A DNA stretch of 64,000 bases from Sphingomonas phyllosphaerae 5.2 (lineage in GTDB: Bacteria > Pseudomonadota > Alphaproteobacteria > Sphingomonadales > Sphingomonadaceae). The stretch covers positions 3,134,501 to 3,198,500 of the forward strand of contig NZ_ATTI01000001.1 of NCBI RefSeq assembly GCF_000419605.1, written 5' to 3'. The translations under genes and the position numbers were made by a program. Positions 1 through 64,000 of this stretch are shown here, in pieces (within the stretch, counting starts at the first letter, position 1; every line of letters starts with the position of its first letter). The notes under the pieces are model-generated. The model was not told the DNA's origin. It made no database searches and was given only the letters and a program-made list of their open reading frames with translations.

Positions 1-133
1 TGGCATTGCGGAACGGCGCGGGCGCGGTGCTGGCGGCAGGGCTCGGCTCCGCAGTCGGGGCGGTCTTCGGTGCGGCGGTGGCGGGGACGACGGCGAACAG
101 GCTGGCGATAACGGCGGCGGCGATGGTCTTCAT
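1..133 (-). CDS. N-terminus of an exported protein, cut by the window edge
   Basis: Only the first 44 codons are inside the window. They read as a typical Sec signal peptide (MKTIAAAVIASL, hydrophobic core, cleavage near ATAA-AP) followed by an Ala/Pro/Thr-rich stretch. An AGGGAG ribosome binding site lies 7 bases upstream of the ATG at 133. The mature domain is outside the window, so the function is unknown. Expected location is periplasm or envelope. Confidence 0.6.
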   Translation of the reverse strand, partial: MKTIAAAVIASLFAVVPATAAPKTAPTAEPSPAASTAPAPFRNA

Positions 134-248
134 GGTGGGTCTCCCTGCCCCGTTTATCGGGGACACAGGACACTATGCAGCTACCGTGCCAATCCAATTT
201 GCCGTGCAATTACAGCAAGTTAGGCAAATTACGAGTGTGTTACATCAG

Positions 249-277
249 CAGATCACGCCAATAGTCGGCGTGATCTG
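249..277 (-). terminator. Perfect 11-bp inverted repeat after the outer-membrane gene
   Basis: CAGATCACGCC at 249-259 pairs with GGCGTGATCTG at 267-277 around a 7-base loop. It lies 11 bases past the stop of the minus-strand gene ending at 289. There is no T-run, so it may be a processing or weak termination hairpin rather than a full Rho-independent terminator. Confidence 0.5.
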
Positions 278-288
278 CCGTACCTTGG

Positions 289-1113
289 TCAGAACAGCAC
301 CGCACCACCTATGGAGACGCGCGCATCCGGCGCATCGTGGTTGAGCCCGGCGACCGCAAGCACATCCAGCTGGGTACGATCCGTCGTCCGCCACGCCACC
401 GACGCCGCAGCAAGGGTGCGGACGACATGGCCGGCGGGATCAAGATCACGCTCGACCGAGAATTCGGCGGTGGCGGTCACCTTTTCGGTCAGCGCATAGC
501 CGACGCCGACCACGCCAGTCGCATCGAAGTGCCGTCCACTGCCATCCTCGTCGACGGCAGCCGCCGCCTGCCCGGTGAAGTCGAGGCTCCAGTGTTGGTC
601 GATTTCCCAATAGACCGGCAGGACGGCGCCCGCCGCCCAGTCGCCCGCGCCGATACCGCTGCGCCCCGTCGGCAGGGTGACGTAAGGCTGGATCGCCGCC
701 GACAGCTTCTTGCCGTCGGGATGGCTGATCGAACGCTGCCAGCCGAGCGTCACGTCCCCGCTGCCGGTGATGTGGTCGACCTGCCCGGTCGCGATGTCGC
801 GCGTCCGAAGCGCCGCGATCGGCGTCCACGTGAACTGAAACTCGCTGTGGCGGGTAGCGCCGATCCGCGCAGTGACCTGAGCGAACTGCACCAGATCCTC
901 GCGTGTCTCGCCGTCATCATCACGCTGCCAATCGATGCCGGACACTTCGAGCTGCACCTGCCCCGGCAACGTCGTGCAACCGGTCGCGCCAAGCGACGGG
1001 CGGTTTGGACAAAAGCGTATTTCGGGCGAGTCGGCATCCTGCGCCGACGCGGGTAGCGCCACGACGCCCGCGACCGCCGCCAGCAACGCCGCGATCGCAC
1101 CACGCAGCATCAT
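289..1113 (-). CDS. Outer-membrane beta-barrel protein (putative transporter family)
   Basis: 274 residues with a signal peptide ending near ALPASAQ. The body alternates polar and hydrophobic residues, has many aromatic-bounded strands, and ends in a C-terminal Phe (GGAVLF), the usual signature of BAM-inserted barrels. It resembles the putative transporter/porin-like barrels annotated near the phenol MetA-degradation family, but no substrate can be read from sequence. The start overlaps the stop of the exonuclease III gene (ATGATGA at 1110-1113), so the two are translationally coupled; the second ATG at 1110 is an equally possible start. The functional assignment is weak, the envelope location is firmer. 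Confidence 0.7.
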   Translation of the reverse strand: MMLRGAIAALLAAVAGVVALPASAQDADSPEIRFCPNRPSLGATGCTTLPGQVQLEVSGIDWQRDDDGETREDLVQFAQVTARIGATRHSEFQFTWTPIAALRTRDIATGQVDHITGSGDVTLGWQRSISHPDGKKLSAAIQPYVTLPTGRSGIGAGDWAAGAVLPVYWEIDQHWSLDFTGQAAAAVDEDGSGRHFDATGVVGVGYALTEKVTATAEFSVERDLDPAGHVVRTLAAASVAWRTTDRTQLDVLAVAGLNHDAPDARVSIGGAVLF

Positions 1114-1880
1114 CGCAGCCGTACCCAGGTCGGCGCATGGTCGCTGGCCTTTTCGCGGCCGCGATACTCCTTGTCGACGCCGGCATCGGCGAGCCGGTCC
1201 GCGACCGTCGGGCTCAGCAGCAGATGGTCGATTCGGAAGCCGGCGTCGCGCTGCCACGCTCCGGCCTGATAGTCCCAGAAGGTCCAGACGCCGCCTTTCG
1301 GGTTGCGGATGCGCAGCGCATCGGTCCACCCCTGCGCCAGCAGCGCGCGATAACCGTGCCGGCTCTCCGGCTGCATCAACGCGTCGCTGGCCATCGCCTT
1401 GACCGAGAAGGTATCGTCGTCGTTGGGGATCACGTTGTAGTCGCCCGCAAGGATCACCGGCAGCTCCTCGGCGAGCAGCGCCCGCGCGCGATCTTGCAAG
1501 CGGCCGATCCAGCGCAGTTTGTAATCGAACTTCGGTCCCGGCTGCGGATTGCCGTTCGGAAGGTAGATCGAGGCGATCACCAGCCCGAACACTGCGCATT
1601 CGAGATAGCGGCTGTGCTCGTCCTCCGGCTCGCCGGCCAGCCCGCGCTGACGCTCGACCGGATCGATGCCCTTCGCCAGCACCGCAACGCCGTTGAAGCC
1701 CTTCTGACCGTGCCACAAGGCGCCATAGCCGGCAGCGCGGATCTCGGCCTCCGGGAAGGTCTCGTCGCTGGACTTGAGTTCCTGAAGGCACACCACGTCG
1801 GGCTGCGCCTCGGCGAGATACTCCAGCAACCGCGGCAGCCGCGCCTTGATGCCGTTGACGTTGTAGCTGACGATCTTCAC
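1110..1880 (-). CDS. xth: Exodeoxyribonuclease III
   Basis: 256 residues, normal length for the Xth/ExoA branch of the endonuclease/exonuclease/phosphatase fold. Visible catalytic motifs: NVNGI at the N-terminus, LQELKS with the metal-binding Glu, GDYNV in the middle, and the C-terminal SDHAP with the Asp-His pair. The enzyme cleaves at abasic sites and degrades one strand of duplex DNA in base-excision repair. It sits 37 bases downstream of erpA on the same strand and overlaps the next gene by 4 bases. Confidence 0.93.
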   Translation of the reverse strand: MKIVSYNVNGIKARLPRLLEYLAEAQPDVVCLQELKSSDETFPEAEIRAAGYGALWHGQKGFNGVAVLAKGIDPVERQRGLAGEPEDEHSRYLECAVFGLVIASIYLPNGNPQPGPKFDYKLRWIGRLQDRARALLAEELPVILAGDYNVIPNDDDTFSVKAMASDALMQPESRHGYRALLAQGWTDALRIRNPKGGVWTFWDYQAGAWQRDAGFRIDHLLLSPTVADRLADAGVDKEYRGREKASDHAPTWVRLR

Positions 1881-1917
1881 GTGCGCCGGTGTAACCGCGG
1901 CACCGACACTTGTCTAA

Positions 1918-2256
1918 CTACACCGAGAAGCTGGTGCCACAGCCGCAGCCGCTGGCCGCGTTGGGGTTCTCGACCTTGAACGACGCCCCGCCCAGCGATT
2001 CGACATAATCGACACTCGCACCGCGGACCAGATCAAGGCTGATGTCGTCGACGACCAGCCGCACGCCGTCCGTTTCCGTGACGATATCCGCCGCCTCGGG
2101 CGCGTCCGCAAAGCCGAAGCGGTACTGGAACCCCGAACAGCCACCCCCCTCCACCGACAAGCGCAGGATCGCGGGCTTGTTCTGCCGCGCAGCGATCGCG
2201 GCGACACGCGCGGCGGCGGCGGGGGTCAGGGCGATGTCGGGTGCTAGGCTGGCCAT
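1918..2256 (-). CDS. erpA: Iron-sulfur cluster insertion protein ErpA
   Basis: 112 residues of the A-type Fe-S carrier family (HesB/IscA). The three cluster ligands are present: one Cys in GGGCSGF near residue 40 and two in the C-terminal GCGCG. A-type proteins pass Fe-S clusters from the SUF scaffold to apo-enzymes; in alphaproteobacteria ErpA is commonly the essential member. No IscA/SufA neighbours are nearby, so the ErpA name rests on similarity and the single-gene setting. Confidence 0.88.
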   Translation of the reverse strand: MASLAPDIALTPAAAARVAAIAARQNKPAILRLSVEGGGCSGFQYRFGFADAPEAADIVTETDGVRLVVDDISLDLVRGASVDYVESLGGASFKVENPNAASGCGCGTSFSV

Positions 2257-2347
2257 GCGTGCAAGATAGGCGTCATCGCGCAGAACGCAAAGGGCCGGCC
2301 CGCGTGTCTGCGGACCGGCCCCTTCGGCACGATCATGAAGCGGTCGA

Positions 2348-3484
2348 TCAGTCCTGCGGCACCGGGCCGGTCGTGGAGACCGGGATCTGCCCGACGGCGC
2401 GGTCCTGCGCGGCCATCAGGTAATCGGCGGTGGTCAGGAACGGCACCGGGTTGACGGCGTGGCCGTCGATGCGGACTTCGTAATGGAGATGTGGGCCGGT
2501 CGAGCGCCCGGTAGAGCCCATCAGCGCAATCAGCTGACCACGCTTCACGCGCGTGTTGTCGGCGACGATGATCTTGGAAAGGTGGCCATAACGGGTGGCG
2601 ATGCCCTTGCCGTGGTTGATCTCGACCATGTTGCCATAGCCGCCCTGACGTCCGGCGTGGCTGATGATGCCGTCCGCGGTCGCGTAGATCGGCGTGCCGC
2701 TCGGGCCGGGGATGTCGACGCCGGCGTGCATCGCGGCGGTGCCGCGGAACGGGTCGGAGCGAATGCCGAAATTGCTGGTGAACTGCAGCTTCTGCACCGG
2801 CTGCACCGACGGAATGGCGATCACGCCCTGTTCCAGCCGGTCCAGCTTCTTCCACGTCATGAACAATGAGCGGAACTGCTGGTCGGCGGCGAGATCGGCG
2901 CGCGCCTCTGTGCTGTTCGCCTCGACCAGCGGGCCACCCATCGCCGACGTGCCGCGCGCGACGCGATTGGGGGCGATGCCGCGCTGGCGAAGCTGGCGAG
3001 CGGTCTGGGTGTAGCGGTCGAGCAGCTGGCGCTCCGCAACCTGTGCGAGTTCGGCCTGCCGGTTCTCGACCTTCAGGAACGGGCGGATCGTATCGGCGGC
3101 GACGCGCGTCGCCTGCGGATCGATCGCGAGCGTGGCGAGCGCCAGCCGCTTGGCATCTCCCTGCCCGGTCAGCGCGGCGGTCAGCAATTGCTGACGCCGT
3201 TCGATCCGGTCAGCGTGGAGCTGGGCGGCGGTGCGGATCGTCGCGACCCGCGCCTGCATCCGCTGCACCTTGTGTTCCATCGTCTGGAGCCGCTCCGCCG
3301 AAGCCGCGGCGGCCGGGGTCAGCCCGGCGGCGGCGGCGACTTGCGTCGAGGCCTGCAATGCGCCGTAGCCGGCAAAGCCCAGCAACAACGCGGCGCCCCC
3401 GCGCAGCATGATGGTACGTCCGGCAATGGCGGCGCCGAAGCGCACGGTCGGCCGCCCGGCCGGCAAGGAAGCGGTGTCGGTCAT
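2348..3484 (-). CDS. Membrane-anchored M23 (LytM) peptidase
   Basis: 378 residues from the ATG at 3484, chosen over an upstream in-frame ATG because the extra 31 residues are basic and unlike a leader. One transmembrane segment lies at about residues 25-45, followed by a Gln/Arg-rich probable coiled coil (60-165), then a LytM domain from about 235. The zinc/catalytic set is complete: H253 and D257 in HAGVD, H301 in YGHLS, and H332/H334 in PHLHYE. Such proteins cut peptidoglycan cross-links or, with a coiled coil, act in cell separation. It lies 203 bases downstream of bcp on the same strand. Confidence 0.87.
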   Translation of the reverse strand: MTDTASLPAGRPTVRFGAAIAGRTIMLRGGAALLLGFAGYGALQASTQVAAAAGLTPAAAASAERLQTMEHKVQRMQARVATIRTAAQLHADRIERRQQLLTAALTGQGDAKRLALATLAIDPQATRVAADTIRPFLKVENRQAELAQVAERQLLDRYTQTARQLRQRGIAPNRVARGTSAMGGPLVEANSTEARADLAADQQFRSLFMTWKKLDRLEQGVIAIPSVQPVQKLQFTSNFGIRSDPFRGTAAMHAGVDIPGPSGTPIYATADGIISHAGRQGGYGNMVEINHGKGIATRYGHLSKIIVADNTRVKRGQLIALMGSTGRSTGPHLHYEVRIDGHAVNPVPFLTTADYLMAAQDRAVGQIPVSTTGPVPQD

Positions 3485-3686
3485 CGAACCCCAGATCAAG
3501 ACTGTGGCCAGAACGACACGCTCCGGCCTTCCCCTTTTTCCGTGTCGCCGGTCGGAAGTTCCGCTCCGGCAACGCAAAGGTTTGTGCCCGCCGAAAGGTT
3601 AATCGCGCAATAGCCCAGCGCGCCGCGCGCGTCCAAGTGCCGGAGTCGTGCGCCGAGCCGTTGCCGGAAGCCCCGGATTGCCTGAC

Positions 3687-4133
3687 TTAAAGCGCGTTTG
3701 CCGCCGCCAGCACCGCCGCGGCATGGCCCGGCACCTTCACCTTTCGCCACGCCCCGGTCAGTCGCGCGTCGCGATCGAAGAGGAAGGTCGCCCGTTCGAT
3801 GCCCATGTACGTCTTGCCATACAACTGCTTCTCGCCCCACACGCCGAACGCCTCGGTGACGCTGCCGTCAAGGTCACTCGCCAATGTGACGGTCAGCGCA
3901 TGTTTGTCGCGGAATCTCGCATGCTTGGCCACCGTGTCCCGAGAAATGCCGAGCACCGTCACGCCGGCTGCGGCGAAGTCGGCCGACAGCGCGGAAAAAT
4001 CCTGCGCCTCGCGCGTGCAACCGGGCGTGTCGTCCTTGGGGTAGAAATAGACGACGAGCGGGCGAGCCATGTCGTGCAGCCGCAGCGGCGCGCCGTCGGC
4101 GCCGGTGACGGTCACGTCCGGGAGGGTGTCCAT
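3687..4133 (-). CDS. bcp: Peroxiredoxin of the Bcp/PrxQ family, 1-Cys form
   Basis: 148 residues. The peroxidatic cysteine is in DDTPGCTRE. The resolving cysteine usually found five residues later is absent (Gln there), and this is the only Cys in the protein, so it would need an external thiol. It reduces hydrogen peroxide and organic peroxides in the cytoplasm. The ATG at 4133 lies 22 bases inside the 3' end of glnE, indicating co-translation; an upstream in-frame start at 4205 would lie much deeper inside glnE and is less likely. Confidence 0.88.
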   Translation of the reverse strand: MDTLPDVTVTGADGAPLRLHDMARPLVVYFYPKDDTPGCTREAQDFSALSADFAAAGVTVLGISRDTVAKHARFRDKHALTVTLASDLDGSVTEAFGVWGEKQLYGKTYMGIERATFLFDRDARLTGAWRKVKVPGHAAAVLAAANAL

Positions 4134-6757
4134 GCGATGCTCTCCTGCCAGCTTGTCGCGACGCTCTCGCGCACCGTCGCCAGCGTGGCAAGCAACGTCT
4201 CCCAATCCGGCAGCGCCACCGCCCGCGCGATCAGCGCGCGGGTAGCGGGCGCCGCGGGCTCCTGCGCGTCGGGGGCGACCAGTCGCCCGGTGACGAGCAG
4301 GCGGCTGAGCAGGTCGTAGGCGGTGCGAAGCTCGGCACGGAAGACGCCGGCGGCCACCAACGCGTCGATCGCCGGCCCAAGCTGCGGGGTGAAGGCGATC
4401 CGGCGCGTCAGCTGCGCGACATGCACCGCAAACTCGAGATCGACCAGCCCGCCGGGCAGCAGCTTCGCGTCGAGCGGCCCTTGCGGCGGTTTGTGCTGCG
4501 CCATCTCGGCGCGCATCGACGCGGCGTCGGCGGCGATATCGCGTGGTCGCCGTGCGCCGGCGAGCACCTCGGCGACGATCGCCTCCACGGCTGCACGCGC
4601 GCCCGCGCTACCATAGACGGCCCGCGCCCGCGTCAGCGCCATATGCTCCCAGGTCCACGCTTCCTCGCGCTGGTAGCGGGCGAAGGAGTCGACGCTGACC
4701 ACCAGCGGCCCTTGCGCACCCGACGGCCGCAATCGCGTGTCGACGGCATAGAGCGGGCCGGCCGCGGTCGGCACCGACAAGGCCGCGGTGACGCGTTGCG
4801 CCAGCCGCGAGAAATACAGCGTCGCGCCGAGCGGCTTGGCGCCGTCCGATTCCGCGGTGAAGTCGCCGGTGAACAGGTAGATCACGTCGAGGTCGGAGGC
4901 ATGGGTCAGCGCCGCCCCGCCGAGCCGGCCGAGCGCGAGGATCACCAGTTCGCCCCCGGGGACGCGGCCGTGCGCGGCCTCGAACAGCGCGACCGTCGCA
5001 GCCGTCAGCACCTCGACCGCAGCCTCGGCAAGCCGCGCATAGCCCGCGGCGACGTCGAGCGGGTCGGCACGCCCGGCGACGATCTGCGCGCCCAGCGCGA
5101 AACGACGGTCGCCGACGACGCGACGCACATGTTCCAGCACGGCCTGGTAATCCGCGCCCGGCTCGCTCGCGCGCATCTCGGCGGTCAGCGCCGCCACATC
5201 GCCGACCGGATCGAAGGCGCTGGCATCGATCAGCCCGTCGAGCAGATCGGGGCGACGCGCGAGCGCCTCGGCCAACGTCGGTGCATGGCTGAGGATCTCC
5301 GCCAGTAGCGTGGCGAGCGCAGGACGCGCCTCAAGCAGACGGAAGATGTTGATCGCGCTCGGCAAACGCTCGAGCAGCCGATCGAGCCGGTTGAGTGCGG
5401 TCATCGGCACCGGCGATTGCGCAAGCGCCTCGACCAGCCCCGGCAGCACCGCCTCCAGCGCGCTCTGCGCCGCGGGGCTGCGTAGCGCGGGATAACGCCC
5501 CTCACGCCACGCGACGATCCGGCGCGCCGCGTCCTCGGTCTCGGCAAAGCCCGCGCCGCCGAGATAATCGGCAAGCCGCGCGGCATCGCGCGGTACTGCG
5601 GCGACCGGTGCGGGTGCGAGCTTGTCGAAGGTCGTCGCAACGCGCGCGACATGCGGGCGCAGCAACTCGAGCAACGCGGCGCCGTCGTGCAGGCCGTGCA
5701 ACCGGGCGACACGATCGAGCCCGTCCCCCGTCGGCAGCGCATGCGTCTGGCGATCATCGATCATCTGGATGCGATGCTCGATCGTGCGCAGCAGGGTATA
5801 GGCTTCGGACAACGCGCGCGCGTCTTCCGCTTCGATCCGTCCTGCCGCCGCCAGCGCCGCCAGCGCGTCACGGGTCGCCGGCGCACGCAGCGACGGATCG
5901 CGGCCGCCGTGGATCAACTGATGTATTTGCGCGAAGAACTCGATCTCGCGGATGCCGCCACGACCGCGCTTCAGATCGTAGCCGGGGCCGAACGCCTGCC
6001 CCTGCGCATGATGGTCGCGGATACGGCGCGTGATGTCGAGGATTTCGCCGACCGCGCCGAAGTCGAGGCTGCGCCGCCAGATGAACGGGCGAATGGTGTC
6101 GAGAAACCGCTGGCCGAGCGCCGTATCGCCGGCAGCGGCGCGGGCGCGAATGAACGCCGCACGCTCCCAAGGCAGCGCCTGCGATTCATAATAAGCGATC
6201 GCCGCATCGATCGGGATCACGATCGGCGTCGCCTCCGGCGAGGGGCGCAGTCGCAGATCGACGCGCAGTACATAGCCATCGGCGTCGCGGGTCTGGAGCA
6301 GTTCGAGCACGCGCCGCCCGATACGGACCGCGGCGTCTGCGACATCCTCGCGCGGACGATGCGGGAGCGTCGCCGGATCGTAGATCAGGATCGGGTCGAT
6401 GTCCGAAGAGTAATTGAGCTCGCGGCTACCCTGCTTGCCGAGCGCGATCGCCGCAAACCCGCGAGGTTGTGCCTCCGGGGTCCGCTCGATGATGGCAGCC
6501 TCGATCGCCCGGTCGAGCGCGTCGTCGGCAAACTCGGTGAGCGCCGCGGTGACGCCGGTCAGGTCGAGCATGCCCGCAAGATCGCCCTCGGCGACCGCCA
6601 GCGCCACTTGGCGACGTTCCAGGCGCAGACGCTTGCCTACCGAAATGCCGGACTCCGCCAACGCCGCGTCCGTCACGTCGTAGCGCGCAAGCAGCCCGTC
6701 CAGAAATGGCGCATTCTGGGTCATGCGCAGGCGGGCCGGGACGATCGCGTCGGTCAT
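4112..6757 (-). CDS. glnE: Bifunctional glutamine synthetase adenylyltransferase/adenylyl-removing enzyme
   Basis: 881 residues with the duplicated nucleotidyltransferase layout of GlnE. The first half has GSRELNYSSDID with the metal-binding Asp pair and the family motif GRGGIREIEFF; the second has LTHASDLDVIY and LLPGGLVDLEF. The enzyme adds AMP to glutamine synthetase or removes it in response to PII signalling, tuning nitrogen assimilation. It heads a minus-strand run and overlaps bcp at its 3' end. Confidence 0.94.
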   Translation of the reverse strand: MTDAIVPARLRMTQNAPFLDGLLARYDVTDAALAESGISVGKRLRLERRQVALAVAEGDLAGMLDLTGVTAALTEFADDALDRAIEAAIIERTPEAQPRGFAAIALGKQGSRELNYSSDIDPILIYDPATLPHRPREDVADAAVRIGRRVLELLQTRDADGYVLRVDLRLRPSPEATPIVIPIDAAIAYYESQALPWERAAFIRARAAAGDTALGQRFLDTIRPFIWRRSLDFGAVGEILDITRRIRDHHAQGQAFGPGYDLKRGRGGIREIEFFAQIHQLIHGGRDPSLRAPATRDALAALAAAGRIEAEDARALSEAYTLLRTIEHRIQMIDDRQTHALPTGDGLDRVARLHGLHDGAALLELLRPHVARVATTFDKLAPAPVAAVPRDAARLADYLGGAGFAETEDAARRIVAWREGRYPALRSPAAQSALEAVLPGLVEALAQSPVPMTALNRLDRLLERLPSAINIFRLLEARPALATLLAEILSHAPTLAEALARRPDLLDGLIDASAFDPVGDVAALTAEMRASEPGADYQAVLEHVRRVVGDRRFALGAQIVAGRADPLDVAAGYARLAEAAVEVLTAATVALFEAAHGRVPGGELVILALGRLGGAALTHASDLDVIYLFTGDFTAESDGAKPLGATLYFSRLAQRVTAALSVPTAAGPLYAVDTRLRPSGAQGPLVVSVDSFARYQREEAWTWEHMALTRARAVYGSAGARAAVEAIVAEVLAGARRPRDIAADAASMRAEMAQHKPPQGPLDAKLLPGGLVDLEFAVHVAQLTRRIAFTPQLGPAIDALVAAGVFRAELRTAYDLLSRLLVTGRLVAPDAQEPAAPATRALIARAVALPDWETLLATLATVRESVATSWQESIAWTPSRT

Positions 6758-6796
6758 GGAACCGCAACCTTAGCGGCAAACCCGCGTTCGACCATC

Positions 6797-6976
6797 ATGG
6801 TACAAGACGCTTCCTCTCACACCCTTCCGCTGCGGGACGTATATGTCGTCCAGGCGCCGCAGGTGACGGATGCGATCGCGGAGCCGCTGCGCGCGGCCTT
6901 CGGAAGCGAAGCCGCGCTGCCGTCCGACCTCGCCAGGTGCATGGCCCAGCTATACCGGATTCACGACCGCACCTGA
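6797..6976 (+). CDS. Small hypothetical protein, 59 residues
   Basis: Runs from ATG 6797 to TGA 6976 in the gap between divergent glnE and convergent ecfG. The peptide has a mixed soluble composition (LRDVYVVQAPQV near the start, ARCMAQLYRIHD near the end) and no membrane segment. The stop is 6 bases from the end of ecfG on the other strand. I do not recognise the family. The ORF fills its intergenic space neatly, which favours a real gene, but the evidence is only coding appearance and position. Confidence 0.45.
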   Translation: MVQDASSHTLPLRDVYVVQAPQVTDAIAEPLRAAFGSEAALPSDLARCMAQLYRIHDRT

Positions 6977-6982
6977 CACGCG

Positions 6983-7630
6983 TCAGGCGTTACGATCGCG
7001 ACTGAGTTCGTCGACCTCGCTCATGATCGAGTCGAGCGTCGAACGCTCGGTGTCGACCTCGTGATCGCGACGCGAGGAAAGCGTGCTTCCCGCCATCAGC
7101 GCCTCGAGCGCGACCCGTCCGCGTGCCACGCGACTCTTGATCGTGCCGACTGCCACGCCGCAAATCTCGGCCGCTTCCTCATAGGCGAAGCCACCCGCAC
7201 CGACGAGGATCAGTGCCTCGCGCTGCGGCTGCGGCAAATGCAACAACGCACGTTGCATATCGGCGAGTTCGACGTGCTTGTCCTGGCTGGCCGGCGCGGC
7301 AAGCACGCGGTCGGCAACCAGATCGTCCCACTCGCCCTTGAAGCGCGCACGACGCATCTGGCTGAGGAACAGGTTGCGCAGGATGATGAAGGTCCATGCG
7401 CGCATGTTCGTGCCGGCCTGGAAGCGCTTGCGTGCCGCCCATGCCTTCAGCAGGGTTTCCTGCACCAGATCGTCGGCAAGGTCGCGATTGCCCGACAGCG
7501 ATCGCCCGAAGGCGCGCAGATGTGGAATCACCAGCGCCAGTTGCTTCTTAAACTCTGGATCGGAAAGCGCGACATGCTCGACAGGAGGTGGCGCCGACGC
7601 GTCGTCCGCGAGCGTAGGGGATTGGGTCAT
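6983..7630 (-). CDS. ecfG: ECF sigma factor of the EcfG (sigma-15) group, general stress response
   Basis: 215 residues from ATG 7630, which has GGAG four bases upstream. Region 2 spans about residues 40-100 (LADDLVQETLLKAWA, TNMRAWTF) and region 4 about 125-175 (LPQPQREAL, GTIKSRVARGR), the EcfG hallmark set. The protein directs RNA polymerase to GGAAC-N16/17-CGTT promoters when released from NepR. In-frame codons continue upstream to an ATG at 7726, but that start has no ribosome site. Unlike many alphaproteobacteria, nepR is not its operon partner here: phyR and a small membrane gene lie between them. Confidence 0.93.
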   Translation of the reverse strand: MTQSPTLADDASAPPPVEHVALSDPEFKKQLALVIPHLRAFGRSLSGNRDLADDLVQETLLKAWAARKRFQAGTNMRAWTFIILRNLFLSQMRRARFKGEWDDLVADRVLAAPASQDKHVELADMQRALLHLPQPQREALILVGAGGFAYEEAAEICGVAVGTIKSRVARGRVALEALMAGSTLSSRRDHEVDTERSTLDSIMSEVDELSRDRNA

Positions 7631-7733
7631 GCCGCTCCGTTGTGCTGGATCGACGCCGGTCTGGCGCCCTTCCGAGCCATCAAGATAGGTACCGTCCGGC
7701 TGCTTGGCCAGTGCGTCCGTCAACATCCGGGCG

Positions 7734-7871
7734 TCAGGACAACAGGATGGCCGCAAAGATGGCGATGACCAGCAGCAATGAAGCCGCCAGGATGTAGCGG
7801 GTCATGCCGGGCGTGCTGCCCGCACGCGCCTCGTCGGTTTCGAGGTGAATGCGATCGTTATCGTCTGCCAT
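7734..7871 (-). CDS. 45-residue single-pass membrane peptide between phyR and ecfG
   Basis: ATG 7871 to TGA 7734. The first 23 residues are acidic and hydrophilic (MADDNDRIHLETDEAR), then one helix (YILAASLLLVIAIFAA) and a hydrophobic C-terminus with no tail. It starts 100 bases downstream of the phyR stop and ends 104 bases upstream of the ecfG start on the same strand, so it is very probably co-transcribed with ecfG. The family is not one I can name with a function. Its place in the stress-response locus makes a membrane link to the GSR possible, which is inference. Confidence 0.6.
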   Translation of the reverse strand: MADDNDRIHLETDEARAGSTPGMTRYILAASLLLVIAIFAAILLS

Positions 7872-7898
7872 GAGCGCTCAACCCCCCAACAACGTTTT

Positions 7899-7921
7899 GG
7901 GTCCGTATCGACCACGGACCC
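7899..7921. other. Perfect 8-bp inverted repeat between phyR and the small membrane gene
   Basis: GGGTCCGT at 7899-7906 pairs with ACGGACCC at 7914-7921 around a 7-base loop. Neither side is followed by a T-run. It may attenuate read-through from phyR or be an operator; the sequence does not decide. Confidence 0.4.
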
Positions 7922-7970
7922 GGGAAACGTATTCGTAACGCCCGTTTCGTGACGCGCGTTTCGTCCGGAC

Positions 7971-8765
7971 TTATGCCGGAACGGTGCTTTCATCGAAGAA
8001 CAATGCCTGGCTGATCGCCGCCTTTACCGTCGAGCGCTGGAATGGCTTGGTGATCAGGAACGTGGGCTCCGGCCGCTCGCCGGTAAGGAGCCGCTCCGGG
8101 AAGGCGGTGATGAAGATCACGGGTACGTTGAATTCCGCCAGGATGTCCTTGACCGCATCGATGCCCGAGCTGTCATCGGCAAGCTGGATGTCGGCGAGCA
8201 CCAGCCCCGGCCGATCTTCCATCGCCAGCGCGACCGCCTCGTCGCGCGTCACCGCCACGCCGGTGACCTCATGCCCCAGATCGCGAACGATCGACTCGAT
8301 GTCCATCGCGATGATCGGCTCGTCTTCGATGATCAGCACGCGCGCACGGGTCTGGTTCTCGATCTCGGCCAGCGCCTCGGCGACCAGCACGTCCACTTCG
8401 GCCGTATCGACCTCGATCAGATACGCCGCGTCCTCGGGCGTGAAACCCTCCATCGCCGTCAGAAGCAGCGCCTGACGCGACAGCGGCGTCATCCGCGACA
8501 GCCGCGCACGTGCCACGGCCTCCTGATCCTCGGCCGGCATCTCGTCGGCGGTCTCGTCGAAATTGGCCGAGTTCCAGATCGCCTGGAACGTCCGATACAG
8601 GCCGAGCCGCGGATCGACGTCGCGCGGAAACTGGTCCGGCGCCGCCACGATCGCTTCCAGCGTGGCGCGCACGTAACGGTCGCCCTGCGCCTGGCTGCCC
8701 GTCAGCGCACGACCATAGCGGCGCAGGAACGGAAGATGCGGCGCGAGTTGTTGTCCGAGCGACAT
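7971..8765 (-). CDS. phyR: General stress response anti-anti-sigma response regulator PhyR
   Basis: 264 residues. Residues 1-135 are a sigma-like domain (SLGQQLAPHLPFLRRYGRAL, TFQAIWNSANFDE) and 141-255 a receiver with E147/D148, phospho-acceptor D192 in ADIQL, T220 and K240 in FLITKPF. Phosphorylation exposes the sigma-like domain, which captures NepR and so frees EcfG. The ATG at 8765 has an AGGGAGG ribosome site about 12 bases upstream. It is transcribed away from nepR-phyP across a 265-bp gap holding an EcfG-type promoter that could serve both directions. Confidence 0.96.
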   Translation of the reverse strand: MSLGQQLAPHLPFLRRYGRALTGSQAQGDRYVRATLEAIVAAPDQFPRDVDPRLGLYRTFQAIWNSANFDETADEMPAEDQEAVARARLSRMTPLSRQALLLTAMEGFTPEDAAYLIEVDTAEVDVLVAEALAEIENQTRARVLIIEDEPIIAMDIESIVRDLGHEVTGVAVTRDEAVALAMEDRPGLVLADIQLADDSSGIDAVKDILAEFNVPVIFITAFPERLLTGERPEPTFLITKPFQRSTVKAAISQALFFDESTVPA

Positions 8766-8888
8766 GTGTAGAAAACCCTCCCTGCGACCGACGGACCCAC
8801 GCCGCGGCCGCGAAACCGATACGTTCGTGGACGCGAGATCCGGCCGCAGATGAAAGCCCGCTACCGGCGAAATTCGTCGCACGGGCAT

Positions 8889-8915
8889 GGAACCATCGAC
8901 GTCAGTTTTGGTTTC
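8889..8915 (+). promoter_or_regulatory. EcfG-type promoter for nepR-phyP, near-palindromic and possibly bidirectional
   Basis: GGAAC at 8889-8893, a 16-base spacer, then GGTT at 8910-8913, close to the EcfG consensus GGAAC-N16/17-CGTT. Read on the minus strand the same block is GAAACC-N15-GGTTCC, again resembling the -35/-10 pair and pointing at phyR. Predicted leaders are about 110 bases to nepR and 125 to phyR. This would give EcfG autoregulation of its own switch. Confidence 0.7.
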
Positions 8916-9030
8916 ATCGGCCATACGTGCATTACGCGCTCGTCCGGTTTGGGCGTCCGGTCCGGGGTCGGCTGCCGGGTCTTTCGACCCATGCTGTCGA
9001 TATTGATCGGGTTGTCTTGGGGGGTTTACG

Positions 9031-9189
9031 TTGACGTCGGATAAGGAAGCGCCTGAAAAGCCTAAGAAAGGCACCGCGGCGCACTCGAAGAATCGCGATA
9101 TGGGATCGGCGTTGCGTTCCGTCTATCAGAAGACTGTCGAGGAAACCGTTCCCGACGATCTCCTGTCGCTGCTCGGCAAGCTAGACTGA
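9031..9189 (+). CDS. nepR: Anti-sigma factor NepR
   Basis: 52 residues starting with TTG at 9031, six bases after a GGGGGG ribosome site; the only in-frame ATG is internal. The N-terminus is charged and disordered (Lys/Glu rich). The C-terminal half carries the NepR core: DMGSALRSVYQKTVEE followed by VPDDLLSLLGKLD. NepR holds EcfG inactive until phosphorylated PhyR binds it. The stop is 6 bases before the phyP GTG, so the two form an operon, while ecfG lies elsewhere in the locus. Confidence 0.93.
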   Translation: MTSDKEAPEKPKKGTAAHSKNRDMGSALRSVYQKTVEETVPDDLLSLLGKLD

Positions 9190-9195
9190 CGCGGC

Positions 9196-10788
9196 GTGAC
9201 GGACCCTCCCGTCACTGACGCCCCCCGGCCTGCCGCGGGGCGTATGGACGTATTTACGCGCTGGCCGACGGGCGCCAAGCTGTTCCTCATCCTCAGCGTC
9301 GCGCTGTTGCCGCTGGCGTTGATCGCGATCTTCGCGACGCTGCGCGTGACTCAGATCGCAGATACCGAACTCCGCTCGCACCTGCGCGTCGCCGCTTCCG
9401 AGGCAAGCCGCGCGATCGCGATCGAGCTTGTCGGCGACATGACGGCGTTGCGCGTCGCGGTCGACGCGCTCACCGCCGATCGCGGCGATGCGCCGAGCTG
9501 CGCGCGCGCCCAGGGCGTCTTCGCACAGCAATCCGCCGCCGGAACCGGCTTCGTCATTCTCGACCGGCGCGGCCGCGCGATCTGCGGAGAGCCTTTCCCC
9601 GGCGCGGCGGTGTTCGCGCGGCAATCTCCCACCGACGCGGTAAGCGCGCGGATCGTTGAAGGCCGCGGATTGATGCTGCGCTTCGCCGGCCGAAACGACG
9701 GCCTGACGGCAGCGGCCTATTTTCCCGCGCCGTTCCTCGCGCAGATCGGACACCCGAGCGGCTTCGCGCCTGATTACGGACAGGCGCTGTCGATGGGCGA
9801 CGAGCGGCTCGAGCTCGACCCCCTCGATCGCCAGACCGCGCTGGAACGGCGCGAAAGCCTGCGCAGCGAATTGGGCATTGCGGGACTAGTCCTCGACATG
9901 CAGGTGCGCAGCGCCCCGATCGGCTCGCCGCTGCTGATCGCGCTCACCCTGCCGCTACTGATGTGGGCGGCGGCGGCGGCGATCAGCTGGTTCGTGGTCG
10001 ACCGGCTGTTGATCGCGCCGCTACGCGCGCTGCGCGGCAGCATCGCGGCCTATGCCCCCGGCGACCAGCCGGATCCCGCGATGCTCCGGGCGTTGCCCGC
10101 ACAGGAAATCCGCGATCTGGGTGACACGTTCCGGGCGCTCAGCCGCACCGTCGCGATCCACGAGGCCGGGCTGGCAGACGGGCTGATGCGTCAGACCAAG
10201 CTGACGCGCGAAGTGCATCACCGCGTCAAGAACAACCTTCAGGTTATCTCCAGCCTCATCAACTTCCATGCCCGCGGCGCACGCAGCAGCGAAGCCACGC
10301 AAGCCTATGCCTCGATCCAGCGCCGCGTCGATGCGCTCGCGGTCGTCCACCGCTACCATTATGCGGAAATGGAGGAGAACCGCGGCGTCGGGCTTCGCGC
10401 GGTGCTGGGCGAACTGGCGTCGAGCATTCGCGCCACCGCACCGGAAGGGACGCGCATCGGGATCGCGCTCGATATCGATCCTTATTACGTCACGCAGGAC
10501 GTGGCGGTGGCGGTGGCGTTCCTGGTCACCGAACTCGTCGAGCTGGCGATGACCTGTGCGCCGGAGTCGCAGATCCGCATGACGCTGAAGGAGAGCGCCG
10601 ACCCGCAACGCGCGACGCTGCGCCTATCGTCCCGCGCGCTCGTCGACAGCGATCCGCTTCGCGACGGGCTGAAGCATCGCTACGGCCGCGTAATCGAGGG
10701 ACTGACTCGCCAGTTGCGCTCGACCTTGCAGCACGATCCACTGACCGGCGCCTACGAGATTTCGATCGCGACAACCGGGCGCGAGTAA
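9196..10788 (+). CDS. phyP: PhyP-type membrane sensor of the HisKA_2 family with a degenerate ATPase domain
   Basis: 530 residues from GTG 9196. Transmembrane helices at about 28-50 and 245-270 enclose a periplasmic sensor region; a HAMP-like linker follows, then a HisKA_2 dimerisation domain with EVHHRVKNNLQ (H341/H342). The C-terminal ATPase-like part lacks the usual N-box (LVELAMTC where NALKH-like residues are expected) and no DxGxG box is visible. This fits what is known of sphingomonad PhyP, which sits by phyR and acts to dephosphorylate PhyR. The symbol rests on position, architecture and the missing kinase motifs. Confidence 0.82.
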   Translation: MTDPPVTDAPRPAAGRMDVFTRWPTGAKLFLILSVALLPLALIAIFATLRVTQIADTELRSHLRVAASEASRAIAIELVGDMTALRVAVDALTADRGDAPSCARAQGVFAQQSAAGTGFVILDRRGRAICGEPFPGAAVFARQSPTDAVSARIVEGRGLMLRFAGRNDGLTAAAYFPAPFLAQIGHPSGFAPDYGQALSMGDERLELDPLDRQTALERRESLRSELGIAGLVLDMQVRSAPIGSPLLIALTLPLLMWAAAAAISWFVVDRLLIAPLRALRGSIAAYAPGDQPDPAMLRALPAQEIRDLGDTFRALSRTVAIHEAGLADGLMRQTKLTREVHHRVKNNLQVISSLINFHARGARSSEATQAYASIQRRVDALAVVHRYHYAEMEENRGVGLRAVLGELASSIRATAPEGTRIGIALDIDPYYVTQDVAVAVAFLVTELVELAMTCAPESQIRMTLKESADPQRATLRLSSRALVDSDPLRDGLKHRYGRVIEGLTRQLRSTLQHDPLTGAYEISIATTGRE

Positions 10789-10825
10789 CGGCCTCCGGTA
10801 TTTTGGAAAAAAGTGCGGCAGCCGC

Positions 10826-10850
10826 GGAACCTGGTGATACTCGCCTCGTT
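10826..10850 (+). promoter_or_regulatory. Perfect EcfG-type promoter of a short RNA
   Basis: GGAAC at 10826-10830, a spacer of exactly 16 bases, and CGTT at 10847-10850. It lies 38 bases after the phyP stop and points away from it. The predicted start near 10857 is followed by a strong terminator ending at 10964, so the promoter appears dedicated to a short transcript rather than to the entericidin gene further on. Confidence 0.8.
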
Positions 10851-10856
10851 AAGTCC

Positions 10857-10964
10857 TTCGGATAGCGACTATACGCCCCCCCGCTTTCGCTATCCAAGTC
10901 ATAGGCCCGAAGGCGCTCACCCCTCCCCCCCCCCCGGTGACGCTTTCGGGCCTTTTCCTTTTTT
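10857..10964 (+). ncRNA. gsrN: Candidate EcfG-dependent small RNA, GsrN-like
   Basis: A transcript of about 108 nt bounded by the perfect EcfG promoter and a Rho-independent terminator. Hairpin 1 has a perfect 9-bp stem (GGATAGCGA 10860-10868 with TCGCTATCC 10887-10895) and an 18-base loop containing a run of seven C. Hairpin 2 is the terminator, with a 14-base loop of nearly all C. No convincing ORF is inside. In Caulobacter the sRNA GsrN is made by the EcfG-type sigma factor, lies beside the GSR genes and uses a C-rich loop to pair with targets such as katG. Position, promoter and loop match; start site and targets are unproven. Confidence 0.72.
10903..10964 (+). terminator. Strong Rho-independent terminator of the short RNA
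   Basis: AGGCCCGAAGGCG-CTCACC (10903-10921) pairs with GGTGACGCTTTCGGGCCT (10936-10953), about 17 bp with one bulge, around a C-only loop apart from one T. It is followed by TTTTCCTTTTTT. This should stop nearly all transcription before the entericidin gene. Confidence 0.88.
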
Positions 10965-11059
10965 CCGCCATTCCTTGATCCACGGATCGCTTGCTCCGCC
11001 TGAGGAACGAAGTGTCTGCGCCGCGCATTGTCCGCGCAGATTTGCAGGAGACGGGTTCG

Positions 11060-11194
11060 ATGCGTAAAATTCTGACCATGGTGGCGCTGACGGGTGCGGT
11101 GCTGGTCTCCGCCTGCAACACGGTGCACGGGGTGGGTCGCGACGTCTCGTCGGCGGGCGACGCGGTGGCAGGCGCGGCGGACAAGAACAAGTAA
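11060..11194 (+). CDS. Entericidin A/B family lipoprotein
   Basis: 44 residues. Signal sequence MRKILTMVALTGAVLV, lipobox VSAC with the lipidated Cys at 19, then the family pattern NTVHGVGRDVSSAGDAV and a lysine-rich end. Entericidins are small envelope lipoproteins linked to stress and stationary phase. The ATG at 11060 follows an AGGAG about ten bases upstream. An in-frame start at 10991 would add 23 residues ahead of the signal sequence and is rejected. A GGAAC sits at 11004 but its partner -10 is poor, so its promoter is uncertain. Confidence 0.85.
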   Translation: MRKILTMVALTGAVLVSACNTVHGVGRDVSSAGDAVAGAADKNK

Positions 11195-11215
11195 GCCTTG
11201 GTCCGCTGAGATAGG

Positions 11216-11249
11216 AAAGGGCGGTTCGCGGTGGCGGACCGCCCTTTTT
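11216..11249 (+). terminator. Terminator after the entericidin gene
   Basis: AAAGGGCGGTTCGC pairs with GCGGACCGCCCTTT across a GGTG loop, ending in TTTTT. The next 340 bases up to the tatC stop at 11592 hold no ORF, repeat or hairpin that I can support. Confidence 0.85.
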
Positions 11250-11591
11250 CTGTGTTCGACCTGCGTCAGGCAAAATTGCCGGAGGTCAACGCGATCCAGT
11301 CGCGATCCCGGACAAAGCGCCGACGCCATGGCGCGTTCGCGAAGCAAGCCGCCGTGTTCCCGGTCGGGCGCTCGATCGCGTCACCAAGCTCGCGATCAGG
11401 CGTGCCCGGCCTATGCGGGCGTTCCTCGCAAGAGAGCGATCGCCGAGCACACAGTCATCGACGCACTACAGTGGCGAGCATGTGAGCGGGAACGCGCGAT
11501 CAGGCTTGACCAATGCTTGATGGAAGGAAGGGTGCGCCGGGCAGTGACGAATGCTCTCGCCAACCCTCCGCCGTCCGAACCCCCTCGCCGT

Positions 11592-12365
11592 TTACTCCGC
11601 GGTCACCACGTCTTCACGGGCGCGTCGCCGCTCGGTGAACCAGATACCGATGATCGCAGCCTCGTAGAGGATCACCAACGGAATCGCGAGCAACAGCTGC
11701 GAGCCGACGTCCGGCGGAGTCAGCACAGCCGCAATCGCGAACGCGCCGACGATGGCATAGCGCCGCGCACCGATCAGCTGCTTGCGGGTCACGATCCCGC
11801 CACGCTCCAGCAGCATCAACAGCACCGGCAGCAGGAACGCCGCGCCGAAGCCGAACAGGAACTGCATGACGAAGCTGAGGTAATTGCCGATCGCGGGCAG
11901 CGCCTGTTGCTGCACGCCGCCGATCATCCCCGAATAACCGAGCAGGAAGTGCAGGGCCATCGGGATCGCGATATAATAGGCCATCGACGCGCCCATCAGG
12001 AACAACACCGGGGTCGCGAGCAGGAACGGCAGCAGTGCGCGACGCTCCTTCCGGTACAAGCCGGGCGCGATGAACTGCCACAACTGGTTCGCGATCACCG
12101 GGAACGAGATCATCGTCGCCGAGAAGAACGCGACCTTCACCTGGACGAAGAACGCTTCGAATACCTGCGTGTAGATGACCGTCTTCTGCCCGGCATGCAG
12201 CAACGGCTGCACCAGGAACGCGAAGATATCCTCCGCGAAATACCAGCACACGAAGAACGACAGCAGCACCGCGACGATACAATAGAGCAGCCGCCGCCGC
12301 AGTTCGAGCAGATGGTCGAGTAGCGGCGCGCGCGAATCTTCCAGTTCGTCGACGATCTCGGTCAC
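11592..12365 (-). CDS. tatC: Sec-independent protein translocase subunit TatC
   Basis: 257 residues with six hydrophobic helices. The N-terminus has LLDHLLELRRRLL and the first periplasmic loop ends with the conserved FxxPGLYRKERR type motif (FIAPGLYRKER), where the twin-arginine signal is bound. It is the core receptor of the Tat translocon for folded proteins, including the Rieske protein encoded at 18610. The start overlaps the tatB stop by 4 bases. Confidence 0.96.
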   Translation of the reverse strand: MTEIVDELEDSRAPLLDHLLELRRRLLYCIVAVLLSFFVCWYFAEDIFAFLVQPLLHAGQKTVIYTQVFEAFFVQVKVAFFSATMISFPVIANQLWQFIAPGLYRKERRALLPFLLATPVLFLMGASMAYYIAIPMALHFLLGYSGMIGGVQQQALPAIGNYLSFVMQFLFGFGAAFLLPVLLMLLERGGIVTRKQLIGARRYAIVGAFAIAAVLTPPDVGSQLLLAIPLVILYEAAIIGIWFTERRRAREDVVTAE

Positions 12366-12829
12366 GATGCTGCCTTATCCTGAAGCGCGGCGTCCCGCGT
12401 CCGATCGCTCTCGACGACCGGCGCTGCGGCCGGATGCTCACCGACATGGCTCGTATCCGTCGCCGGAACCTCGGCAGGCACGACGTGCGGTTTCTCGACC
12501 ATCACCGGCTGTTGCGTCTCGTCCGGCAAAGCAGCATCCCCATCGGCACGGTCGTCCGCGGCATGATCGGGCAATGCTGGTGGGGGCGGCACGAACGGAT
12601 GCTCGCGCATGATCCGCTCGTTCTCCGCCTTCCACTTCTTTTCCATTTCCTCGAGCTCGGCCTCGCGCACCATCTCGTCGAAGCCGGCGCGGAACTGGCG
12701 GCCGACCGCACGCGCGCGTCCGACCCAGTAACCAAGGACCCGCATCGCCTTGGGCAGATCCTTAGGGCCGATCACCACCAGCGCGACGAGCGCGACCAGC
12801 AGGAATTCAGACGAATCGATACCGAACAT
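12362..12829 (-). CDS. tatB: Sec-independent protein translocase subunit TatB
   Basis: 155 residues. One N-terminal membrane helix (FLLVALVALVVIGPKDLP) with the Gly-Pro hinge, an amphipathic helix with RARAVGRQFRAGFDEMVREAELEE, then a long acidic Pro-rich tail with no fixed structure. TatB partners TatC in binding twin-arginine precursors. It overlaps tatC by 4 bases and follows tatA by 29. Confidence 0.94.
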   Translation of the reverse strand: MFGIDSSEFLLVALVALVVIGPKDLPKAMRVLGYWVGRARAVGRQFRAGFDEMVREAELEEMEKKWKAENERIMREHPFVPPPPALPDHAADDRADGDAALPDETQQPVMVEKPHVVPAEVPATDTSHVGEHPAAAPVVESDRTRDAALQDKAAS

Positions 12830-12858
12830 TCAGCGCGCCGGGAAAAGAGTGCGGTCGA

Positions 12859-13098
12859 TCAGCGGCGTTCTTCGCGCACTCGATCGGCATCCCGGTCGAA
12901 CGCCGGCTCGGCATGGCTCTTGGCCTCGATGCGCGGCTTCGGACGGCCATCGTCCTCGTCCTCTTCGGCCATACCCTTCTTGAAGTTCTTCACACCCTTG
13001 GCGACGTCGCCCATCAGGTTGGAGAAGCGCCCGCCACCCAACAACAGGATCGCGACCACCGCGAGGATAAGGATGTGCGGAAGACTGAAACTGCCCAT
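12859..13098 (-). CDS. tatA: Sec-independent protein translocase subunit TatA
   Basis: 79 residues: [19 protein letters not shown] membrane helix, the hinge and [19 protein letters not shown] amphipathic helix, then a charged tail. TatA multimers form the Tat pore. It lies 27 bases past the scpB stop, so scpA-scpB-tatABC form one cluster, an order often seen in alphaproteobacteria. Confidence 0.95.
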
Positions 13099-13125
13099 GC
13101 GGAATCTCCTGATATGCTAGGCTAT

Positions 13126-13695
13126 CTAGTCCTCCTCGCGCTGGTTTACCACCGCGAGTTGATCGAAGGCCAGATCGACCGGGTCGAGCAGCCCCGCGGC
13201 GCGCAGGTCGTCGATCCCGGGTAGGTCGCGACGGCTGTTGAGCCCGAAATGTGACAGGAATTCGGGGGTGGTCGAAAAAGTAAGCGGACGGCCCGGCGCC
13301 TCGCGACGTCCGCTCGGCCGCACCCATCCCGCTTCCATCAGCACGTCGAGCGTACCGCGCGCCGTCTGCACGCCGCGGATCGCCTCGATCTCCGCGCGCG
13401 TCACCGGTTCGTGATAGGCGATGATCGCCAGCGTTTCGATGCCGGCGCGGCTCAGCTTGCGGATTTCGTCGCGACCGCGCCGCAACAGGTGGGCCAGATC
13501 CGGCGCGGTCTGGAAGTGCCAGCGCCCGCCACGCTCCACCAGCTCGATGCCGCGCCCGCGATAGCGCCCGACGAGCCGCGCCAGCGCCGCGCGCACGTCT
13601 CCCTCGCCGACATAGGCGCGGATCGCATCCAGCGTCAGCGGCTCGGCGGCCGCGAACAGCACCGCCTCCACTGCGCGCTCGTGCGTCTCGCTCAC
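13126..13695 (-). CDS. scpB: Segregation and condensation protein B
   Basis: 189 residues with the two winged-helix domains of ScpB; diagnostic stretches are AVEAVLFAAAEPL at the start and ETLAIIAYHEPVTRAEIEAIRG in the middle, followed by LLEAGW-like (LMEAGWVRPSG). ScpB dimers bind ScpA and the SMC ATPase to organise chromosomes. The ATG lies 4 bases inside the scpA stop. Confidence 0.94.
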   Translation of the reverse strand: MSETHERAVEAVLFAAAEPLTLDAIRAYVGEGDVRAALARLVGRYRGRGIELVERGGRWHFQTAPDLAHLLRRGRDEIRKLSRAGIETLAIIAYHEPVTRAEIEAIRGVQTARGTLDVLMEAGWVRPSGRREAPGRPLTFSTTPEFLSHFGLNSRRDLPGIDDLRAAGLLDPVDLAFDQLAVVNQREED

Positions 13696-14426
13696 GCCGT
13701 CGGCCGACGCAGGTAGAGCGGGGCGAACGGCGCTTCCTGCTGCAACTCGGCACGTCCCTGCCGCGCCAGTTCCAGCGCGGCGAGAAAGCTGGAGGCGAGC
13801 GCGGAACGCCGCAGCCCGGCGCTACGCACCTCGGGCAGGAAGCCCTCGATCGCCTGCCAGTCGACCGCGGTGCCGAGCAGCGCGGAGAGACGCGCCAGCG
13901 CCGCCTCCAGCGTCACGACCTCGCGATCGCGGACGACGTGCAACACCGGGCGCGAGCGGGCGGTGGCGCGCCCATAAGCGGCGAGCAGGTCGTAATATTC
14001 CACCGACCAGAACGCCTTGCGGGTGACATGCAATCCCTCGGGCGCGCCGCGCGTGAAAACGTCGCGCCCGGTCCGGTCGCGCGCCATCAGCCGCGCGCCG
14101 GCATCGCGCATCGCGTCGAGCCGCTCGAGCCGCAATTGCAGGCGGAGCGCGAGGTCCTCGGGGTCTGGTTCGACCTCCGGATCGCGCGGCAGCAGCAACG
14201 TCGACTTCAGATAGGCAAGCCACGCCGCCATCACGAGATAATCGGCGGCAAGTTCGAGCTGGAGCACCCGCGCTTCGTCGACATAGGCGAGGTATTGCTC
14301 GACGAGGTGGAGGATCGAGATTTCGCGTAGATCGACCTTTTGCGCGCGTGCCAGCGACAATAGCAGGTCGAGTGGGCCCTCGAAGCCATCGAGGTCGAGC
14401 GTAAGTTGCTCGGGCGCAACGCTCAT
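13692..14426 (-). CDS. scpA: Segregation and condensation protein A
   Basis: 244 residues from ATG 14426. The kleisin N-terminus is clear: FEGPLDLLLSLARAQKVDLREISI, then AADYLVMAAWLAYLKSTLLLP. It bridges the SMC heads together with ScpB. An upstream in-frame start at 14474 would add 16 residues (CHSRQRELF) not expected in the family, so the shorter form is preferred. Confidence 0.92.
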   Translation of the reverse strand: MSVAPEQLTLDLDGFEGPLDLLLSLARAQKVDLREISILHLVEQYLAYVDEARVLQLELAADYLVMAAWLAYLKSTLLLPRDPEVEPDPEDLALRLQLRLERLDAMRDAGARLMARDRTGRDVFTRGAPEGLHVTRKAFWSVEYYDLLAAYGRATARSRPVLHVVRDREVVTLEAALARLSALLGTAVDWQAIEGFLPEVRSAGLRRSALASSFLAALELARQGRAELQQEAPFAPLYLRRPTA

Positions 14427-14507
14427 CGCGCAATCGGGGCCGGCAAACAGTTCACGTTGGCGAGAGTGGCACAAGCGGTACGGCGCGGAAAGTGGCTCGA
14501 TCGTGCC

Positions 14508-15062
14508 TCAGCGACGTTGCCGTGGCCGGAATGCGCGGTCAGGCCGGGGTGTGCGATAGCCCTCGGCGCGATTGCCGCGACGCAGGTCACGATAGTCGCG
14601 GCGGACGTCCTGCCGATATTCGCGACCGGCCTCCCGGCGTTGCTGGCGGAACTGCTCGCGGGTGATCTGGCCATTGCGGTACGCTTGGCGATCGGCGCGG
14701 ACCTCGCCGCGATAGTCCCGTCGCTCGCGCCGCACGTCACGCCCGAAGTCGCGCCAGTTGGCGCGCACGCCGCTGTTCGTAACGCCATGCCGGCGCTGCT
14801 GCCAGTACCGCCGCTGGCCGTCGTTCCACGCGTAGGCGCGGCGTTGACGATCGTAGACGTACCCGCCGGTGCCCGGATAATAATAGTCGCCGTACCAACC
14901 GTAATAGCCGCCGCCATAACCGGACGCGTACGATGGATCATCGTAATAACCCGATCCGGCGCCGATCCCGATGCCCGAATAGCCGTAGCCGTCGGTGCAC
15001 GCCGTCGTCGCGAGGGAAAGGCTGCCGAGAAGCCCTGCAAGCAGTAAACGAGTCGCGAACAT
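14508..15062 (-). CDS. Gly/Tyr-rich lipoprotein with an Arg-rich C-terminus
   Basis: 184 residues. Signal sequence with lipobox LATTAC (Cys at 22), then a low-complexity Gly/Tyr segment (about 23-70) and a strongly basic, Arg/Gln-rich tail from about 85 to the end with repeated RRDYR-type motifs. No catalytic domain is visible. Comparable repetitive small lipoproteins are common in sphingomonads, with no known function. It is separated from scpA by 81 bases. Confidence 0.75.
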   Translation of the reverse strand: MFATRLLLAGLLGSLSLATTACTDGYGYSGIGIGAGSGYYDDPSYASGYGGGYYGWYGDYYYPGTGGYVYDRQRRAYAWNDGQRRYWQQRRHGVTNSGVRANWRDFGRDVRRERRDYRGEVRADRQAYRNGQITREQFRQQRREAGREYRQDVRRDYRDLRRGNRAEGYRTPRPDRAFRPRQRR

Positions 15063-15374
15063 CGCGATTCTCCTTGGCGGGAGTAAGCGGCAGATACGCG
15101 CCGCCAGTGATGATGAACGGCGCGTCCCGGGCGATGTTCCGCACGTCTTCCCCGCTCATCATCCGGGACGCCGTGCCAGAATGCGGCGCGCCTCGGTGCC
15201 TCGGAAACGCCACCGGCGCGGACACTGCAATCGCGTCCCTGCGCAACCCGTCCGCGCCGCCAAGACCGGAAAGATCGACGACGAACTGCGCCTGCGTTAC
15301 CACCGCCCCGCCGTCCGCACAGCCGTACCGCGGCGCGGGTTGTCCGAAGGGAGCGATGTCACCCAGAGTCTGGC

Positions 15375-15404
15375 AAAAAACCGCGCGCCACGAGGCGGCG
15401 CGGC
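15375..15404 (-). terminator. Terminator-like hairpin in repeat copy 1/2
   Basis: On the minus strand a GC stem (GCGCCGCC...GGCGCGCGG region) ends in TTTTTT (15375-15380). It is the counterpart of the hairpin directly after apt, duplicated with the repeat unit. Confidence 0.65.
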
Positions 15405-15580
15405 TCCGTGCCCGCCACCGGCGCGGGCACTGCGATCACGCCCCCACGCAACTCGCCCGCGCCGCCCAGATCCGGGAGCTCGACGACGAACGCGGCTGCG
15501 GCAGCATCGCCCCGACGTCCGCAACAGCCGTACCGCGGCGCGTGTTGTTCCGAAGGGAGCGATGTCGCTCAGAGTCTGGC

Positions 15581-15610
15581 AAAAAACCACGCGCCACGAG
15601 CCGGCGCGGC
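15581..15610 (-). terminator. Terminator-like hairpin in repeat copy 2/3
   Basis: Same structure as the one at 15375: a GC-rich stem on the minus strand followed by TTTTTT (15581-15586). It lies about 210 bases past the apt terminator. Confidence 0.65.
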
Positions 15611-15792
15611 TCCGTGCCCCGGAAACGCCATCAGCGGGGACACCGCGATCACGTTCCCACGCGACCCGTCCGCGCCGAGCGGATCGGAAAGTCGACGACG
15701 AACTGCGCCTGCAGCGCCACCGCCCCGCCGTCCGCACAGCCGTACCACGGCGCGGGCCGTCCGAAGGGAGCGAGGTCGCCCAGAGCATGGCG

Positions 15793-15822
15793 AAAAGACC
15801 GCGCGCCACGACGCGGCGCGGC
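15793..15822 (-). terminator. Rho-independent terminator of apt
   Basis: Begins at the base after the apt stop: GCCGCGCC stem, 7-base loop, GGCGCGCGG and then TCTTTTC on the minus strand. The T-run is weaker than in the two duplicated copies downstream. Confidence 0.7.
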
Positions 15823-16353
15823 TCAGTGACCCGGAAACGCCACCAGCGCGGACACTGCAATCGCGTCCCCGCGCAACCCGTCCGCGCCGCCCAGATCGGG
15901 GAGGTCGACGACGAACTGCGCCTGCGTCACCACCGCCCCCGCCTTCCGTAACAGTCGCACCGCAGCGCGCGCCGTTCCGCCGGTGGCGATCAGGTCGTCG
16001 ACCAGCAGCACGCGTGCGCCCGGCGCGCACGCATCGGCGTGGATCGCGATCCGGTCCTGCCCATATTCCAGGGCATAATCCTCTGCGATCGTCGCGCCGG
16101 GCAGCTTTCCGTCCTTGCGGATCAGCAGCACGCCAGCGCCGAGCGGCACCGCGAGCGCAGCGGCGAAGAGGAAGCCGCGCGCCTCGACCCCGGCCACCAG
16201 ATCGACCGGACCGTCGACAGCGGCGACCATCCGCTCGATGCAGGTTGCCAGTCCGGTCGGCGACAGCAGCAACGTGGTGATGTCGCGGAACTGGATGCCG
16301 GGCTTTGGAAAATCGGGGACGGTGCGGATCAGCGCCTTGAGATCGTCGTTCAT
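15823..16353 (-). CDS. apt: Adenine phosphoribosyltransferase
   Basis: 176 residues, normal family length. The PRPP-binding loop is VLLVDDLIATGGTA; PDFPKPGIQFRDIT at the N-terminus and VAGVEARGFLFAAALA are Apt signatures. The enzyme salvages adenine to AMP. ATG 16353 is preferred to an in-frame start at 16389, which adds a short basic extension. The gene lies 81 bases past the petC stop on the same strand. Its 3' end is the source of a tandem repeat array (see 15180-15980). Confidence 0.95.
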   Translation of the reverse strand: MNDDLKALIRTVPDFPKPGIQFRDITTLLLSPTGLATCIERMVAAVDGPVDLVAGVEARGFLFAAALAVPLGAGVLLIRKDGKLPGATIAEDYALEYGQDRIAIHADACAPGARVLLVDDLIATGGTARAAVRLLRKAGAVVTQAQFVVDLPDLGGADGLRGDAIAVSALVAFPGH

Positions 16354-16434
16354 GCGCGCCCGACTACACGAAAACGGCGACCGGGACACGTGCCCCGGTC
16401 GCCGCCGTCATGCGTCAGGCCACTGCCCGCGCCC

Positions 16435-17277
16435 TCAATGCTTCACGTTGCGCCACACGTTCTGATAGGCGCCCCACGTCAGGTAGACGAAGATCAGCAG
16501 GAAGATCACCGCCGCGATGCCCGCGGCATGGCGCGCTTCCAGGTTCGGCTCGGCAGTCCACGTCAGGAAGGCTGCGACGTCGCGCGCCATCTGATCCTTG
16601 GTCGCCTTGGTGCCGTCCGAATAGGTCACCTGACCATCGGAAGTGATCGGCGGCGGCATCGCGATGTTGAGGTTCGCGAAATAGGGATTGTAGTGCAGCC
16701 CCTCGGGCGTCTTCGCGTCCGGGAACTCCTTCAGCAACTCGGCCGGCTGGTCACGATAGCCGGTGATCAGCGCATGGATGTAGTTCGAGCCATCCTCGCG
16801 CGCCTTGGTCATCAACGACAGGTCGGGCGGCAGCGCGTTGTTGTTTGCGGCGCGCGCGGCGACCTCGTTGGCGAACGGCGACGGGAAGTGGTCCGACGGC
16901 AGGTTCTTGCGCGTCGCCGCCTCACCCGTCTCCGGGTTCACGCTCGGCTGCTCGATCACCCAGTTCGTGGCGATCGCCTTCACCTCGGGCTCGTTGTAGC
17001 CGATCTCCTGAAGGTCGCGGAATGCGACATACTTCAGCGAGTGGCAGGCAGCGCACACTTCCTTGTAGACCTGGAAGCCGCGCTGGAGCTGCTGCCGGTC
17101 GAATTTGCCGACCAGCCCGGCCGAGGACAGGTGAATGTCCTCCGGGTGCAGGCGGAAGGAGTGTTCCGCAGTGTGCGGTGCCGGATTCTGGATCGCGTCC
17201 TTCGCGGTGAAGAACAGCGCCAGCGCGAGCACGAAGACGAACCCCGCCCCGACCAGCAGTGAAATGAGACGAACCAT
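16435..17277 (-). CDS. petC: Cytochrome c1 of the bc1 complex
   Basis: 280 residues. A leader helix at about 3-22, the haem c motif CAACH at 75-79, the methionine-ligand region near NLNIAMPPP, and a C-terminal membrane anchor (IAAVIFLLIFVYLTWGAYQNVW). It carries electrons from the Rieske centre to soluble or membrane cytochrome c. It is the last gene of the petABC operon, 31 bases after petB. Confidence 0.96.
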   Translation of the reverse strand: MVRLISLLVGAGFVFVLALALFFTAKDAIQNPAPHTAEHSFRLHPEDIHLSSAGLVGKFDRQQLQRGFQVYKEVCAACHSLKYVAFRDLQEIGYNEPEVKAIATNWVIEQPSVNPETGEAATRKNLPSDHFPSPFANEVAARAANNNALPPDLSLMTKAREDGSNYIHALITGYRDQPAELLKEFPDAKTPEGLHYNPYFANLNIAMPPPITSDGQVTYSDGTKATKDQMARDVAAFLTWTAEPNLEARHAAGIAAVIFLLIFVYLTWGAYQNVWRNVKH

Positions 17278-17308
17278 TGCCTGTCGAATCCCCTCTTCGT
17301 CTCTTCGC

Positions 17309-18595
17309 TCAGCTCGCCATCGCGGTCTGCGCGGGGCTGGTGCCGCCGTGCTTGGCCAGCACCGCCTCGGTGATCGAGTTCGGCAGCGGGCGCGGACGCT
17401 CGGCCGCCGACACCAGCGGCAGGATGATGAGGAAGTGCGCGAAATAATAACCCGCCGCGATCTGTCCCATCATCACGTTGCGCGCGTTCGCCTCCGCGCC
17501 GCCGACATAGCCGAGCACCAGCACGTCGAGCAGCAGCACCAGCAGGAACCAGCGGTAGGTCGGGCGGTAATTGGCCGAACGTACCGGCGAGGCATCGAGC
17601 CACGGCAGGAAGAACAGCAGCAGGATCGACCCGAACATCGCCAGCACGCCCCACAGCTTGGCCGGGAGGATGAAGTCCGCGGTGAAGCTCTTGAGGATCG
17701 CGTAGAACGGCAGGAAGTACCATTCCGGCACGATATGCGCGGGGGTCGAGAGCGGGTTCGCCTCGATGTAATTGTCCGGGTGGCCCAGCAGGTTGGGCGA
17801 GAAGAACACCAGGAACGCGAAGATCAGGAAGAACACGCCGACCCCGACCCCGTCCTTCGCGGTATAATAGGGGTGGAACGGCACCGTGTCCTGCTCCCCC
17901 TTCACGTCCACGCCGGTCGGGTTGTTCGACCCCGGGATGTGCAGCGCCCAGATGTGCAGGATGATGACACCCGCGATCACGAACGGCAGAAGATAGTGAA
18001 GCGAGAAGAAACGGTTGAGCGCGGCGTTATCCGGCGCAAACCCGCCGAGAAGCCAGGTGCGGATCGTCTCGCCCACCAGCGGGATCGCCGAGAAGAAGCC
18101 GGTGATGACCTGCGCACCCCAGAAGCTCATCTGCCCCCACGGCAGCACGTAGCCCATGAACGCCGTCGCCATCATCAGCAGGAAGATCACGACCCCGAGC
18201 AACCACACCATCTCGCGCGGCGCCTTGTACGAACCGTAATAAAGGCCGCGGCCGATGTGGATATAGACGACCGCCAGGAACATCGACGCGCCGTTGGCGT
18301 GCGCATAGCGCAGGAACCAGCCGGCGTTGACGTCACGCATGATGCTTTCGACCGAGCCGAACGCGACGCCGGCATTGGCGGCGAAATGCATCGCCAGCAC
18401 CACGCCGGTGACGATCTGCAGCACCAGCGCCGCGCCCGCGAGCACGCCGAAGTTCCAGAAATAATTGAGGTTGCGCGGCACCGGATAGCCGGCGCCGATC
18501 GCGTTGTAGACGAGCCGCGGCAACGGCAGCTTCTCGTCCATCCAGCGCATCAATGGCGCCTTCGGCTCGTAATGCTTGGCCCAGGGAAAGCTCAT
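17309..18595 (-). CDS. petB: Cytochrome b of the bc1 complex
   Basis: 428 residues from ATG 18595. Eight hydrophobic helices; haem-ligand His pairs lie in the helices containing VVLAMHFAA and [12 protein letters not shown], and [23 protein letters not shown]. The Qo-site PEWY motif ([13 protein letters not shown]) is present. It oxidises ubiquinol in the inner membrane. It starts 14 bases after the petA stop. Confidence 0.97.
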
Positions 18596-18609
18596 TTCTC
18601 TATCTCCCC

Positions 18610-19194
18610 TCAGCCGACCGTAACGACGGTGTCGGAATTGAATGCATAGTCGGGCACGTGCAGGTTCTGCGGCGCCGGCCCCTGCCGAATCCGCCCCGCC
18701 GTGTCGTAGGCCGAGCCGTGGCACGGGCAGAAATAGCCGCCGAACGGCCCCTTGTTCTCGCCCTCGCCCGCGCCCAGCGGCACGCAGCCCAGGTGCGTGC
18801 AGACGCCCAGCGTGATCAGCCAGTTCTTCTTGCCCGCCTTGGTGCGCTCTTCCAGCGTCTGCGGATCGCGCAGCGAGGAGATGGCGACCGCATCGGCCTC
18901 CGCGATCTCCTTGGGCGTCAGGTTGCGCACGAACAGCGGCTGCTTGCGGAAGCTGGCCTTGATCGCCTGCCCCGGCGCGATCTTCGAGATATCGATCTCG
19001 GTGGTCGATTGCGCCAGCACGTCGGCGGACGGGTTCATCTGGTTGACCAGCGGCAGCACGATCGCGACCGCACCGACGCCGGCGAACGAGATCGCGGCGA
19101 TGTTGATGAAATCGCGACGACGCGGATCATGCGCATCCTCGTGATAAGGCGCGGGATCTTCGCCGAGGGGGATTTCCTGCTCTGCCGTCGCCAT
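18610..19194 (-). CDS. petA: Rieske iron-sulfur subunit of the bc1 complex
   Basis: 194 residues from ATG 19194. A twin-arginine type signal ([14 protein letters not shown]) leads into the membrane anchor, consistent with export by the Tat system encoded nearby. Cluster-binding motifs CTHLGC and CPCHGSAYD are intact. A TTG three codons upstream (19203) is less likely because AGAGG would then be only one base away; it is about ten bases from the ATG. Confidence 0.96.
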
Positions 19195-19365
19195 TCGCGT
19201 CAAACCTCTGCCCGTTCACCTGTCCGGCGGGTGGGCCGATGCCGCATGCGACATTGTAGCTCCCCGCCGTCTCGACCTGCCCGTCCCCACGGCGGCCTTC
19301 CCGGCCTGATAGCCGTGCCTCCGCCGCTTTGCCAACAGCATTTTGCGCAGCTAGGGATCGCCGCC

Positions 19366-19818
19366 ATGCGGATCGCGCTCTTCCAGCCCGACATTGCGGG
19401 CAACGTCGGCACGCTGTTGCGGCTCGGCGCATGTCTCGGGATCGGGGTCGACCTGATCGAACCGATGGGATTCCCGTGGAGCGGCCGAGCCCTTGCGCGC
19501 TCGGGCATGGACTATGCCGGGCTGGTCGAGGTGCGGCGCCACGTCGACTGGAACGCGTTCGTCGCGACGGCGGCGGGGCGGATCGTGCTGGCGACCACGA
19601 CCGGTGCGGTGCCGCTGCCCGCGGCGCGCTTCGAAGCGGATGACATTTTGTTGCTGGGCAGCGAGGGCGCGGGGGTGCCCGCGCATGTCCACGATCGCGC
19701 GGACCTGCGCGTTCGCGTGCCGATGCGCGCCGGGCTGCGCTCGCTCAACGTCGCGGTGGCGGGGGCGATGCTGCTGGGCGAGGCATTGCGCCAGACGGAG
19801 GGCTGGCCGACGGCGTGA
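19366..19818 (+). CDS. trmL: tRNA (cytidine/uridine-34-2'-O)-methyltransferase
   Basis: 150 residues of the SPOUT fold. The N-terminal PDIAGNVGTLLRL and the knot residues LLLGSEGAGVP and PMRAGLRSLNVAVAGAMLL identify TrmL, which methylates the wobble ribose of certain leucine tRNAs. It is divergent from petA with 171 bases between starts. Its last 74 bases overlap the convergent gene on the other strand. Confidence 0.93.
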   Translation: MRIALFQPDIAGNVGTLLRLGACLGIGVDLIEPMGFPWSGRALARSGMDYAGLVEVRRHVDWNAFVATAAGRIVLATTTGAVPLPAARFEADDILLLGSEGAGVPAHVHDRADLRVRVPMRAGLRSLNVAVAGAMLLGEALRQTEGWPTA

Positions 19819-20521
19819 CCGCGCGGACCGCCGCCAGCACGTGCGCGAACAACGCATCGCTGTCATGGTGCAGATTGTGCCCGCCCGGCATCGCGATGAT
19901 CCGCGCACCCGCCACGCGCAGCAGCGGGCAGAGGCTGTCGTCCTCCTCCTGACCGTAGATGCAGGTCAGCGGCGCCCAGGTCAGCGTGTCGCCAGTGACC
20001 TTGCCGATGCTGTCGGGGGTGCCGTCATAGACCCAGCCGGTCGGATCGGCGCGATAGAAGACGGTCTCACCGGGCAGGATCAACACGATTCCCGCGACTT
20101 GCGCGCGCAGCGCTGGTGGCAGGTGCGCGAGCCCGGTCTGCGCGATATCGGCGCCGTACGACTGGCCCATCACCACCACCTTGCGCGTGCCCGTGCGCGC
20201 CATCGCGGTGCGCACCGCATCCGCGACGAAGGCGTCCACCTCGGCGCGCGTGCGCCGGGTGCGGAATACCGCCGGGGTCGACAGGCCGACGACGGGGATG
20301 TGGTGTTCGGTCAGCCCGCGCGAGGTCGATGCGCCGAGCAGGAAGCGCAGCCCCATGTCGCCGGAAATATTGACCACCGCGATCGGCCGCGCCGGCGGAT
20401 GCGCGGGATAGACGTGGACGGGATCACGATCGAAATAGCCCGCCGCAGCGACCATCGCGCAGACGAAGGCCGAGCTGACGGCGGAGACGCGGACGCCGCG
20501 CCAGAAGGACTTGGCGTTCAT
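19745..20521 (-). CDS. VirJ/AcvB-like alpha/beta hydrolase, exported
   Basis: 258 residues. A signal or anchor helix (about 8-28), then an alpha/beta hydrolase core with the nucleophile elbow GQSYG and a late His in MPGGHNLHHDSD, as in the VirJ (bacterial virulence protein) family. AcvB/VirJ proteins in Agrobacterium hydrolyse lysyl-phosphatidylglycerol; no lysyl-PG synthase gene is in view, so the substrate is open. The Pro/Ser-rich C-terminus is encoded over the end of trmL. Confidence 0.72.
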   Translation of the reverse strand: MNAKSFWRGVRVSAVSSAFVCAMVAAAGYFDRDPVHVYPAHPPARPIAVVNISGDMGLRFLLGASTSRGLTEHHIPVVGLSTPAVFRTRRTRAEVDAFVADAVRTAMARTGTRKVVVMGQSYGADIAQTGLAHLPPALRAQVAGIVLILPGETVFYRADPTGWVYDGTPDSIGKVTGDTLTWAPLTCIYGQEEDDSLCPLLRVAGARIIAMPGGHNLHHDSDALFAHVLAAVRAVTPSASPPSGAMPRPAASPPPPRR

Positions 20522-20585
20522 TATCCGGCCCCTGCCACCGCGGCCTCGCCTTGGCCAGCGCGTGGCGAGACGCTAGGGCAAGAGC

Positions 20586-21428
20586 ATGATGACGCTGGAT
20601 ACCGAACAGGCCGCCGCGCGGGCGTGGTTCGAGGAATTGCGCGACCTGATCTGCGCCGAGTTCGAGGCGATCGAGCGCGAGGCCGGCTCCGACGCCCGCT
20701 TCGATTATACGCCATGGGATCGCATCGATCCCGCGGGCCTGCCCGGCGGTGGCGGGGTGCGGGGCGTGATGAAGGGGCGTGTGTTCGAAAAGGTCGGTGT
20801 CAACGTGTCCACCGTCGGCGGCACGTTCGAGGGCGATTTTGCGCGCACCATCCATGGCGCGGGTGACGATCCGCGCTTTTTCGCGACCGGGATCAGCCTC
20901 GTCGCGCACATGGCCAATCCACATGTGCCCGCGGTTCACATGAACACGCGCTTCCTGGTGACGACGAAACGCTGGTTCGGGGGTGGCGCCGATCTCAACC
21001 CGCCGCTGCCCATCGCCGAGGATACCGAGGATTTCCACGCCACGCTGGCGCGGGCCTGCGACGCGCACCATCCGGACCATTATCCGCGCTTCCGAAAATG
21101 GGCGGACGATTATTTCTACATTCCGCACCGCAAGGTCCATCGCGGCGTCGGCGGGATCTTCTACGACCATCTGGAGGGCGATTTCGCCGCCAATTTCGCC
21201 TTCACGCAAGACGTCGGGCGCGCCTTCCTCGATGCCTATCCGCGAATCGTCCGACGGCGGATGGACATGGCATTCGGCGACGCGGACATGGCGCAACAGC
21301 GCGCGTGGCGCGGCCGCTATGCCGAGTTCAACCTGGTTTACGATCGCGGCACGCTGTTCGGGCTGAAGACCGGCGGCAACATCGACGCGATCCTGATGAG
21401 CCTGCCGCCGGTCGCGACGTGGGAGTGA
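20586..21428 (+). CDS. hemF: Oxygen-dependent coproporphyrinogen III oxidase
   Basis: 280 residues. Family signatures include the Gly-rich GGGGVRGVMKGRVFEK, HMNTRFLVTTKRWFGGGADLNP and FNLVYDRGTLFGLKTGG. It converts coproporphyrinogen III to protoporphyrinogen IX in haem synthesis. There is a second ATG one codon in; either may be used. The stop TGA overlaps the GTG start of the next gene. Confidence 0.96.
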   Translation: MMTLDTEQAAARAWFEELRDLICAEFEAIEREAGSDARFDYTPWDRIDPAGLPGGGGVRGVMKGRVFEKVGVNVSTVGGTFEGDFARTIHGAGDDPRFFATGISLVAHMANPHVPAVHMNTRFLVTTKRWFGGGADLNPPLPIAEDTEDFHATLARACDAHHPDHYPRFRKWADDYFYIPHRKVHRGVGGIFYDHLEGDFAANFAFTQDVGRAFLDAYPRIVRRRMDMAFGDADMAQQRAWRGRYAEFNLVYDRGTLFGLKTGGNIDAILMSLPPVATWE

Positions 21429-22057
21429 CCACCGGCGGTGTGGCCGCCGGGGGCGCGAAAGCCGGCGGACTGTCGCGCGTTCCCGACGATCATGTCGCCG
21501 CGATCGTCACCACGCTTGAGATGACCGCGCGTCCCCGCCCGCGCCCGCTGCCCGAGTCGCCGCTGCGGCTGGTCCGCTGGGAGCAGCCGACACCCGAGAA
21601 ATACCGTGCGCTGTTCCGGCGCGTCGGCGCGCCGTGGCTATGGTTTTCGCGGCTGGTGATCGGCGACGCGGCGCTGCTCGCGATCATTCATGACCCGCTG
21701 GTAGAGGTCTATGCAGCGGTCGACCGCACCGGCATCGAGGTCGGGATGCTGGAGCTCGACTTCCGCGCCCCCGATGCGTGCGAGATCGGCTATTTCGCGC
21801 TCGTGCCCGAACTGGCCGGTCGCGGGCTGGGGCGCTGGTTGATGGCGCAGGCGCTGGCGCTCGCCTGGCGCGGCGCAGTGACGCGGGTGTGGCTGCACAC
21901 CTGCACGCTCGACCATCCCGGTGCGCTCGGCTTCTACCGCGCGCAGGGTTTCGCCGCGACCGCGCGGACGGTCGAGACGTTCGCCGACCCGCGTGTGCTG
22001 GGCGTGCTTCCCGTCGACGCCGCGCCTCACGTCCCCTTGCTGGCGCGCACGCGGTAG
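21425..22057 (+). CDS. GNAT family N-acetyltransferase
   Basis: 210 residues from GTG 21425, which overlaps the hemF stop as GTGA. The acetyl-CoA loop is EIGYFALVPELAGRGLGRWLM, followed by LHTCTLDHPGALGFYRAQGF, the usual GNAT C-terminal motif. The substrate is unknown. The first 35 residues are Ala/Gly/Pro-rich and may be non-essential; no closer start is better supported. The 3' end overlaps the converging membrane gene by 31 bases. Confidence 0.8.
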   Translation: MTTGGVAAGGAKAGGLSRVPDDHVAAIVTTLEMTARPRPRPLPESPLRLVRWEQPTPEKYRALFRRVGAPWLWFSRLVIGDAALLAIIHDPLVEVYAAVDRTGIEVGMLELDFRAPDACEIGYFALVPELAGRGLGRWLMAQALALAWRGAVTRVWLHTCTLDHPGALGFYRAQGFAATARTVETFADPRVLGVLPVDAAPHVPLLARTR

Positions 22058-22770
22058 GCGACGACGCCAAGCAGCAGCGTCGACAGCGCATAGGTCGCGC
22101 CGACCGCCGCGATCAGCGCGTCGACCAGCGCCAGCGCCAGCGGATTGCCCGCCCCGGTACGCAGCGCATCGTCGGCGAGCAGCAGCGGCGACACCGCCAG
22201 CCATTGCGCCAGGAACAGCGCGACCAAGGCGCCGGTCACCGCACGGTCCAGCCCCTTCGTCATCTTCCAGCTGAGCCGCAGCGAGGCGAGCGGACGCAGC
22301 GCCGGATGCCGCGCCATCGCCGGCACCGCGACGATCAGCCGCGCCTGCAGGTAAAGCCCCGGCAGCACCAGCAGCCACAACCCCAGCGATACCGGGACCG
22401 CGATCGCCAGCGTGGCGATCGTGAAAGCGACCAGCCGCACGACCGCCTGTCCCAGCGACTGGCCGATCGTCAGCCGGTCCGGCTCGAGCAGGAACAAGGC
22501 GATCGCCGCCAGCCCAAAGGTGGCGACCAGTTCGGCGAGCAGGAACCAGACGCCGTTGCCCTGCCCCCAGATCGCGACGCTGTTCATCCATGCCTGCATC
22601 ACGATTTCGTCGCGCGGCGCCGGGGGCAGAGCGGGGACCGGATCGCATAGCAGCAGTGCGGCGAAGGCGGGCAGGAACACGAACGTGCCGACGATCGGCA
22701 GTACCAGCGCCGCATCGCGCCGGAACAGCCGCCAGGTGATCGACAGCAGCGCCGCGAAACCGATCGTCAT
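22027..22770 (-). CDS. Polytopic membrane protein, second of a pair
   Basis: 247 residues with about six membrane helices (for example LFRRDAALVLPIVGTFVFL and LATFGLAAIALFLL-like segments). No catalytic motif. The pattern resembles glycerophosphodiesterase-type membrane domains or related uncharacterised families. Its ATG overlaps the stop of the upstream membrane gene by 4 bases, so the two are probably made together and may form a complex. Confidence 0.68.
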   Translation of the reverse strand: MTIGFAALLSITWRLFRRDAALVLPIVGTFVFLPAFAALLLCDPVPALPPAPRDEIVMQAWMNSVAIWGQGNGVWFLLAELVATFGLAAIALFLLEPDRLTIGQSLGQAVVRLVAFTIATLAIAVPVSLGLWLLVLPGLYLQARLIVAVPAMARHPALRPLASLRLSWKMTKGLDRAVTGALVALFLAQWLAVSPLLLADDALRTGAGNPLALALVDALIAAVGATYALSTLLLGVVAYRVRASKGT

Positions 22771-23588
22771 GACAGCGGCGCCATCCGTTGTTCCTGCGCA
22801 TGCGCGGTGACGTAGAAGCGGGCGTAGAACACGCTTTGCAGCACGGTTGCCGCTGCCGAGATCAGCGTGGTGGCCACCGCGACCACGAAGCGCACGCCCC
22901 CGGCCGCCTCCGCCCCCAGCGCCAGCCGCGCGATCACGCCGATCACCATCGTGGCGGCGAACATCGCGACGCTGGTGACGATGAAATAGAGGATCAGCAC
23001 CCCGATCAGCCGTAGCGTCGCACCGCGCGTGAGCGTCAGGCTGCGACGCAGCGCCCGGATCCCGTGACGCTCGTTGACGACGACACCGAACAGCGGGACG
23101 ATCCGCGCGCTGAACCACAACCCCAGCAGCACCGCCAGCAACACCGATGCCGCTGCCGCGATGCTGTAACCGGGTGTCGCGCCGCTCACGTCGATCGCGC
23201 CCGCCGCGTTCATCCGCGCCCCCGACATCGCCAGCAACGCACCCGCCGGAATGAAGAGCAGCGCGGCGACGACCACCAGCACCACGAGCAATCCCAGCGC
23301 CGGGAACAACCGCTGCCCGGCGATGCGGAACGCCTGCGCGCGGTCCACCGCCGGGTCGCTGGCCACCGCCGTGATCGCCAGCATCGCGAAGATCAGCAGG
23401 ACGATGACCGCAAGGCGGACGAGCGGCACCAGCAGCATGGCCCCGCCGCCCAGCGGCACGACCGTCCCCGGCGCGGCAGCGATGATGCCGGGCGCGACGA
23501 GCGCCATCAACGCGATGCTCGCCAGGATTCCCGCGCGCCCGCGCAGGACGTCGACCGTCTGGTCCCACACATCGCCGATCCTGACCAT
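22767..23588 (-). CDS. Polytopic membrane protein, first of a pair
   Basis: 273 residues from ATG 23588, which has GAGG five bases upstream; a GTG six bases earlier has no room for a ribosome site. About six membrane helices with a loop NERHGIRALRRSLTLTRG typical of the glycerophosphoryl diester phosphodiesterase membrane-domain family. Function unknown. Translationally coupled to the next gene. Confidence 0.7.
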   Translation of the reverse strand: MVRIGDVWDQTVDVLRGRAGILASIALMALVAPGIIAAAPGTVVPLGGGAMLLVPLVRLAVIVLLIFAMLAITAVASDPAVDRAQAFRIAGQRLFPALGLLVVLVVVAALLFIPAGALLAMSGARMNAAGAIDVSGATPGYSIAAAASVLLAVLLGLWFSARIVPLFGVVVNERHGIRALRRSLTLTRGATLRLIGVLILYFIVTSVAMFAATMVIGVIARLALGAEAAGGVRFVVAVATTLISAAATVLQSVFYARFYVTAHAQEQRMAPLS

Positions 23589-23725
23589 CGCCACCTCTTA
23601 CGTCGCCTGCGGGTTCAATGCCTGCCAGCCCCTGCGTGCGGACTAGGAGCACTTCCGTCACTCGGCAATGGCCGTAACCATGCCTGCGCTTGCCAAGCGG
23701 CGATCGCGTCCGCATCTGTGCCGGC

Positions 23726-24430
23726 GTGGAAACGAGCATCCAGCAGCCGGGCAGCGACCCGGACGCCGCCGGGCCGGGCGGGATCGAATGGCGCGTCACG
23801 CCGGGACTGACCGACTATGCGCAGGCGCTGGCAGCGATGGAGGCGCGTGCTGCCGCAGTCGCCGCGGGCGAGGAACGCGAGCTGGTGTGGCTGCTCGAAC
23901 ATCCGCCCGTCTACACCGCGGGCACCAGCGCCGACCCCAGCGAGCTGGTCGATCCGCGCTTCCCGGTGGTGCCGGCGGGACGCGGCGGGCGCTACACCTA
24001 TCATGGCCCCGGGCAGCGCGTCGGCTATCTGGTGCTCGACCTCAACAGGCGCGGCCGCGACGTGCGCTGCTTCGTCCATGCGGTGGAAGGCTGGGTGATC
24101 GCGGCGCTCGAGCGGATCGACATCGCGGCATTCCGCGCGCCGGGCCGGATCGGGATCTGGACCCATGACGCACAGGGCAACGAGGCGAAGATCGGTGCGA
24201 TCGGCATCCGCGTCCGCCGCTGGGTGACGCTGCACGGCTTTTCGGTGAACCTCGCGCCGGACCTGGCTCATTTCGGCGGCATCGTTCCGTGCGGCCTCGC
24301 CGAATTCCCGGTGACCAGCGCGGCGGCGTTGGGTAAGCACGCCGATCACGCAACCTTCGACGCGGCTCTGGCGTTCACCGCCGTGGCCTTTCTGAATAGC
24401 CTTACTTGTGTCGGCCAAAACGAGACTTGA
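23726..24430 (+). CDS. lipB: Octanoyl-[acyl-carrier-protein]:protein N-octanoyltransferase
   Basis: 234 residues from GTG 23726; a TTG at 23690 is an alternative and neither has a clear ribosome site. The active centre is complete: [13 protein letters not shown], the catalytic Lys in [11 protein letters not shown] and the Cys in IVPCGLAEF. LipB starts lipoate attachment to the pyruvate and 2-oxoglutarate dehydrogenases and the glycine cleavage system. Confidence 0.93.
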
Positions 24431-24521
24431 GGGGCCGGTCATCTGTGATTAACATCCACGTCGGTTTGGAACACAAAAACGGCCGGTCGGTCGCCAAATC
24501 CACAGTCTAGGGAGCAATTTC

Positions 24522-24779
24522 ATGCGTGCAGTCATCACCAAGGTCCTCAGCGGCTCGGTTCTCGCGGCGGCCGCTCTTGCGGTTTCGGCGTGCGGTTCGA
24601 AGACCGAGGGCACCGAGAACACCATGGTCACCGACATGAACGCCACCGAGGGCATGGACACCATGACCGACAACATGACCGCCGTGGACGGCGCCATGAA
24701 CGGTGGCATGATGGCCAACGACACCATGATGAGCAACGACATGATGATGTCGAACGGCAGCATGTCGAACGCGATGTAA
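24522..24779 (+). CDS. Met/Asn-rich small lipoprotein
   Basis: 85 residues. Lipobox VSACG with Cys at 24. The mature part is dominated by Met, Asn, Asp and Thr (MDTMTDNMTAV, MMANDTMMSND), with 21 Met in about 60 residues. Met-rich periplasmic segments can bind copper(I) or scavenge oxidants, which is only a suggestion here. A GGAAC at 24468-24472 with GGTC 16 bases on is a weak EcfG-like promoter. A clear terminator follows. Confidence 0.8.
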   Translation: MRAVITKVLSGSVLAAAALAVSACGSKTEGTENTMVTDMNATEGMDTMTDNMTAVDGAMNGGMMANDTMMSNDMMMSNGSMSNAM

Positions 24780-24803
24780 TCTGCCGCACGGCGATTGTAT
24801 CTG

Positions 24804-24839
24804 AAAGGCCGTCCGGGCGACCGGGCGGCCTTTTTCTTT
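24804..24839 (+). terminator. Terminator of the Met-rich lipoprotein gene
   Basis: AAAGGCCGTCCGG pairs with CCGGGCGGCCTTT, loop GCGA, followed by TTTTTCTTT. Confidence 0.87.
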
Positions 24840-24995
24840 GCAGGGCGACCGTTACGCAGGGCGAACAAGTTCCCGGCCCCGCAACCGATTTGCGCCGAAC
24901 CGAATCACAATTACGTCAGATTGCGCTTGGGTCATCGTGTCCGATTATCGTAAAGAAGGGCAGCGGCGCGGTTGCGTGCGAGGAGTGTTGGGGAA

Positions 24996-25685
24996 ATGCA
25001 AAAGGTGGGGTTCGCCGGTGCCGTGACGGTATTGGTGGCGGGAATTCTGATGGCGGCGCCGGCATCGGCGCAGTTCTTCATGAAGAGCAAGGACTTGCGC
25101 GGCGAGCGCATTCGCGGCGACGAAACCGGGATCGGCCAGATGCTGCCCGGCGCGACGCCCGACGAGCTGCGCGCCGCCGTGGTGTGGAACATGCGCGCGG
25201 CCTTGAACGTCGCGGCGCTGCAATGCCAGTTCGAGCCGTCGCTGCTGACCGTCCAGAATTACAATGCGATCCTCTCCGATCACAAGCAGGAGCTGGCGCA
25301 ATCCTATACGGCGCTGACGAAGTATTTCGAGCGCGTGGCCAAGAACAAAAAGGCCGGGCAGACCGCGCTCGACCAGTTCGGCACCCGCACCTATTCGGGC
25401 TTCGCGACCGTCGCCGCGCAATATGGCTTCTGCACGACCACGTCGAGCATCGGGCGTGAGGCGCTCTACACCGCCCGCGGCGGCTTCGGCGACGTCGCGC
25501 TGTCACGCATGCGGGAAGTGCGCAGCAGCCTGATCCCGTGGGGCGAGCAGCAATTCCCGCGCATGGAGGTCTATCTGACGCCGGCCTTCCTGCCGCGCTT
25601 CGACAAGGCTTGCTGGAAGAAGGACGAATTCGTCGTCAAGAAGTGCGGCGTTCCCTTCGGCCAGGTGGCCTACGCCGCACGCTGA
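24996..25685 (+). CDS. Exported protein of an uncharacterised sphingomonad family (copy A)
   Basis: 229 residues with a signal peptide cleaved near PASAQF. The core has NMRAALNVAALQCQ, a YNAILSDHKQEL helix and a region with FGTRTYSGFATVAAQYGFCTT; Cys residues are in conserved places. The same pattern occurs in the lipoprotein at 55219, so these are paralogues. No enzyme motif is visible. ATG 24996 is preferred over an ORF start 24 bases upstream because the signal peptide begins here. Confidence 0.75.
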   Translation: MQKVGFAGAVTVLVAGILMAAPASAQFFMKSKDLRGERIRGDETGIGQMLPGATPDELRAAVVWNMRAALNVAALQCQFEPSLLTVQNYNAILSDHKQELAQSYTALTKYFERVAKNKKAGQTALDQFGTRTYSGFATVAAQYGFCTTTSSIGREALYTARGGFGDVALSRMREVRSSLIPWGEQQFPRMEVYLTPAFLPRFDKACWKKDEFVVKKCGVPFGQVAYAAR

Positions 25686-25888
25686 TCGTTCGCTGTGAAC
25701 GCGCGGGCTGCGGCCCGCGCGAACCAGACGGCCCGGCGTCGCGGCCCTCAACCGGTAATCGCGACCCGGAACTGACGACATCCAGGCTCGACCTCGAACG
25801 AGCTGCGGTTGCGGCGCCACGACATGATCTTGCCGCCCTGGACTTGATCGCGAGCAACGGCCGATCACCCCGGCGTGTCGAACCTCGC

Positions 25889-26521
25889 CTACCGCAATCC
25901 CAGCAACTTGTGCGTCTGGAGCGACAGCCGCCAGCGCGGCCGCTCCATCACCACCGCCATCGCCGCCGTGACATTGGCCTCGACGCGCGCATCGTCCAAG
26001 GGCTGAAGCAGGAAGTTCGCGAAATCCCAGCCTTCGATCGCGGCGATATCGGTGCCCGGCTGCGGCCACACCAGCTTCAGTTCGTCGCCGCTGCGCTGCA
26101 CGGTTTCGCTGCCCGCCTTGGGGCTGATGCATATCCAGTCGATGCCGGGATGAACCGGCAGCGTACCATTGCTCTCGATCGCGATCTCGAACCCCGCGCC
26201 ATGCAGCGCGTCGACCAGCGCATCGTCGACCTGCAGCATCGGCTCGCCCCCGGTCAGTACCACGAAGCGGCGCGTGCGCGCCTCGCCCCAGAAGCGCTCA
26301 GCCGCCGCGACCAGCGCGGCCGCATCCTCGAACTTGCCACCGCCCGCGCCATCCGTCCCGACGAAATCGGTGTCGCAGAACCGGCAGATCGCGCGCGTGC
26401 GGTCCTGCTCGCGGCCGGTCCACAGATTGCACCCGGCAAAGCGCACGAACACCGCGCGTCGGCCGGCCTGCACGCCCTCACCCTGAAGCGTCAGGAACAT
26501 CTCCTTGACGGCGTAAGTCAT
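25889..26521 (-). CDS. queE: 7-carboxy-7-deazaguanine synthase
   Basis: 210 residues, radical SAM. The cluster motif is the long QueE form: C-x14-C-x2-C (FAGCNLW ... CRFCDT). GGEP follows in [10 protein letters not shown]. It makes CDG from carboxy-tetrahydropterin in queuosine synthesis. The ATG overlaps the queC stop by 4 bases. The 203 bases to its left hold only a GC inverted repeat at 25701-25720. Confidence 0.94.
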
Positions 26522-27216
26522 GGCAGTGGCGGGACGACCGCATAATCGGTCGGATCGGGCACGCCCGCGTCCACGAAGCCCTTGTGACGCAACCGGCAGC
26601 TATCGCACAGCCCGCAATGCCGCGCGCCCGGTGCCGGATCGTAGCACGACCAGCTCATCCCCATGTCGAGCCCCAGCCGCGCGCCCTCGCGGACGATGTC
26701 GGCCTTGGTCATGTGCTGAAGCGGCGCGCGGAAGCGGAACGGCACGCCCTCGACCCCGGCCTTGGTCGCCAGTTCCGCCATCTGCTCGAACGCCGCGATG
26801 AATTCGGGGCGGCAATCGGGGTAGCCGGAATAATCGAGCGCATTGACGCCCAGATAGATGTCGCGCGCGCCCGCCGCCTCCGCCCAGCCGAGCGCCAGGC
26901 TCATGAAGATCGTGTTGCGCGCCGGAACATAGGTGATCGGGATCGCGTCGCCGACGCCGTCCTTCGGCACGTCGATGGAGTCGTCGGTCAGCGCCGAGCC
27001 ACCGAATGCCGAAAGGTCGATCGGCAGCACGATGTGCCGCACCGCGCCCAGCGCACGCGCGACACGCCGCGCCGCCGCCAGTTCGACCTGGTGGCGCTGG
27101 TTATAATCGATCGACAGCGCGAACAGCGGATGCCCGGCCTCGCGCGCGAGTGCGGCAGACACCAGGGAGTCGAGCCCGCCGGAAACGAGCGCGACCGCAG
27201 GAGTGGGAGTGGTCAT
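26518..27216 (-). CDS. queC: 7-cyano-7-deazaguanine synthase
   Basis: 232 residues. ATP-pyrophosphatase loop VSGGLDSLV, then IDYNQRH and VPARNTIF. The zinc site is at the C-terminus: [16 protein letters not shown]. It turns CDG into preQ0. The start ATG at 27216 begins the protein directly at the nucleotide-binding domain. With queE it forms a two-gene queuosine operon. Confidence 0.95.
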
Positions 27217-27280
27217 GATGGCTGGCGAGCTAGGCCTACCGCGGCGCGGTTGCAACTGCCGCGCAGGCCATCGCGGTTGC

Positions 27281-27312
27281 AAAAAAGAACGGGTCGCCGT
27301 GGACGGCGACCC
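27281..27312 (-). terminator. Terminator of the argD-argF-hslO run
   Basis: GGGTCGCCGT and ACGGCGACCC form a perfect 10-bp stem with a 2-base loop; on the minus strand it is followed by GTTCTTTTTT. It lies about 100 bases past the hslO stop. Confidence 0.85.
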
Positions 27313-27409
27313 GCAGGATGCCCGTTGCGGGCAAGGGAGAGAGCATGCCGCCTGAACAGCATGGCACCCTGATAACGCGGGATCGTAAACGAATCGCTAA
27401 GGCAATCCG

Positions 27410-28327
27410 TCACGCCGCCAGATCGTTGGCCTGCAAAGGAAATACCGTCGAGCAGAACGCGCAGTCGACCGCGATCACCCCGCGCTCGTCCGCCATCTCC
27501 ATCCGCTGCTCGACCGGAAACCGCGCCAGCACAGCGCGAATGTGTTCGAGCGTGCAACGGCATCCCTTCCCGATCGGCTGGCCATCCAGCACGCGCACTT
27601 CGCTTTCCTCATTGAACAGCCGCCACACCAACGTCTCAATCGGCAGCGCGGCGTCGGCGAGTTCCTCTGCACCCACCGTCCGGCCCAATGCCTCGACATG
27701 CTCCCACTCGGGATGATCGAGTTTGGTATGCAGCCGCTCGCGCCCTTCCTCGCCTTCGGGCAGGTGCTGGATCAGCAGCCCGCCTGCGACGCAGCGCCCG
27801 TCGGCGTCCTTGCGCATCCCGGCGCGCACCAACGTCGGGATTTGCTCGGATTGGTAGAAGTAGCTTTGCGCCGCCGCCGCCAGCGTGTCGCCGTCCAGCG
27901 GAACGATCCCCTGGTAGCGTTCACCGGTCGAGGCAAGATCGAAGGTGATCGCAAGATAGCCCGCACCGAACAGCGCGAACAGCGACGGCTCCGCCGGCCC
28001 TTCGGCCAGCCGGTCGGCGTCGAACTGCACATAGCCGCGCACCTCGCCGCCGCGCCAGTCGCACACCAGCAAGGTGACGATGCCGTCCTGCGTCTGCGTC
28101 TGCATCGTCAGCTGCCCCGCCGGGTCCTTCAACGTCGATCCGATCAACGCGGTCAGCGTCAGCGCCTCGGCGAGCAGTTTCTCGATCGCGGGCGGATAGG
28201 CGTGCGCGGAAAGGATCGCGTCCAGCGTCGGCCCCAGCCGCACGACCCGACCGCGTGCATGGCGGGCGGGAATCGTGAAGCCGAGCGCGCGGTCTAGGTC
28301 GGTGGTCGGCAAGGCAGGATCGGTCAT
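27410..28327 (-). CDS. hslO: Redox-regulated chaperone Hsp33
   Basis: 305 residues. The C-terminal redox switch has the zinc cysteines CRC (in GKGCRCTLEH) and CAFC (in VDCAFCSTVF). Under oxidation the zinc is lost and the protein becomes a holdase. It is downstream of argF with a repeat-filled 144-base gap between them. Confidence 0.94.
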   Translation of the reverse strand: MTDPALPTTDLDRALGFTIPARHARGRVVRLGPTLDAILSAHAYPPAIEKLLAEALTLTALIGSTLKDPAGQLTMQTQTQDGIVTLLVCDWRGGEVRGYVQFDADRLAEGPAEPSLFALFGAGYLAITFDLASTGERYQGIVPLDGDTLAAAAQSYFYQSEQIPTLVRAGMRKDADGRCVAGGLLIQHLPEGEEGRERLHTKLDHPEWEHVEALGRTVGAEELADAALPIETLVWRLFNEESEVRVLDGQPIGKGCRCTLEHIRAVLARFPVEQRMEMADERGVIAVDCAFCSTVFPLQANDLAA

Positions 28328-28337
28328 CGATTATTCC

Positions 28338-28445
28338 GTCACCCCGGCAAACGCCGGGTTCTCGGGCGGCACGTGCACGCCGGGTAAATGGACCGGCCGA
28401 CGCACGCCGGGTAAATGGGACCGCCGGCGCACGCCGGCGTGACGG
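28338..28445. repeat. Short tandem repeat in a REP-like GC palindrome block
   Basis: A 27-base unit GCACGCCGGGTAAATGGACC (first 20 bases) occurs at 28375-28401 and, slightly changed, at 28402-28428, with a partial third copy to 28445. The block opens with GTCACCCCGGC and closes with GCCGGCGTGAC, an inverted pair. Such elements can act as RNA stability or termination elements between argF and hslO. Confidence 0.7.
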
Positions 28446-28471
28446 TCATTTGGGGTGGCGGGCGCCTGCGA

Positions 28472-29389
28472 TCAACCGATCTGCCCAAGGCACCAGCGCA
28501 GCACGGATTTCTGCGCATGCAGCCGGTTCTCCGCCTCCGCCCAGATCAGTGACTGCGCGCCGTCGATCACCTCCGGCGTCACTTCCTCGCCGCGGTGGGC
28601 GGGCAGGCAGTGCAGGAACTTCGCGTCGGGCTTCGCCGCCGCCATGAGCGCGTCGTCGACCTGATACGGCATCATCGCCGCCAGCTTCGTCTCGGCATGC
28701 GACTGCCCCATCGATATCCAGGTGTCGGTGACGACCACGTCGGCGCCCGCCACCGCCTCGCGCGGGTCGGCGACCACGCGTGCGCGCCCGCCGCCGCGTG
28801 CCAGCACGTCGTCCTCGGGCTGAAAACCCTGCGGGCAGGCCGCGACCACATCGAAATGCATCAGCCCGGCCGCCTCGACGATCGAGGCGAGCACGTTGTT
28901 GCCGTCGCCCAGCCACGCCACCTTCAGCCCGGGCAGCGCCTTGCCGCTCTCGATGATCGTCAGCAGGTCGGCCATGATCTGGCAGGGGTGCGATTCGTCG
29001 GTCAGGCCGTTGATCACCGGCACCGTCGCGTAATGCGCCATCTCCTCGACCTTGGCGTGATCGTCGGTGCGGATCATGATCGCATCGACGTATCCGGACA
29101 GCACGCGCGCGGTGTCCGCCACCGTTTCGCCGCGGCCGAGCTGCATCTGCCCGGCCTCCATCACGATCGACTGCCCGCCGAGCTGGCGCACCGCCATGTC
29201 GAACGACACGCGGGTGCGCGTGGAGTTCTTCTCGAAGATCATCGCCAGCACGTGCCCGGCGAGCGGCGCATCGGCATCGACGCGGCCCTTCGTCCAGCCG
29301 GCGCGCGCCGCCTTGCGGGTCAGCGCATCGTCCAGCATGGCCGCGATCGCGTCCGGCCCGGCGTCGGTGAGATTCAGAAAGTGGCGCAT
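28472..29389 (-). CDS. argF: Ornithine carbamoyltransferase
   Basis: 305 residues. Carbamoyl-phosphate motif STRTR in [12 protein letters not shown], ornithine motif [11 protein letters not shown]. It makes citrulline in arginine synthesis. It lies 39 bases past argD on the same strand. Confidence 0.96.
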
Positions 29390-29428
29390 CTTGTCCCCCC
29401 TGCCCCGCGCAACGCGGGGGTCAGGCCA

Positions 29429-30631
29429 TCAATCGTCGGCGACCGGCACGTAGACGCGCGCCGCTTCGCTCAGCTTCTCGACGCATTCCGCGATATGGCT
29501 CTCGTCGATCACCAGCGGCGGCAGGATGCGCACGACATTCTCGCCCGCCGCCACCAGCAACAGACCGTGGTGATCGCGGCAATGCGCGACGAAGCGACGA
29601 CTGTCGCTCTTCAGCTTCAGACCCTGCATCAACCCGTGCCCGCGCACCGAATCGAACAACGCGTCATGGTTCGGGATCAGCTGTTCCAGTGACGAGCGCA
29701 GCCGCTCGCCCATCTGTGCGACATGGTCGAGGAAGCCGTCTTCAAGGATGACGTCGAGCACCGCCTCGCCTGCCGCCATCGCCAGCGGGTTGCCGCCGTA
29801 GGTGGAACCGTGCGTGCCGAACACCATCCCCTTCGCCGCCTCGGCGGTGGCGAGGCACGCGCCGAGCGGGAAGCCGCCGCCGATCCCCTTGGCCGCCGCC
29901 ATGATGTCCGGGGTGATCCCGTACAGTTCGTGTGCGAAGAACTTGCCGGTGCGGCCGTAGCCCGCCTGCACTTCGTCGAGCACCAGCAACAGGCCGTGCT
30001 CGTCGCAGGCCTTGCGCAGCCCTTGCAGGAACTCCTGGGTCGCGGGGCGGATGCCGCCCTCGCCCTGGATCGGCTCGACCAGGAAGCCGGCAGTGTTGGC
30101 GTCGATCAGCGCCAGTGCACCGTCCAGGTCGTTGAACTGCGCGTATTTGAAACCGGGCAGCAACGGCTCGAACCCGTCCCGCATCTTGGCCTGGTTGGTG
30201 GCCGAGATCGTCCCCAGCGTCCGCCCGTGGAAAGCGGTGTCGAACGTGATCAGGTCGTGCCGCTCGGGATGGCCATTGGCGAAATGATAGCGGCGCGCGG
30301 TCTTGATCGCGCACTCAACCGCCTCGGCGCCCGAATTGGTGAAGAAGACCGTGTCGGCAAACGTATGGTCGACCAGCCGCTGCGCGAACTTCTCGCCCTG
30401 CGGGCTACCGTAAAGGTTGCTCACGTGCATCAGCGTCGCGGCCTGCTCCGCGATCGCCTTCACCAGCGCCGGATGACCATGGCCGAGCGCATTGACCGCG
30501 ATCCCGCTGGCGAAGTCGAGATACTGCTCGCCCTCCTCGCCATACAAGTACACGCCCTCGCCGCGGACCGGTCGCACGCCGCACCGCGGATAGACGGGCA
30601 TCAACGGCGGGATGGTTGCGTCAGGCGACAC
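29429..30631 (-). CDS. argD: Acetylornithine/succinyldiaminopimelate aminotransferase
   Basis: 400 residues, class III PLP aminotransferase. The PLP region LVLDEVQAGYGRTGK and the lysine-bearing PDIMAAAKGIGGGFPLG are present, with SGAEAVECAIKTAR near residue 100. It transaminates acetylglutamate semialdehyde and may serve lysine synthesis too. It heads the argD-argF-hslO run. Confidence 0.94.
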   Translation of the reverse strand: MSPDATIPPLMPVYPRCGVRPVRGEGVYLYGEEGEQYLDFASGIAVNALGHGHPALVKAIAEQAATLMHVSNLYGSPQGEKFAQRLVDHTFADTVFFTNSGAEAVECAIKTARRYHFANGHPERHDLITFDTAFHGRTLGTISATNQAKMRDGFEPLLPGFKYAQFNDLDGALALIDANTAGFLVEPIQGEGGIRPATQEFLQGLRKACDEHGLLLVLDEVQAGYGRTGKFFAHELYGITPDIMAAAKGIGGGFPLGACLATAEAAKGMVFGTHGSTYGGNPLAMAAGEAVLDVILEDGFLDHVAQMGERLRSSLEQLIPNHDALFDSVRGHGLMQGLKLKSDSRRFVAHCRDHHGLLLVAAGENVVRILPPLVIDESHIAECVEKLSEAARVYVPVADD

Positions 30632-30731
30632 GGCGGCCTTCTCCTTGGAACGGAAAGGGCGATCCGACAGGATCGCCCGGAGCAGCCTGATACGGGCAAA
30701 GCGCGCGGCGAATCAACACCGCGCGGACGCC

Positions 30732-31382
30732 TCACGCGGCGCGCCGCATCGCCGCTGCGACCGCCAGCGCGAAGGCGAACGACGTCGCGCCCCACAAGGC
30801 ATCGGTCCCCCATGCGCGATAGCTCAGCGCGCCGCCCGCCGCGCCCACCATCAACCCGCTCCACAACAACAGGTAAGTCACCCATCCCGTCCGCGGCGCG
30901 ATCCCCATCAACGCCCCGGCGAGCGACTGGCCGAACCGCACCAGCGTGCCGGTCATATAGGTGATCGGGATGCTCATGCCCCCGCCGCGCTGGAACACGA
31001 CGTTCAACGCACCCATCGCCGCCGCCAGCAGCACCGCACCTGCCCCCTCGACCATCAGCAACGCCGCCCAGGCCAGCAGCGCGGTAGACAGCAGGATCAT
31101 CGCCACCGGCGACCAGCGACCGAGCCGTTCGGCCATGGTCGCCGCGATCATCACTCCGGCGACGAAGCCGAGGATCAACGCTGCGGACATCCGCCACAAC
31201 CCGTCACCATCCGCAACCGCGACCGCCAATTGCGTCGAATTTCCGCTCATGAACGACACGAACAGGCCACCGATGCGCAGAAAACCGACCGCATCGACGA
31301 ACCCCGCCAGCATCGCCATCGCGATGGCGAGCGGCCAGTCGGCACGCGGCCGCGCGGCTATCGGCATGCCGGGCGATCCCAT
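30732..31382 (-). CDS. DUF1275 (YoaK) family membrane protein
   Basis: 216 residues from ATG 31382 with six helices. The family signature AGFVDAVGFLRIGGLFVSFMSGNS lies at the N-terminus, then ITYMTGTLVRFGQSLA. Members are uncharacterised inner-membrane proteins. Codons continue further upstream in frame but lack a membrane start, and an internal ATG at 31367 is also possible. Confidence 0.82.
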   Translation of the reverse strand: MGSPGMPIAARPRADWPLAIAMAMLAGFVDAVGFLRIGGLFVSFMSGNSTQLAVAVADGDGLWRMSAALILGFVAGVMIAATMAERLGRWSPVAMILLSTALLAWAALLMVEGAGAVLLAAAMGALNVVFQRGGGMSIPITYMTGTLVRFGQSLAGALMGIAPRTGWVTYLLLWSGLMVGAAGGALSYRAWGTDALWGATSFAFALAVAAAMRRAA

Positions 31383-31471
31383 GTCAAAGTGGGTCCGAAA
31401 CGGACGCGGCTTACCACGAACGAAGCACAGAACATGCCATGGCTGTAACGACTTTATGGGGGGGAATGTCG

Positions 31472-32050
31472 ATGCCAAGCAAATATATCGCCATGGTCTG
31501 TGCCGCCGGCTGCCTTTCCGGCTGCGCGACTGGCCCGTTCGAATGGAAGCACGGACAGGACAAAATCGTGCCCGGGCAATTCGCGATAGTCGGCGATCAG
31601 GGCTCGGTGCTTACATGGCCGTCCCATGCCGTTGGCGCCGTCGTTTATCCCGGAACAAGCGGCGCTTGCATCCAGAGCGCGCAAAGTGCGAAGGCGCGAG
31701 GCAGCAGCGGCGCCGGCGGCATTTCGGTAAAGGTTCCAGCAGGCCCGGAAGGCGCGATCAATCTGGCACAGGCAATCAGCGAGGCTGTCGCGCTGCTTCA
31801 GGACAAGAACGACGTCGCGACCTTCACGGACATATCCTTGTTTCAGGTTTGCACGATCGCCGCGAACAACAAGCTGACGGCGGCGCAAAGCATGGAACTG
31901 GTGCGCGCCGTCATGAGCTCCGCGGTCGAGATCGCCCGGGCGCGACCGAACACCATACGGGAGCGGACGACGACGGTGACGTCACCTGCGCCGACCACCG
32001 CCGCCGTGGCGCGGACAGAGCAGGAAGTGGTCAAGACCAGCAGCGATTGA
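31472..32050 (+). CDS. Lipoprotein of unknown function
   Basis: 192 residues from ATG 31472, with GGGGGG seven bases upstream; two earlier in-frame ATGs (31439, 31466) lack that spacing. Lipobox LSGC. The mature part has two short regions of regular sequence, an Ala/Ser/Gly-rich middle and a predicted helix GAINLAQAISEAVALLQDK, and a Thr/Ala-rich tail. I do not recognise the family. It is transcribed opposite to both flanking genes and ends 28 bases before the parE stop. Confidence 0.65.
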   Translation: MPSKYIAMVCAAGCLSGCATGPFEWKHGQDKIVPGQFAIVGDQGSVLTWPSHAVGAVVYPGTSGACIQSAQSAKARGSSGAGGISVKVPAGPEGAINLAQAISEAVALLQDKNDVATFTDISLFQVCTIAANNKLTAAQSMELVRAVMSSAVEIARARPNTIRERTTTVTSPAPTTAAVARTEQEVVKTSSD

Positions 32051-32078
32051 CGAGGGAGGCGACGATCGTGCGCGCCGC

Positions 32079-34055
32079 TCACGCGTCGATCGCCGCCTCG
32101 TCCAGCCGCGCCGCATTTTCCTGAATGAAGGCAAAGCGATGCGCGGGGTTGGTGCCCATCAGGCGGTCGACCAGATCCTTCACCCCCATCCGCTCCTCAT
32201 ATTCCTGCGGCAGCGTGATACGGATCATGCTGCGCTTGGCCGGGTCCATCGTCGTCTCGCGCAGCTGCGACGGGTTCATCTCGCCCAACCCTTTGAAACG
32301 CGCCACTTCTACCTTCTTGCCCTTGAACGCGGTCCGCTCCAGCTCGGCGCGATGCGCGTCGTCGCGCGCGTACAGGCTCTTCGTCCCGGCCGTCAGGCGG
32401 TAGAGCGGCGGCTGCGCCAGATACAGGTGACCCTGCCGCACCAGTTCCGGCATTTCCTGAAAAAAGAACGTCATCAGCAGCGTCGCGATATGTGCGCCGT
32501 CCACGTCGGCGTCGGTCATGATGACGATCCGTTCGTAGCGCAGCTGCTCGGGCCGACAATCCTTGCGCGTCCCGCATCCCATCGCCAGCGTCAGGTCGGC
32601 GATCTCCTGATTGGCGAGGATCTTGGCCGAAGTCGCCGACGCGACGTTCAGGATCTTGCCGCGGATCGGCAAAATCGCCTGCGTCTTGCGGTCACGCGCC
32701 TGCTTCGCCGAGCCCCCCGCCGAATCGCCCTCGACGATGAACAATTCCGTTCCGTCCGGGCTGTCGGCGGCGCAATCGGTCAGCTTGCCCGGCAGCCGCA
32801 GCTTCCGCGCCGAGGTCGCGGTCTTGCGCTTCACGTCGCGCTCGGCCTTGCGCCGCAACCGCTCGTCCATCCGCTCCAGCACATAACCGAGCAGCGCCTT
32901 GCCGCGGTCCATGTTGTGGCCGAGCCAATGGTCGAAATGGTCGCGCATCGCCTTTTCGACCAACCCCGCTGCCTCGGGCGAGGTCAGCCGGTCCTTGGTC
33001 TGCGACTGGAATTGCGGCTCGCGGATGAAGACGCTCAGCATCAACTCGCTACCGACCATCACGTCGTCGGCGGTCAGATCCTTGCCGCGTTTGTTACCGA
33101 CCAGTTCGGCGAACTGGCGTAGCCCGCGAACCAGCGCCTGCCGCAAGCCCTGTTCGTGCGTACCCCCGTCCGGCGTCGGGATCGTATTGCAATACCAGCT
33201 ATAGCTGCCCTCGCTCCACAGCGGCCACGCCACCGCCCATTCGACCTTGCCCTGGCTGTCGGCGAAATCCTGCTGCCCCGTGAAGAAATCCGCGGTCGCG
33301 CATTCGCGACCGGCGATCTGCTCCTTCAGATGATCGGAAAGCCCCCCCGGAAACTGGAACACCGCCTCCGCCGGGGTGTCGTCGCCGATCAGCTCGGCGG
33401 AGCATTTCCAGCGGATCTCGACGCCTGCGAACAGATAGGCCTTTGATCGCGCCAGCCGGTACAGCCGCGCCGGCTTGAACGACAGCTCGGGTCCGAAGAT
33501 CTCGGTGTCGGGCACGAAGCTCACCGTCGTGCCGCGTCGGTTCGGCGCCGCGCCAACGTTCTCCAGCGGCCCCAGCGTCTGCCCGCGCGCGAACCGCTGC
33601 CGATAGAGCTGCCGGTCCCGCGCGACCTCCACCACCGTCTCGCTCGACAATGCGTTGACGACCGACACACCCACACCGTGCAACCCGCCCGAGGTGGCAT
33701 AGGCCTTGCCTGAGAACTTGCCGCCCGAGTGGAGCATGGAGAGGATGACCTCCAGCGCCGACTTGTCCGGGAATTTCGGGTGCGGATCGACCGGCATCCC
33801 GCGGCCGTTGTCGACGATCGTCAGGCGGTTGCCTGCCTCCAGGGTAATCTCGATCCGCGTCGCATGCCCCGCGACCGCCTCGTCCATCGCATTGTCCAGC
33901 ACCTCGGCGGCGAGGTGGTGCAACGCGCGCTCGTCGGTGCCGCCGACGTACATGCCGGGACGGCGGCGCACCGGCTCCAGCCCTTCCAGCACCTCGATCG
34001 ACGATGCGTCGTAACTGGCGGTAGCGGCGGTAGCGGACGCAAAGAGATCGGACAT
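32079..34055 (-). CDS. parE: DNA topoisomerase IV subunit B
   Basis: 658 residues from ATG 34055. GHKL ATPase motifs EVLDNAMDEAV and DNGRGMPVD, transducer region QTKDRLTSPEA, and TOPRIM residues EGDSAGGSA and DADVDGAHIATLL. Length and the compact C-terminus (no GyrB insert) favour ParE over GyrB. With ParC, outside the window, it decatenates daughter chromosomes. Confidence 0.93.
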   Translation of the reverse strand: MSDLFASATAATASYDASSIEVLEGLEPVRRRPGMYVGGTDERALHHLAAEVLDNAMDEAVAGHATRIEITLEAGNRLTIVDNGRGMPVDPHPKFPDKSALEVILSMLHSGGKFSGKAYATSGGLHGVGVSVVNALSSETVVEVARDRQLYRQRFARGQTLGPLENVGAAPNRRGTTVSFVPDTEIFGPELSFKPARLYRLARSKAYLFAGVEIRWKCSAELIGDDTPAEAVFQFPGGLSDHLKEQIAGRECATADFFTGQQDFADSQGKVEWAVAWPLWSEGSYSWYCNTIPTPDGGTHEQGLRQALVRGLRQFAELVGNKRGKDLTADDVMVGSELMLSVFIREPQFQSQTKDRLTSPEAAGLVEKAMRDHFDHWLGHNMDRGKALLGYVLERMDERLRRKAERDVKRKTATSARKLRLPGKLTDCAADSPDGTELFIVEGDSAGGSAKQARDRKTQAILPIRGKILNVASATSAKILANQEIADLTLAMGCGTRKDCRPEQLRYERIVIMTDADVDGAHIATLLMTFFFQEMPELVRQGHLYLAQPPLYRLTAGTKSLYARDDAHRAELERTAFKGKKVEVARFKGLGEMNPSQLRETTMDPAKRSMIRITLPQEYEERMGVKDLVDRLMGTNPAHRFAFIQENAARLDEAAIDA

Positions 34056-34196
34056 GCCGCCTACATACGACGCCCGCGACCGCGACGCCACCTGCCGCTG
34101 TGGCTGCGATATCACACCGCGGCGCAGCAACCCTTCCTTACGCAACCCGACGCGCGACGCCTCCGTTTGCGGGGCATCATCTTAGGGAGTTATTGG

Positions 34197-35060
34197 ATGA
34201 AGACCTATCTTCTGGCGGCCGCCGCGCTTTTCGTGGCCGCCACCCCCGTCATGGCGCAGGACGGCGCGAACAGCGACCCGTCCGTGTCGACGGGCTTCTC
34301 GGGCATCTATGTAGGCGCCTCGGGCGGTTATGACGTACAGCCCAACGACGGCGACGCGACGATCCTGTTCGACCGCAACCTCGACGGCCGTTTCGGCGAC
34401 ACCGTGCTGACCGGAACCGGCGGCAACGCCTTTGCCCCCGGCTTCTGCGGCGGGCGCGCGCGCGCCGCCACCGGCCCGCAGAACGGCGGCCCGGGCTGCG
34501 CCAACGACAAGGACGGCTGGTCGTACAACGCCCGTGTCGGCTTCGATCACCAGAACGGCCCGATCGTCTATGGCGTGGTCGGCGAGTTCGGGAAGTCGCA
34601 CATCTCCGACAGTGTGACCGGCTTCTCCTCGACCCCCGCCAATTACGTGATGACCCGCGAGATCGGCTGGGAGGCCGCAGTGCGTGCCCGCGCCGGCGTC
34701 ACGCCGAACGATTCGACCCTGTTCTACGGTACGTTCGGCCCGTCCTTCGCGCGCATCGACCGGAACTTCTCGTCGAGCCAGAGCACGAACACTTTCCCGG
34801 AGCGCGGCAAGCGCAACCAGTTCGGTTTCCAAGGCGGCGGCGGCATCGAGCAGCGGTTCGGCGACCATTTCTCGATCGGCATGGAATACGTCTACCATCA
34901 GTATCAGGACGGTGACTTCCGCGTCCGTGCCAGTGGGCCGGCGGGCACTCCCTTCACCAACGCCGGCAATGGCGGCACGGTGAACGGGACGGATTTCCGG
35001 CGTTCGGACGACAAGTTCCGGTGGCACAGCCTGCGCGCAACTGCGGCGTTCCGGTTCTGA
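34197..35060 (+). CDS. Outer-membrane beta-barrel protein
   Basis: 287 residues with a signal peptide ending near PVMAQD. The mature sequence has alternating strands such as GIYVGASGGYDVQP and SIGMEYVYHQYQDGDF and ends RATAAFRF, the C-terminal aromatic recognised for barrel insertion. One Cys pair (FCGG, GCAND) may form a disulphide in a loop. It resembles the OmpA-like/OMP_b-brl small porin group. ATG 34197 follows AGGGAG by about seven bases. Confidence 0.8.
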   Translation: MKTYLLAAAALFVAATPVMAQDGANSDPSVSTGFSGIYVGASGGYDVQPNDGDATILFDRNLDGRFGDTVLTGTGGNAFAPGFCGGRARAATGPQNGGPGCANDKDGWSYNARVGFDHQNGPIVYGVVGEFGKSHISDSVTGFSSTPANYVMTREIGWEAAVRARAGVTPNDSTLFYGTFGPSFARIDRNFSSSQSTNTFPERGKRNQFGFQGGGGIEQRFGDHFSIGMEYVYHQYQDGDFRVRASGPAGTPFTNAGNGGTVNGTDFRRSDDKFRWHSLRATAAFRF

Positions 35061-35065
35061 GCAAA

Positions 35066-35098
35066 GCGCGCCCTGCACCGTTCTGGCGCAGGGCGCGC
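35066..35098 (+). terminator. GC hairpin after the beta-barrel gene
   Basis: GCGCGCCCTGC (35066-35076) pairs with GCAGGGCGCGC (35088-35098). No T-run follows. The rest of the 334-base gap up to gcrA holds a REP-like block (CGTCACCCCGGCC ... GGCCGG, 35173-35200, with a related CCGGCTTGTCGCCGG at 35313) and no ORF I can support. Confidence 0.5.
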
Positions 35099-35394
35099 CC
35101 CGGCGCGGTCCGACCAGCGCCGTGAGGACCGGCGACGCGGCTTAGCCGGCGCGGCGGCGAACGAGTTGTGCCGTCACCCCGGCCAAGAAAACGGCCGGAT
35201 TGCGGAATTTCGCGATAGCGCACCCTGCGTCGTCACGAATGTTCCACAAGCTGATTTAGCCCGCGCCTTCGCCGAAGCGTCGGACAATTCATATCGCGGT
35301 CGAAGCGGCGCACGATCCCGGCTTGTCGCCGGAACGACCACTTCGACAAAAATACGCGTGCTCCAGGCTTTCTGTAGCGCCGCGCTCGCAACCG

Positions 35395-36177
35395 TCAGCG
35401 CATCCGTGGCCCGCCGAACGGCAGTGGTGGCGCACGGCGATCACGCCGCGGCAACTGCGCCTGGTACGCGTGTCCGCAATGCGTGACGCAATATGGAAAC
35501 CCGGGGTTCACCTTGTCGCCGCAGAAATGGAAGTCAGGCTCGCCGGGATGCCCGAGCGGCCACTTGCAGATCTTGTCGTTCAGATCGAGCAGCGACGTCT
35601 TGTCGGCGAACTCCGGTGCGGTGCGCGCCGGAACCAGCCGGCGCGGCGGAGCGGGCGCGATCGGCGGCTGCTGCTCGCCCGGTGCCTGCCGCACGAAACC
35701 GCCCGGACCGACCGAGCGCATCACCGGCTGCGGCGGACGCTCGGGAGCGGGTGCCGCGGGGGTCGTCTCGTCGTCGCTGTCCTCGGCATCACCGGCGGCG
35801 AAGGGCGCATCGTCCTCCTCATCCTCGTCCTCGGCAACGACCGGAGCAGGCGGCGGCGGTGCGGCGACGGCCACGGCAACAGGCGCGGCGACGACCGGCC
35901 GCGGTCGCGGTTCGGGCTTCGGTTCCGGCGGACGCACTGCCGCCGCGGCGGGCGCAGGTGCCGCGGCCAAAACAGAGGCTGCCGCCTTCTCGGCAGCGAC
36001 TCGGGCGTCCTCCTTGCTCACCACCGGCGACGGGCGTGATTGCAGGCCGAGGCGATGCGCCTTGCCGATCACTGCATTGCGGCTGACGCCGCCCAGCGCT
36101 TCGGCGATCTGGCTGGCGGTCTGCCCACCTTCCCACATCGTCTTGAGCGTATCGATGCGCTCCTCGGTCCAGGACAT
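35395..36177 (-). CDS. gcrA: Cell-cycle transcription factor GcrA
   Basis: 260 residues. The N-terminal 45 residues are the GcrA helix-turn-helix (SWTEERIDTLKTMW, SRNAVIGKAHRLGL). A long Ala/Pro/acidic linker follows, then a C-terminal domain with CKWPLGHPGEPDFHFCG and YCVTHC that binds sigma-70. GcrA acts with CcrM methylation at GANTC sites to control cell-cycle genes. The linker is much longer than in Caulobacter GcrA (about 170 residues in all), a sphingomonad trait. Confidence 0.93.
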   Translation of the reverse strand: MSWTEERIDTLKTMWEGGQTASQIAEALGGVSRNAVIGKAHRLGLQSRPSPVVSKEDARVAAEKAAASVLAAAPAPAAAAVRPPEPKPEPRPRPVVAAPVAVAVAAPPPPAPVVAEDEDEEDDAPFAAGDAEDSDDETTPAAPAPERPPQPVMRSVGPGGFVRQAPGEQQPPIAPAPPRRLVPARTAPEFADKTSLLDLNDKICKWPLGHPGEPDFHFCGDKVNPGFPYCVTHCGHAYQAQLPRRDRRAPPLPFGGPRMR

Positions 36178-36240
36178 GATCGTCTTCCTCGTTCGCGTTC
36201 CGGTTGCGGGCGGCGGCGGCAGCGGTTACCCGCGTTGGCG

Positions 36241-37092
36241 ATGAGCAGCCAGCCCCCTATCGGACAAATTCCATCAGGCGTCAGAAACGCCCCCGGCGTG
36301 CCGGTAATCCGGAACGTGAACTGGGGCGGCCTGAAGACCCTCTATGTGAAGGAGGTACGCCGTTTCTTCAAGGTGCAGCTCCAGACGATCTGGGCGCCCG
36401 CGATTACGACGTTGATGTTCCTCGTGATCTTCACCGTCGCCAATGGCGCGCGCAGCCCGGTGACGGTCGGCGGCGCACCGGTGGCGTTCGCGGACTTCAT
36501 CGCGCCCGGCCTGATCGTGATGGGAATGCTCAACAACGCGTTCGCCAACGCCAGCTTCTCGCTGCTGGTCGGCAAGATCCAGGGCACGATCGTCGATTAT
36601 CTGCAACCACCGCTGTCCACCGCCGAGCTGCTCGTCGCGCTGACCGGCGGCGCGGTGACGCGCGCCTTCTGCGTAGGCGCCACGGTGTGGCTCGCGATGG
36701 CGCTGTGGCCGGGCGTCCATGTCACGCCGCAACACTTGTGGGCGGTGCTGTGGTTCGGCCTGCTCGGCTCGGTGTTCCTCAGCCTCGCGGGCGTGCTGAC
36801 CTCGATCTGGGCGGAGAAGTTCGACCATGCCGCCGCGGTCACCAACTTCGTGATCGCACCGCTGACGCTGCTCAGCGGCACGTTCTATTCGGTCGATCAC
36901 CTGGCGCCGGCGTTTCGCGCGTTCAGCCACGTGAACCCGTTCTTCTACGTCATCTCCGGCTTCCGCTACGGCTTTCTCGGCACCGCCGACTCGCCGGTCG
37001 CGACCGGAAGCGTCGTGATTCTGGCGATCGACATCGCGCTCGGGCTGCTGTGCTACACGCTGCTGCGCCGCGGCTGGAAGCTGAAGAGCTGA
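36241..37092 (+). CDS. ABC-2 type transporter permease
   Basis: 283 residues from ATG 36241. A short soluble N-terminus, then six membrane helices with IAPGLIVMGMLNNAFANASFS and FYSVDHLAPAFRAFSHVNPFFY, the YadH/NodJ-type permease pattern. The substrate and the ATPase partner are not in the window; exporters of lipid or polysaccharide are typical. It overlaps the next gene. Confidence 0.86.
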   Translation: MSSQPPIGQIPSGVRNAPGVPVIRNVNWGGLKTLYVKEVRRFFKVQLQTIWAPAITTLMFLVIFTVANGARSPVTVGGAPVAFADFIAPGLIVMGMLNNAFANASFSLLVGKIQGTIVDYLQPPLSTAELLVALTGGAVTRAFCVGATVWLAMALWPGVHVTPQHLWAVLWFGLLGSVFLSLAGVLTSIWAEKFDHAAAVTNFVIAPLTLLSGTFYSVDHLAPAFRAFSHVNPFFYVISGFRYGFLGTADSPVATGSVVILAIDIALGLLCYTLLRRGWKLKS

Positions 37093-37796
37093 GCGACTCG
37101 CTTCCCGCGGCCGAGCCGCGCACCACCCCCGTCGCCCCACCACTGGCGTGGATCGCGCTGGCGATCGCCGGGTTAATCGCCGCCGCGTTGCTGGCGCTGA
37201 ACGTGCGCGACGGTGCGCCGCTCGGCTGGGACCGCGCCATCATTCTTGGGTTGCGGGTTTCGGGCGATACGAAACAGCCGATCGGTCCGCCGTGGCTGCA
37301 CGAGGTGATGGTCAACCTGACCGCACTCGGCAGCGGCACCATCCTGACGATCGTCGTCGTCGCGGTGGTGGGGTTGCTGCTGGTCCAGCGGCTGCGACTC
37401 ACCGCCGCGCTGGTGATCGTCGCGACCACGCTCGGCGGGGGCGTAGCGGCGCAGGCCAAGCATTGGGTGGGGCGGCCACGCCCCGAACTGGTCGATCATC
37501 TTGTGCAGGTGACCGGGCTCAGCTTCCCCAGCGGCCATGCGACGAACAGCGCGATCGTCTATCTTACGCTTGCCGGACTGGTCGCGCAGGTCACGCGCAC
37601 GGCGGCGGTGCGCGTCTACGTGCTGATGCTCGCCGCGCTGCTGGTCGGCGCGATCGGGAGCAGCCGCGTGTACCTGGGCGTCCACTGGCCGTCGGATGTG
37701 CTCGCGGGCTGGTGCGCCGGGACCGGCTGGGCAGCATTATGGTGGTGGATCGCCGCCACGCTACGCGCACGCCTAGGCGGAACGATGCACCGCTGA
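37089..37796 (+). CDS. PAP2 family phosphatase
   Basis: 235 residues if the start is CTG 37089, which overlaps the permease stop (CTGA); no ATG, GTG or TTG precedes the first helix, and GGAAG lies ten bases upstream. The three acid-phosphatase motifs are intact: KHWVGRPRP, PSGHA and SRVYLGVHWPSD. About six membrane helices. It dephosphorylates lipid phosphates such as undecaprenyl diphosphate or phosphatidate, consistent with pairing to an envelope transporter. Confidence 0.8.
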   Translation: MSDSLPAAEPRTTPVAPPLAWIALAIAGLIAAALLALNVRDGAPLGWDRAIILGLRVSGDTKQPIGPPWLHEVMVNLTALGSGTILTIVVVAVVGLLLVQRLRLTAALVIVATTLGGGVAAQAKHWVGRPRPELVDHLVQVTGLSFPSGHATNSAIVYLTLAGLVAQVTRTAAVRVYVLMLAALLVGAIGSSRVYLGVHWPSDVLAGWCAGTGWAALWWWIAATLRARLGGTMHR

Positions 37797-37838
37797 CCAG
37801 CGGGAGCCCGGCGATGCCCGGGGTCCCGCCGTGCGATG

Positions 37839-38837
37839 TCAGGCTTGCCGTTCAGCCAGCTTGCGCTCCCACGCCAGCGCGTCGCGGACGATCCCGTCGA
37901 GGTCGTCACGCTGTGGCGTCCAGTCGATCGTGCGCAGGATCGCGGCATTGTCTGCGACCAACTCGGCCGGGTCACCTGCGCGCCGCCCCTGCAGCTTGCG
38001 CTCGATCGTGCGGTTGGTGACCCGGTCGACCGCGTCGAGCACCTCCAGCACCGAGAAGCCGCGGCCGTAGCCGCAGTTGAGCACATGGCTGTCGCCCGGC
38101 TGCTCGATCAGCAGCTTCAGCGCCGCGACATGCGCCTCCGCCAGGTCGCTGACGTGAATATAGTCCCGCACGCCGGTGCCGTCGCGCGTCTCGAAGTCGG
38201 TGCCGTAGACGCCAACGCTGTCGCGCTTGCCGGTCGCCGCCTCGACCGCGATCTTGATCAGGTGGGTCGCGCCGACCGTCGACTGCCCGCTGCGGCCCTG
38301 CGGGTCGGCACCGGCGACGTTGAAGTACCGCAGGCAGCAGTGGTTCATCGGGTGCGCCGCCGATACGTCGCGCAACATGAACTCGCTCATCAGCTTCGAC
38401 ATGCCATACGGGTTGATCGGCGACTTGGGATCGCCCTCCGCGATCGGCACGCGCTCCGGCGTGCCATATGTCGCGGCAGTCGAGGAGAAGATGAAGTGCG
38501 GCACGCCCTCGGCCACCGCGCTCTCGATCAGCGTGCGCGTGGCGGCGGTGTTGTTGCGATAGTATTTGAGCGGGTCGCTCACCGATTCGGGCACCACCAC
38601 CGATCCGGCGAAGTGCATGATCGCGCGGACGTTATGTGCGCGGATCACGTCACGCACGCCAGGGTCCTCGACCGCGATGTTGACGAAGGCCGCGCGCCCG
38701 TCGACCGCCCAGTCGAATCCGGTCAGCAGGTTATCGATCACGACGACCTCGTATCCGGCATCGAGCAGCGCAAGCACCGCATGGCTGCCGATATAGCCCG
38801 CCCCGCCCGTTACCATCACCTTGCCGTCGAACGTCAT
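37839..38837 (-). CDS. galE: UDP-glucose 4-epimerase
   Basis: 332 residues from ATG 38837. NAD-binding VTGGAGYIGSHAV, substrate residues IFSSTAATYG and the YxxxK pair in NPYGMSKLM. It interconverts UDP-glucose and UDP-galactose for surface polysaccharide. Converges with the PAP2 gene. Confidence 0.94.
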   Translation of the reverse strand: MTFDGKVMVTGGAGYIGSHAVLALLDAGYEVVVIDNLLTGFDWAVDGRAAFVNIAVEDPGVRDVIRAHNVRAIMHFAGSVVVPESVSDPLKYYRNNTAATRTLIESAVAEGVPHFIFSSTAATYGTPERVPIAEGDPKSPINPYGMSKLMSEFMLRDVSAAHPMNHCCLRYFNVAGADPQGRSGQSTVGATHLIKIAVEAATGKRDSVGVYGTDFETRDGTGVRDYIHVSDLAEAHVAALKLLIEQPGDSHVLNCGYGRGFSVLEVLDAVDRVTNRTIERKLQGRRAGDPAELVADNAAILRTIDWTPQRDDLDGIVRDALAWERKLAERQA

Positions 38838-38903
38838 ACCAGTCTCCCAGATGTTGCCGCCGCCTAGCCGCTTCCTACATGGGACGCAAAGGAGACCATC
38901 TTC

Positions 38904-39443
38904 ATGACCGAATATGCGACACTTGCCGGCGGATGCTTCTGGTGCACCGAGGCGGTGTTCAAGGATGTGATCGGCGTCGAAAGCGTCGAGAGCGGCTATA
39001 TCGGCGGCCACGTTCCGAACCCGACCTACAAGCAGGTGTGCGGCGGCGACACCGGCCACGCCGAGGCGATCAAGGTGGGATTCGACCCCGCGCAGGTCAG
39101 CTATGCCGACCTGCTCGACATCTTTTTCGCGACCCACGACCCGACGCAGCTCAACCGGCAGGGCAACGACGTCGGCACGCAATATCGCTCCGCGATCTTC
39201 CCGGAGACGGTGATGCAGGAAGAGCAGGCGAACCAGGCGATCGCCCGTGCGCAGGAAATGGCGACCGGCAGGATCGTGACGACGATCGAGGAATATTCGA
39301 TCTGGTACCCGGCGGAAAACTACCATCAGGATTACTGGGAAGGGGACGGCCAGCGCAATCCCTACTGCATGGCAGTGATCCCGCCGAAGCTGCAGAAGCT
39401 GCGCAAGAGCTTCGCGGCGCGCAGCAAGGCGGTTACCGCCTGA
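38904..39443 (+). CDS. msrA: Peptide-methionine (S)-S-oxide reductase
   Basis: 179 residues. Catalytic Cys in [11 protein letters not shown], plus [13 protein letters not shown] and YRSAIF. It repairs methionine S-sulfoxide. ATG 38904 follows GGAGA by a few bases. A tight pair of hairpins follows. Confidence 0.94.
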
Positions 39444-39450
39444 CCGCCAT

Positions 39451-39519
39451 GCGACATCGCCCTGCGCCAGCAGCGGCGATGTCGCGACGTACGGCGCGCC
39501 CGATGACTTGGGCGCGCCG
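39451..39519 (+). terminator. Two consecutive perfect hairpins after msrA
   Basis: First: GCGACATCGCC (39451) with GGCGATGTCGC (39475), 11 bp. Second: CGGCGCGCCC (39492) with GGGCGCGCCG (39510), 10 bp. Neither has a T-run. They separate msrA from the convergent gene; the rest of the gap to 39674 shows nothing further. Confidence 0.5.
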
Positions 39520-39674
39520 CTCCTGCGTCAGACACAAACTTCCGGCGACATCGCAGCGGAACGCAGCCTTCGCAGGCGCTAACGAGCTCCGGGATGGCGC
39601 AACATCAGACACCTGCGGGGACCGCCCGTCACGCCCGGCTCCCGCTCCCGAAAGGCGGACGCAGCGCAATGCTC

Positions 39675-40601
39675 TCAACGATGCGCGGCGCGCCGCAAGC
39701 GATCGTTGATGGCAACCCCTACTCCCACGTGCGGCACCCCTGCGACCGCGATCGTCGTGCGGTCGCTCGCGTCGCCCCGGTGGAGCGCGTCGAACAATCG
39801 CGCCGCTGCCTCCACCACGTCGCCGTCTGCCGACAACGTATCGTCGCCCGCCACCGCGCCAAAGCCGATCAGCCATTCGTCGCCCTCGCGCACCAGCGCC
39901 CCCAGCCGCAGCGGCTTCCGCGGCGCGTAATGCGTCGCCATCTGCCCCGGTGCACTGACCTGCGCGGTGGTCCCCGCCGCGACCGGCAACACCTCTTCCA
40001 GCATCTCCGCCGTCACCGGCCCCGGACGCAGGATCGTACGCCCGGCGACGATCGTCGACTCCACCCCCGCCGCAGTCGCGCCGTCGTCCAGGATCAGCGG
40101 CACCGCCGCTCCCAGGCTTGCCGCGACGTGCTCGGCGCGGGTCGGGCTAATCCCGTTGCTCGCGTTCGCGGATGGCGCTGCAAGCGGTGCGCCGCTCTGC
40201 GTCAGCAGATCCTGCATTGCCCGGTGCGCCGGCACGCGGATCGCGATCGTCGGCAGACCTGCGGTGACCAGCCTGGCAATGCCCGCCCCCTCACGCAGGG
40301 GCAGCACCAGCGTCAGCGGACCGGGCCAGAAACGCGCCGCGAGCGCGCGCGCGTCGTCATCGAACACGGCGATCCGCTCCGCCGCCGCGAGATCGCGGAC
40401 ATGCACGATCAACGGGTTGAAAGCAGGCCGTCCCTTGGCCGCATAGATGCGCGCCACCGCCGCCGAATCGCACGCGTCGGCGGCGAGCCCGTAGACCGTC
40501 TCGGTCGGCACCGCGACGATACCGCCGGCGCGAATCAGCGCCGCCGCCTCTTGCGAGGCGGCCGTGCCGTAACGTCGAATGACGGGGGATTGAGCGTCCA
40601 T
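39675..40601 (-). CDS. L-threonylcarbamoyladenylate synthase, Sua5 type
   Basis: 308 residues from ATG 40601 (a TTG six bases earlier is possible). The YrdC domain has the KxR-like GGIVAVPTETVYGLAADA and KGRPAFNPLIVH, PSANASN; a C-terminal Sua5 domain (from about 210) follows with the APGQMATHYAPRKP linker. It makes threonylcarbamoyl-AMP for t6A37 in tRNAs. Confidence 0.91.
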   Translation of the reverse strand: MDAQSPVIRRYGTAASQEAAALIRAGGIVAVPTETVYGLAADACDSAAVARIYAAKGRPAFNPLIVHVRDLAAAERIAVFDDDARALAARFWPGPLTLVLPLREGAGIARLVTAGLPTIAIRVPAHRAMQDLLTQSGAPLAAPSANASNGISPTRAEHVAASLGAAVPLILDDGATAAGVESTIVAGRTILRPGPVTAEMLEEVLPVAAGTTAQVSAPGQMATHYAPRKPLRLGALVREGDEWLIGFGAVAGDDTLSADGDVVEAAARLFDALHRGDASDRTTIAVAGVPHVGVGVAINDRLRRAAHR

Positions 40602-40638
40602 CGCCAACGGCTATAGCGGCTGCACAGGAGAGAGAGAA

Positions 40639-42324
40639 ATGCCCTTCGCCGCCGCCACCGCCGATCAGCGCTTCGTGCTCGACCATGTCGTGCGCCTGGA
40701 CGAGATCGCCGCCGCCGAGCGCTTCGCCGCCGCCAGCCCGGACGTGATCGAGGCGGTGCTGGACGGGGTTGCGCAATTTGCGGCCGGGGAATGGGCGCCA
40801 TTGCTGCGCGTCGGTGACACGATCGGCGCGAAATGGACGCCGAATGGCGTGATAATGCCCGACGGGTTTCGCGACGCGTACCAGGCGTATGTCGCCGGCG
40901 GCTGGGGCACGATCGGCGTCGACGAGGCATGGGGTGGCCAAGGCTTGCCGTTCGTCGTGCAGGCCGCGGTGCTGGAAACGCTGGGCACCGCCAACATGGG
41001 CTTTGCGCTTGCCCCCACGCTGACGGTCGGCGCGATCGAGGCGCTGGCGCACCACGGCTCGCCCGAACAGCAGGCCGCGTACCTGCCGAAGCTGGCGACC
41101 GGCGAATGGACGGGCACGATGAACCTGACCGAACCGCAGGCCGGCAGCGATGTCGGTGCGCTGCGCTCCACCGCCACGCCGATCGAGAAGGAGGGCCGTC
41201 ATGACGGCACCTTTGCGATCAAGGGTACGAAGATCTTCATCAGCTTCGGCGACCACGACATGGCCGACAACATCGTCCACCTCGTCCTCGCCCGCACCCC
41301 GGACGCACCCGCCGGCACGCGTGGCATCTCGCTGTTCCTCGTGCCCAAGATCCGGCTGGACGGCACACCCAACGACGTCCGCGTCGTCTCGATCGAGCAC
41401 AAGATGGGGCTCCACGCCTCACCGACTTGCGTGCTGTCGTTCGGCGACCATGACGATTGCATCGGTGAGCTGATCGGCGCGGAGTTCGGCGGCATCCGCG
41501 CGATGTTCACCATGATGAACAACGCGCGGCTCAACGTCGGCGTGCAGGGCGTGCAGGTCGCGGAGGCAGCGACGCAGGCCGCCGCCGCCTACGCCCGCGA
41601 CCGCATACAGGGTGCGCGCGACGGCAAGGCGGCGGCGATCGTCGAACATGCCGACGTGCGCCGCATGCTGCTGCGGATGAAAGCGCAGACCCAGGCGGCG
41701 CGCGCGCTGGTCTATTACGCCTGCGGGCAGGTCGATCGCGCGACGCTGGGCGATGCGCGCGCGAAGGAACGGCTGGAGATCATGACCCCGCTGGCCAAGG
41801 CGCACGCCACCGATCTCGGCAACGAGGTCGCCAGCCTGGGCGTGCAGATCCATGGGGGGATGGGCTATATCGAGGAGACCGGCGCCGCGCAGTTCTTCCG
41901 CGACGCGCGCATCACCCCGATCTACGAGGGCACCAACGGCATCCAGGCCGCCGACTTGGTCGGCCGCAAGCTGGCGCTGTCGAACGGCGGCGCCTTCGCA
42001 GACCTGATCGCGGACATGCGCGCCGAGGCACGGCATCCCGCGCTGATGCGGCTGATCGACGCCTGTGAGGCCGTCGGGCGGCGTTTGCAGGGCGCGAGTG
42101 CGGACGATCGGCAGGCGGCGAGTTATCCGTTCATGACGATGCTGTCGGTCGCCGCCTGCGGCTGGTTGATGGAGCGTCAGATGCACGCCGCGGACGCCGA
42201 TGCGGTCAAGCTGGCGGCCGGCACCTTCTACCTCGACCAGATCGTACCGGAAGCACTCGGGCTGGAAGCCGCGGCGAACGCCGACGCCTCGGTGCTCTAC
42301 GCACTTCCGGCGGAAGCATTCTAG
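40639..42324 (+). CDS. Acyl-CoA dehydrogenase
   Basis: 561 residues, flavin-dependent. Visible motifs: MNLTEPQAGSDVGALR (flavin loop), catalytic base region PIYEGTNGIQAADL, and QIHGGMGYIEE. Length and the N-terminal extension are of the DmdC/FadE-type large acyl-CoA dehydrogenases rather than the 380-residue class. The substrate chain length is not evident. It is divergent from the Sua5 gene with a 37-base gap. Confidence 0.9.
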   Translation: MPFAAATADQRFVLDHVVRLDEIAAAERFAAASPDVIEAVLDGVAQFAAGEWAPLLRVGDTIGAKWTPNGVIMPDGFRDAYQAYVAGGWGTIGVDEAWGGQGLPFVVQAAVLETLGTANMGFALAPTLTVGAIEALAHHGSPEQQAAYLPKLATGEWTGTMNLTEPQAGSDVGALRSTATPIEKEGRHDGTFAIKGTKIFISFGDHDMADNIVHLVLARTPDAPAGTRGISLFLVPKIRLDGTPNDVRVVSIEHKMGLHASPTCVLSFGDHDDCIGELIGAEFGGIRAMFTMMNNARLNVGVQGVQVAEAATQAAAAYARDRIQGARDGKAAAIVEHADVRRMLLRMKAQTQAARALVYYACGQVDRATLGDARAKERLEIMTPLAKAHATDLGNEVASLGVQIHGGMGYIEETGAAQFFRDARITPIYEGTNGIQAADLVGRKLALSNGGAFADLIADMRAEARHPALMRLIDACEAVGRRLQGASADDRQAASYPFMTMLSVAACGWLMERQMHAADADAVKLAAGTFYLDQIVPEALGLEAAANADASVLYALPAEAF

Positions 42325-42360
42325 GGCCAATCGACATTTGGCCAGCGTCCCCGCAAGCGC

Positions 42361-42436
42361 CGTCATTGCGAGCGCAGCCAAGCGATCCAGGGAGTCGCGC
42401 GGAACGCTGGATCGCTTCGCTCGGCTCGCAATGACG
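42361..42436. repeat. REP-like 76-bp palindrome
   Basis: CGTCATTGCGAGCGCAGCC starts the left arm and GGCTCGCAATGACG ends the right; the arms (about 30 bases each, including AAGCGATCCAG / CTGGATCGCTT) form a near-perfect hairpin. Related single arms lie at 42551-42578 (ending GGCTCGCAATGACGG) and, weaker, near 42708-42740. The remaining 560-base gap between 42325 and 42886 has no ORF I can support. Confidence 0.8.
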
Positions 42437-42550
42437 GGTAGAGGTCGCCAACCTGCCCGATCGTGCGAGCGCGGTGCGCCGTAAGAGATGGATAATCTTC
42501 ATTGGCGAACGGCCCGGCATTCGTGAGGCGCTGAATGTCGACCCCGCCTA

Positions 42551-42578
42551 GATTGCTTCGCGAGGCTCGCAATGACGG
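42551..42578. repeat. Half-copy of the REP-like element
   Basis: GATTGCTTCGCGAGGCTCGC and following AATGACGG match the right arm of the palindrome at 42361-42436, without a left partner. Confidence 0.6.
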
Positions 42579-42886
42579 ATCAACCCGATGCCATACCGCA
42601 CTCCGTCGCGCGGTTCGCACGGCGTCGCCACTCGAGCGTCGCGGATCAGTTCGGGGATCGCGACCACGTGCGACCGATCCATCAATGCTTCATCGTCCCC
42701 GGTTCGGCTTAGCGAGCGTAAGCGAAGCGATCCGGGGCGTTGCGATCCATCACCGGGTTGCGCCGCTACCCACGATGATGAGCCTTCGATAGCCGCGCGC
42801 TTCCGGCAAAGGGCAAAACCGCTGACGGACGCGCGTGATGTGTCGCAGTCCCGGAAGACCCCAGCCGCGCACCACGAGACTGCGCC

Positions 42887-43372
42887 TCAATCTCCCGAAG
42901 GGCAGCCGTTCACCGGCACCGGCGCTGCGCCTTCGGGATACCAGCGCGCGACGCGCCGGTCCTGATCGTAATAGCACACGGCCGGCGCACTGCCGTCCGG
43001 CCGCAGCGCGATCGCCCAATTGTGCGGCCCGCAATTGTGCGGCTCGCACCCGAACGCCAACAGCTTGCCCGCCTCCAATACGATCGGCGTCGCCGTCACG
43101 TCGCTGCCCAGCACCGTCTTGCGTACCCCGGCATCGCTCACCACCGTCGCCACGGCGTCGCGCACTGCCGACAGCTGCAGAAAACTCGGCGCTCCCGCCT
43201 TCGCCTCGGTTGGATATGCCCCGACATAGCGCGACAGGTCCGCTGTCGCCGCCGCGGTAGCGGAGGGGGATGGCGCGACGACCCGCTCCGGCGTCGGCGC
43301 CGCGGCCGGTTCGTCATGCTGCTGACACGCGGCAAGCGCGCCCAGCATCAGGATCGGGATGAAACGCCGCAT
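42887..43372 (-). CDS. Lipoprotein of unknown function
   Basis: 161 residues. Lipobox LAAC (Cys at 16), then a Pro/Ala/Thr-rich spacer and a compact domain with three Cys near the C-terminus (FGCEPHNCGPHNW, VNGCPSGD). The stretch EPHNCGPHNW resembles proteins that protect against lysozyme inhibitors or bind ligands, but I cannot name the family. 16 bases separate it from the GntR gene on the same strand. Confidence 0.7.
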   Translation of the reverse strand: MRRFIPILMLGALAACQQHDEPAAAPTPERVVAPSPSATAAATADLSRYVGAYPTEAKAGAPSFLQLSAVRDAVATVVSDAGVRKTVLGSDVTATPIVLEAGKLLAFGCEPHNCGPHNWAIALRPDGSAPAVCYYDQDRRVARWYPEGAAPVPVNGCPSGD

Positions 43373-43387
43373 GTCGCGATCAAAGCC

Positions 43388-43744
43388 TCACGCCGGTGCA
43401 CGTTCCAGCAGCGCCGCGACGTCGAGCCCGAGCAGGTCGATCCGTTCGCGGATCCGCGGCCATTGCTGCGCAACGAAATCCTCGCGTTCGGCCGTTCGCA
43501 GCCGCTCGGCAGCGCCCGGCAGGACGAACATCCCGACTCCGCGCCGCACCTCGACGTATCCGTCGTCCTGGAAGCTTTGATAGGCCTTGGCCACCGTCAG
43601 CGGGTTCGCACCGTGCTCGGCGGCCAGCGCGCGAACCGAGGGAAGCTGATCACCGGCGGCGAAGTCCCCGCGCAGGATCGCCGCCGCGATGGTGCCACGC
43701 AGCCGGAGATAGACCGGCGAGTCGTCGTTACTCAGAGCTGCCAT
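43388..43744 (-). CDS. GntR-family (YtrA-like) transcriptional regulator
   Basis: 118 residues. Winged-helix domain PVYLRLRGTIAAAILRGDF, LPSVRALAAEHGANPLTVAKAYQ, then a short helical tail with no large effector domain, as in the YtrA subfamily. Such regulators commonly control adjacent transport genes; here the only same-strand neighbour is the lipoprotein downstream. Confidence 0.87.
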   Translation of the reverse strand: MAALSNDDSPVYLRLRGTIAAAILRGDFAAGDQLPSVRALAAEHGANPLTVAKAYQSFQDDGYVEVRRGVGMFVLPGAAERLRTAEREDFVAQQWPRIRERIDLLGLDVAALLERAPA

Positions 43745-43790
43745 GCTGCCTTAATACACCACATGGCCTGTTTGTCGAGCGCGGCACCGC

Positions 43791-44369
43791 TTACCCTTGC
43801 CAATCGCTCCACAATCGCGCCGGGTCCGGGCGCGGCCGCTCCTCAAGCTCACGCATGGGCGTACCAATGAAGACGAAGCCGACGATCCGTTCCGGCGCAG
43901 CACCGAACGCGTCGCGCACCCGGTCCGAAAATGCCGGCCAGCCGGTCAGCCACCCCGCCGCGAAGCCATGTGCGTGCACCGCGTGGAGCAGGTTCATGCA
44001 CGCGGCGCCCGCCGACAATTCCTGCTCCCACATGGGAATATGGCTATCGGGGCGCGGGCTGGAGAGCGCGACGACCAGCGCCGGCGCCTGCCGCGCGAAT
44101 TGCTCCATGGCCTCGATCTCGGCCCGCCCCGCGGCGGGCCGCTCGGCCCGATACGCCTCGACCAGCAACGCGGCGAGCGCATCGCGACGATCGTCGCCCA
44201 CGATCACGAACCGCCACGGCGCCAGCTTGCCATGATCGGGCGTCCGCCCGGCGAGCGCGATCATCTCGACCAGTTGCGCATGGGTCGGCGCGGGCGCGGC
44301 CAGATCGCGCGGCTTGCCCGAACGGCGCGTCGCCAACAGCGACAGGGGCGAGGAAAGGTCGTTGAACAT
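43791..44369 (-). CDS. Nitroreductase family flavoprotein
   Basis: 192 residues with the RRS (RRSGKPRDL), GRTPDHGKLAPWRF and GFAAGWLTGWPAF motifs of the nitroreductase fold (YdjA-like group). It uses FMN to reduce nitro or related compounds with NAD(P)H. Physiological substrate unknown. 46 bases upstream of the GntR gene on the same strand. Confidence 0.86.
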   Translation of the reverse strand: MFNDLSSPLSLLATRRSGKPRDLAAPAPTHAQLVEMIALAGRTPDHGKLAPWRFVIVGDDRRDALAALLVEAYRAERPAAGRAEIEAMEQFARQAPALVVALSSPRPDSHIPMWEQELSAGAACMNLLHAVHAHGFAAGWLTGWPAFSDRVRDAFGAAPERIVGFVFIGTPMRELEERPRPDPARLWSDWQG

Positions 44370-44493
44370 GCGCGGCGCAATAGGCCATGTGACGGGATAT
44401 TTACAGCGTCCGCTTTGACGCTAGTCTCGCGCGTAACCTTGTCCCCCGCGCCATGCGGGGCGGTCGATCGGATTTCAGGAGCGTATTCCCCCC

Positions 44494-46293
44494 ATGGTGG
44501 ACACCCCAACCGCGGACAGTCCGCGCGAGCCGGATATCAGCCACGTCAATCCCGCTGCCGAGGCGACGTGGTTCGGCCATCCCCGCCAGCTTGCGCGGTT
44601 GTTCACCACCGAGATGTGGGAGCGGTTCGGCTTCTACGGCATGCGCGCGCTGCTCACGCTTTACCTGACGCAGCACTTCCTGTTCGGGGATCGGCAGGCG
44701 ACCGGCCTTTATGGCGGCTATACCGCGCTCGTCTATCTCACCCCGCTGATCGGTGGCTATCTCGCCGACCAGTATCTTGGATCGAAGCGCGCGGTGAAGT
44801 TCGGCGCCGTGCTGATGGCGATCGGCTATTTCACGCTCTGCTTCGGCGGCGAGACCGCCAAGCCGTTCGCGACGATCGACGGCCAGCGCTACGAGGTGGC
44901 GATCGAGAAAAGCGCCGCGGGCGAGGAGACGCGTTACGTCGTCGACGGTACGAAGCGGCTGGCGATCAAGGGGAATGACGACGGCACCGTCGCGCTGCTG
45001 AACAACGCCGGCCAGCCGGAGCGCGTCGTCGCCAAGGGCGGCTTCCAGTCGGATGGCGAGCGCAGCCCGTTCTACGTCACCGTGATGTTGCTGGCGCTGT
45101 GCCTGGTCTCGGTCGGCAACGGCTTCTTCAAACCCAACATCTCGACGATGGTGGGCGAGCTGTACCCGGCCGGCGACCGGCGCCGCGATACCGGGTTCAC
45201 GATCTTCTACATGGGGATCAACATCGGCTCGACGCTGTCGCAGCTGCTCTGCCCGTTGCTGGCGACGATGGTCGGCTGGTGGGCGGGGTTCGGGCTTGCC
45301 GCGATCGGGATGCTCGCGTCGTGGTCGCTGATCCAGTTCGATGGCGGACGCCTGGGCGGTTATGGCGAGCCGCCGCTGCGCGACGGACAGCCGGACCGTG
45401 CGATGGGCATCTATGCCGCCGCGCTGATCGGCGTGCCGATCTTCTACCTGCTGTTCACCAACCTGATGAACGCGCCCGATCCGGTCGCCGGCGCAGGGAT
45501 GGTCGGCTACATGCTGGCGCTGCCGCTGATGGGCAAGCTGCTGTTCGGCACCTTCCTGGTCGCGGTGCCCGGCATCCTGATCTGGTCGTGGAAGAACGGC
45601 TCGCGGCCCGAGTTCCAGATGATGCTCGCCGCGATGATCCTGATCGTCTTCAACGTCGTCTTCTGGACGCTGTTCGAACAGGCCGGGTCCAGCCTGACGC
45701 TCTATGCCGATCGCAACACCGACCTTTCGGTGTTCGGGCTGTTCTCGTTGTCGGCGGGGCAGACGCAGTTCTTCAACGCCTTCTTCATCGTCGTCTTCGC
45801 GCCGATCATGGCGGCGATGTGGACGACGCTGGCCGCGGCGGGGCGCGAGCCGTCGATCCCGGTCAAGTTCGGGATCGCGCTGATCCTGGTCGGACTGGGC
45901 TTCCTGTTCCTCGTCTTCGGCGGGCAATTCGCCGGGGCCGACTTCAAGGTCACGATCTGGTGGCTCGCCGGGCTCTACCTGATCCACTCGGTCGCCGAAT
46001 TGTGCATCTCGCCGGTCGGCCTGTCGATGGTCACGAAGCTGTCGATCGCGCGCGTCGTCGGGCTGATGATGGGCGTGTGGTTCCTGTCGGTGTCGGTGGC
46101 GCAATATGTCGCGGGGATCGTCGCGCAGGTCGCCAGCGTCGAGACGGTCGGCGGGCAGGTGACCAACCTGAAGGTCAGCCTGGATACCTACAACGGCGTC
46201 TTCTGGACGATCGGGCTGGTCGCCGCGGCCGTCGGCGGACTGCTGCTGCTGCTGTCGCCGATCATCCGCAAGTGGATGCACGGCGTCCAGTAA
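44494..46293 (+). CDS. Proton-dependent peptide transporter (POT/PTR family)
   Basis: 599 residues. The PTR signatures are WERFGFYGMRALLTLYL and FYMGINIGSTLSQLL, plus ExxER-type residues in TTEMWERF. The large hydrophilic insertion at about 125-190 is seen in several proteobacterial members. It imports di- and tripeptides across the inner membrane. Followed by a good terminator. Confidence 0.9.
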   Translation: MVDTPTADSPREPDISHVNPAAEATWFGHPRQLARLFTTEMWERFGFYGMRALLTLYLTQHFLFGDRQATGLYGGYTALVYLTPLIGGYLADQYLGSKRAVKFGAVLMAIGYFTLCFGGETAKPFATIDGQRYEVAIEKSAAGEETRYVVDGTKRLAIKGNDDGTVALLNNAGQPERVVAKGGFQSDGERSPFYVTVMLLALCLVSVGNGFFKPNISTMVGELYPAGDRRRDTGFTIFYMGINIGSTLSQLLCPLLATMVGWWAGFGLAAIGMLASWSLIQFDGGRLGGYGEPPLRDGQPDRAMGIYAAALIGVPIFYLLFTNLMNAPDPVAGAGMVGYMLALPLMGKLLFGTFLVAVPGILIWSWKNGSRPEFQMMLAAMILIVFNVVFWTLFEQAGSSLTLYADRNTDLSVFGLFSLSAGQTQFFNAFFIVVFAPIMAAMWTTLAAAGREPSIPVKFGIALILVGLGFLFLVFGGQFAGADFKVTIWWLAGLYLIHSVAELCISPVGLSMVTKLSIARVVGLMMGVWFLSVSVAQYVAGIVAQVASVETVGGQVTNLKVSLDTYNGVFWTIGLVAAAVGGLLLLLSPIIRKWMHGVQ

Positions 46294-46340
46294 CCGACAT
46301 CAATCGATACGCGACAAGCCCGCGCGCTTCTGGCAGCAAG

Positions 46341-46376
46341 ACGGCGGCGACCCGGCATTCCGGGCGCCGCCGTTTT
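46341..46376 (+). terminator. Terminator of the peptide transporter gene
   Basis: ACGGCGGCG pairs with CGCCGCCGT with an inner CCCGG/CCGGG extension, followed by TTTT. Confidence 0.8.
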
Positions 46377-46961
46377 CGCGAGACGGCCAGGTGAGGAGCG
46401 GCGATGGCAGAGTTGTTCGGATTGATGCAGGACGCCGCGCTGACGGTGGATCGCTTCCTCGATCATGGCGCGACATGGCATGGCGACCGCGAGATCGTGT
46501 CGCGCGACGGCGACGGAACGGTCACCCGCACCGACTATCGCACGCTCCACCACACCGCCCGCCAGGTATCCGACGCGCTGCTCGCCGCCGGGATCGCACC
46601 GGGTGACCGCGTCGCGACGCTCGGCTGGAACGGCGCCCGCCACATGGCGGCGTGGTACGGCACCACCAACATCGGCGCGGTGCTCCACACGCTCAACCCG
46701 CGACTCTTCCCCGAGCAGATCGCATGGATCGCCGCGCATGCCGGCGACCGGCTGCTGCTCGCCGACCCGGCCTGCGCCGCGCTCGCCGCGCGGCTGGTGC
46801 GTGACGTACCGACGCTGGAGACCGTCGTCTTCCTGTGCGCGCGCGACGCGCTGCCGGTGGTCGATTTCCCCGCGGTCGCCTTCGACGACTGGATCGCACC
46901 GCACGTCGGGATCGCGGCATGGGGCGGGTTCGACGAGCGGCTGGCGTGCGGGCTGTGCTAC

Positions 46962-47795
46962 GGTCAGGACCCATTGATGTGAGCGCCGCGATCTGATTCA
47001 GGCCCCGTGAGGAGAGCGTGGATGAGCGACCTGTACTGGTTGACGGATGAGCAGATGGCGCGCCTGCAGCCGTACTTCCCCAAGAGCCATGGCAAGCCGC
47101 GGGTCGATGACCGACGGGTGCTGAGTGGCATCGTCTTCGTCAATCGCAACGGACTGCGCTGGTGTGATGCACCGAGCGCGTATGGTCCGCACAAGACGCT
47201 GTACAACCGGTGGAAGCGCTGGGGTGAACGGGGCGTTTTCCTGCGCATGATGGAGGGTCTGGCGTCAGCGGAGGCCGTGCCGAAAACAGTCATGATCGAC
47301 GCGACTTACCTGAAGGCACACCGCACGGCATCGAGCCTGCGGGTTAAAAAGGGGATCTCGGCCGCCTGATCGGCCGCACGAAAGGCGGTATGAACACCAA
47401 GTTGCATGCCGTCAGCGATGCGGATGGGCGGCCCTTGAGCTTCTTCATGACCGCCGGGCAGGTCAGCGACTACACCGGCGCGGCAGCTCTGCTCGACGAT
47501 CTGCCAAAGGCGCAATGGCTGCTTGGTGATCGCGGTTATGATGCGGATTGGTTCAGGGACGCCCTGGAAGCCAAGGGCATCCAGCCCTGCATCCCGGGCC
47601 GTAGATCGCGCAACGAGCCGGTCAGGTACGACAAGCGGCGCTACCGGCGCCGCAGCCGCATCGAGATCATGTTCGGCCGCCTGAAAGATTGGCGCCGCGT
47701 CGCCACACGCTACGACCGATGCCCAACGGTCTTCCTCTCCGCCGTCGCCCTCGCGGCCACAGTCATCTTCTGGCTATGACCAATGAGTCCTGACC
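46962..47795 (+). mobile_element. IS5-family insertion sequence, 834 bp
   Basis: Terminal inverted repeats start GGTCAGGACCCATTG at the left and, read inward, GGTCAGGACTCATTG at the right. The flanks carry an identical 4-base target duplication, CTAC, at 46958-46961 and 47796-47799. One transposase with a programmed frameshift fills the element. Intact ends and the perfect duplication indicate recent insertion. Confidence 0.94.
47022..47779 (+). CDS. IS5-family transposase with -1 programmed frameshift
   Basis: ATG 47022 follows GAGGAGAG. The 0 frame (TDEQMARLQPYFPKSH, MIDATYLKAHRTA) stops at 47369. The second frame, from about 47354, continues with GRLIGRTKGGMNTKLHAV, LLGDRGYDADWF and RSRIEIMFGRLKDWRR. 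A -1 slip on the heptamer A-AAG-GGG at 47348-47354 joins them into one protein with the DDE triad (Asp in MIDAT, Asp in GDRGYD, Glu in RIEIMF). Without the slip only the N-terminal part is made. Confidence 0.92.
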
Positions 47796-48945
47796 CTACA
47801 CATCGGGCACGACGGGCGATCCGAAGGGCGTGCTCTACTCGCACCGCTCGAACTATCTGCACACGATGATGGCGCTGCAGGCCGATGCGCTTGCGCTGAC
47901 GCAGCGCGAGACGGTGTTGCTGGTCGTGCCGATGTACCACGCCAACGCGTGGGGCGTCGTCTATGCCGCGCCCGCGGCGGGCGCCAAGCTGGTGCTGCCC
48001 GGCGCGCGGATGGACGGCGAAGCGCTTTACGAGCTGATCGAACAGGAAGGCGTCACCTTCTCCGCGGCGGTGCCGACGGTGTGGCAGGGGCTGCTGCAGT
48101 ATCTGCGTGGCACCGGGCGCGGGTTCTCGACGTTGAGCCGCGTCGTGATCGGCGGTGCCGCCCCGCCGCCGGCGCTGATCCGCGCCTTCCAGGACGATTA
48201 CGGCGTCGAGGTGGTGCAGGGCTGGGGCATGACCGAGACGTCGCCGCTCGCCACGCTCTCCTCGCCGACCGCCGAAGTGCTGGCGCAGCCCTATGACGAG
48301 CAGGTGCGCCGCAAGGCGATGCAGGGGCGGTTGCAGGTCGGGCTCGACTTCCGGCTGGTCGACGACGCGGGGCAGCCGCTTCCGCACGACGGACAGTCGT
48401 CGGGGCGACTGCTGATCCGCGGCGCGACCGTCGCCAGCGGCTATTTCCGCGACGACACCCCCGTGCTCGACGATGACGGGTTCTTCGATACCGGCGACGT
48501 CGCGACGATCGACGACGCCGGCTACATGCAGATCACCGATCGCGCCAAGGACATCGTGAAATCCGGCGGCGAATGGATCAGCTCGATCGCGATCGAGAAC
48601 ATCGCCACCGCGCACCCGGCGGTCGCGCTCGCCGCGGTCATCGGCGTCCCGCATCCGAAGTGGGACGAGCGCCCGATCCTGCTGGTCCAGCCCGCCCCCG
48701 GACAGACGCCCGACAAGGCCGAGTTGCTCGCCTTTCTCGACGGCAAGATCGCGCGGTGGTGGATGCCCGACGACGTGGTGACGGTCGACGCGATCCCGCT
48801 GGGCGCGACCGGCAAGATCGACAAGAAGCTGTTGCGCCGGCAATTCGCGGACTATCGCCTGACGGAATAGTCGGCGGCTCTCGCGCGGGAACACCCTGCC
48901 CCACCGCCTCGTTTCGCCAGCGACACCGATAATATGAGAGAAGCG

Positions 48946-50031
48946 ATGGCGGACTGGATCAGGGCCGCGCGAGGCTGGCTGCACGATTGGCCGGGCTGGC
49001 TCGTCGACATGCTGTATGTGGTCGCGGCACTGGCGCTCGCGCTGGTGCTGCATCGCCTCGTGGTGTGGGGAGCGCGCCGCGCGACCGCCGCGCGGCCCGA
49101 CAGCGCCTCCGCGCTGTTCGTCGAGCGCATCCGCAAGCTGCTGCGCTGGCTGATGCTGGCGATCGCACTCGCCGCGGTGCAGCCCGCGCTCGACCTGACG
49201 CGCAGCCAGGCGACGCTGTGGGGGCGCATCGCCGCGTTGCTGGTGCCCGGACTGATGGGCTGGTGCGCGATCGTCGCGGTCGGGACGGTCACCGACGCCA
49301 TGATCCGCCACGCCGACATCAGCGTCGCGGACAATTTGCGCGCGCGTCGCCGCCGGACGCGGCTGGGCATCTTCCAGCGCATCTTCATCTCGCTGATCCT
49401 GCTGGTCACGATCTGCACGATGTTGATGACGATCCCCAGCGTGCGCAGCCTCGGCGTCACGCTGGCGGCGTCGGCGGGGCTTGGCGCGCTGGCGGTCGGC
49501 GCCGCCGCGCAGCCCGCGCTCAAGAACCTGATCGCCGGCTTCCAGATGATCTTCACCGAGCCGATCCGCATCGACGACGTCGTCATCATCGACGGCGAAT
49601 GGGGGCGGATCGAGGAGATCCGCCTGACCTATGTCGTCGTGAAGATCTGGGACGAACGGCGGCTGGTCGTCCCGGTGTCCAAATTCCTGGAACAGAGTTT
49701 CCAGAACTGGACGCGCCAGTCGAGCGCGCTGCTCGGCAGCGTCTTCTGGTACGTCGATCCTGCGACAGACGTCGAGGCGTTGCGCACGAAGCTGGGCGAG
49801 ATCGTCACCTCCAATCCGCGCTGGGACGGGCGCTTCTGGAATCTGCAGGTCACCGACGTGAAGCCCGACGGCACCGTCGAGCTGCGCGGACTGATGACCG
49901 CCAAGGATGCCGCGGTCGCGTTCGACCTGCGCTGCGACGCGCGCGAGGCGATGCTCGCCCATATCCGCGCCGAGCATCCCGCCGCGCTGGTTCGCCACCG
50001 CGCCTATCTGTCGCGCGACGTCGCCGGATAG
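48946..50031 (+). CDS. MscS-family mechanosensitive ion channel
   Basis: 361 residues from ATG 48946 (GAGA a few bases upstream; an ATG at 48934 lacks one). About four helices, the pore helix with the Ala/Gly-rich LGVTLAASAGLGALAVGAAAQPALKNLIAG, then the beta domain EPIRIDDVVIIDGEWGRIEEIRLTYVVVKIWDERRLVVP. It opens on hypo-osmotic shock. Its last 28 bases overlap the convergent diguanylate cyclase gene. Confidence 0.88.
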   Translation: MADWIRAARGWLHDWPGWLVDMLYVVAALALALVLHRLVVWGARRATAARPDSASALFVERIRKLLRWLMLAIALAAVQPALDLTRSQATLWGRIAALLVPGLMGWCAIVAVGTVTDAMIRHADISVADNLRARRRRTRLGIFQRIFISLILLVTICTMLMTIPSVRSLGVTLAASAGLGALAVGAAAQPALKNLIAGFQMIFTEPIRIDDVVIIDGEWGRIEEIRLTYVVVKIWDERRLVVPVSKFLEQSFQNWTRQSSALLGSVFWYVDPATDVEALRTKLGEIVTSNPRWDGRFWNLQVTDVKPDGTVELRGLMTAKDAAVAFDLRCDAREAMLAHIRAEHPAALVRHRAYLSRDVAG

Positions 50032-51161
50032 ATACGGTCGCGCCCCGCCGCCTTCGCGTCATAGGCACGGCGGTCGGCACGATCGAGCAGCGTGGCGAGC
50101 GTATCGTCGGGGCGCAGCATCGCAATCCCGCCGCTGATCGTCGTCCGCGGCAGGTGCGGCCCCAGATCGGCGACCGCGGCGCGGATCGCCTCGCCGGTCA
50201 GCGCCGCGCGCTGCGCCGTCGTCCCCCCGAACAGGGCGACGAACTCCTCGCCGCCCAATCGTGCGACCAGCGCGTCCGCCGGTGCCGCAGCGCAGATCGC
50301 CTGCGCCACGGCCTGCAGCACCATGTCGCCGGTCGCGTGGCCGAAGCCATCGTTGACCTGCTTGAAATGATCCAGGTCAAGCATGAGGACCGCCACCCGA
50401 TCGCCGTCGCGCCGCGCGGCAGCGATCCGCCGCACCGCGCCTCGCTCGAACCCGCGACGGTTCGCGACGCGCGTCAGCATGTCGGTGTCGGCTTCGTCGC
50501 GGGTGGAGCGCAGCACCGCACGCATGACCTTCAACAACACCATCAGTGCGGTGGCGACCGTCAGGATGCCGCCCAGCGCGTGCGAGAACAGCGCGTACGA
50601 GGTCGTCGCGTAATCGCGCATCGTCGCGCCCGATCCGGATGCGGCGGCGACGAACGGCTTGATCGCGAAATAAGCGGCGGTGATCGCGAAGACGACGCCG
50701 GTCGTCGCCCACATCATGTCGGGCGACCGCCGCGCCTTGCACGTCGCCATCGCCGCGCAGAGGAAGGAGAGCGTGAAGAACGGCAGTTGATAGACGATGC
50801 CGTGAGCCAGCGTGTTCCAGGCGTGATCGTAAAGCGACACGCGCACGAGAGCGGCCGGCACGACGATCGCCGGCAGCAACCATCGCGGCATCTTCTGCTC
50901 CGACAGCACCGACACGCCGATCGTCAGGCACATGAGCGACGCGACCAGCGCGATATAGCTGGTGACGCTGAATACCGACGGGGTCGACGAATAGCGGATG
51001 GCCAGTCCGCCGAGCGGCGAGAAGATGCCGAGCGCATATGCCGCGCAGAACCAGCCTGTCGCGCGATGCTGCGGATAGGAAGCGCGCAACACCGCGAACG
51101 TCGCGGCAAAAAGCACCGCGACGCAGCTATTCACGATCAGGGCAGAAACCGCACCGTCCAC
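50004..51161 (-). CDS. Membrane-bound diguanylate cyclase
   Basis: 385 residues from GTG 51161. Six to seven N-terminal helices (about 1-200) form an integral sensor region, then a GGDEF domain from about 215: DTDMLTRVANRRGFERGA, LMLDLDHFKQVNDGFGH and the active-site ARLGGEEF. The inhibitory RxxD site upstream of GGEEF is not present (APAD there), so product inhibition by c-di-GMP may be absent. It should make c-di-GMP. Confidence 0.9.
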   Translation of the reverse strand: MDGAVSALIVNSCVAVLFAATFAVLRASYPQHRATGWFCAAYALGIFSPLGGLAIRYSSTPSVFSVTSYIALVASLMCLTIGVSVLSEQKMPRWLLPAIVVPAALVRVSLYDHAWNTLAHGIVYQLPFFTLSFLCAAMATCKARRSPDMMWATTGVVFAITAAYFAIKPFVAAASGSGATMRDYATTSYALFSHALGGILTVATALMVLLKVMRAVLRSTRDEADTDMLTRVANRRGFERGAVRRIAAARRDGDRVAVLMLDLDHFKQVNDGFGHATGDMVLQAVAQAICAAAPADALVARLGGEEFVALFGGTTAQRAALTGEAIRAAVADLGPHLPRTTISGGIAMLRPDDTLATLLDRADRRAYDAKAAGRDRIYPATSRDR

Positions 51162-51258
51162 GTCGCGTATCGCCTCGAACCCTTCCGGGCGGGTCCGTGC
51201 GGTAAGTCTTCAGGCAACACAAGCAGCGGAGTCGGCGCAGCGAGCAAGGCGCCGTATA

Positions 51259-52653
51259 TCAGTGCACCGGGTCGGGAGTGGCCTCCGCCTTCTCAAGCGC
51301 CGTCAAAAACGTCGCAGACCACCAGGCAACATCCTGTTCTTGCACGCCTTCCATCAATGCCTTCCAGCGCCGCACACGCTCTTCGCGCGGCATCCGCAAC
51401 GCCTGGTAGATCGCGTCCGAGACTTCCTCGGCACTGTAAGGATTCACCAGCAGCGCCTCCGCCATCTGCTCGGCCGCCCCGGCGAATCGCGACAGGACCA
51501 GCACGCCGGGATCTTCCGGGTCTTGCGCCGCGACATATTCCTTGGCGACCAGGTTCATCCCGTCGCGCAATGGCGTCACCAGCCCGATCTTGGCGGCGCG
51601 ATAGATGCCGGCCAGCTGGTCGCGCGGATAGCCCTGGTTGACGTAGCGGATCGGCACCCAGTCGACGTCCGCATAGGCACCGTTGATGCGCCCCGACAGA
51701 CCCTCCAGCGACTGGCGGATCCGCTGGTAGCTCTCCACGGACACGCGGCTCGGCGGTGCGATCTGGAGCAGGAACACTTCCTTGCGTTCCTCGGGATGCT
51801 CGTTGAGGAACCGTTCGTAGCCGAGGAAGCGCTCCTCCAGACCCTTCGAATAATCGAGCCGATCGACCCCGACGATCATGTCGCGTCCATCGGCGCTGTC
51901 GCGCATCCGGCGGTAGGCGAGCCGCGCCGGCACGCTCTTCGACATCTCGGCGAACTCGACCGCGTCGATCCCGATCGGGCATGCGATCAACTCGACGTGC
52001 CGGTCGCCCAGCCGCGCGACATTGCCGTCGATCGTGGCACCCATATCGTGCTTGGCGAAGTCGCAGAACGACTCCAGCCATTCCTCGGTATGGAACCCGA
52101 TCAGGTCGTAGGAGAACAGCGACTCGACCAGCTCACGGGCATTGGGCAGGGTTCCGAGCAGCCGTCGCGGCGGCCACGGGATGTGCAGGAAGAAGCCCAT
52201 CCGGTTCGAACAGCCGCGCTCGCGCAGTTCGGCGCCCAGCGGGAACATGTGATAATCCTGGATCCAGATCACATCCTCCGGCTCGATCAGCGGGCGGACC
52301 GTGTCGGCGAACCGTTGATTGGTGCGCTTGTACCCGCCCGCGAAATCACGCTCATATTCGGCCAGGTCGATGCGATAGTGGAACAGCGGCCACAGCGTAC
52401 GGTTGGCGTAGCCGTCGTAATATTCCTGGACGTCCTGCTCCTCCAGATCGACCGTCGCGGTGGTGACGCCCTGGTTGCGCTGGAAGTTGATATGGCCGTT
52501 GAACTGGTCGGTCTGTTCTCCCGACCAGCCGAACCACATGCCGCCGCGATCACGCAGCGCCGCGGCCAGCGCGACCGCCAGCCCGCCCTGCGCGCCGGCC
52601 GTGGAGCCCTTGGGCGCGGTGACGCGGTTCGAGATGACGATCAGGCGGCTCAA
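51259..52653 (-). CDS. otsA: Alpha,alpha-trehalose-6-phosphate synthase
   Basis: 464 residues, GT20. Motifs: HINFQRNQG near the start, [27 protein letters not shown], and [15 protein letters not shown]. It condenses UDP- (or GDP-) glucose with glucose-6-phosphate. Last gene of a tightly overlapping otsB-GH15-otsA run; the overlap with the GH15 gene is 4 bases (ATGA type). Confidence 0.95.
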
Positions 52654-54431
52654 CGGATACTACTCCAAGGTTTGCTCAGCATGGCGGCGCAGTTGATCAT
52701 GCCCACCAACGAATAGGTCTGAGGATAATTTCCCCACAATTCACCACTTTGCGGGTCGATGTCCTCCGACAGCAGCCCGGCGGCGGTGCAGCGCGACAGC
52801 ATCTCGTCGAACAAGGCCCGTGCCTCGTCGCTGCGGCCGGTCAGGAACAGCGCCTCGATCAACCAGAAGGTGCAGACGTTGAACGCCGTCTCGGGCAGCC
52901 CGAAATCATCCTCGGTGTCGTAACGCAGCATCGTCGAGCCGCGGCGCAGGCCCTTCTCGATCGCCACCAGCGTGTCGAGGAAGCGCGGGTCGTCCGCCTC
53001 CAGAAAGCGCAGGTCGAGCAACTGCAGCACGCTGGCATCGAGATCGTCACCAGCGAACGTCGCCGACATCCGCCGCGTATCCTCGCGCCACGCCGCCGTC
53101 TCGATCCGCTCGCGGATCACTTGCGCGCGCTCGGACCAGAGCGCGTGGCGATCGGCCAGCTTCAGCCGCTCGGCCGCATTGGCAAGCCGGTCGCACGCCG
53201 CCCAGCACATCGCGCTGGAATAGGTGTGGACGCTCTGTCGGGTCCGCAGCTCCCACAGGCCGGCGTCTGGCTGGTCGTAATAGGCCCAGGCGCGCTCGCC
53301 GACCCGCTCCAGCGCGTCGAAATCCTCGATGCCGCTCAGCCGGAACAGGCGATGATCGAAGAAGGCGTGGACCGAGCACAGCACGATCTGCCCGTACGCG
53401 TCATGCTGGATCTGCTCGGCCGCCTGGTTGCCGACCCGCACCGGCCCCATGCCGCGATAGCCGGGCAACTGCTCCTCGATCCGCTCCGGCAGCTGCGCCT
53501 CGCCCAGCACGCCGTACAGCGGCTGGATATGCCCGCCGCGCGCGCCATCGACGATGTTGCGGAGGTAGCCGAGATAGCCCTCGAGCACGTCGAGCGCGCC
53601 AAGCCGGTTGAGCGCCTGCACGGTGTAATAGGCGTCGCGGATCCAGCAGTAGCGATAGTCCCAGTTGCGCTGCGACCCGGCGTGCTCCGGAACGGAGGTG
53701 GTCAGCGCCGCGACGATCGCGCCGGTTTCCTCGTGCTGGCACAATTTCAGCGTGATCGCACAGCGGATGACGACTTCCTGCCACTCCAGCGGCACGGCCA
53801 GCCCGCGCACCCAGCCCTGCCATTCCTGCGTCGTGCGGTACAGCATCAGGTCGACGGTGCTGGCGAGATCGCCCTGGAAGCTCTCATCCGGCCCCAGGAA
53901 GAAGTGCAGCGGCCGTTCGACCCGGAACGCATGCTCGCCCTGCACCATCGCGATCGGCGCGGTGGTGGTCAGCCGCAAGGCGATCGTATCGAGCAGCAGC
54001 CGCAGGTGGTTCGATCCGCCGATCTGCTCGCGGCATCCCCCGCCCCAGCCGCACGTCGGGCGCAATGCGATGCGCACCCGCGGGCTGCCGGCGATCGGCC
54101 GCACGATCCGCGCATAGCCGACCGGGCGATAGGTACGCCCCTCGCGCTGGAACCGCGGGCAGAAATCGATCACCTCGATCGCACCGCCCTGCGCATCGCG
54201 GTGCGTCGTGACGAGGATCGGCGTGTTGCGGATGTACGTCTGCTCGATCGAGACGCTGTCCTCCAGCGCGATCCCCCAATAGCCGGTGTCCGGCTCCTCG
54301 CCGCCCAGCAATGCGGAGAACAACGGATCGCCATCGACGCGCGGCACGCATCCCCAGACGAAGCGCCCCTGCCGGTCGACCAGCGCGCTCACCTGGCAAT
54401 TGCCGATCGGCCACAGATCCAGCGTCGTCAT
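52650..54431 (-). CDS. Glycoside hydrolase family 15 protein (glucoamylase/trehalase-like)
   Basis: 593 residues from ATG 54431, with GGAGA six bases upstream; an earlier in-frame ATG (54446) is less suited. The N-terminal beta domain (VSALVDRQGRFVWGC) is followed by the (alpha/alpha)6 barrel: RNWDYRYCWIRDAYYTVQ with the general-acid region, GYRGMGPVRVGNQA, and the late SEDIDPQSGELWGNYPQTYSL with the catalytic Glu. Members split alpha-glucosides, some trehalose itself. Sandwiched between the two trehalose-synthesis genes with 4-base overlaps, it may hydrolyse trehalose or its phosphate ester. Confidence 0.88.
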   Translation of the reverse strand: MTTLDLWPIGNCQVSALVDRQGRFVWGCVPRVDGDPLFSALLGGEEPDTGYWGIALEDSVSIEQTYIRNTPILVTTHRDAQGGAIEVIDFCPRFQREGRTYRPVGYARIVRPIAGSPRVRIALRPTCGWGGGCREQIGGSNHLRLLLDTIALRLTTTAPIAMVQGEHAFRVERPLHFFLGPDESFQGDLASTVDLMLYRTTQEWQGWVRGLAVPLEWQEVVIRCAITLKLCQHEETGAIVAALTTSVPEHAGSQRNWDYRYCWIRDAYYTVQALNRLGALDVLEGYLGYLRNIVDGARGGHIQPLYGVLGEAQLPERIEEQLPGYRGMGPVRVGNQAAEQIQHDAYGQIVLCSVHAFFDHRLFRLSGIEDFDALERVGERAWAYYDQPDAGLWELRTRQSVHTYSSAMCWAACDRLANAAERLKLADRHALWSERAQVIRERIETAAWREDTRRMSATFAGDDLDASVLQLLDLRFLEADDPRFLDTLVAIEKGLRRGSTMLRYDTEDDFGLPETAFNVCTFWLIEALFLTGRSDEARALFDEMLSRCTAAGLLSEDIDPQSGELWGNYPQTYSLVGMINCAAMLSKPWSSIR

Positions 54432-55171
54432 GTCATCTCCCTGCATGCAGCGTCGAGCCAGGCGAGCACGTCGGCGACGCAGTTCACCCGGTAGGTTGCG
54501 GAGGTGGCGCGCGCCGGGCCGACCAATACGCCGGCCCCGCCCATCGCGACGGCGGCGGCAAAGCCGGCCTCGTCGGTCACGTCATCCCCCACGAAGACAG
54601 GAACCGTACGGCAACGCGCCGGTTCCGCCATCAGCCATTCGACCGCGGCGCCCTTGTCGCGCCCGGCCAGCCGCAGCTCGACCACCATCTTGCCGTGTTG
54701 CAGATGCAGGTCGTGCGCCGCGGCGAGTTCCTCGGCCAGCGCGGCTACCGCCTCCCCCGCCTCCGGAGCGCCGCGATAGTGCAGGCCGACCCCGAATGGC
54801 TTGTCCTCGACCAGCGTACCCGGATGCCTGCTCGCAAACACCCGCGATGCGGCCAGCGCGGTATCGAGTGCGGCGGGCCGATCCGGCGCGGCGATCGCAC
54901 CATCGGCCGCGGCGATCTCCAGCCCGTGGCTTCCGGCGATCGGCAACGTGGCGGGCGCGACGAGCGCCTGCACCTCGTGCACCGGCCGGCCGCTGACGAT
55001 CGCGACCCCGCCGGGCAGCGCCGCCGCCAGCCTCTCCAGCAAGGGCGCGACGCCGTGCCCGACCGCGACGGCATCGGGCGTGTCCGCGATCTCCACCAGC
55101 GTCCCGTCGAAATCGAGGAACAGGCTGGCGTCAATCAACAGGGAAGGCGGCGGTGGCGCGAGATCGATCAT
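54428..55171 (-). CDS. otsB: Trehalose-6-phosphate phosphatase
   Basis: 247 residues from ATG 55171. HAD motifs: LFLDFDGTLVEIA (nucleophile Asp), IVSGRP, and FVGDDVTDE. It removes the phosphate to give trehalose. The stop overlaps the GH15 start by 4 bases. An upstream in-frame start at 55222 would add 17 residues without family support. Confidence 0.93.
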   Translation of the reverse strand: MIDLAPPPPSLLIDASLFLDFDGTLVEIADTPDAVAVGHGVAPLLERLAAALPGGVAIVSGRPVHEVQALVAPATLPIAGSHGLEIAAADGAIAAPDRPAALDTALAASRVFASRHPGTLVEDKPFGVGLHYRGAPEAGEAVAALAEELAAAHDLHLQHGKMVVELRLAGRDKGAAVEWLMAEPARCRTVPVFVGDDVTDEAGFAAAVAMGGAGVLVGPARATSATYRVNCVADVLAWLDAACREMT

Positions 55172-55218
55172 GCCGCCTGCAACGATGCGGCCGGTGTTTC
55201 GATGCAACCCCGCAACGA

Positions 55219-55881
55219 TCATCCCGACGCCGCGACCGTCGCCGGCGCCGGCGCGGGGTCGGGCGCCCGCACCAGCGCGCCCGCGCGCCAGCGATCATAG
55301 GCGGTGAAGAAGTCGGTGAACGGCGCCTCCAGCACCGGCAGCCGCTGGGCCGCGAACGCGGGGAGTGCGGCGGGCGGTACGGCCGCCGCCGCGGCGAGCG
55401 CATCGCGCGCGGCCGTGCAGAAGCCGGCGTGCGCGAAATCCTGCGCGAAGAAATTGTAGAGCCGCGTCATCTGGTCGTCGAACGCATCCTCCCACTCCTT
55501 GCCGCGGGTGGCGCGATATTCCTGCTGCAACGCGGTCTGCGCATTGGCGAGCACCGCTTTACGGGTATTGAGCAGCGCGTTGTATTCGTTGACCATCAAC
55601 GACTGCTCCGGGCCATGGCACGCCAGCACCGCGACGTTCAGCGCGGCACGCAGGTGCCAGGTCGTCCCCGATGCCGACAAACCCACGTTCGGCGTCGCCC
55701 AGCGCCCGTCGGCAAGCCGCGCCGGGATCCGCATCCCCGGCCGTGCGCCCGTCGGCATCGGCGCCGGCACCATCACCGCTACCGGCACCGGTGGGGCTGT
55801 GGGTGTCGCGGGCGGCGGCGTGCGCGAACAGGCCGTGGCCAGGACGGACGCCACCATGACGGCGGACAGGCGCAGGCGCAT
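55219..55881 (-). CDS. Lipoprotein of an uncharacterised sphingomonad family (copy B)
   Basis: 220 residues. Lipobox LATAC, a Pro-rich spacer to about 70, then a domain with TWHLRAALNVAVLACHG, VNEYNALLNTRKAVLANAQ and MTRLYNFFAQDFAHAGFCT. It is clearly homologous to the exported protein at 24996 (shared W..RAALNVA.L.C, YNA.L, GFCT). The function is unknown. It is 48 bases upstream of otsB on the same strand and could be the operon head. The 284 bases upstream to 56165 show no further feature. Confidence 0.75.
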   Translation of the reverse strand: MRLRLSAVMVASVLATACSRTPPPATPTAPPVPVAVMVPAPMPTGARPGMRIPARLADGRWATPNVGLSASGTTWHLRAALNVAVLACHGPEQSLMVNEYNALLNTRKAVLANAQTALQQEYRATRGKEWEDAFDDQMTRLYNFFAQDFAHAGFCTAARDALAAAAAVPPAALPAFAAQRLPVLEAPFTDFFTAYDRWRAGALVRAPDPAPAPATVAASG

Positions 55882-56165
55882 CGTGAAACCCCTTTTATGA
55901 CGCGTTGCGTTCGCGTCCCATTCCCGGACGCGTCGCGAAAGAGTCGAGCCGGCACGCCGTGCCCCAGACGCGCCGAGGCGAGTCCGGTTCGCTGCACGGA
56001 CAAAGGCTTTGGTCGGTCCTGCCGGAGATCGACGCGGACAGGTGCGGCTCGGCAAGGGCCATACTTAAGGCCAGGATCGAGCTTCACCCGATCGTCGACC
56101 TGGTCCGACATGCGCACCTGCTTGCCCGACTGCCCGCAGGCTCCTGCGCACGCGAACGCCGCGCC

Positions 56166-57245
56166 TCACCCCACCCGCTTCTCGAACGCCTGCGCCGCCT
56201 CGGCGACCAACGACGCGATGATGTCGGCGATCGGCTCTTCCTTCGTGACCATCCCGACCGACTGCCCGGCCATCACGCTGCCATGCTCGACATCGCCGTC
56301 GATCACCGCGCGGCGCAGCGCGCCTGCCCAGTAATGCTCGATCTGCAATTGCGCCTCGGCCATCACCACCTTGCCCTCGTCCAGCGACAGCGCCACCTCG
56401 CGCTGCCGCGCCGAGAACAACTCGCCCGCCGCATTCTTCAGCGCGCGCACCGGGATGACCGGCAGGCGCGGATCGAGCTGGACGCTCGCCACCGCGTCGC
56501 GTGCCGAGGCGCGGATGAACGCCTTTTTGAAATTGGGGTGCGCGATGCACTCGGTCGCGCAGACGAACCGCGTGCCGAGCTGCACCCCGGCGGCGCCCAT
56601 GTCGAGATAGCCTGCGATCGCCTCGCCGCGCCCGATTCCGCCGGCCACGAACACCGGGACGACCTCGGCCAGTTCCGGCAGCATTTCCTGCGCCAGCACG
56701 CTGGTCGAAACCGGGCCGATATGTCCACCGGCCTCCATCCCCTCGATCACCAGCGCATCGACCCCGGACCGCACCAGCTTCTTGGCCAGCGCCAGCGTCG
56801 GCGCGAAGCAGACCGCCTTCGCACCCGACGCCTTGATGGCCTCCAACGCCCCCTTCGGCGGCAATCCGCCCGCGAGCACGACATGCCCGACCCCGTGCCG
56901 CGTGCAGACGTCGATCAGCGCATTCAGGTCCGGGTGCATCGTGATCAGGTTCACCCCGAACGGCCGCGCCGTCATCGCCGCGGTGGCGGCGATCTCGGCG
57001 TCCAGTAGCGCCGGCGACATCGCCCCGCACGCGATCACCCCGAAGCCGCCCGCATTCGACATCGCCGCCACCAGGTGCCGCTCCGACACCCACGACATCG
57101 CGCCGGCCATGATCGCCACCTCGCTGCCCAGGAACGCCGCGCCGCGCGCCATGCGGTCGGCGAGCCGGCGATGGCCTCCGCTGACGATCGAAGCGGCGGG
57201 GGCCGGCGAAGCGGCGGAGGCAGGCGCGGTCAGGACATCGGTCAT
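56166..57245 (-). CDS. Nitronate monooxygenase-family flavoprotein
   Basis: 359 residues. FMN barrel with VFVAGGIGRGEAIAGYLDMGAAGVQLGTRF and EGMEAGGHIGP, the NPD/2-nitropropane dioxygenase pattern. The TIM-barrel start is the region SEVAIMAGAMSWVSERHLVAAMSNAGG. Such enzymes oxidise nitronates or act as enoyl reductase-type FabK relatives; the His-based active residue GGHIG favours the NMO annotation. Confidence 0.87.
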   Translation of the reverse strand: MTDVLTAPASAASPAPAASIVSGGHRRLADRMARGAAFLGSEVAIMAGAMSWVSERHLVAAMSNAGGFGVIACGAMSPALLDAEIAATAAMTARPFGVNLITMHPDLNALIDVCTRHGVGHVVLAGGLPPKGALEAIKASGAKAVCFAPTLALAKKLVRSGVDALVIEGMEAGGHIGPVSTSVLAQEMLPELAEVVPVFVAGGIGRGEAIAGYLDMGAAGVQLGTRFVCATECIAHPNFKKAFIRASARDAVASVQLDPRLPVIPVRALKNAAGELFSARQREVALSLDEGKVVMAEAQLQIEHYWAGALRRAVIDGDVEHGSVMAGQSVGMVTKEEPIADIIASLVAEAAQAFEKRVG

Positions 57246-57419
57246 CGATGCTGACTAGGCGGGGCATCGGCATGTGGCAACACGGGCGCCGCCCGCCGCA
57301 CTGCACAATCGTTTCCAGTGATCGAAATAATCACCGATGAACGACAGCAATCCATACTTTTCGGATGCGATCAGCCGTGTCATTTCTTGGTCATAATAAC
57401 GAGGATGAGGATCCTGAAC

Positions 57420-57530
57420 ATGATCGCCGGCTATAATTTTTCCCCGCGTCGCCGCTTCGCCGTTCTTACAGGGCTGGTTGCTGCGAGCTGGAGCATGGTG
57501 GTGCTCGCGACCGACGTATTGCTGCGCTGA
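57420..57530 (+). CDS. Possible 36-residue membrane peptide
   Basis: ATG 57420 with GAGG about nine bases upstream; a longer form from ATG 57318 or 57405 is also open. The peptide has one helix (FAVLTGLVAASWSMVVLA) after a basic RRR. It lies in a locally AT-rich 380-base gap (57246-57625) whose other strand also has an ORF (ending 57255) without support. Only low confidence that either is made. Confidence 0.35.
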   Translation: MIAGYNFSPRRRFAVLTGLVAASWSMVVLATDVLLR

Positions 57531-57625
57531 CGCGAAAGCGTCACCGATCGGCCACGCACGCGTCACCGGGGCGAGACGCGCCCGTCACATGACGGCGGCA
57601 TAATAGCGGCAAGGGAGAGCCGCTT

Positions 57626-58585
57626 ATGCCGCCGATCGCCGACCCGCTCGACAGCCGCCCGCGCCCGCCCACGGGCGCAGGACATGTCGCCCCCCTGCCC
57701 GCTGCCATCCTGCCCGGGATCGGGCACGTGGCCGAGGTCACCGACCTTTTCGACTTCGCGAACTCGCGCCCGCACCGCCCCGAGGAGTCGGCTGGCGAAC
57801 GCCGCCGCTACCGCACGGTCTGGATCAGCGACGTCCACCTGGGCACGCGCGGCTGCAATGCCGACCTGTTGATCGACTTTCTCGATCACGTCGACAGCGA
57901 CACGATGTACCTGGTCGGTGACATCGTCGACGGCTGGCAGCTCAAGAAGCGCTTCTACTGGCCGGCGGCGCACAACGACGTCATCTGGCGGTTGATGAAG
58001 CGCGCACGGCGCGGCACGCGGATGATCTACATTCCCGGCAACCACGACGAAATGTTCCGGCAGTTCGCCGGGCTCGACTTCGGCGGAATCAAGATCCGGC
58101 GCAAGGCGGTGCATGAAACCGCCGACGGGCGCCGCCTGCTGGTGCTGCACGGCGACGAATTCGACGCCATCACATTGTCGCACCGCTGGCTCGCGCACGT
58201 CGGCGACGCCGCCTATACCGCGCTGATGACGCTCAACCGCGCGGTCAGCGCGGTACGCCGCAAGTTCGGCATGCCGTATTGGTCGCTCAGCAAGCACGCC
58301 AAGGCCAAGGTAAAGAACGCGGTCGCGTTCATCTCGCGCTTCGAGGAGATCGTCGCCGAGGCCGCGGGAAGCCGCGGGGTCGACGGCGTCGTGTGCGGGC
58401 ACATCCACACCGCGGAAATGCGCGAGATCGCCGGCATCGCTTATTACAACGATGGCGACTGGGTGGAGGGATGCACCGCGCTGGTCGAGCATTTCGACGG
58501 GCGAATGGAAATCCTGCACTGGGGTGACGAGATCGCGCGCCGCGATCCCGCGCCGCTCGCCGCGCTCGCCACGCTCGCCGCGTGA
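57626..58585 (+). CDS. LpxH-like metallophosphoesterase (UDP-2,3-diacylglucosamine diphosphatase family)
   Basis: 319 residues. Metal-binding motifs in order: WISDVHLGTRG, LVGDIVDGWQ, IPGNHDE, HGDEFD, CGHIHTAEM. The first 60 residues are a Pro-rich extension not seen in E. coli LpxH. Family members cleave UDP-diacyl-GlcN to lipid X in lipid A synthesis, but alphaproteobacteria often use LpxI, so the exact substrate is uncertain. It overlaps the glycosyltransferase gene by one base (or four). Confidence 0.83.
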   Translation: MPPIADPLDSRPRPPTGAGHVAPLPAAILPGIGHVAEVTDLFDFANSRPHRPEESAGERRRYRTVWISDVHLGTRGCNADLLIDFLDHVDSDTMYLVGDIVDGWQLKKRFYWPAAHNDVIWRLMKRARRGTRMIYIPGNHDEMFRQFAGLDFGGIKIRRKAVHETADGRRLLVLHGDEFDAITLSHRWLAHVGDAAYTALMTLNRAVSAVRRKFGMPYWSLSKHAKAKVKNAVAFISRFEEIVAEAAGSRGVDGVVCGHIHTAEMREIAGIAYYNDGDWVEGCTALVEHFDGRMEILHWGDEIARRDPAPLAALATLAA

Positions 58586-59607
58586 TGCGGATCGCGATCA
58601 TCACCGACGCCTGGGCCCCGCAGGTCAACGGCGTCGTGCGCACGCTCGAAAACGTCATCGCCGAGCTGCGCGACAGCGGGCACGAGGTGCTGGTCGTCTC
58701 CCCCGCCGACGCGCCGTCGTTGCCCTGCCCCACCTACCCCGAGATCCGCCTCGCGCTCATGACGCCGGCGACGATCGGGCGGCGGATCACCGCGTTCGGC
58801 GCGCAGGCGGTGCATATCGCCACCGAAGGCCCGCTGGGTGTCGCGGCACGGCGCTGGTGCCTGTCGCGTCGGCGGCCGTTCACGACCGCCTATCACACGC
58901 AGTTCCCGGACTATGTCGCGGCACGCACCGGCGCCGACCCGGAGTGGGTCTGGCGCTACGTCCGCTGGTTCCACGCACCGGCCGCCGCGGTGCTGGCCTC
59001 GACGCCGACGATCGAACGCGCGCTGGGCGTGCACGGGCTGACCCGCGTCCGCCGCTGGGGCCGCGGCGTCGCACCGTTGTTCTCGCCCGCCGGACCGCGC
59101 GACGCGACGATGGCCGCGCTACCCGGCCCGGTGCTGCTCCATGTCGGGCGCGTGGCCGTGGAGAAGAACATTGCCGCGTTCCTCGCCGCCGACGTGCCGG
59201 GCACGAAGGTGGTGGTCGGCGACGGCCCGGCGCGGGCCGCGCTGGCGCGGCAATTCCCGCAGGCGATCTTCCTGGGTGCGCTGTTCGGCGCGCAGCTCGC
59301 CGCCGCCTATCGCGCCGCCGACGCGCTGGTCTTTCCCAGCCGCACCGACACGTTCGGACTGGTGATGATCGAGGCGCTGGCGTGCGGCACCCCGGTCGCC
59401 GCCTTCCCGGTTCCCGGCCCGCTCGACGTGCTGACCGCCGACACCGGCGCGATGGCCGACGACCTGCCCGCCGCGATCGCGCGCGCGCTGACGCTGGACC
59501 GCACGACCTGCGCCGCAGCCGGTGTGCGCTTCACCTGGCCGGCCAGCGCGCGACAATTCCTCGATGCGCTCGAACCCTTCGACATGGGCTTGTCGCGCGC
59601 CGCCTAA
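58585..59607 (+). CDS. Glycosyltransferase family 4 (GT-B) protein
   Basis: 340 residues from ATG 58585 (a GTG at 58582 is alternative). N-terminal domain ITDAWAPQVNGVVRTLENV and AYHTQFPDYV; C-terminal VGRVAVEKN and the sugar-nucleotide motif PSRTDTFGLVMIEALACGTP. Close to lipid-directed mannosyl/glucosyl transferases. Coupled to the LpxH-like gene, so probably a glycolipid or envelope step. Confidence 0.87.
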   Translation: MRIAIITDAWAPQVNGVVRTLENVIAELRDSGHEVLVVSPADAPSLPCPTYPEIRLALMTPATIGRRITAFGAQAVHIATEGPLGVAARRWCLSRRRPFTTAYHTQFPDYVAARTGADPEWVWRYVRWFHAPAAAVLASTPTIERALGVHGLTRVRRWGRGVAPLFSPAGPRDATMAALPGPVLLHVGRVAVEKNIAAFLAADVPGTKVVVGDGPARAALARQFPQAIFLGALFGAQLAAAYRAADALVFPSRTDTFGLVMIEALACGTPVAAFPVPGPLDVLTADTGAMADDLPAAIARALTLDRTTCAAAGVRFTWPASARQFLDALEPFDMGLSRAA

Positions 59608-59658
59608 GCGCGTGCTTGCCCTTGGCGGCGGCACGCACTAAGTCGATGGTCAAGATGT

Positions 59659-59681
59659 GGCCGCTCCGGGAAGGGGCGGCC
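59659..59681 (+). terminator. Hairpin between the glycosyltransferase and trcR genes
   Basis: GGCCGCTCC pairs with GGGGCGGCC around a 5-base loop, followed by CTTTGCATTT. Either a weak terminator of the upstream pair or a leader structure of trcR (start 59707). Confidence 0.5.
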
Positions 59682-59706
59682 CTTTGCATTTATGGAGACT
59701 GTCCGC

Positions 59707-60384
59707 ATGGCCCAGCCGCTCATGCCCCACGCGACCGCCTCATGGCTGGTCGACAATACCGCGCTCTCCTTCGAGCAGATCGCCGATTTCTGCGGCTTGC
59801 ACATCCTCGAGGTGCAGGCGATCGCCGACGATACCGCTGCGACCAAGCTGACCGGGCGCGATCCGGTCCGCGCGCACGAGCTGACGCAGGACGAGATCGA
59901 CAAGGCGCAGGCGAACCCCAAATATCGCATGACGATGACCAAGGGGCCGGACCAGGTGCGCCGCACCAAGGGTCCGCGCTATACGCCGGTGTCGAAGCGC
60001 CAGGACAAGCCCGATGGCATCGCCTGGATCATCCGCAACCACCCGGAGATCTCGGATGGCGCGATCGGCAATCTGATCGGCACCACCCGCACGACGATCG
60101 CGGCGATCCGCGACCGCAGCCACTGGAACATCGGCAACATCACGCCGAAGGACCCGGTGACGCTCGGCCTGACGACGCAGCGCGAGCTGGACGCGGCGGT
60201 CAACAAGGCCGCGAAGGCCGCCGGTATCGAGCCGGCGCCGACCGACACCCGCCTCGACGGCGACCGCGAGGCGCTGATCGCGTCGCTGCGTGCCGAGCGC
60301 GAGCAGGCTGCGCGCGATGCCGAGGCCGGGATCGACGGCGACGCTCCCGCACGTCCGGCCTTCGAAGACCCCTTCCGCCGCTGA
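59707..60384 (+). CDS. trcR: Cell-cycle transcriptional regulator TrcR (DUF1013)
   Basis: 225 residues from ATG 59707, with GGAGA eight bases upstream. The N-terminal half has SFEQIADFCGLHILEVQAIADD and the DUF1013 core PKYRMTMTKGPDQVRRTKGPRYTPVSKRQDKPDGIAWIIR is split across the middle. The family is conserved in alphaproteobacteria; TrcR is described as binding RNA polymerase and influencing cell-cycle transcription. An upstream ATG at 59692 lies on the ribosome site. Confidence 0.87.
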   Translation: MAQPLMPHATASWLVDNTALSFEQIADFCGLHILEVQAIADDTAATKLTGRDPVRAHELTQDEIDKAQANPKYRMTMTKGPDQVRRTKGPRYTPVSKRQDKPDGIAWIIRNHPEISDGAIGNLIGTTRTTIAAIRDRSHWNIGNITPKDPVTLGLTTQRELDAAVNKAAKAAGIEPAPTDTRLDGDREALIASLRAEREQAARDAEAGIDGDAPARPAFEDPFRR

Positions 60385-60562
60385 CCGGCCGGGGCGACGG
60401 CCTGACTGCCGCGCCCCGTTCGCCGTACACGCAAGGGCGGGCGCCGCTCCCGGCCCGTGCCCCGACTTTTTCGGGCGCGAGGTCGGCGGCCGGTGCCGTA
60501 GCGATATCGCATCAAACCGCGACGCTGGCATTCCCGGCTCCGATCCCCCACATCGGGGATGC

Positions 60563-61333
60563 ATGATGTATCCCCGTCGCACCCAATCGCAGATCATCCG
60601 CGTCATCGACCTTGAAACCACCGGCGCGGCACCGCCCGCCCATGCGGTGTGCGAGGTGGGGTGGCAGGATGTCGCGCTCGGCAACGACGGGCGCTGGGAA
60701 TTGTACGGGGAGGGTGGCAGCATCCTCGTCAACCCGGGCCGCCCGCTGCCCGCGATCACGCAGGCGATCCACCACATCCGCGACGAGGATGTCGCCGACG
60801 CGCCATGGTGGCACGACGTCGCGCGGCAGGTGCTCGATCCCTATCCGCGGCGCGTCGCGCTCGCCGCGCATCGTGCGTCCTTCGAGGAGCAATTCTGCAC
60901 TCCGGCGCTCACGCACGGTGCCGACTGGATCTGCACGTGGAAATGCGCGCTGCGGCTGTGGGCGGACATGCCCAGTTATTCCAACCAGGTCCTGCGTTAC
61001 TGGCGCAAGCCCGAGGGGCTGGACCACGAACGTGGCCTGCCCGCACACCGCGCGTTCCCGGACGCCTATGTCACCGCCCACCATCTGCGCGATCAGCTGA
61101 ACGAGGCGTCGGTGGCACAGCTGATCCAATGGTCGAGCGAACCGGGCTTGCTTCCGCGCGTCCGCTACGGCCCCGATCGCGGCAAGGACTGGCGCGAGAT
61201 CGAGGAGGAAAGCCTCGCCAAGTTCCTCACCGATCGCGATCCCGACGTCCGCTTCACCGCCGAAACCGAAATGGCCCGGCGTCGTGGCGGCGGTCACGTC
61301 GGCCGCATGACCGCGCAGGAATTGCTGCTGTAG
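60563..61333 (+). CDS. DEDD (DnaQ/ExoX-like) exonuclease
   Basis: 256 residues from ATG 60563 (a second ATG follows). Motif I VIDLETTG is intact; motif II is AHRASFEEQF, with Glu where Asp is more usual; motif III LPAHRAFPDAY has the expected His and Asp. The C-terminal 80 residues are helical and charged. It likely degrades ssDNA or RNA 3' to 5'. Not clearly DNA polymerase epsilon, since no polymerase partner motif is visible. Confidence 0.78.
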   Translation: MMYPRRTQSQIIRVIDLETTGAAPPAHAVCEVGWQDVALGNDGRWELYGEGGSILVNPGRPLPAITQAIHHIRDEDVADAPWWHDVARQVLDPYPRRVALAAHRASFEEQFCTPALTHGADWICTWKCALRLWADMPSYSNQVLRYWRKPEGLDHERGLPAHRAFPDAYVTAHHLRDQLNEASVAQLIQWSSEPGLLPRVRYGPDRGKDWREIEEESLAKFLTDRDPDVRFTAETEMARRRGGGHVGRMTAQELLL

Positions 61334-61445
61334 TGCGCGGGACGCGGTGACATGCCGCCCGCGATGCCGCCAACCCACCAACCTGCATCACCCTTCCCGC
61401 ACGAGCCGCTGGCGCCCGCGCACATAGCGCGATATCGCGTTCGCG

Positions 61446-62954
61446 ATGGCCGATCTTCCCGCCGACGCCCCTGTCAATCGCGTGCTGACGCGGCGCATGA
61501 GCGCGTTGATGGTGTTCGGCTTTCTCGCGCTTGTGCTGGTCGGCTATGCCGCGGTGCGCGTCATGCAGCGTAACGAGGTGCATACCCGGCTGGTCGAGCA
61601 CACCTACCAGGTCGAGAACGCCGTCCTCAACGTCCACCGGCTGGTCGAGCAGGGCGAGACCGCGCGCCGCGGCTACATGCTCGTTCCGGGCCGCACCGGG
61701 GCGCTCGCCAATTTCCAGCGCATCGAACGTCAGTTGCCGGATGCGATCGCGCGCCTCGAACGCCTCACCCGCGACAATCCGGTCCAGCGCCGCTATCACC
61801 TCGGGCTGCGGCTTCAACTCGCGAGCCTCGCCGCGCGGCGCGCGAACACCATAACGCTGCTCGGACAAGGTGACCGGGCGGGCGCGCTGCGCGCCTTCGA
61901 GGACGATGCCGAGATCCGCACGATCGTCACGATCCGCAACCTGCTCGACCGGATGGGCGCGGTCGAGCGGCGGCTCATGACGCACCGCGACGCCGAACTG
62001 CGCGCCAGCGAACGTGCCTTCTACACGATCATCATCCTGGCCGGCGCGTTGCTCGCCACGGTGGCGGTGATCTCGCTGCTGACGATACTCTCCTACACCC
62101 GCGACCTGTCGCGTTCGGACGAGGCGCTGCGTGCGCTCAACGCCGGGTTGGAAGACATGGTCGTCGTGCGCACCGCCGACCTGACCCGTGCGAACGAGGA
62201 GATCCAGCGCTTCGCCTATATCGTCAGCCACGATCTGCGCTCGCCACTGGTCAACGTCATGGGCTTCACCGCCGAGCTGGAGACCGCCGCGAGTGCGCTG
62301 CGCGGCCTCGTCGCGCGCGTCGAGGCCGAAGCCCCGGCGCTCGCCGACGAAGAGGCGCGGCTGGCCGCGAACGAGGACCTCCCCGAGGCGATCGGCTTCA
62401 TCCGCGCTTCGACGCAGAAGATGGACCGGCTCATCAATGCCATCCTGCAGCTTTCCCGGCAGGGCCGCCGCGCGCTGACGCCCGAGAAGATCGACGTTGC
62501 CGCGCTCGTCCGCCAGATCGGCGACACGCTGTCGCACCGGCTGAGCGAGACCGACACCGTGCTGACCGTCGAGGCCGATCTGCCGCCGGTGGTCAGCGAC
62601 CGGCTCGCACTCGATCAGGTGCTGTCGAACCTGATCGAGAATGCGGTGAAATACCTGCGGTCCGGCGTGCCCGGGCGCATCACGGTCAGCGGCCGGCGCG
62701 AGCGCGATCGGGTGGTCTACATCGTGCGCGACAATGGCCGCGGCATCGACCCGCGCGACCATGCGCGCGTCTTCGACCTCTTCCGCCGTTCGGGCGCGCA
62801 GGACCGGCCCGGCGAGGGCATCGGCCTCGCCACCGTCCGCGCGCTCGTCTTCCGGCTGGGTGGCACCATCGACGTCGCCTCCACGCTCGGGCAAGGTGCG
62901 GCCTTCACGTTGTCGCTCCCGCTCGTCCTCCTCAGACAGGAACCGAATTCATGA
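61446..62954 (+). CDS. Membrane sensor histidine kinase with CHASE3-like input
   Basis: 502 residues. Helices at about 18-38 and 192-215 bracket a four-helix periplasmic domain (VENAVLNVHRLVEQGETARRGYML, typical of CHASE3). The HisKA domain has RFAYIVSHDLRSPL (phosphoaccepting His) and the ATPase has NLIENAVKY, RDNGRGID and GEGIGLATVRAL. Its stop overlaps the next gene by 4 bases. Confidence 0.9.
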   Translation: MADLPADAPVNRVLTRRMSALMVFGFLALVLVGYAAVRVMQRNEVHTRLVEHTYQVENAVLNVHRLVEQGETARRGYMLVPGRTGALANFQRIERQLPDAIARLERLTRDNPVQRRYHLGLRLQLASLAARRANTITLLGQGDRAGALRAFEDDAEIRTIVTIRNLLDRMGAVERRLMTHRDAELRASERAFYTIIILAGALLATVAVISLLTILSYTRDLSRSDEALRALNAGLEDMVVVRTADLTRANEEIQRFAYIVSHDLRSPLVNVMGFTAELETAASALRGLVARVEAEAPALADEEARLAANEDLPEAIGFIRASTQKMDRLINAILQLSRQGRRALTPEKIDVAALVRQIGDTLSHRLSETDTVLTVEADLPPVVSDRLALDQVLSNLIENAVKYLRSGVPGRITVSGRRERDRVVYIVRDNGRGIDPRDHARVFDLFRRSGAQDRPGEGIGLATVRALVFRLGGTIDVASTLGQGAAFTLSLPLVLLRQEPNS

Positions 62955-63400
62955 ACGCCCCGCAATCCGTGAACATCGTGATGATCGAGGATGACGAGGG
63001 TCATGCGCGACTGATCGAGAAGAACATCCGCCGCGCCGGGATCATGAACCCGATCCGCCACTTCACCGACGGCACGAGCGCGCTCGACTATATCTTCCAT
63101 GATTCCACCGGCCCGCAGCTCAACGGCCCGGCGCTGGTGCTGCTCGACCTCAACCTGCCGGACATGAGCGGCACCGACATCCTCGCCCGGATCAAGACCG
63201 ACGAGGGCCCGGTCAAGCGCACGCCGGTCGTCGTCCTGACCACCACCGACGACAGCCGCGAGATCCAGCGCTGCTACGATCTGGGCGCCAACGTCTACAT
63301 CACCAAGCCGGTGAACTACGAAAGCTTCGCGCAGGCGATCCGCCAGCTCGGGCTGTTCCTGTCGGTAATCCAGGTTCCCGATCTGGGTGACAGCCACTGA
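62951..63400 (+). CDS. Rcp1-like stand-alone response regulator
   Basis: 149 residues, a receiver domain only: VMIEDDEGHARL, phospho-acceptor in LLDLNLPDMSG, VVVLTTTDD and the Lys in YITKPVNYE. No output domain, so it acts through protein contact or phosphotransfer. It overlaps the kinase upstream by 4 bases and is 2 bases from the next gene. Confidence 0.9.
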   Translation: MNAPQSVNIVMIEDDEGHARLIEKNIRRAGIMNPIRHFTDGTSALDYIFHDSTGPQLNGPALVLLDLNLPDMSGTDILARIKTDEGPVKRTPVVVLTTTDDSREIQRCYDLGANVYITKPVNYESFAQAIRQLGLFLSVIQVPDLGDSH

Positions 63401-63402
63401 CC

Positions 63403-64000
63403 ATGGCCGGCCCGCGGATCCTGTATATCGACGACGATGCGGGAATCCGCCGGCTGGTGACGCGTGCGCTGGAACGCCGCGGCTATCAGGTGACCGTGGC
63501 CGATGGCGGCGAAGCCGGGGTCGCGGCGGCGCAGGCGGCGACCTTCGACGTCGTCGCGGTCGATCACTACATGCCGGGCATCGACGGGCTGGAGACGATG
63601 GCGCGGCTGTCCGCGCTGCCGGATGCCCCCGCGATGGTCTATGTCAGCGGATCGGAGGAGACGCAGGTCGCGCTCGCCGCGCTGCGTGCCGGCGCTGCCG
63701 ACTATATCGTCAAGACACCGGGCGAGGACTTCTTCGACCTGCTCGACGCCACGTTCCGGCAGGTGATCGCCCGCGCGCAGCTGGCGCGGGCCAAGGCGCG
63801 CGCCGAGGACGAACTGCGCGCCAGCAACGCGCGGCTCGAGGCCCTGCTGGCCGAGGTCAACCACCGCGTCGCCAATTCGCTGCAACTCGTCTCCGCGATG
63901 GTCCGGATGCAGTCGAGCGCGCTTACCGACGAAGCGGCGCGCGCCGCGCTGGAAGACACGCAGGCGCGGATCAGTGCGATCGCGCAGGTCCATCGCCGGC
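63403..64000 (+). CDS. Receiver-HisKA_2 hybrid sensor kinase, truncated by window end
   Basis: The visible 199 residues give a receiver (LYIDDDAGIRR, AVDHYMPGIDG with the phospho-Asp, Lys in YIVKTPG) followed by a helical linker and the HisKA_2 H-box EVNHRVANSLQLVSAMV. The ATPase part lies beyond 64000. HisKA_2/HWE kinases of this architecture include PhyR-activating kinases of sphingomonads, so this may feed the GSR; the missing C-terminus prevents a firmer statement. Confidence 0.85.
   Translation, partial: MAGPRILYIDDDAGIRRLVTRALERRGYQVTVADGGEAGVAAAQAATFDVVAVDHYMPGIDGLETMARLSALPDAPAMVYVSGSEETQVALAALRAGAADYIVKTPGEDFFDLLDATFRQVIARAQLARAKARAEDELRASNARLEALLAEVNHRVANSLQLVSAMVRMQSSALTDEAARAALEDTQARISAIAQVHRR

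Follow-up and report, generated by a model that had tools for sequence, protein, structure and literature searches.

A predicted small RNA gene with C-rich loops behind an EcfG-type promoter at the phyR-nepR-phyP locus of Sphingomonas and its relatives

The window, the whole stretch of 64,000 nucleotides of Sphingomonas phyllosphaerae 5.2 that was analyzed, carries genes of the general stress response (GSR), followed by an EcfG-type promoter and a predicted small RNA gene. The features are given with their Pfam domains; phyP was renamed phyT in S. melonis (PMC5898713).

6983 to 7756, minus strand: sigma factor gene, taken as ecfG because it is placed at the phyR locus; start codon uncertain (PF04542, PF08281)
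7971 to 9074, minus strand: phyR response regulator; start codon uncertain (PF22029, PF22233, PF00072)
9031 to 9189, plus strand: nepR anti-sigma factor; start codon uncertain (PF18557)
9196 to 10788, plus strand: phyP/phyT histidine-kinase-like phosphotransferase, the upstream neighbor (PF07568, PF07536)
10826 to 10850, plus strand: EcfG-type promoter GGAAC-N16-CGTT (GGAAC at 10826-10830, 16 bases, CGTT at 10847-10850)
10857 to 10964, plus strand: small RNA gene, predicted at about 108 nt with ends inferred from the promoter and the T-run
10860 to 10895, plus strand: hairpin 1 (stem 10860-10868/10887-10895, loop 10869-10886) with C7 at 10876-10882 as the proposed seed
10904 to 10964, plus strand: hairpin 2 and T-run, the predicted terminator and a possible second seed, with a C-rich loop (CCT C11, 10922-10935)
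11060 to 11194, plus strand: entericidin-like lipoprotein gene, the downstream neighbor (PF08085)
11592 to 12365, minus strand: tatC, the convergent neighbor (PF00902)

The sequence bore out both the GGAAC-N16-CGTT motif that had been claimed at 10826-10850 and its distance from phyP, which ends at 10788 with GGAAC 38 bases on. The combined pattern GGAAC-N16/17-NGTT-N8/38-C6 occurred three times in the genome and not once in the reversed control. Folding of the predicted RNA gave -46.6 kcal/mol (z -6.92), a stability reached by none of 200 shuffles, in agreement with the two-hairpin transcript of about 108 nt of the original prediction. In hairpin 1, GGATAGCGA (10860-10868) pairs with TCGCTATCC (10887-10895) around a loop that reads UAUACGCCCCCCCGCUUUC here and is an almost invariant UUUUGCCCCCCCGCUCUC-type loop in relatives. 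In hairpin 2, 10904-10921 pairs with 10936-10952 with one bulged C, and TTTTCCTTTTTT follows. A terminator-like pattern was found at 10933-10950, and the predicted terminator is supported, with a terminator-like 3' hairpin and a T-run after it; T-runs are imperfect in many relatives. Of the C-rich loops that had been described, the seven C of loop 1 are present, and the count of twelve C in fourteen for loop 2 has to be corrected to thirteen C and one T.

A 145-base query including the promoter matched 149 of the 151 genomes of the genus (E 1e-4), most matches beginning inside or after the promoter; the two genomes without a match are 83-84% complete. At the best 30 genus loci, which were read individually, GGAAC-N16-NGTT lay upstream without exception (25 with CGTT), and the 16-base spacer varied in sequence at a fixed spacing. 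A frame with the HRVKNNL kinase motif also lay upstream at all 30, ending 50-123 bases before the aligned transcript. In a 34-sequence alignment, both sides changed in 20 of 26 pairs, including 5 of 9 in the stem of hairpin 1 and 14 of 15 in the main stem of hairpin 2. Paired cells amounted to 96.3% (99.3% in the hairpin 1 stem), compared with 88.3% after shuffling and 30-45% after sliding, and none of 500 shuffles reached any of five covariation measures. The structure was derived from the same 34 sequences, which favors it; the gap to the slides is large. Covariation thereby supports the predicted folds of both hairpins. Stem and promoter were both found conserved in relatives, the comparison on which the original prediction had been staked. 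Identity was 0.933 in loop 1 and 0.925 and 0.938 in its stem arms, compared with 0.637 in the linker and 0.587 in the tail, which both drift. Hairpin 1 with its loop is better conserved than hairpin 2, and the conserved flanks of loop 1 reach beyond C7.

Searches beyond the genus used two covariance models. R1, which covers the transcript without the promoter, matched 54 of 149 family genomes and 35 of 91 genera (E 0.01). Its 30 best family loci, picked by transcript alone and 27 of them outside the genus, all carried GGAAC-N16/17-NGTT, and 28 had the kinase motif upstream. R2, built from the 34 sequences, scored 95.4 bits on the window RNA itself (10857-10966) and matched 71 of the 149 family genomes (E 0.1). 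At weaker R2/R1 loci the promoter was found in 24 of 39; the other 15 had no GGAAC promoter at the expected place and resemble coding sequence or other hairpins, one of them (L076) with a GCAAC-type match farther off. The best promoter-less match reached E 4.5e-7, and true carriers are therefore fewer than the tally. Order-wide, R2 matched 60 of 197 genomes (E 0.01), and three of four further family loci obtained in this way had the promoter. The fourth (L257, genome G642) is a strong R2 match (61 bits, E 6.4e-14) in which the promoter reads GAAAC-N16-AGTT and the C-run of loop 1 is down to C4; it may be a copy of the RNA in decay. Class-wide, R1 matched 4 of 289 genomes, two of them genus members, and a scan of the loci in the remaining two (L061, L062) revealed no promoter. 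A pattern search of 50 R2-poor genomes matched in 30, with a reversed-control match in 11; reading one locus per genome, 30 in all, gave just two that resemble the RNA, L134 and L155. No Rfam family matched in the window at its gathering score. Taken together, a real RNA gene under an EcfG-type promoter is very likely, one that is widespread in the family and was missed in many genera by R1 and R2.

Two groups of hairpins from these searches were set apart. The R2 matches in the seven f145 genomes of the order were rejected as another RNA, the best match in each having no EcfG-type promoter at the expected place; this RNA (L248-L254, around positions 500-600 of each, RNA strand) consists of TAGCTCCCTTGATCTGACTG followed by a hairpin with a CCCCC loop, with AT-rich sequence upstream. 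Hairpins with C-rich loops, such as CTCCCCCTCCCCC, were also seen at L083, L087, L088 and L089 without an EcfG promoter. Since such hairpins occur without the promoter, loop 2 may reflect no more than a way of building terminators, and terminators with C loops may be more generally used in the family.

Loop and neighborhood counts were taken from a list of 83 loci, which was picked for the promoter, so that promoter counts within it are not evidence; L031-L033 (two duplicates; L031 is not one) and promoter-less loci were left out of it. The C-run of loop 1 was exactly seven in 59 of 81 loci (L134 and L155 left out) and six to eight in 78; the longest C-run of loop 2 ranged from 3 to 17, and CCTCC occurred in the loop 2 region of 59. 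The gene usually lies between phyP/phyT and the entericidin gene or tatC: by tblastn, phyP was upstream in 63 of 82 loci (L090 dropped by a stricter filter), convergent tatC was downstream in 66 and neither was found in 6, and a similar small entericidin-like ORF lay downstream in 62 of 83. The RNA often stays beside tatC where phyP was not found upstream, and RNA and promoter are kept at loci without tblastn phyP within about 1.4 kb upstream (e.g. L064, L066, L072, L077). Second copies behind GGAAC-N16-NGTT are located elsewhere in two genomes (L071 in G160, L079 in G155). Among 40 R2-poor genomes, phyP-like matches were found in 8, four of which were inspected downstream; in G175 (L156), a natural absence was seen, with no hairpin RNA between phyP and the entericidin gene, which has an EcfG-like promoter of its own. 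Judged from sequence and conservation, EcfG-RNA polymerase would transcribe the RNA from GGAAC-N16-CGTT, and the gene very likely encodes a genuine EcfG-driven sRNA.

GsrN of Caulobacter crescentus was the proposed counterpart. According to the available part of its description (PMC5869019), GsrN shares with the RNA an EcfG/SigT promoter, which lies directly upstream here as well (10826-10850), a length of about 100 nt and a 3' terminator; its 5' C-rich loop holds six C, compared with seven here, and gsrN homologues usually lie near GSR genes, as here. In GsrN the 5' structure includes an inner hairpin, the linker is long and the terminator has a short loop; in the RNA here a single 5' C loop is followed by a short linker and a terminator with a C loop, and the stems are different; no inner hairpin was found beside its 5' C loop, and its second C-rich loop has no equivalent in GsrN. 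A 15-base piece of the GsrN loop, taken from a published interaction table, was found with an EcfG promoter in front in 23 named records, 21 of them with Caulobacterales names. A GsrN covariance model (R3) was built from 15 Caulobacterales sequences, and L119, which is unlike GsrN beyond the loop, was left out of its alignment (A3). R3 scored 101-128 bits on three GsrN loci; at the window RNA it gave only a 9.1-bit match on the opposite strand, with no same-strand match, and among 18 other sphingomonad loci it gave one weak overlapping match (L002, 21.8 bits, E 0.0018). Conversely, R2 matched at none of the 23 gsrN positions. Weak R2 matches were seen away from gsrN in Brevundimonas records (L117:6188-6271, 24.3 bits; L124:7747-7833, 22.4 bits).

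The G-rich katG leader targeted by GsrN was likewise looked for. The leader of the own katG was free of G4 runs between -220 and +90, counted from the first in-frame ATG. In 29 katG genes read from 30 loci, G4 was never found within -40 to +20 of that ATG; it occurred somewhere in -220 to +90 in 13, at no common place, these positions being counted from the ATG and not from transcript 5' ends, so that distant sites are possible in relatives. GTCGGGG, the published Caulobacter katG site, was found in one of the 29.

A true orthologue of GsrN, too far diverged to be detected and likewise activating katG or similar mRNAs, would account for the shared sigma factor type, size, 3' terminator and GSR-locus position, for the run of six to seven C between G in a 5' hairpin (GACGCCCCCCGACTT vs ACGCCCCCCCGC) and for the weak R3 match at L002. 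We regard it as unlikely, given the failed detection in both directions, the different fold and the katG leaders. The reading as a GsrN-type sRNA therefore holds for the EcfG-type promoter, the GSR-locus position, the C-rich 5' loop, the terminator-like 3' hairpin and the conservation; identity with GsrN is not supported, because covariance cross-detection fails bar the one weak overlap, the RNA folds differently and G4 is missing from the own katG leader. What can be said is that the mode of action may be GsrN-like: the designs are alike, and the molecules are not demonstrably related. The same paper, in the part available, limits blastn homologues of GsrN to Caulobacteraceae and uses promoter, place and partly transcription to predict GsrN-like RNAs elsewhere in the Alphaproteobacteria. 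Like the RNA here, these have an EcfG site, lie near GSR genes and expose a C-rich loop, a likeness by description; no apparent gsrN-like gene is given there for Erythrobacter litoralis (PMC5869019).

Other C-loop RNAs of Alphaproteobacteria offer a second origin, namely that the RNA is a sphingomonad branch of the alpha-r14 (NfeR1, RF02344) anti-Shine-Dalgarno sRNAs that was brought under EcfG control. Both RNAs carry C-rich, anti-Shine-Dalgarno-like loops on successive hairpins, the last being the terminator, and the CCTCC of the loop 2 region fits such a seed. Matches to RF02344 on the RNA strand scored 21.5 bits for the window, 35.7 for L066 and 31.5 for L072, all below the gathering score of 58.8, and only 2 of 20 searched loci matched at E 3; some diverged members resemble alpha-r14/NfeR1 at sub-threshold scores. 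In the part of PMC10746234 available, alpha-r14 is described with three hairpins, each with CCUCCUCCC, and the NfeR1 promoter as a sigma-70 promoter controlled by LsrB/NtrC. The RNA here has two hairpins, C7 and an EcfG-type promoter, and CCUCCUCCC is absent from the window RNA; such a descent appears quite unlikely. The alpha-r8 siblings SisA-D, as far as described in the accessible part of PMC12559287, also combine a CCUCCC-type seed with a terminator in an alphaproteobacterium, and differ in a single-stranded UUUCCUCCCU seed and unrelated promoters.

Pairing was calculated at 251 gene starts in 464 kb (the window and L194-L213) with a cut-off of -12 kcal/mol. Loop 1 paired with 148 of 251 starts compared with 157 of 251 gene interiors, showing no excess at starts, and loop 2 with 100 compared with 70, a slight edge at starts. 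The suggestion that C-rich loops pair with Shine-Dalgarno regions is thus slightly favored for loop 2 and not for loop 1. G6 words are about 15 times rarer in the 464 kb (both strands) than base composition predicts (97 vs about 1428, a comparison made with no codon-aware control), and the C7 loop could therefore be selective. The genome holds 21 GCGGGGGGG words; one is the antisense of the RNA itself, and the remaining 20 all fall outside clear leaders. At one site (L230), a short doubtful ORF starts 95 bases on. TonB-receptor genes were picked as a class once it was known from the literature that loss of ecfG raises receptor-linked and metal-transport genes. The genome holds 71 TonB-receptor plug matches, of which 30 were read. 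At -12 kcal/mol, loop 1 paired with 21 of these 30 starts compared with 13 interiors (Fisher p 0.17 against other starts) and loop 2 with 18 compared with 5 (p 0.03, uncorrected), making TonB-receptor leaders a weak lead as candidate targets. The clearest single C7-loop match seen was at a TonB-receptor-type gene (L284), where GGGGGGG directly precedes the ATG.

The lack of loop 1 enrichment at gene starts would also suit a decoy, in which C7 sequesters either a G-rich small RNA or some RNA-binding protein under stress and leaves mRNA starts alone. The near-invariant loop with conserved flanks beyond C7 fits this as well, and a sponge sRNA, CrfA acting against SisA-D, is a precedent from Caulobacter in the part of PMC12559287 available. 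No candidate partner came up incidentally, and we hold a decoy to be very unlikely. That the sequence merely forms the phyP terminator and 3' untranslated region and does not act in trans, as its position directly downstream on the same strand and its terminator-like last hairpin might suggest, is highly improbable in view of its own promoter with fixed spacing, the better conservation of hairpin 1 and its loop, and the occurrence of RNA and promoter at loci without upstream phyP and as second copies elsewhere.

The best explanation, and in our judgment the probable one, is a stand-alone EcfG-dependent sRNA gene of the GSR whose C7 loop pairs with G-rich sites and acts mainly by repression. 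Once PhyR frees EcfG from NepR, EcfG-RNA polymerase would transcribe the RNA from GGAAC-N16-CGTT. The transcript of about 108 nt would fold into a 5' hairpin presenting the UUUUGCCCCCCCGCUCUC-type loop and, at the 3' end, a terminator hairpin whose loop is C-rich. Trans-regulation through the C-rich loops is the best reading, and base pairing by them is the likely means; C7 would meet G-rich sites most likely at translation starts. Pairing may mainly lower translation of the targets, an effect towards which we lean only slightly, and EcfG would thereby gain a repressing arm. The terminator loop, often with CCUCC, could serve as another anti-Shine-Dalgarno seed of lower specificity.

For the general stress response of Alphaproteobacteria, Sphingomonas melonis Fr1 serves as a model. 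In the part of PMC6599016 available, 33 genes rise in this strain without ecfG and 46 more do so after stress, which its authors ascribe, as a suggestion, to sigma competition. A conserved EcfG-driven sRNA beside phyT offers a direct alternative to sigma competition for such apparent EcfG-dependent repression. It would also extend EcfG-driven C-loop RNAs to the sphingomonads, for which Erythrobacter litoralis was the one representative in the GsrN study, and it raises the question of shared descent versus repeated origin of these RNAs. A possible and tentative answer is that C-loop sRNAs were recruited to the EcfG regulon more than once and that the RNA of Sphingomonadaceae, unrelated to GsrN and mostly fixed at the phyT-entericidin-tatC locus, is a post-transcriptional repressing arm. 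If separate recruitment is true, the RNA would explain a share of the genes with raised levels in ecfG mutants, among them perhaps some of those behind the 71 TonB-receptor plug matches. Small-RNA words do not occur in the main text of PMC6599016 and PMC5898713 and occur in that of PMC7083833 only within a cited title. In the literature on stress and sRNAs in Sphingomonas and Sphingomonadales, a scope that mostly leaves out subscription papers, no title or abstract opening names the RNA.

Downstream of the RNA gene, GGAAC-N17-CATT occurs at window 11004-11029, upstream of the entericidin gene, and is likely a second EcfG-type promoter. In S. melonis, the genes listed as regulated by EcfG include a 'predicted small secreted protein' (#1442) that has a GGAAC...CATT motif.
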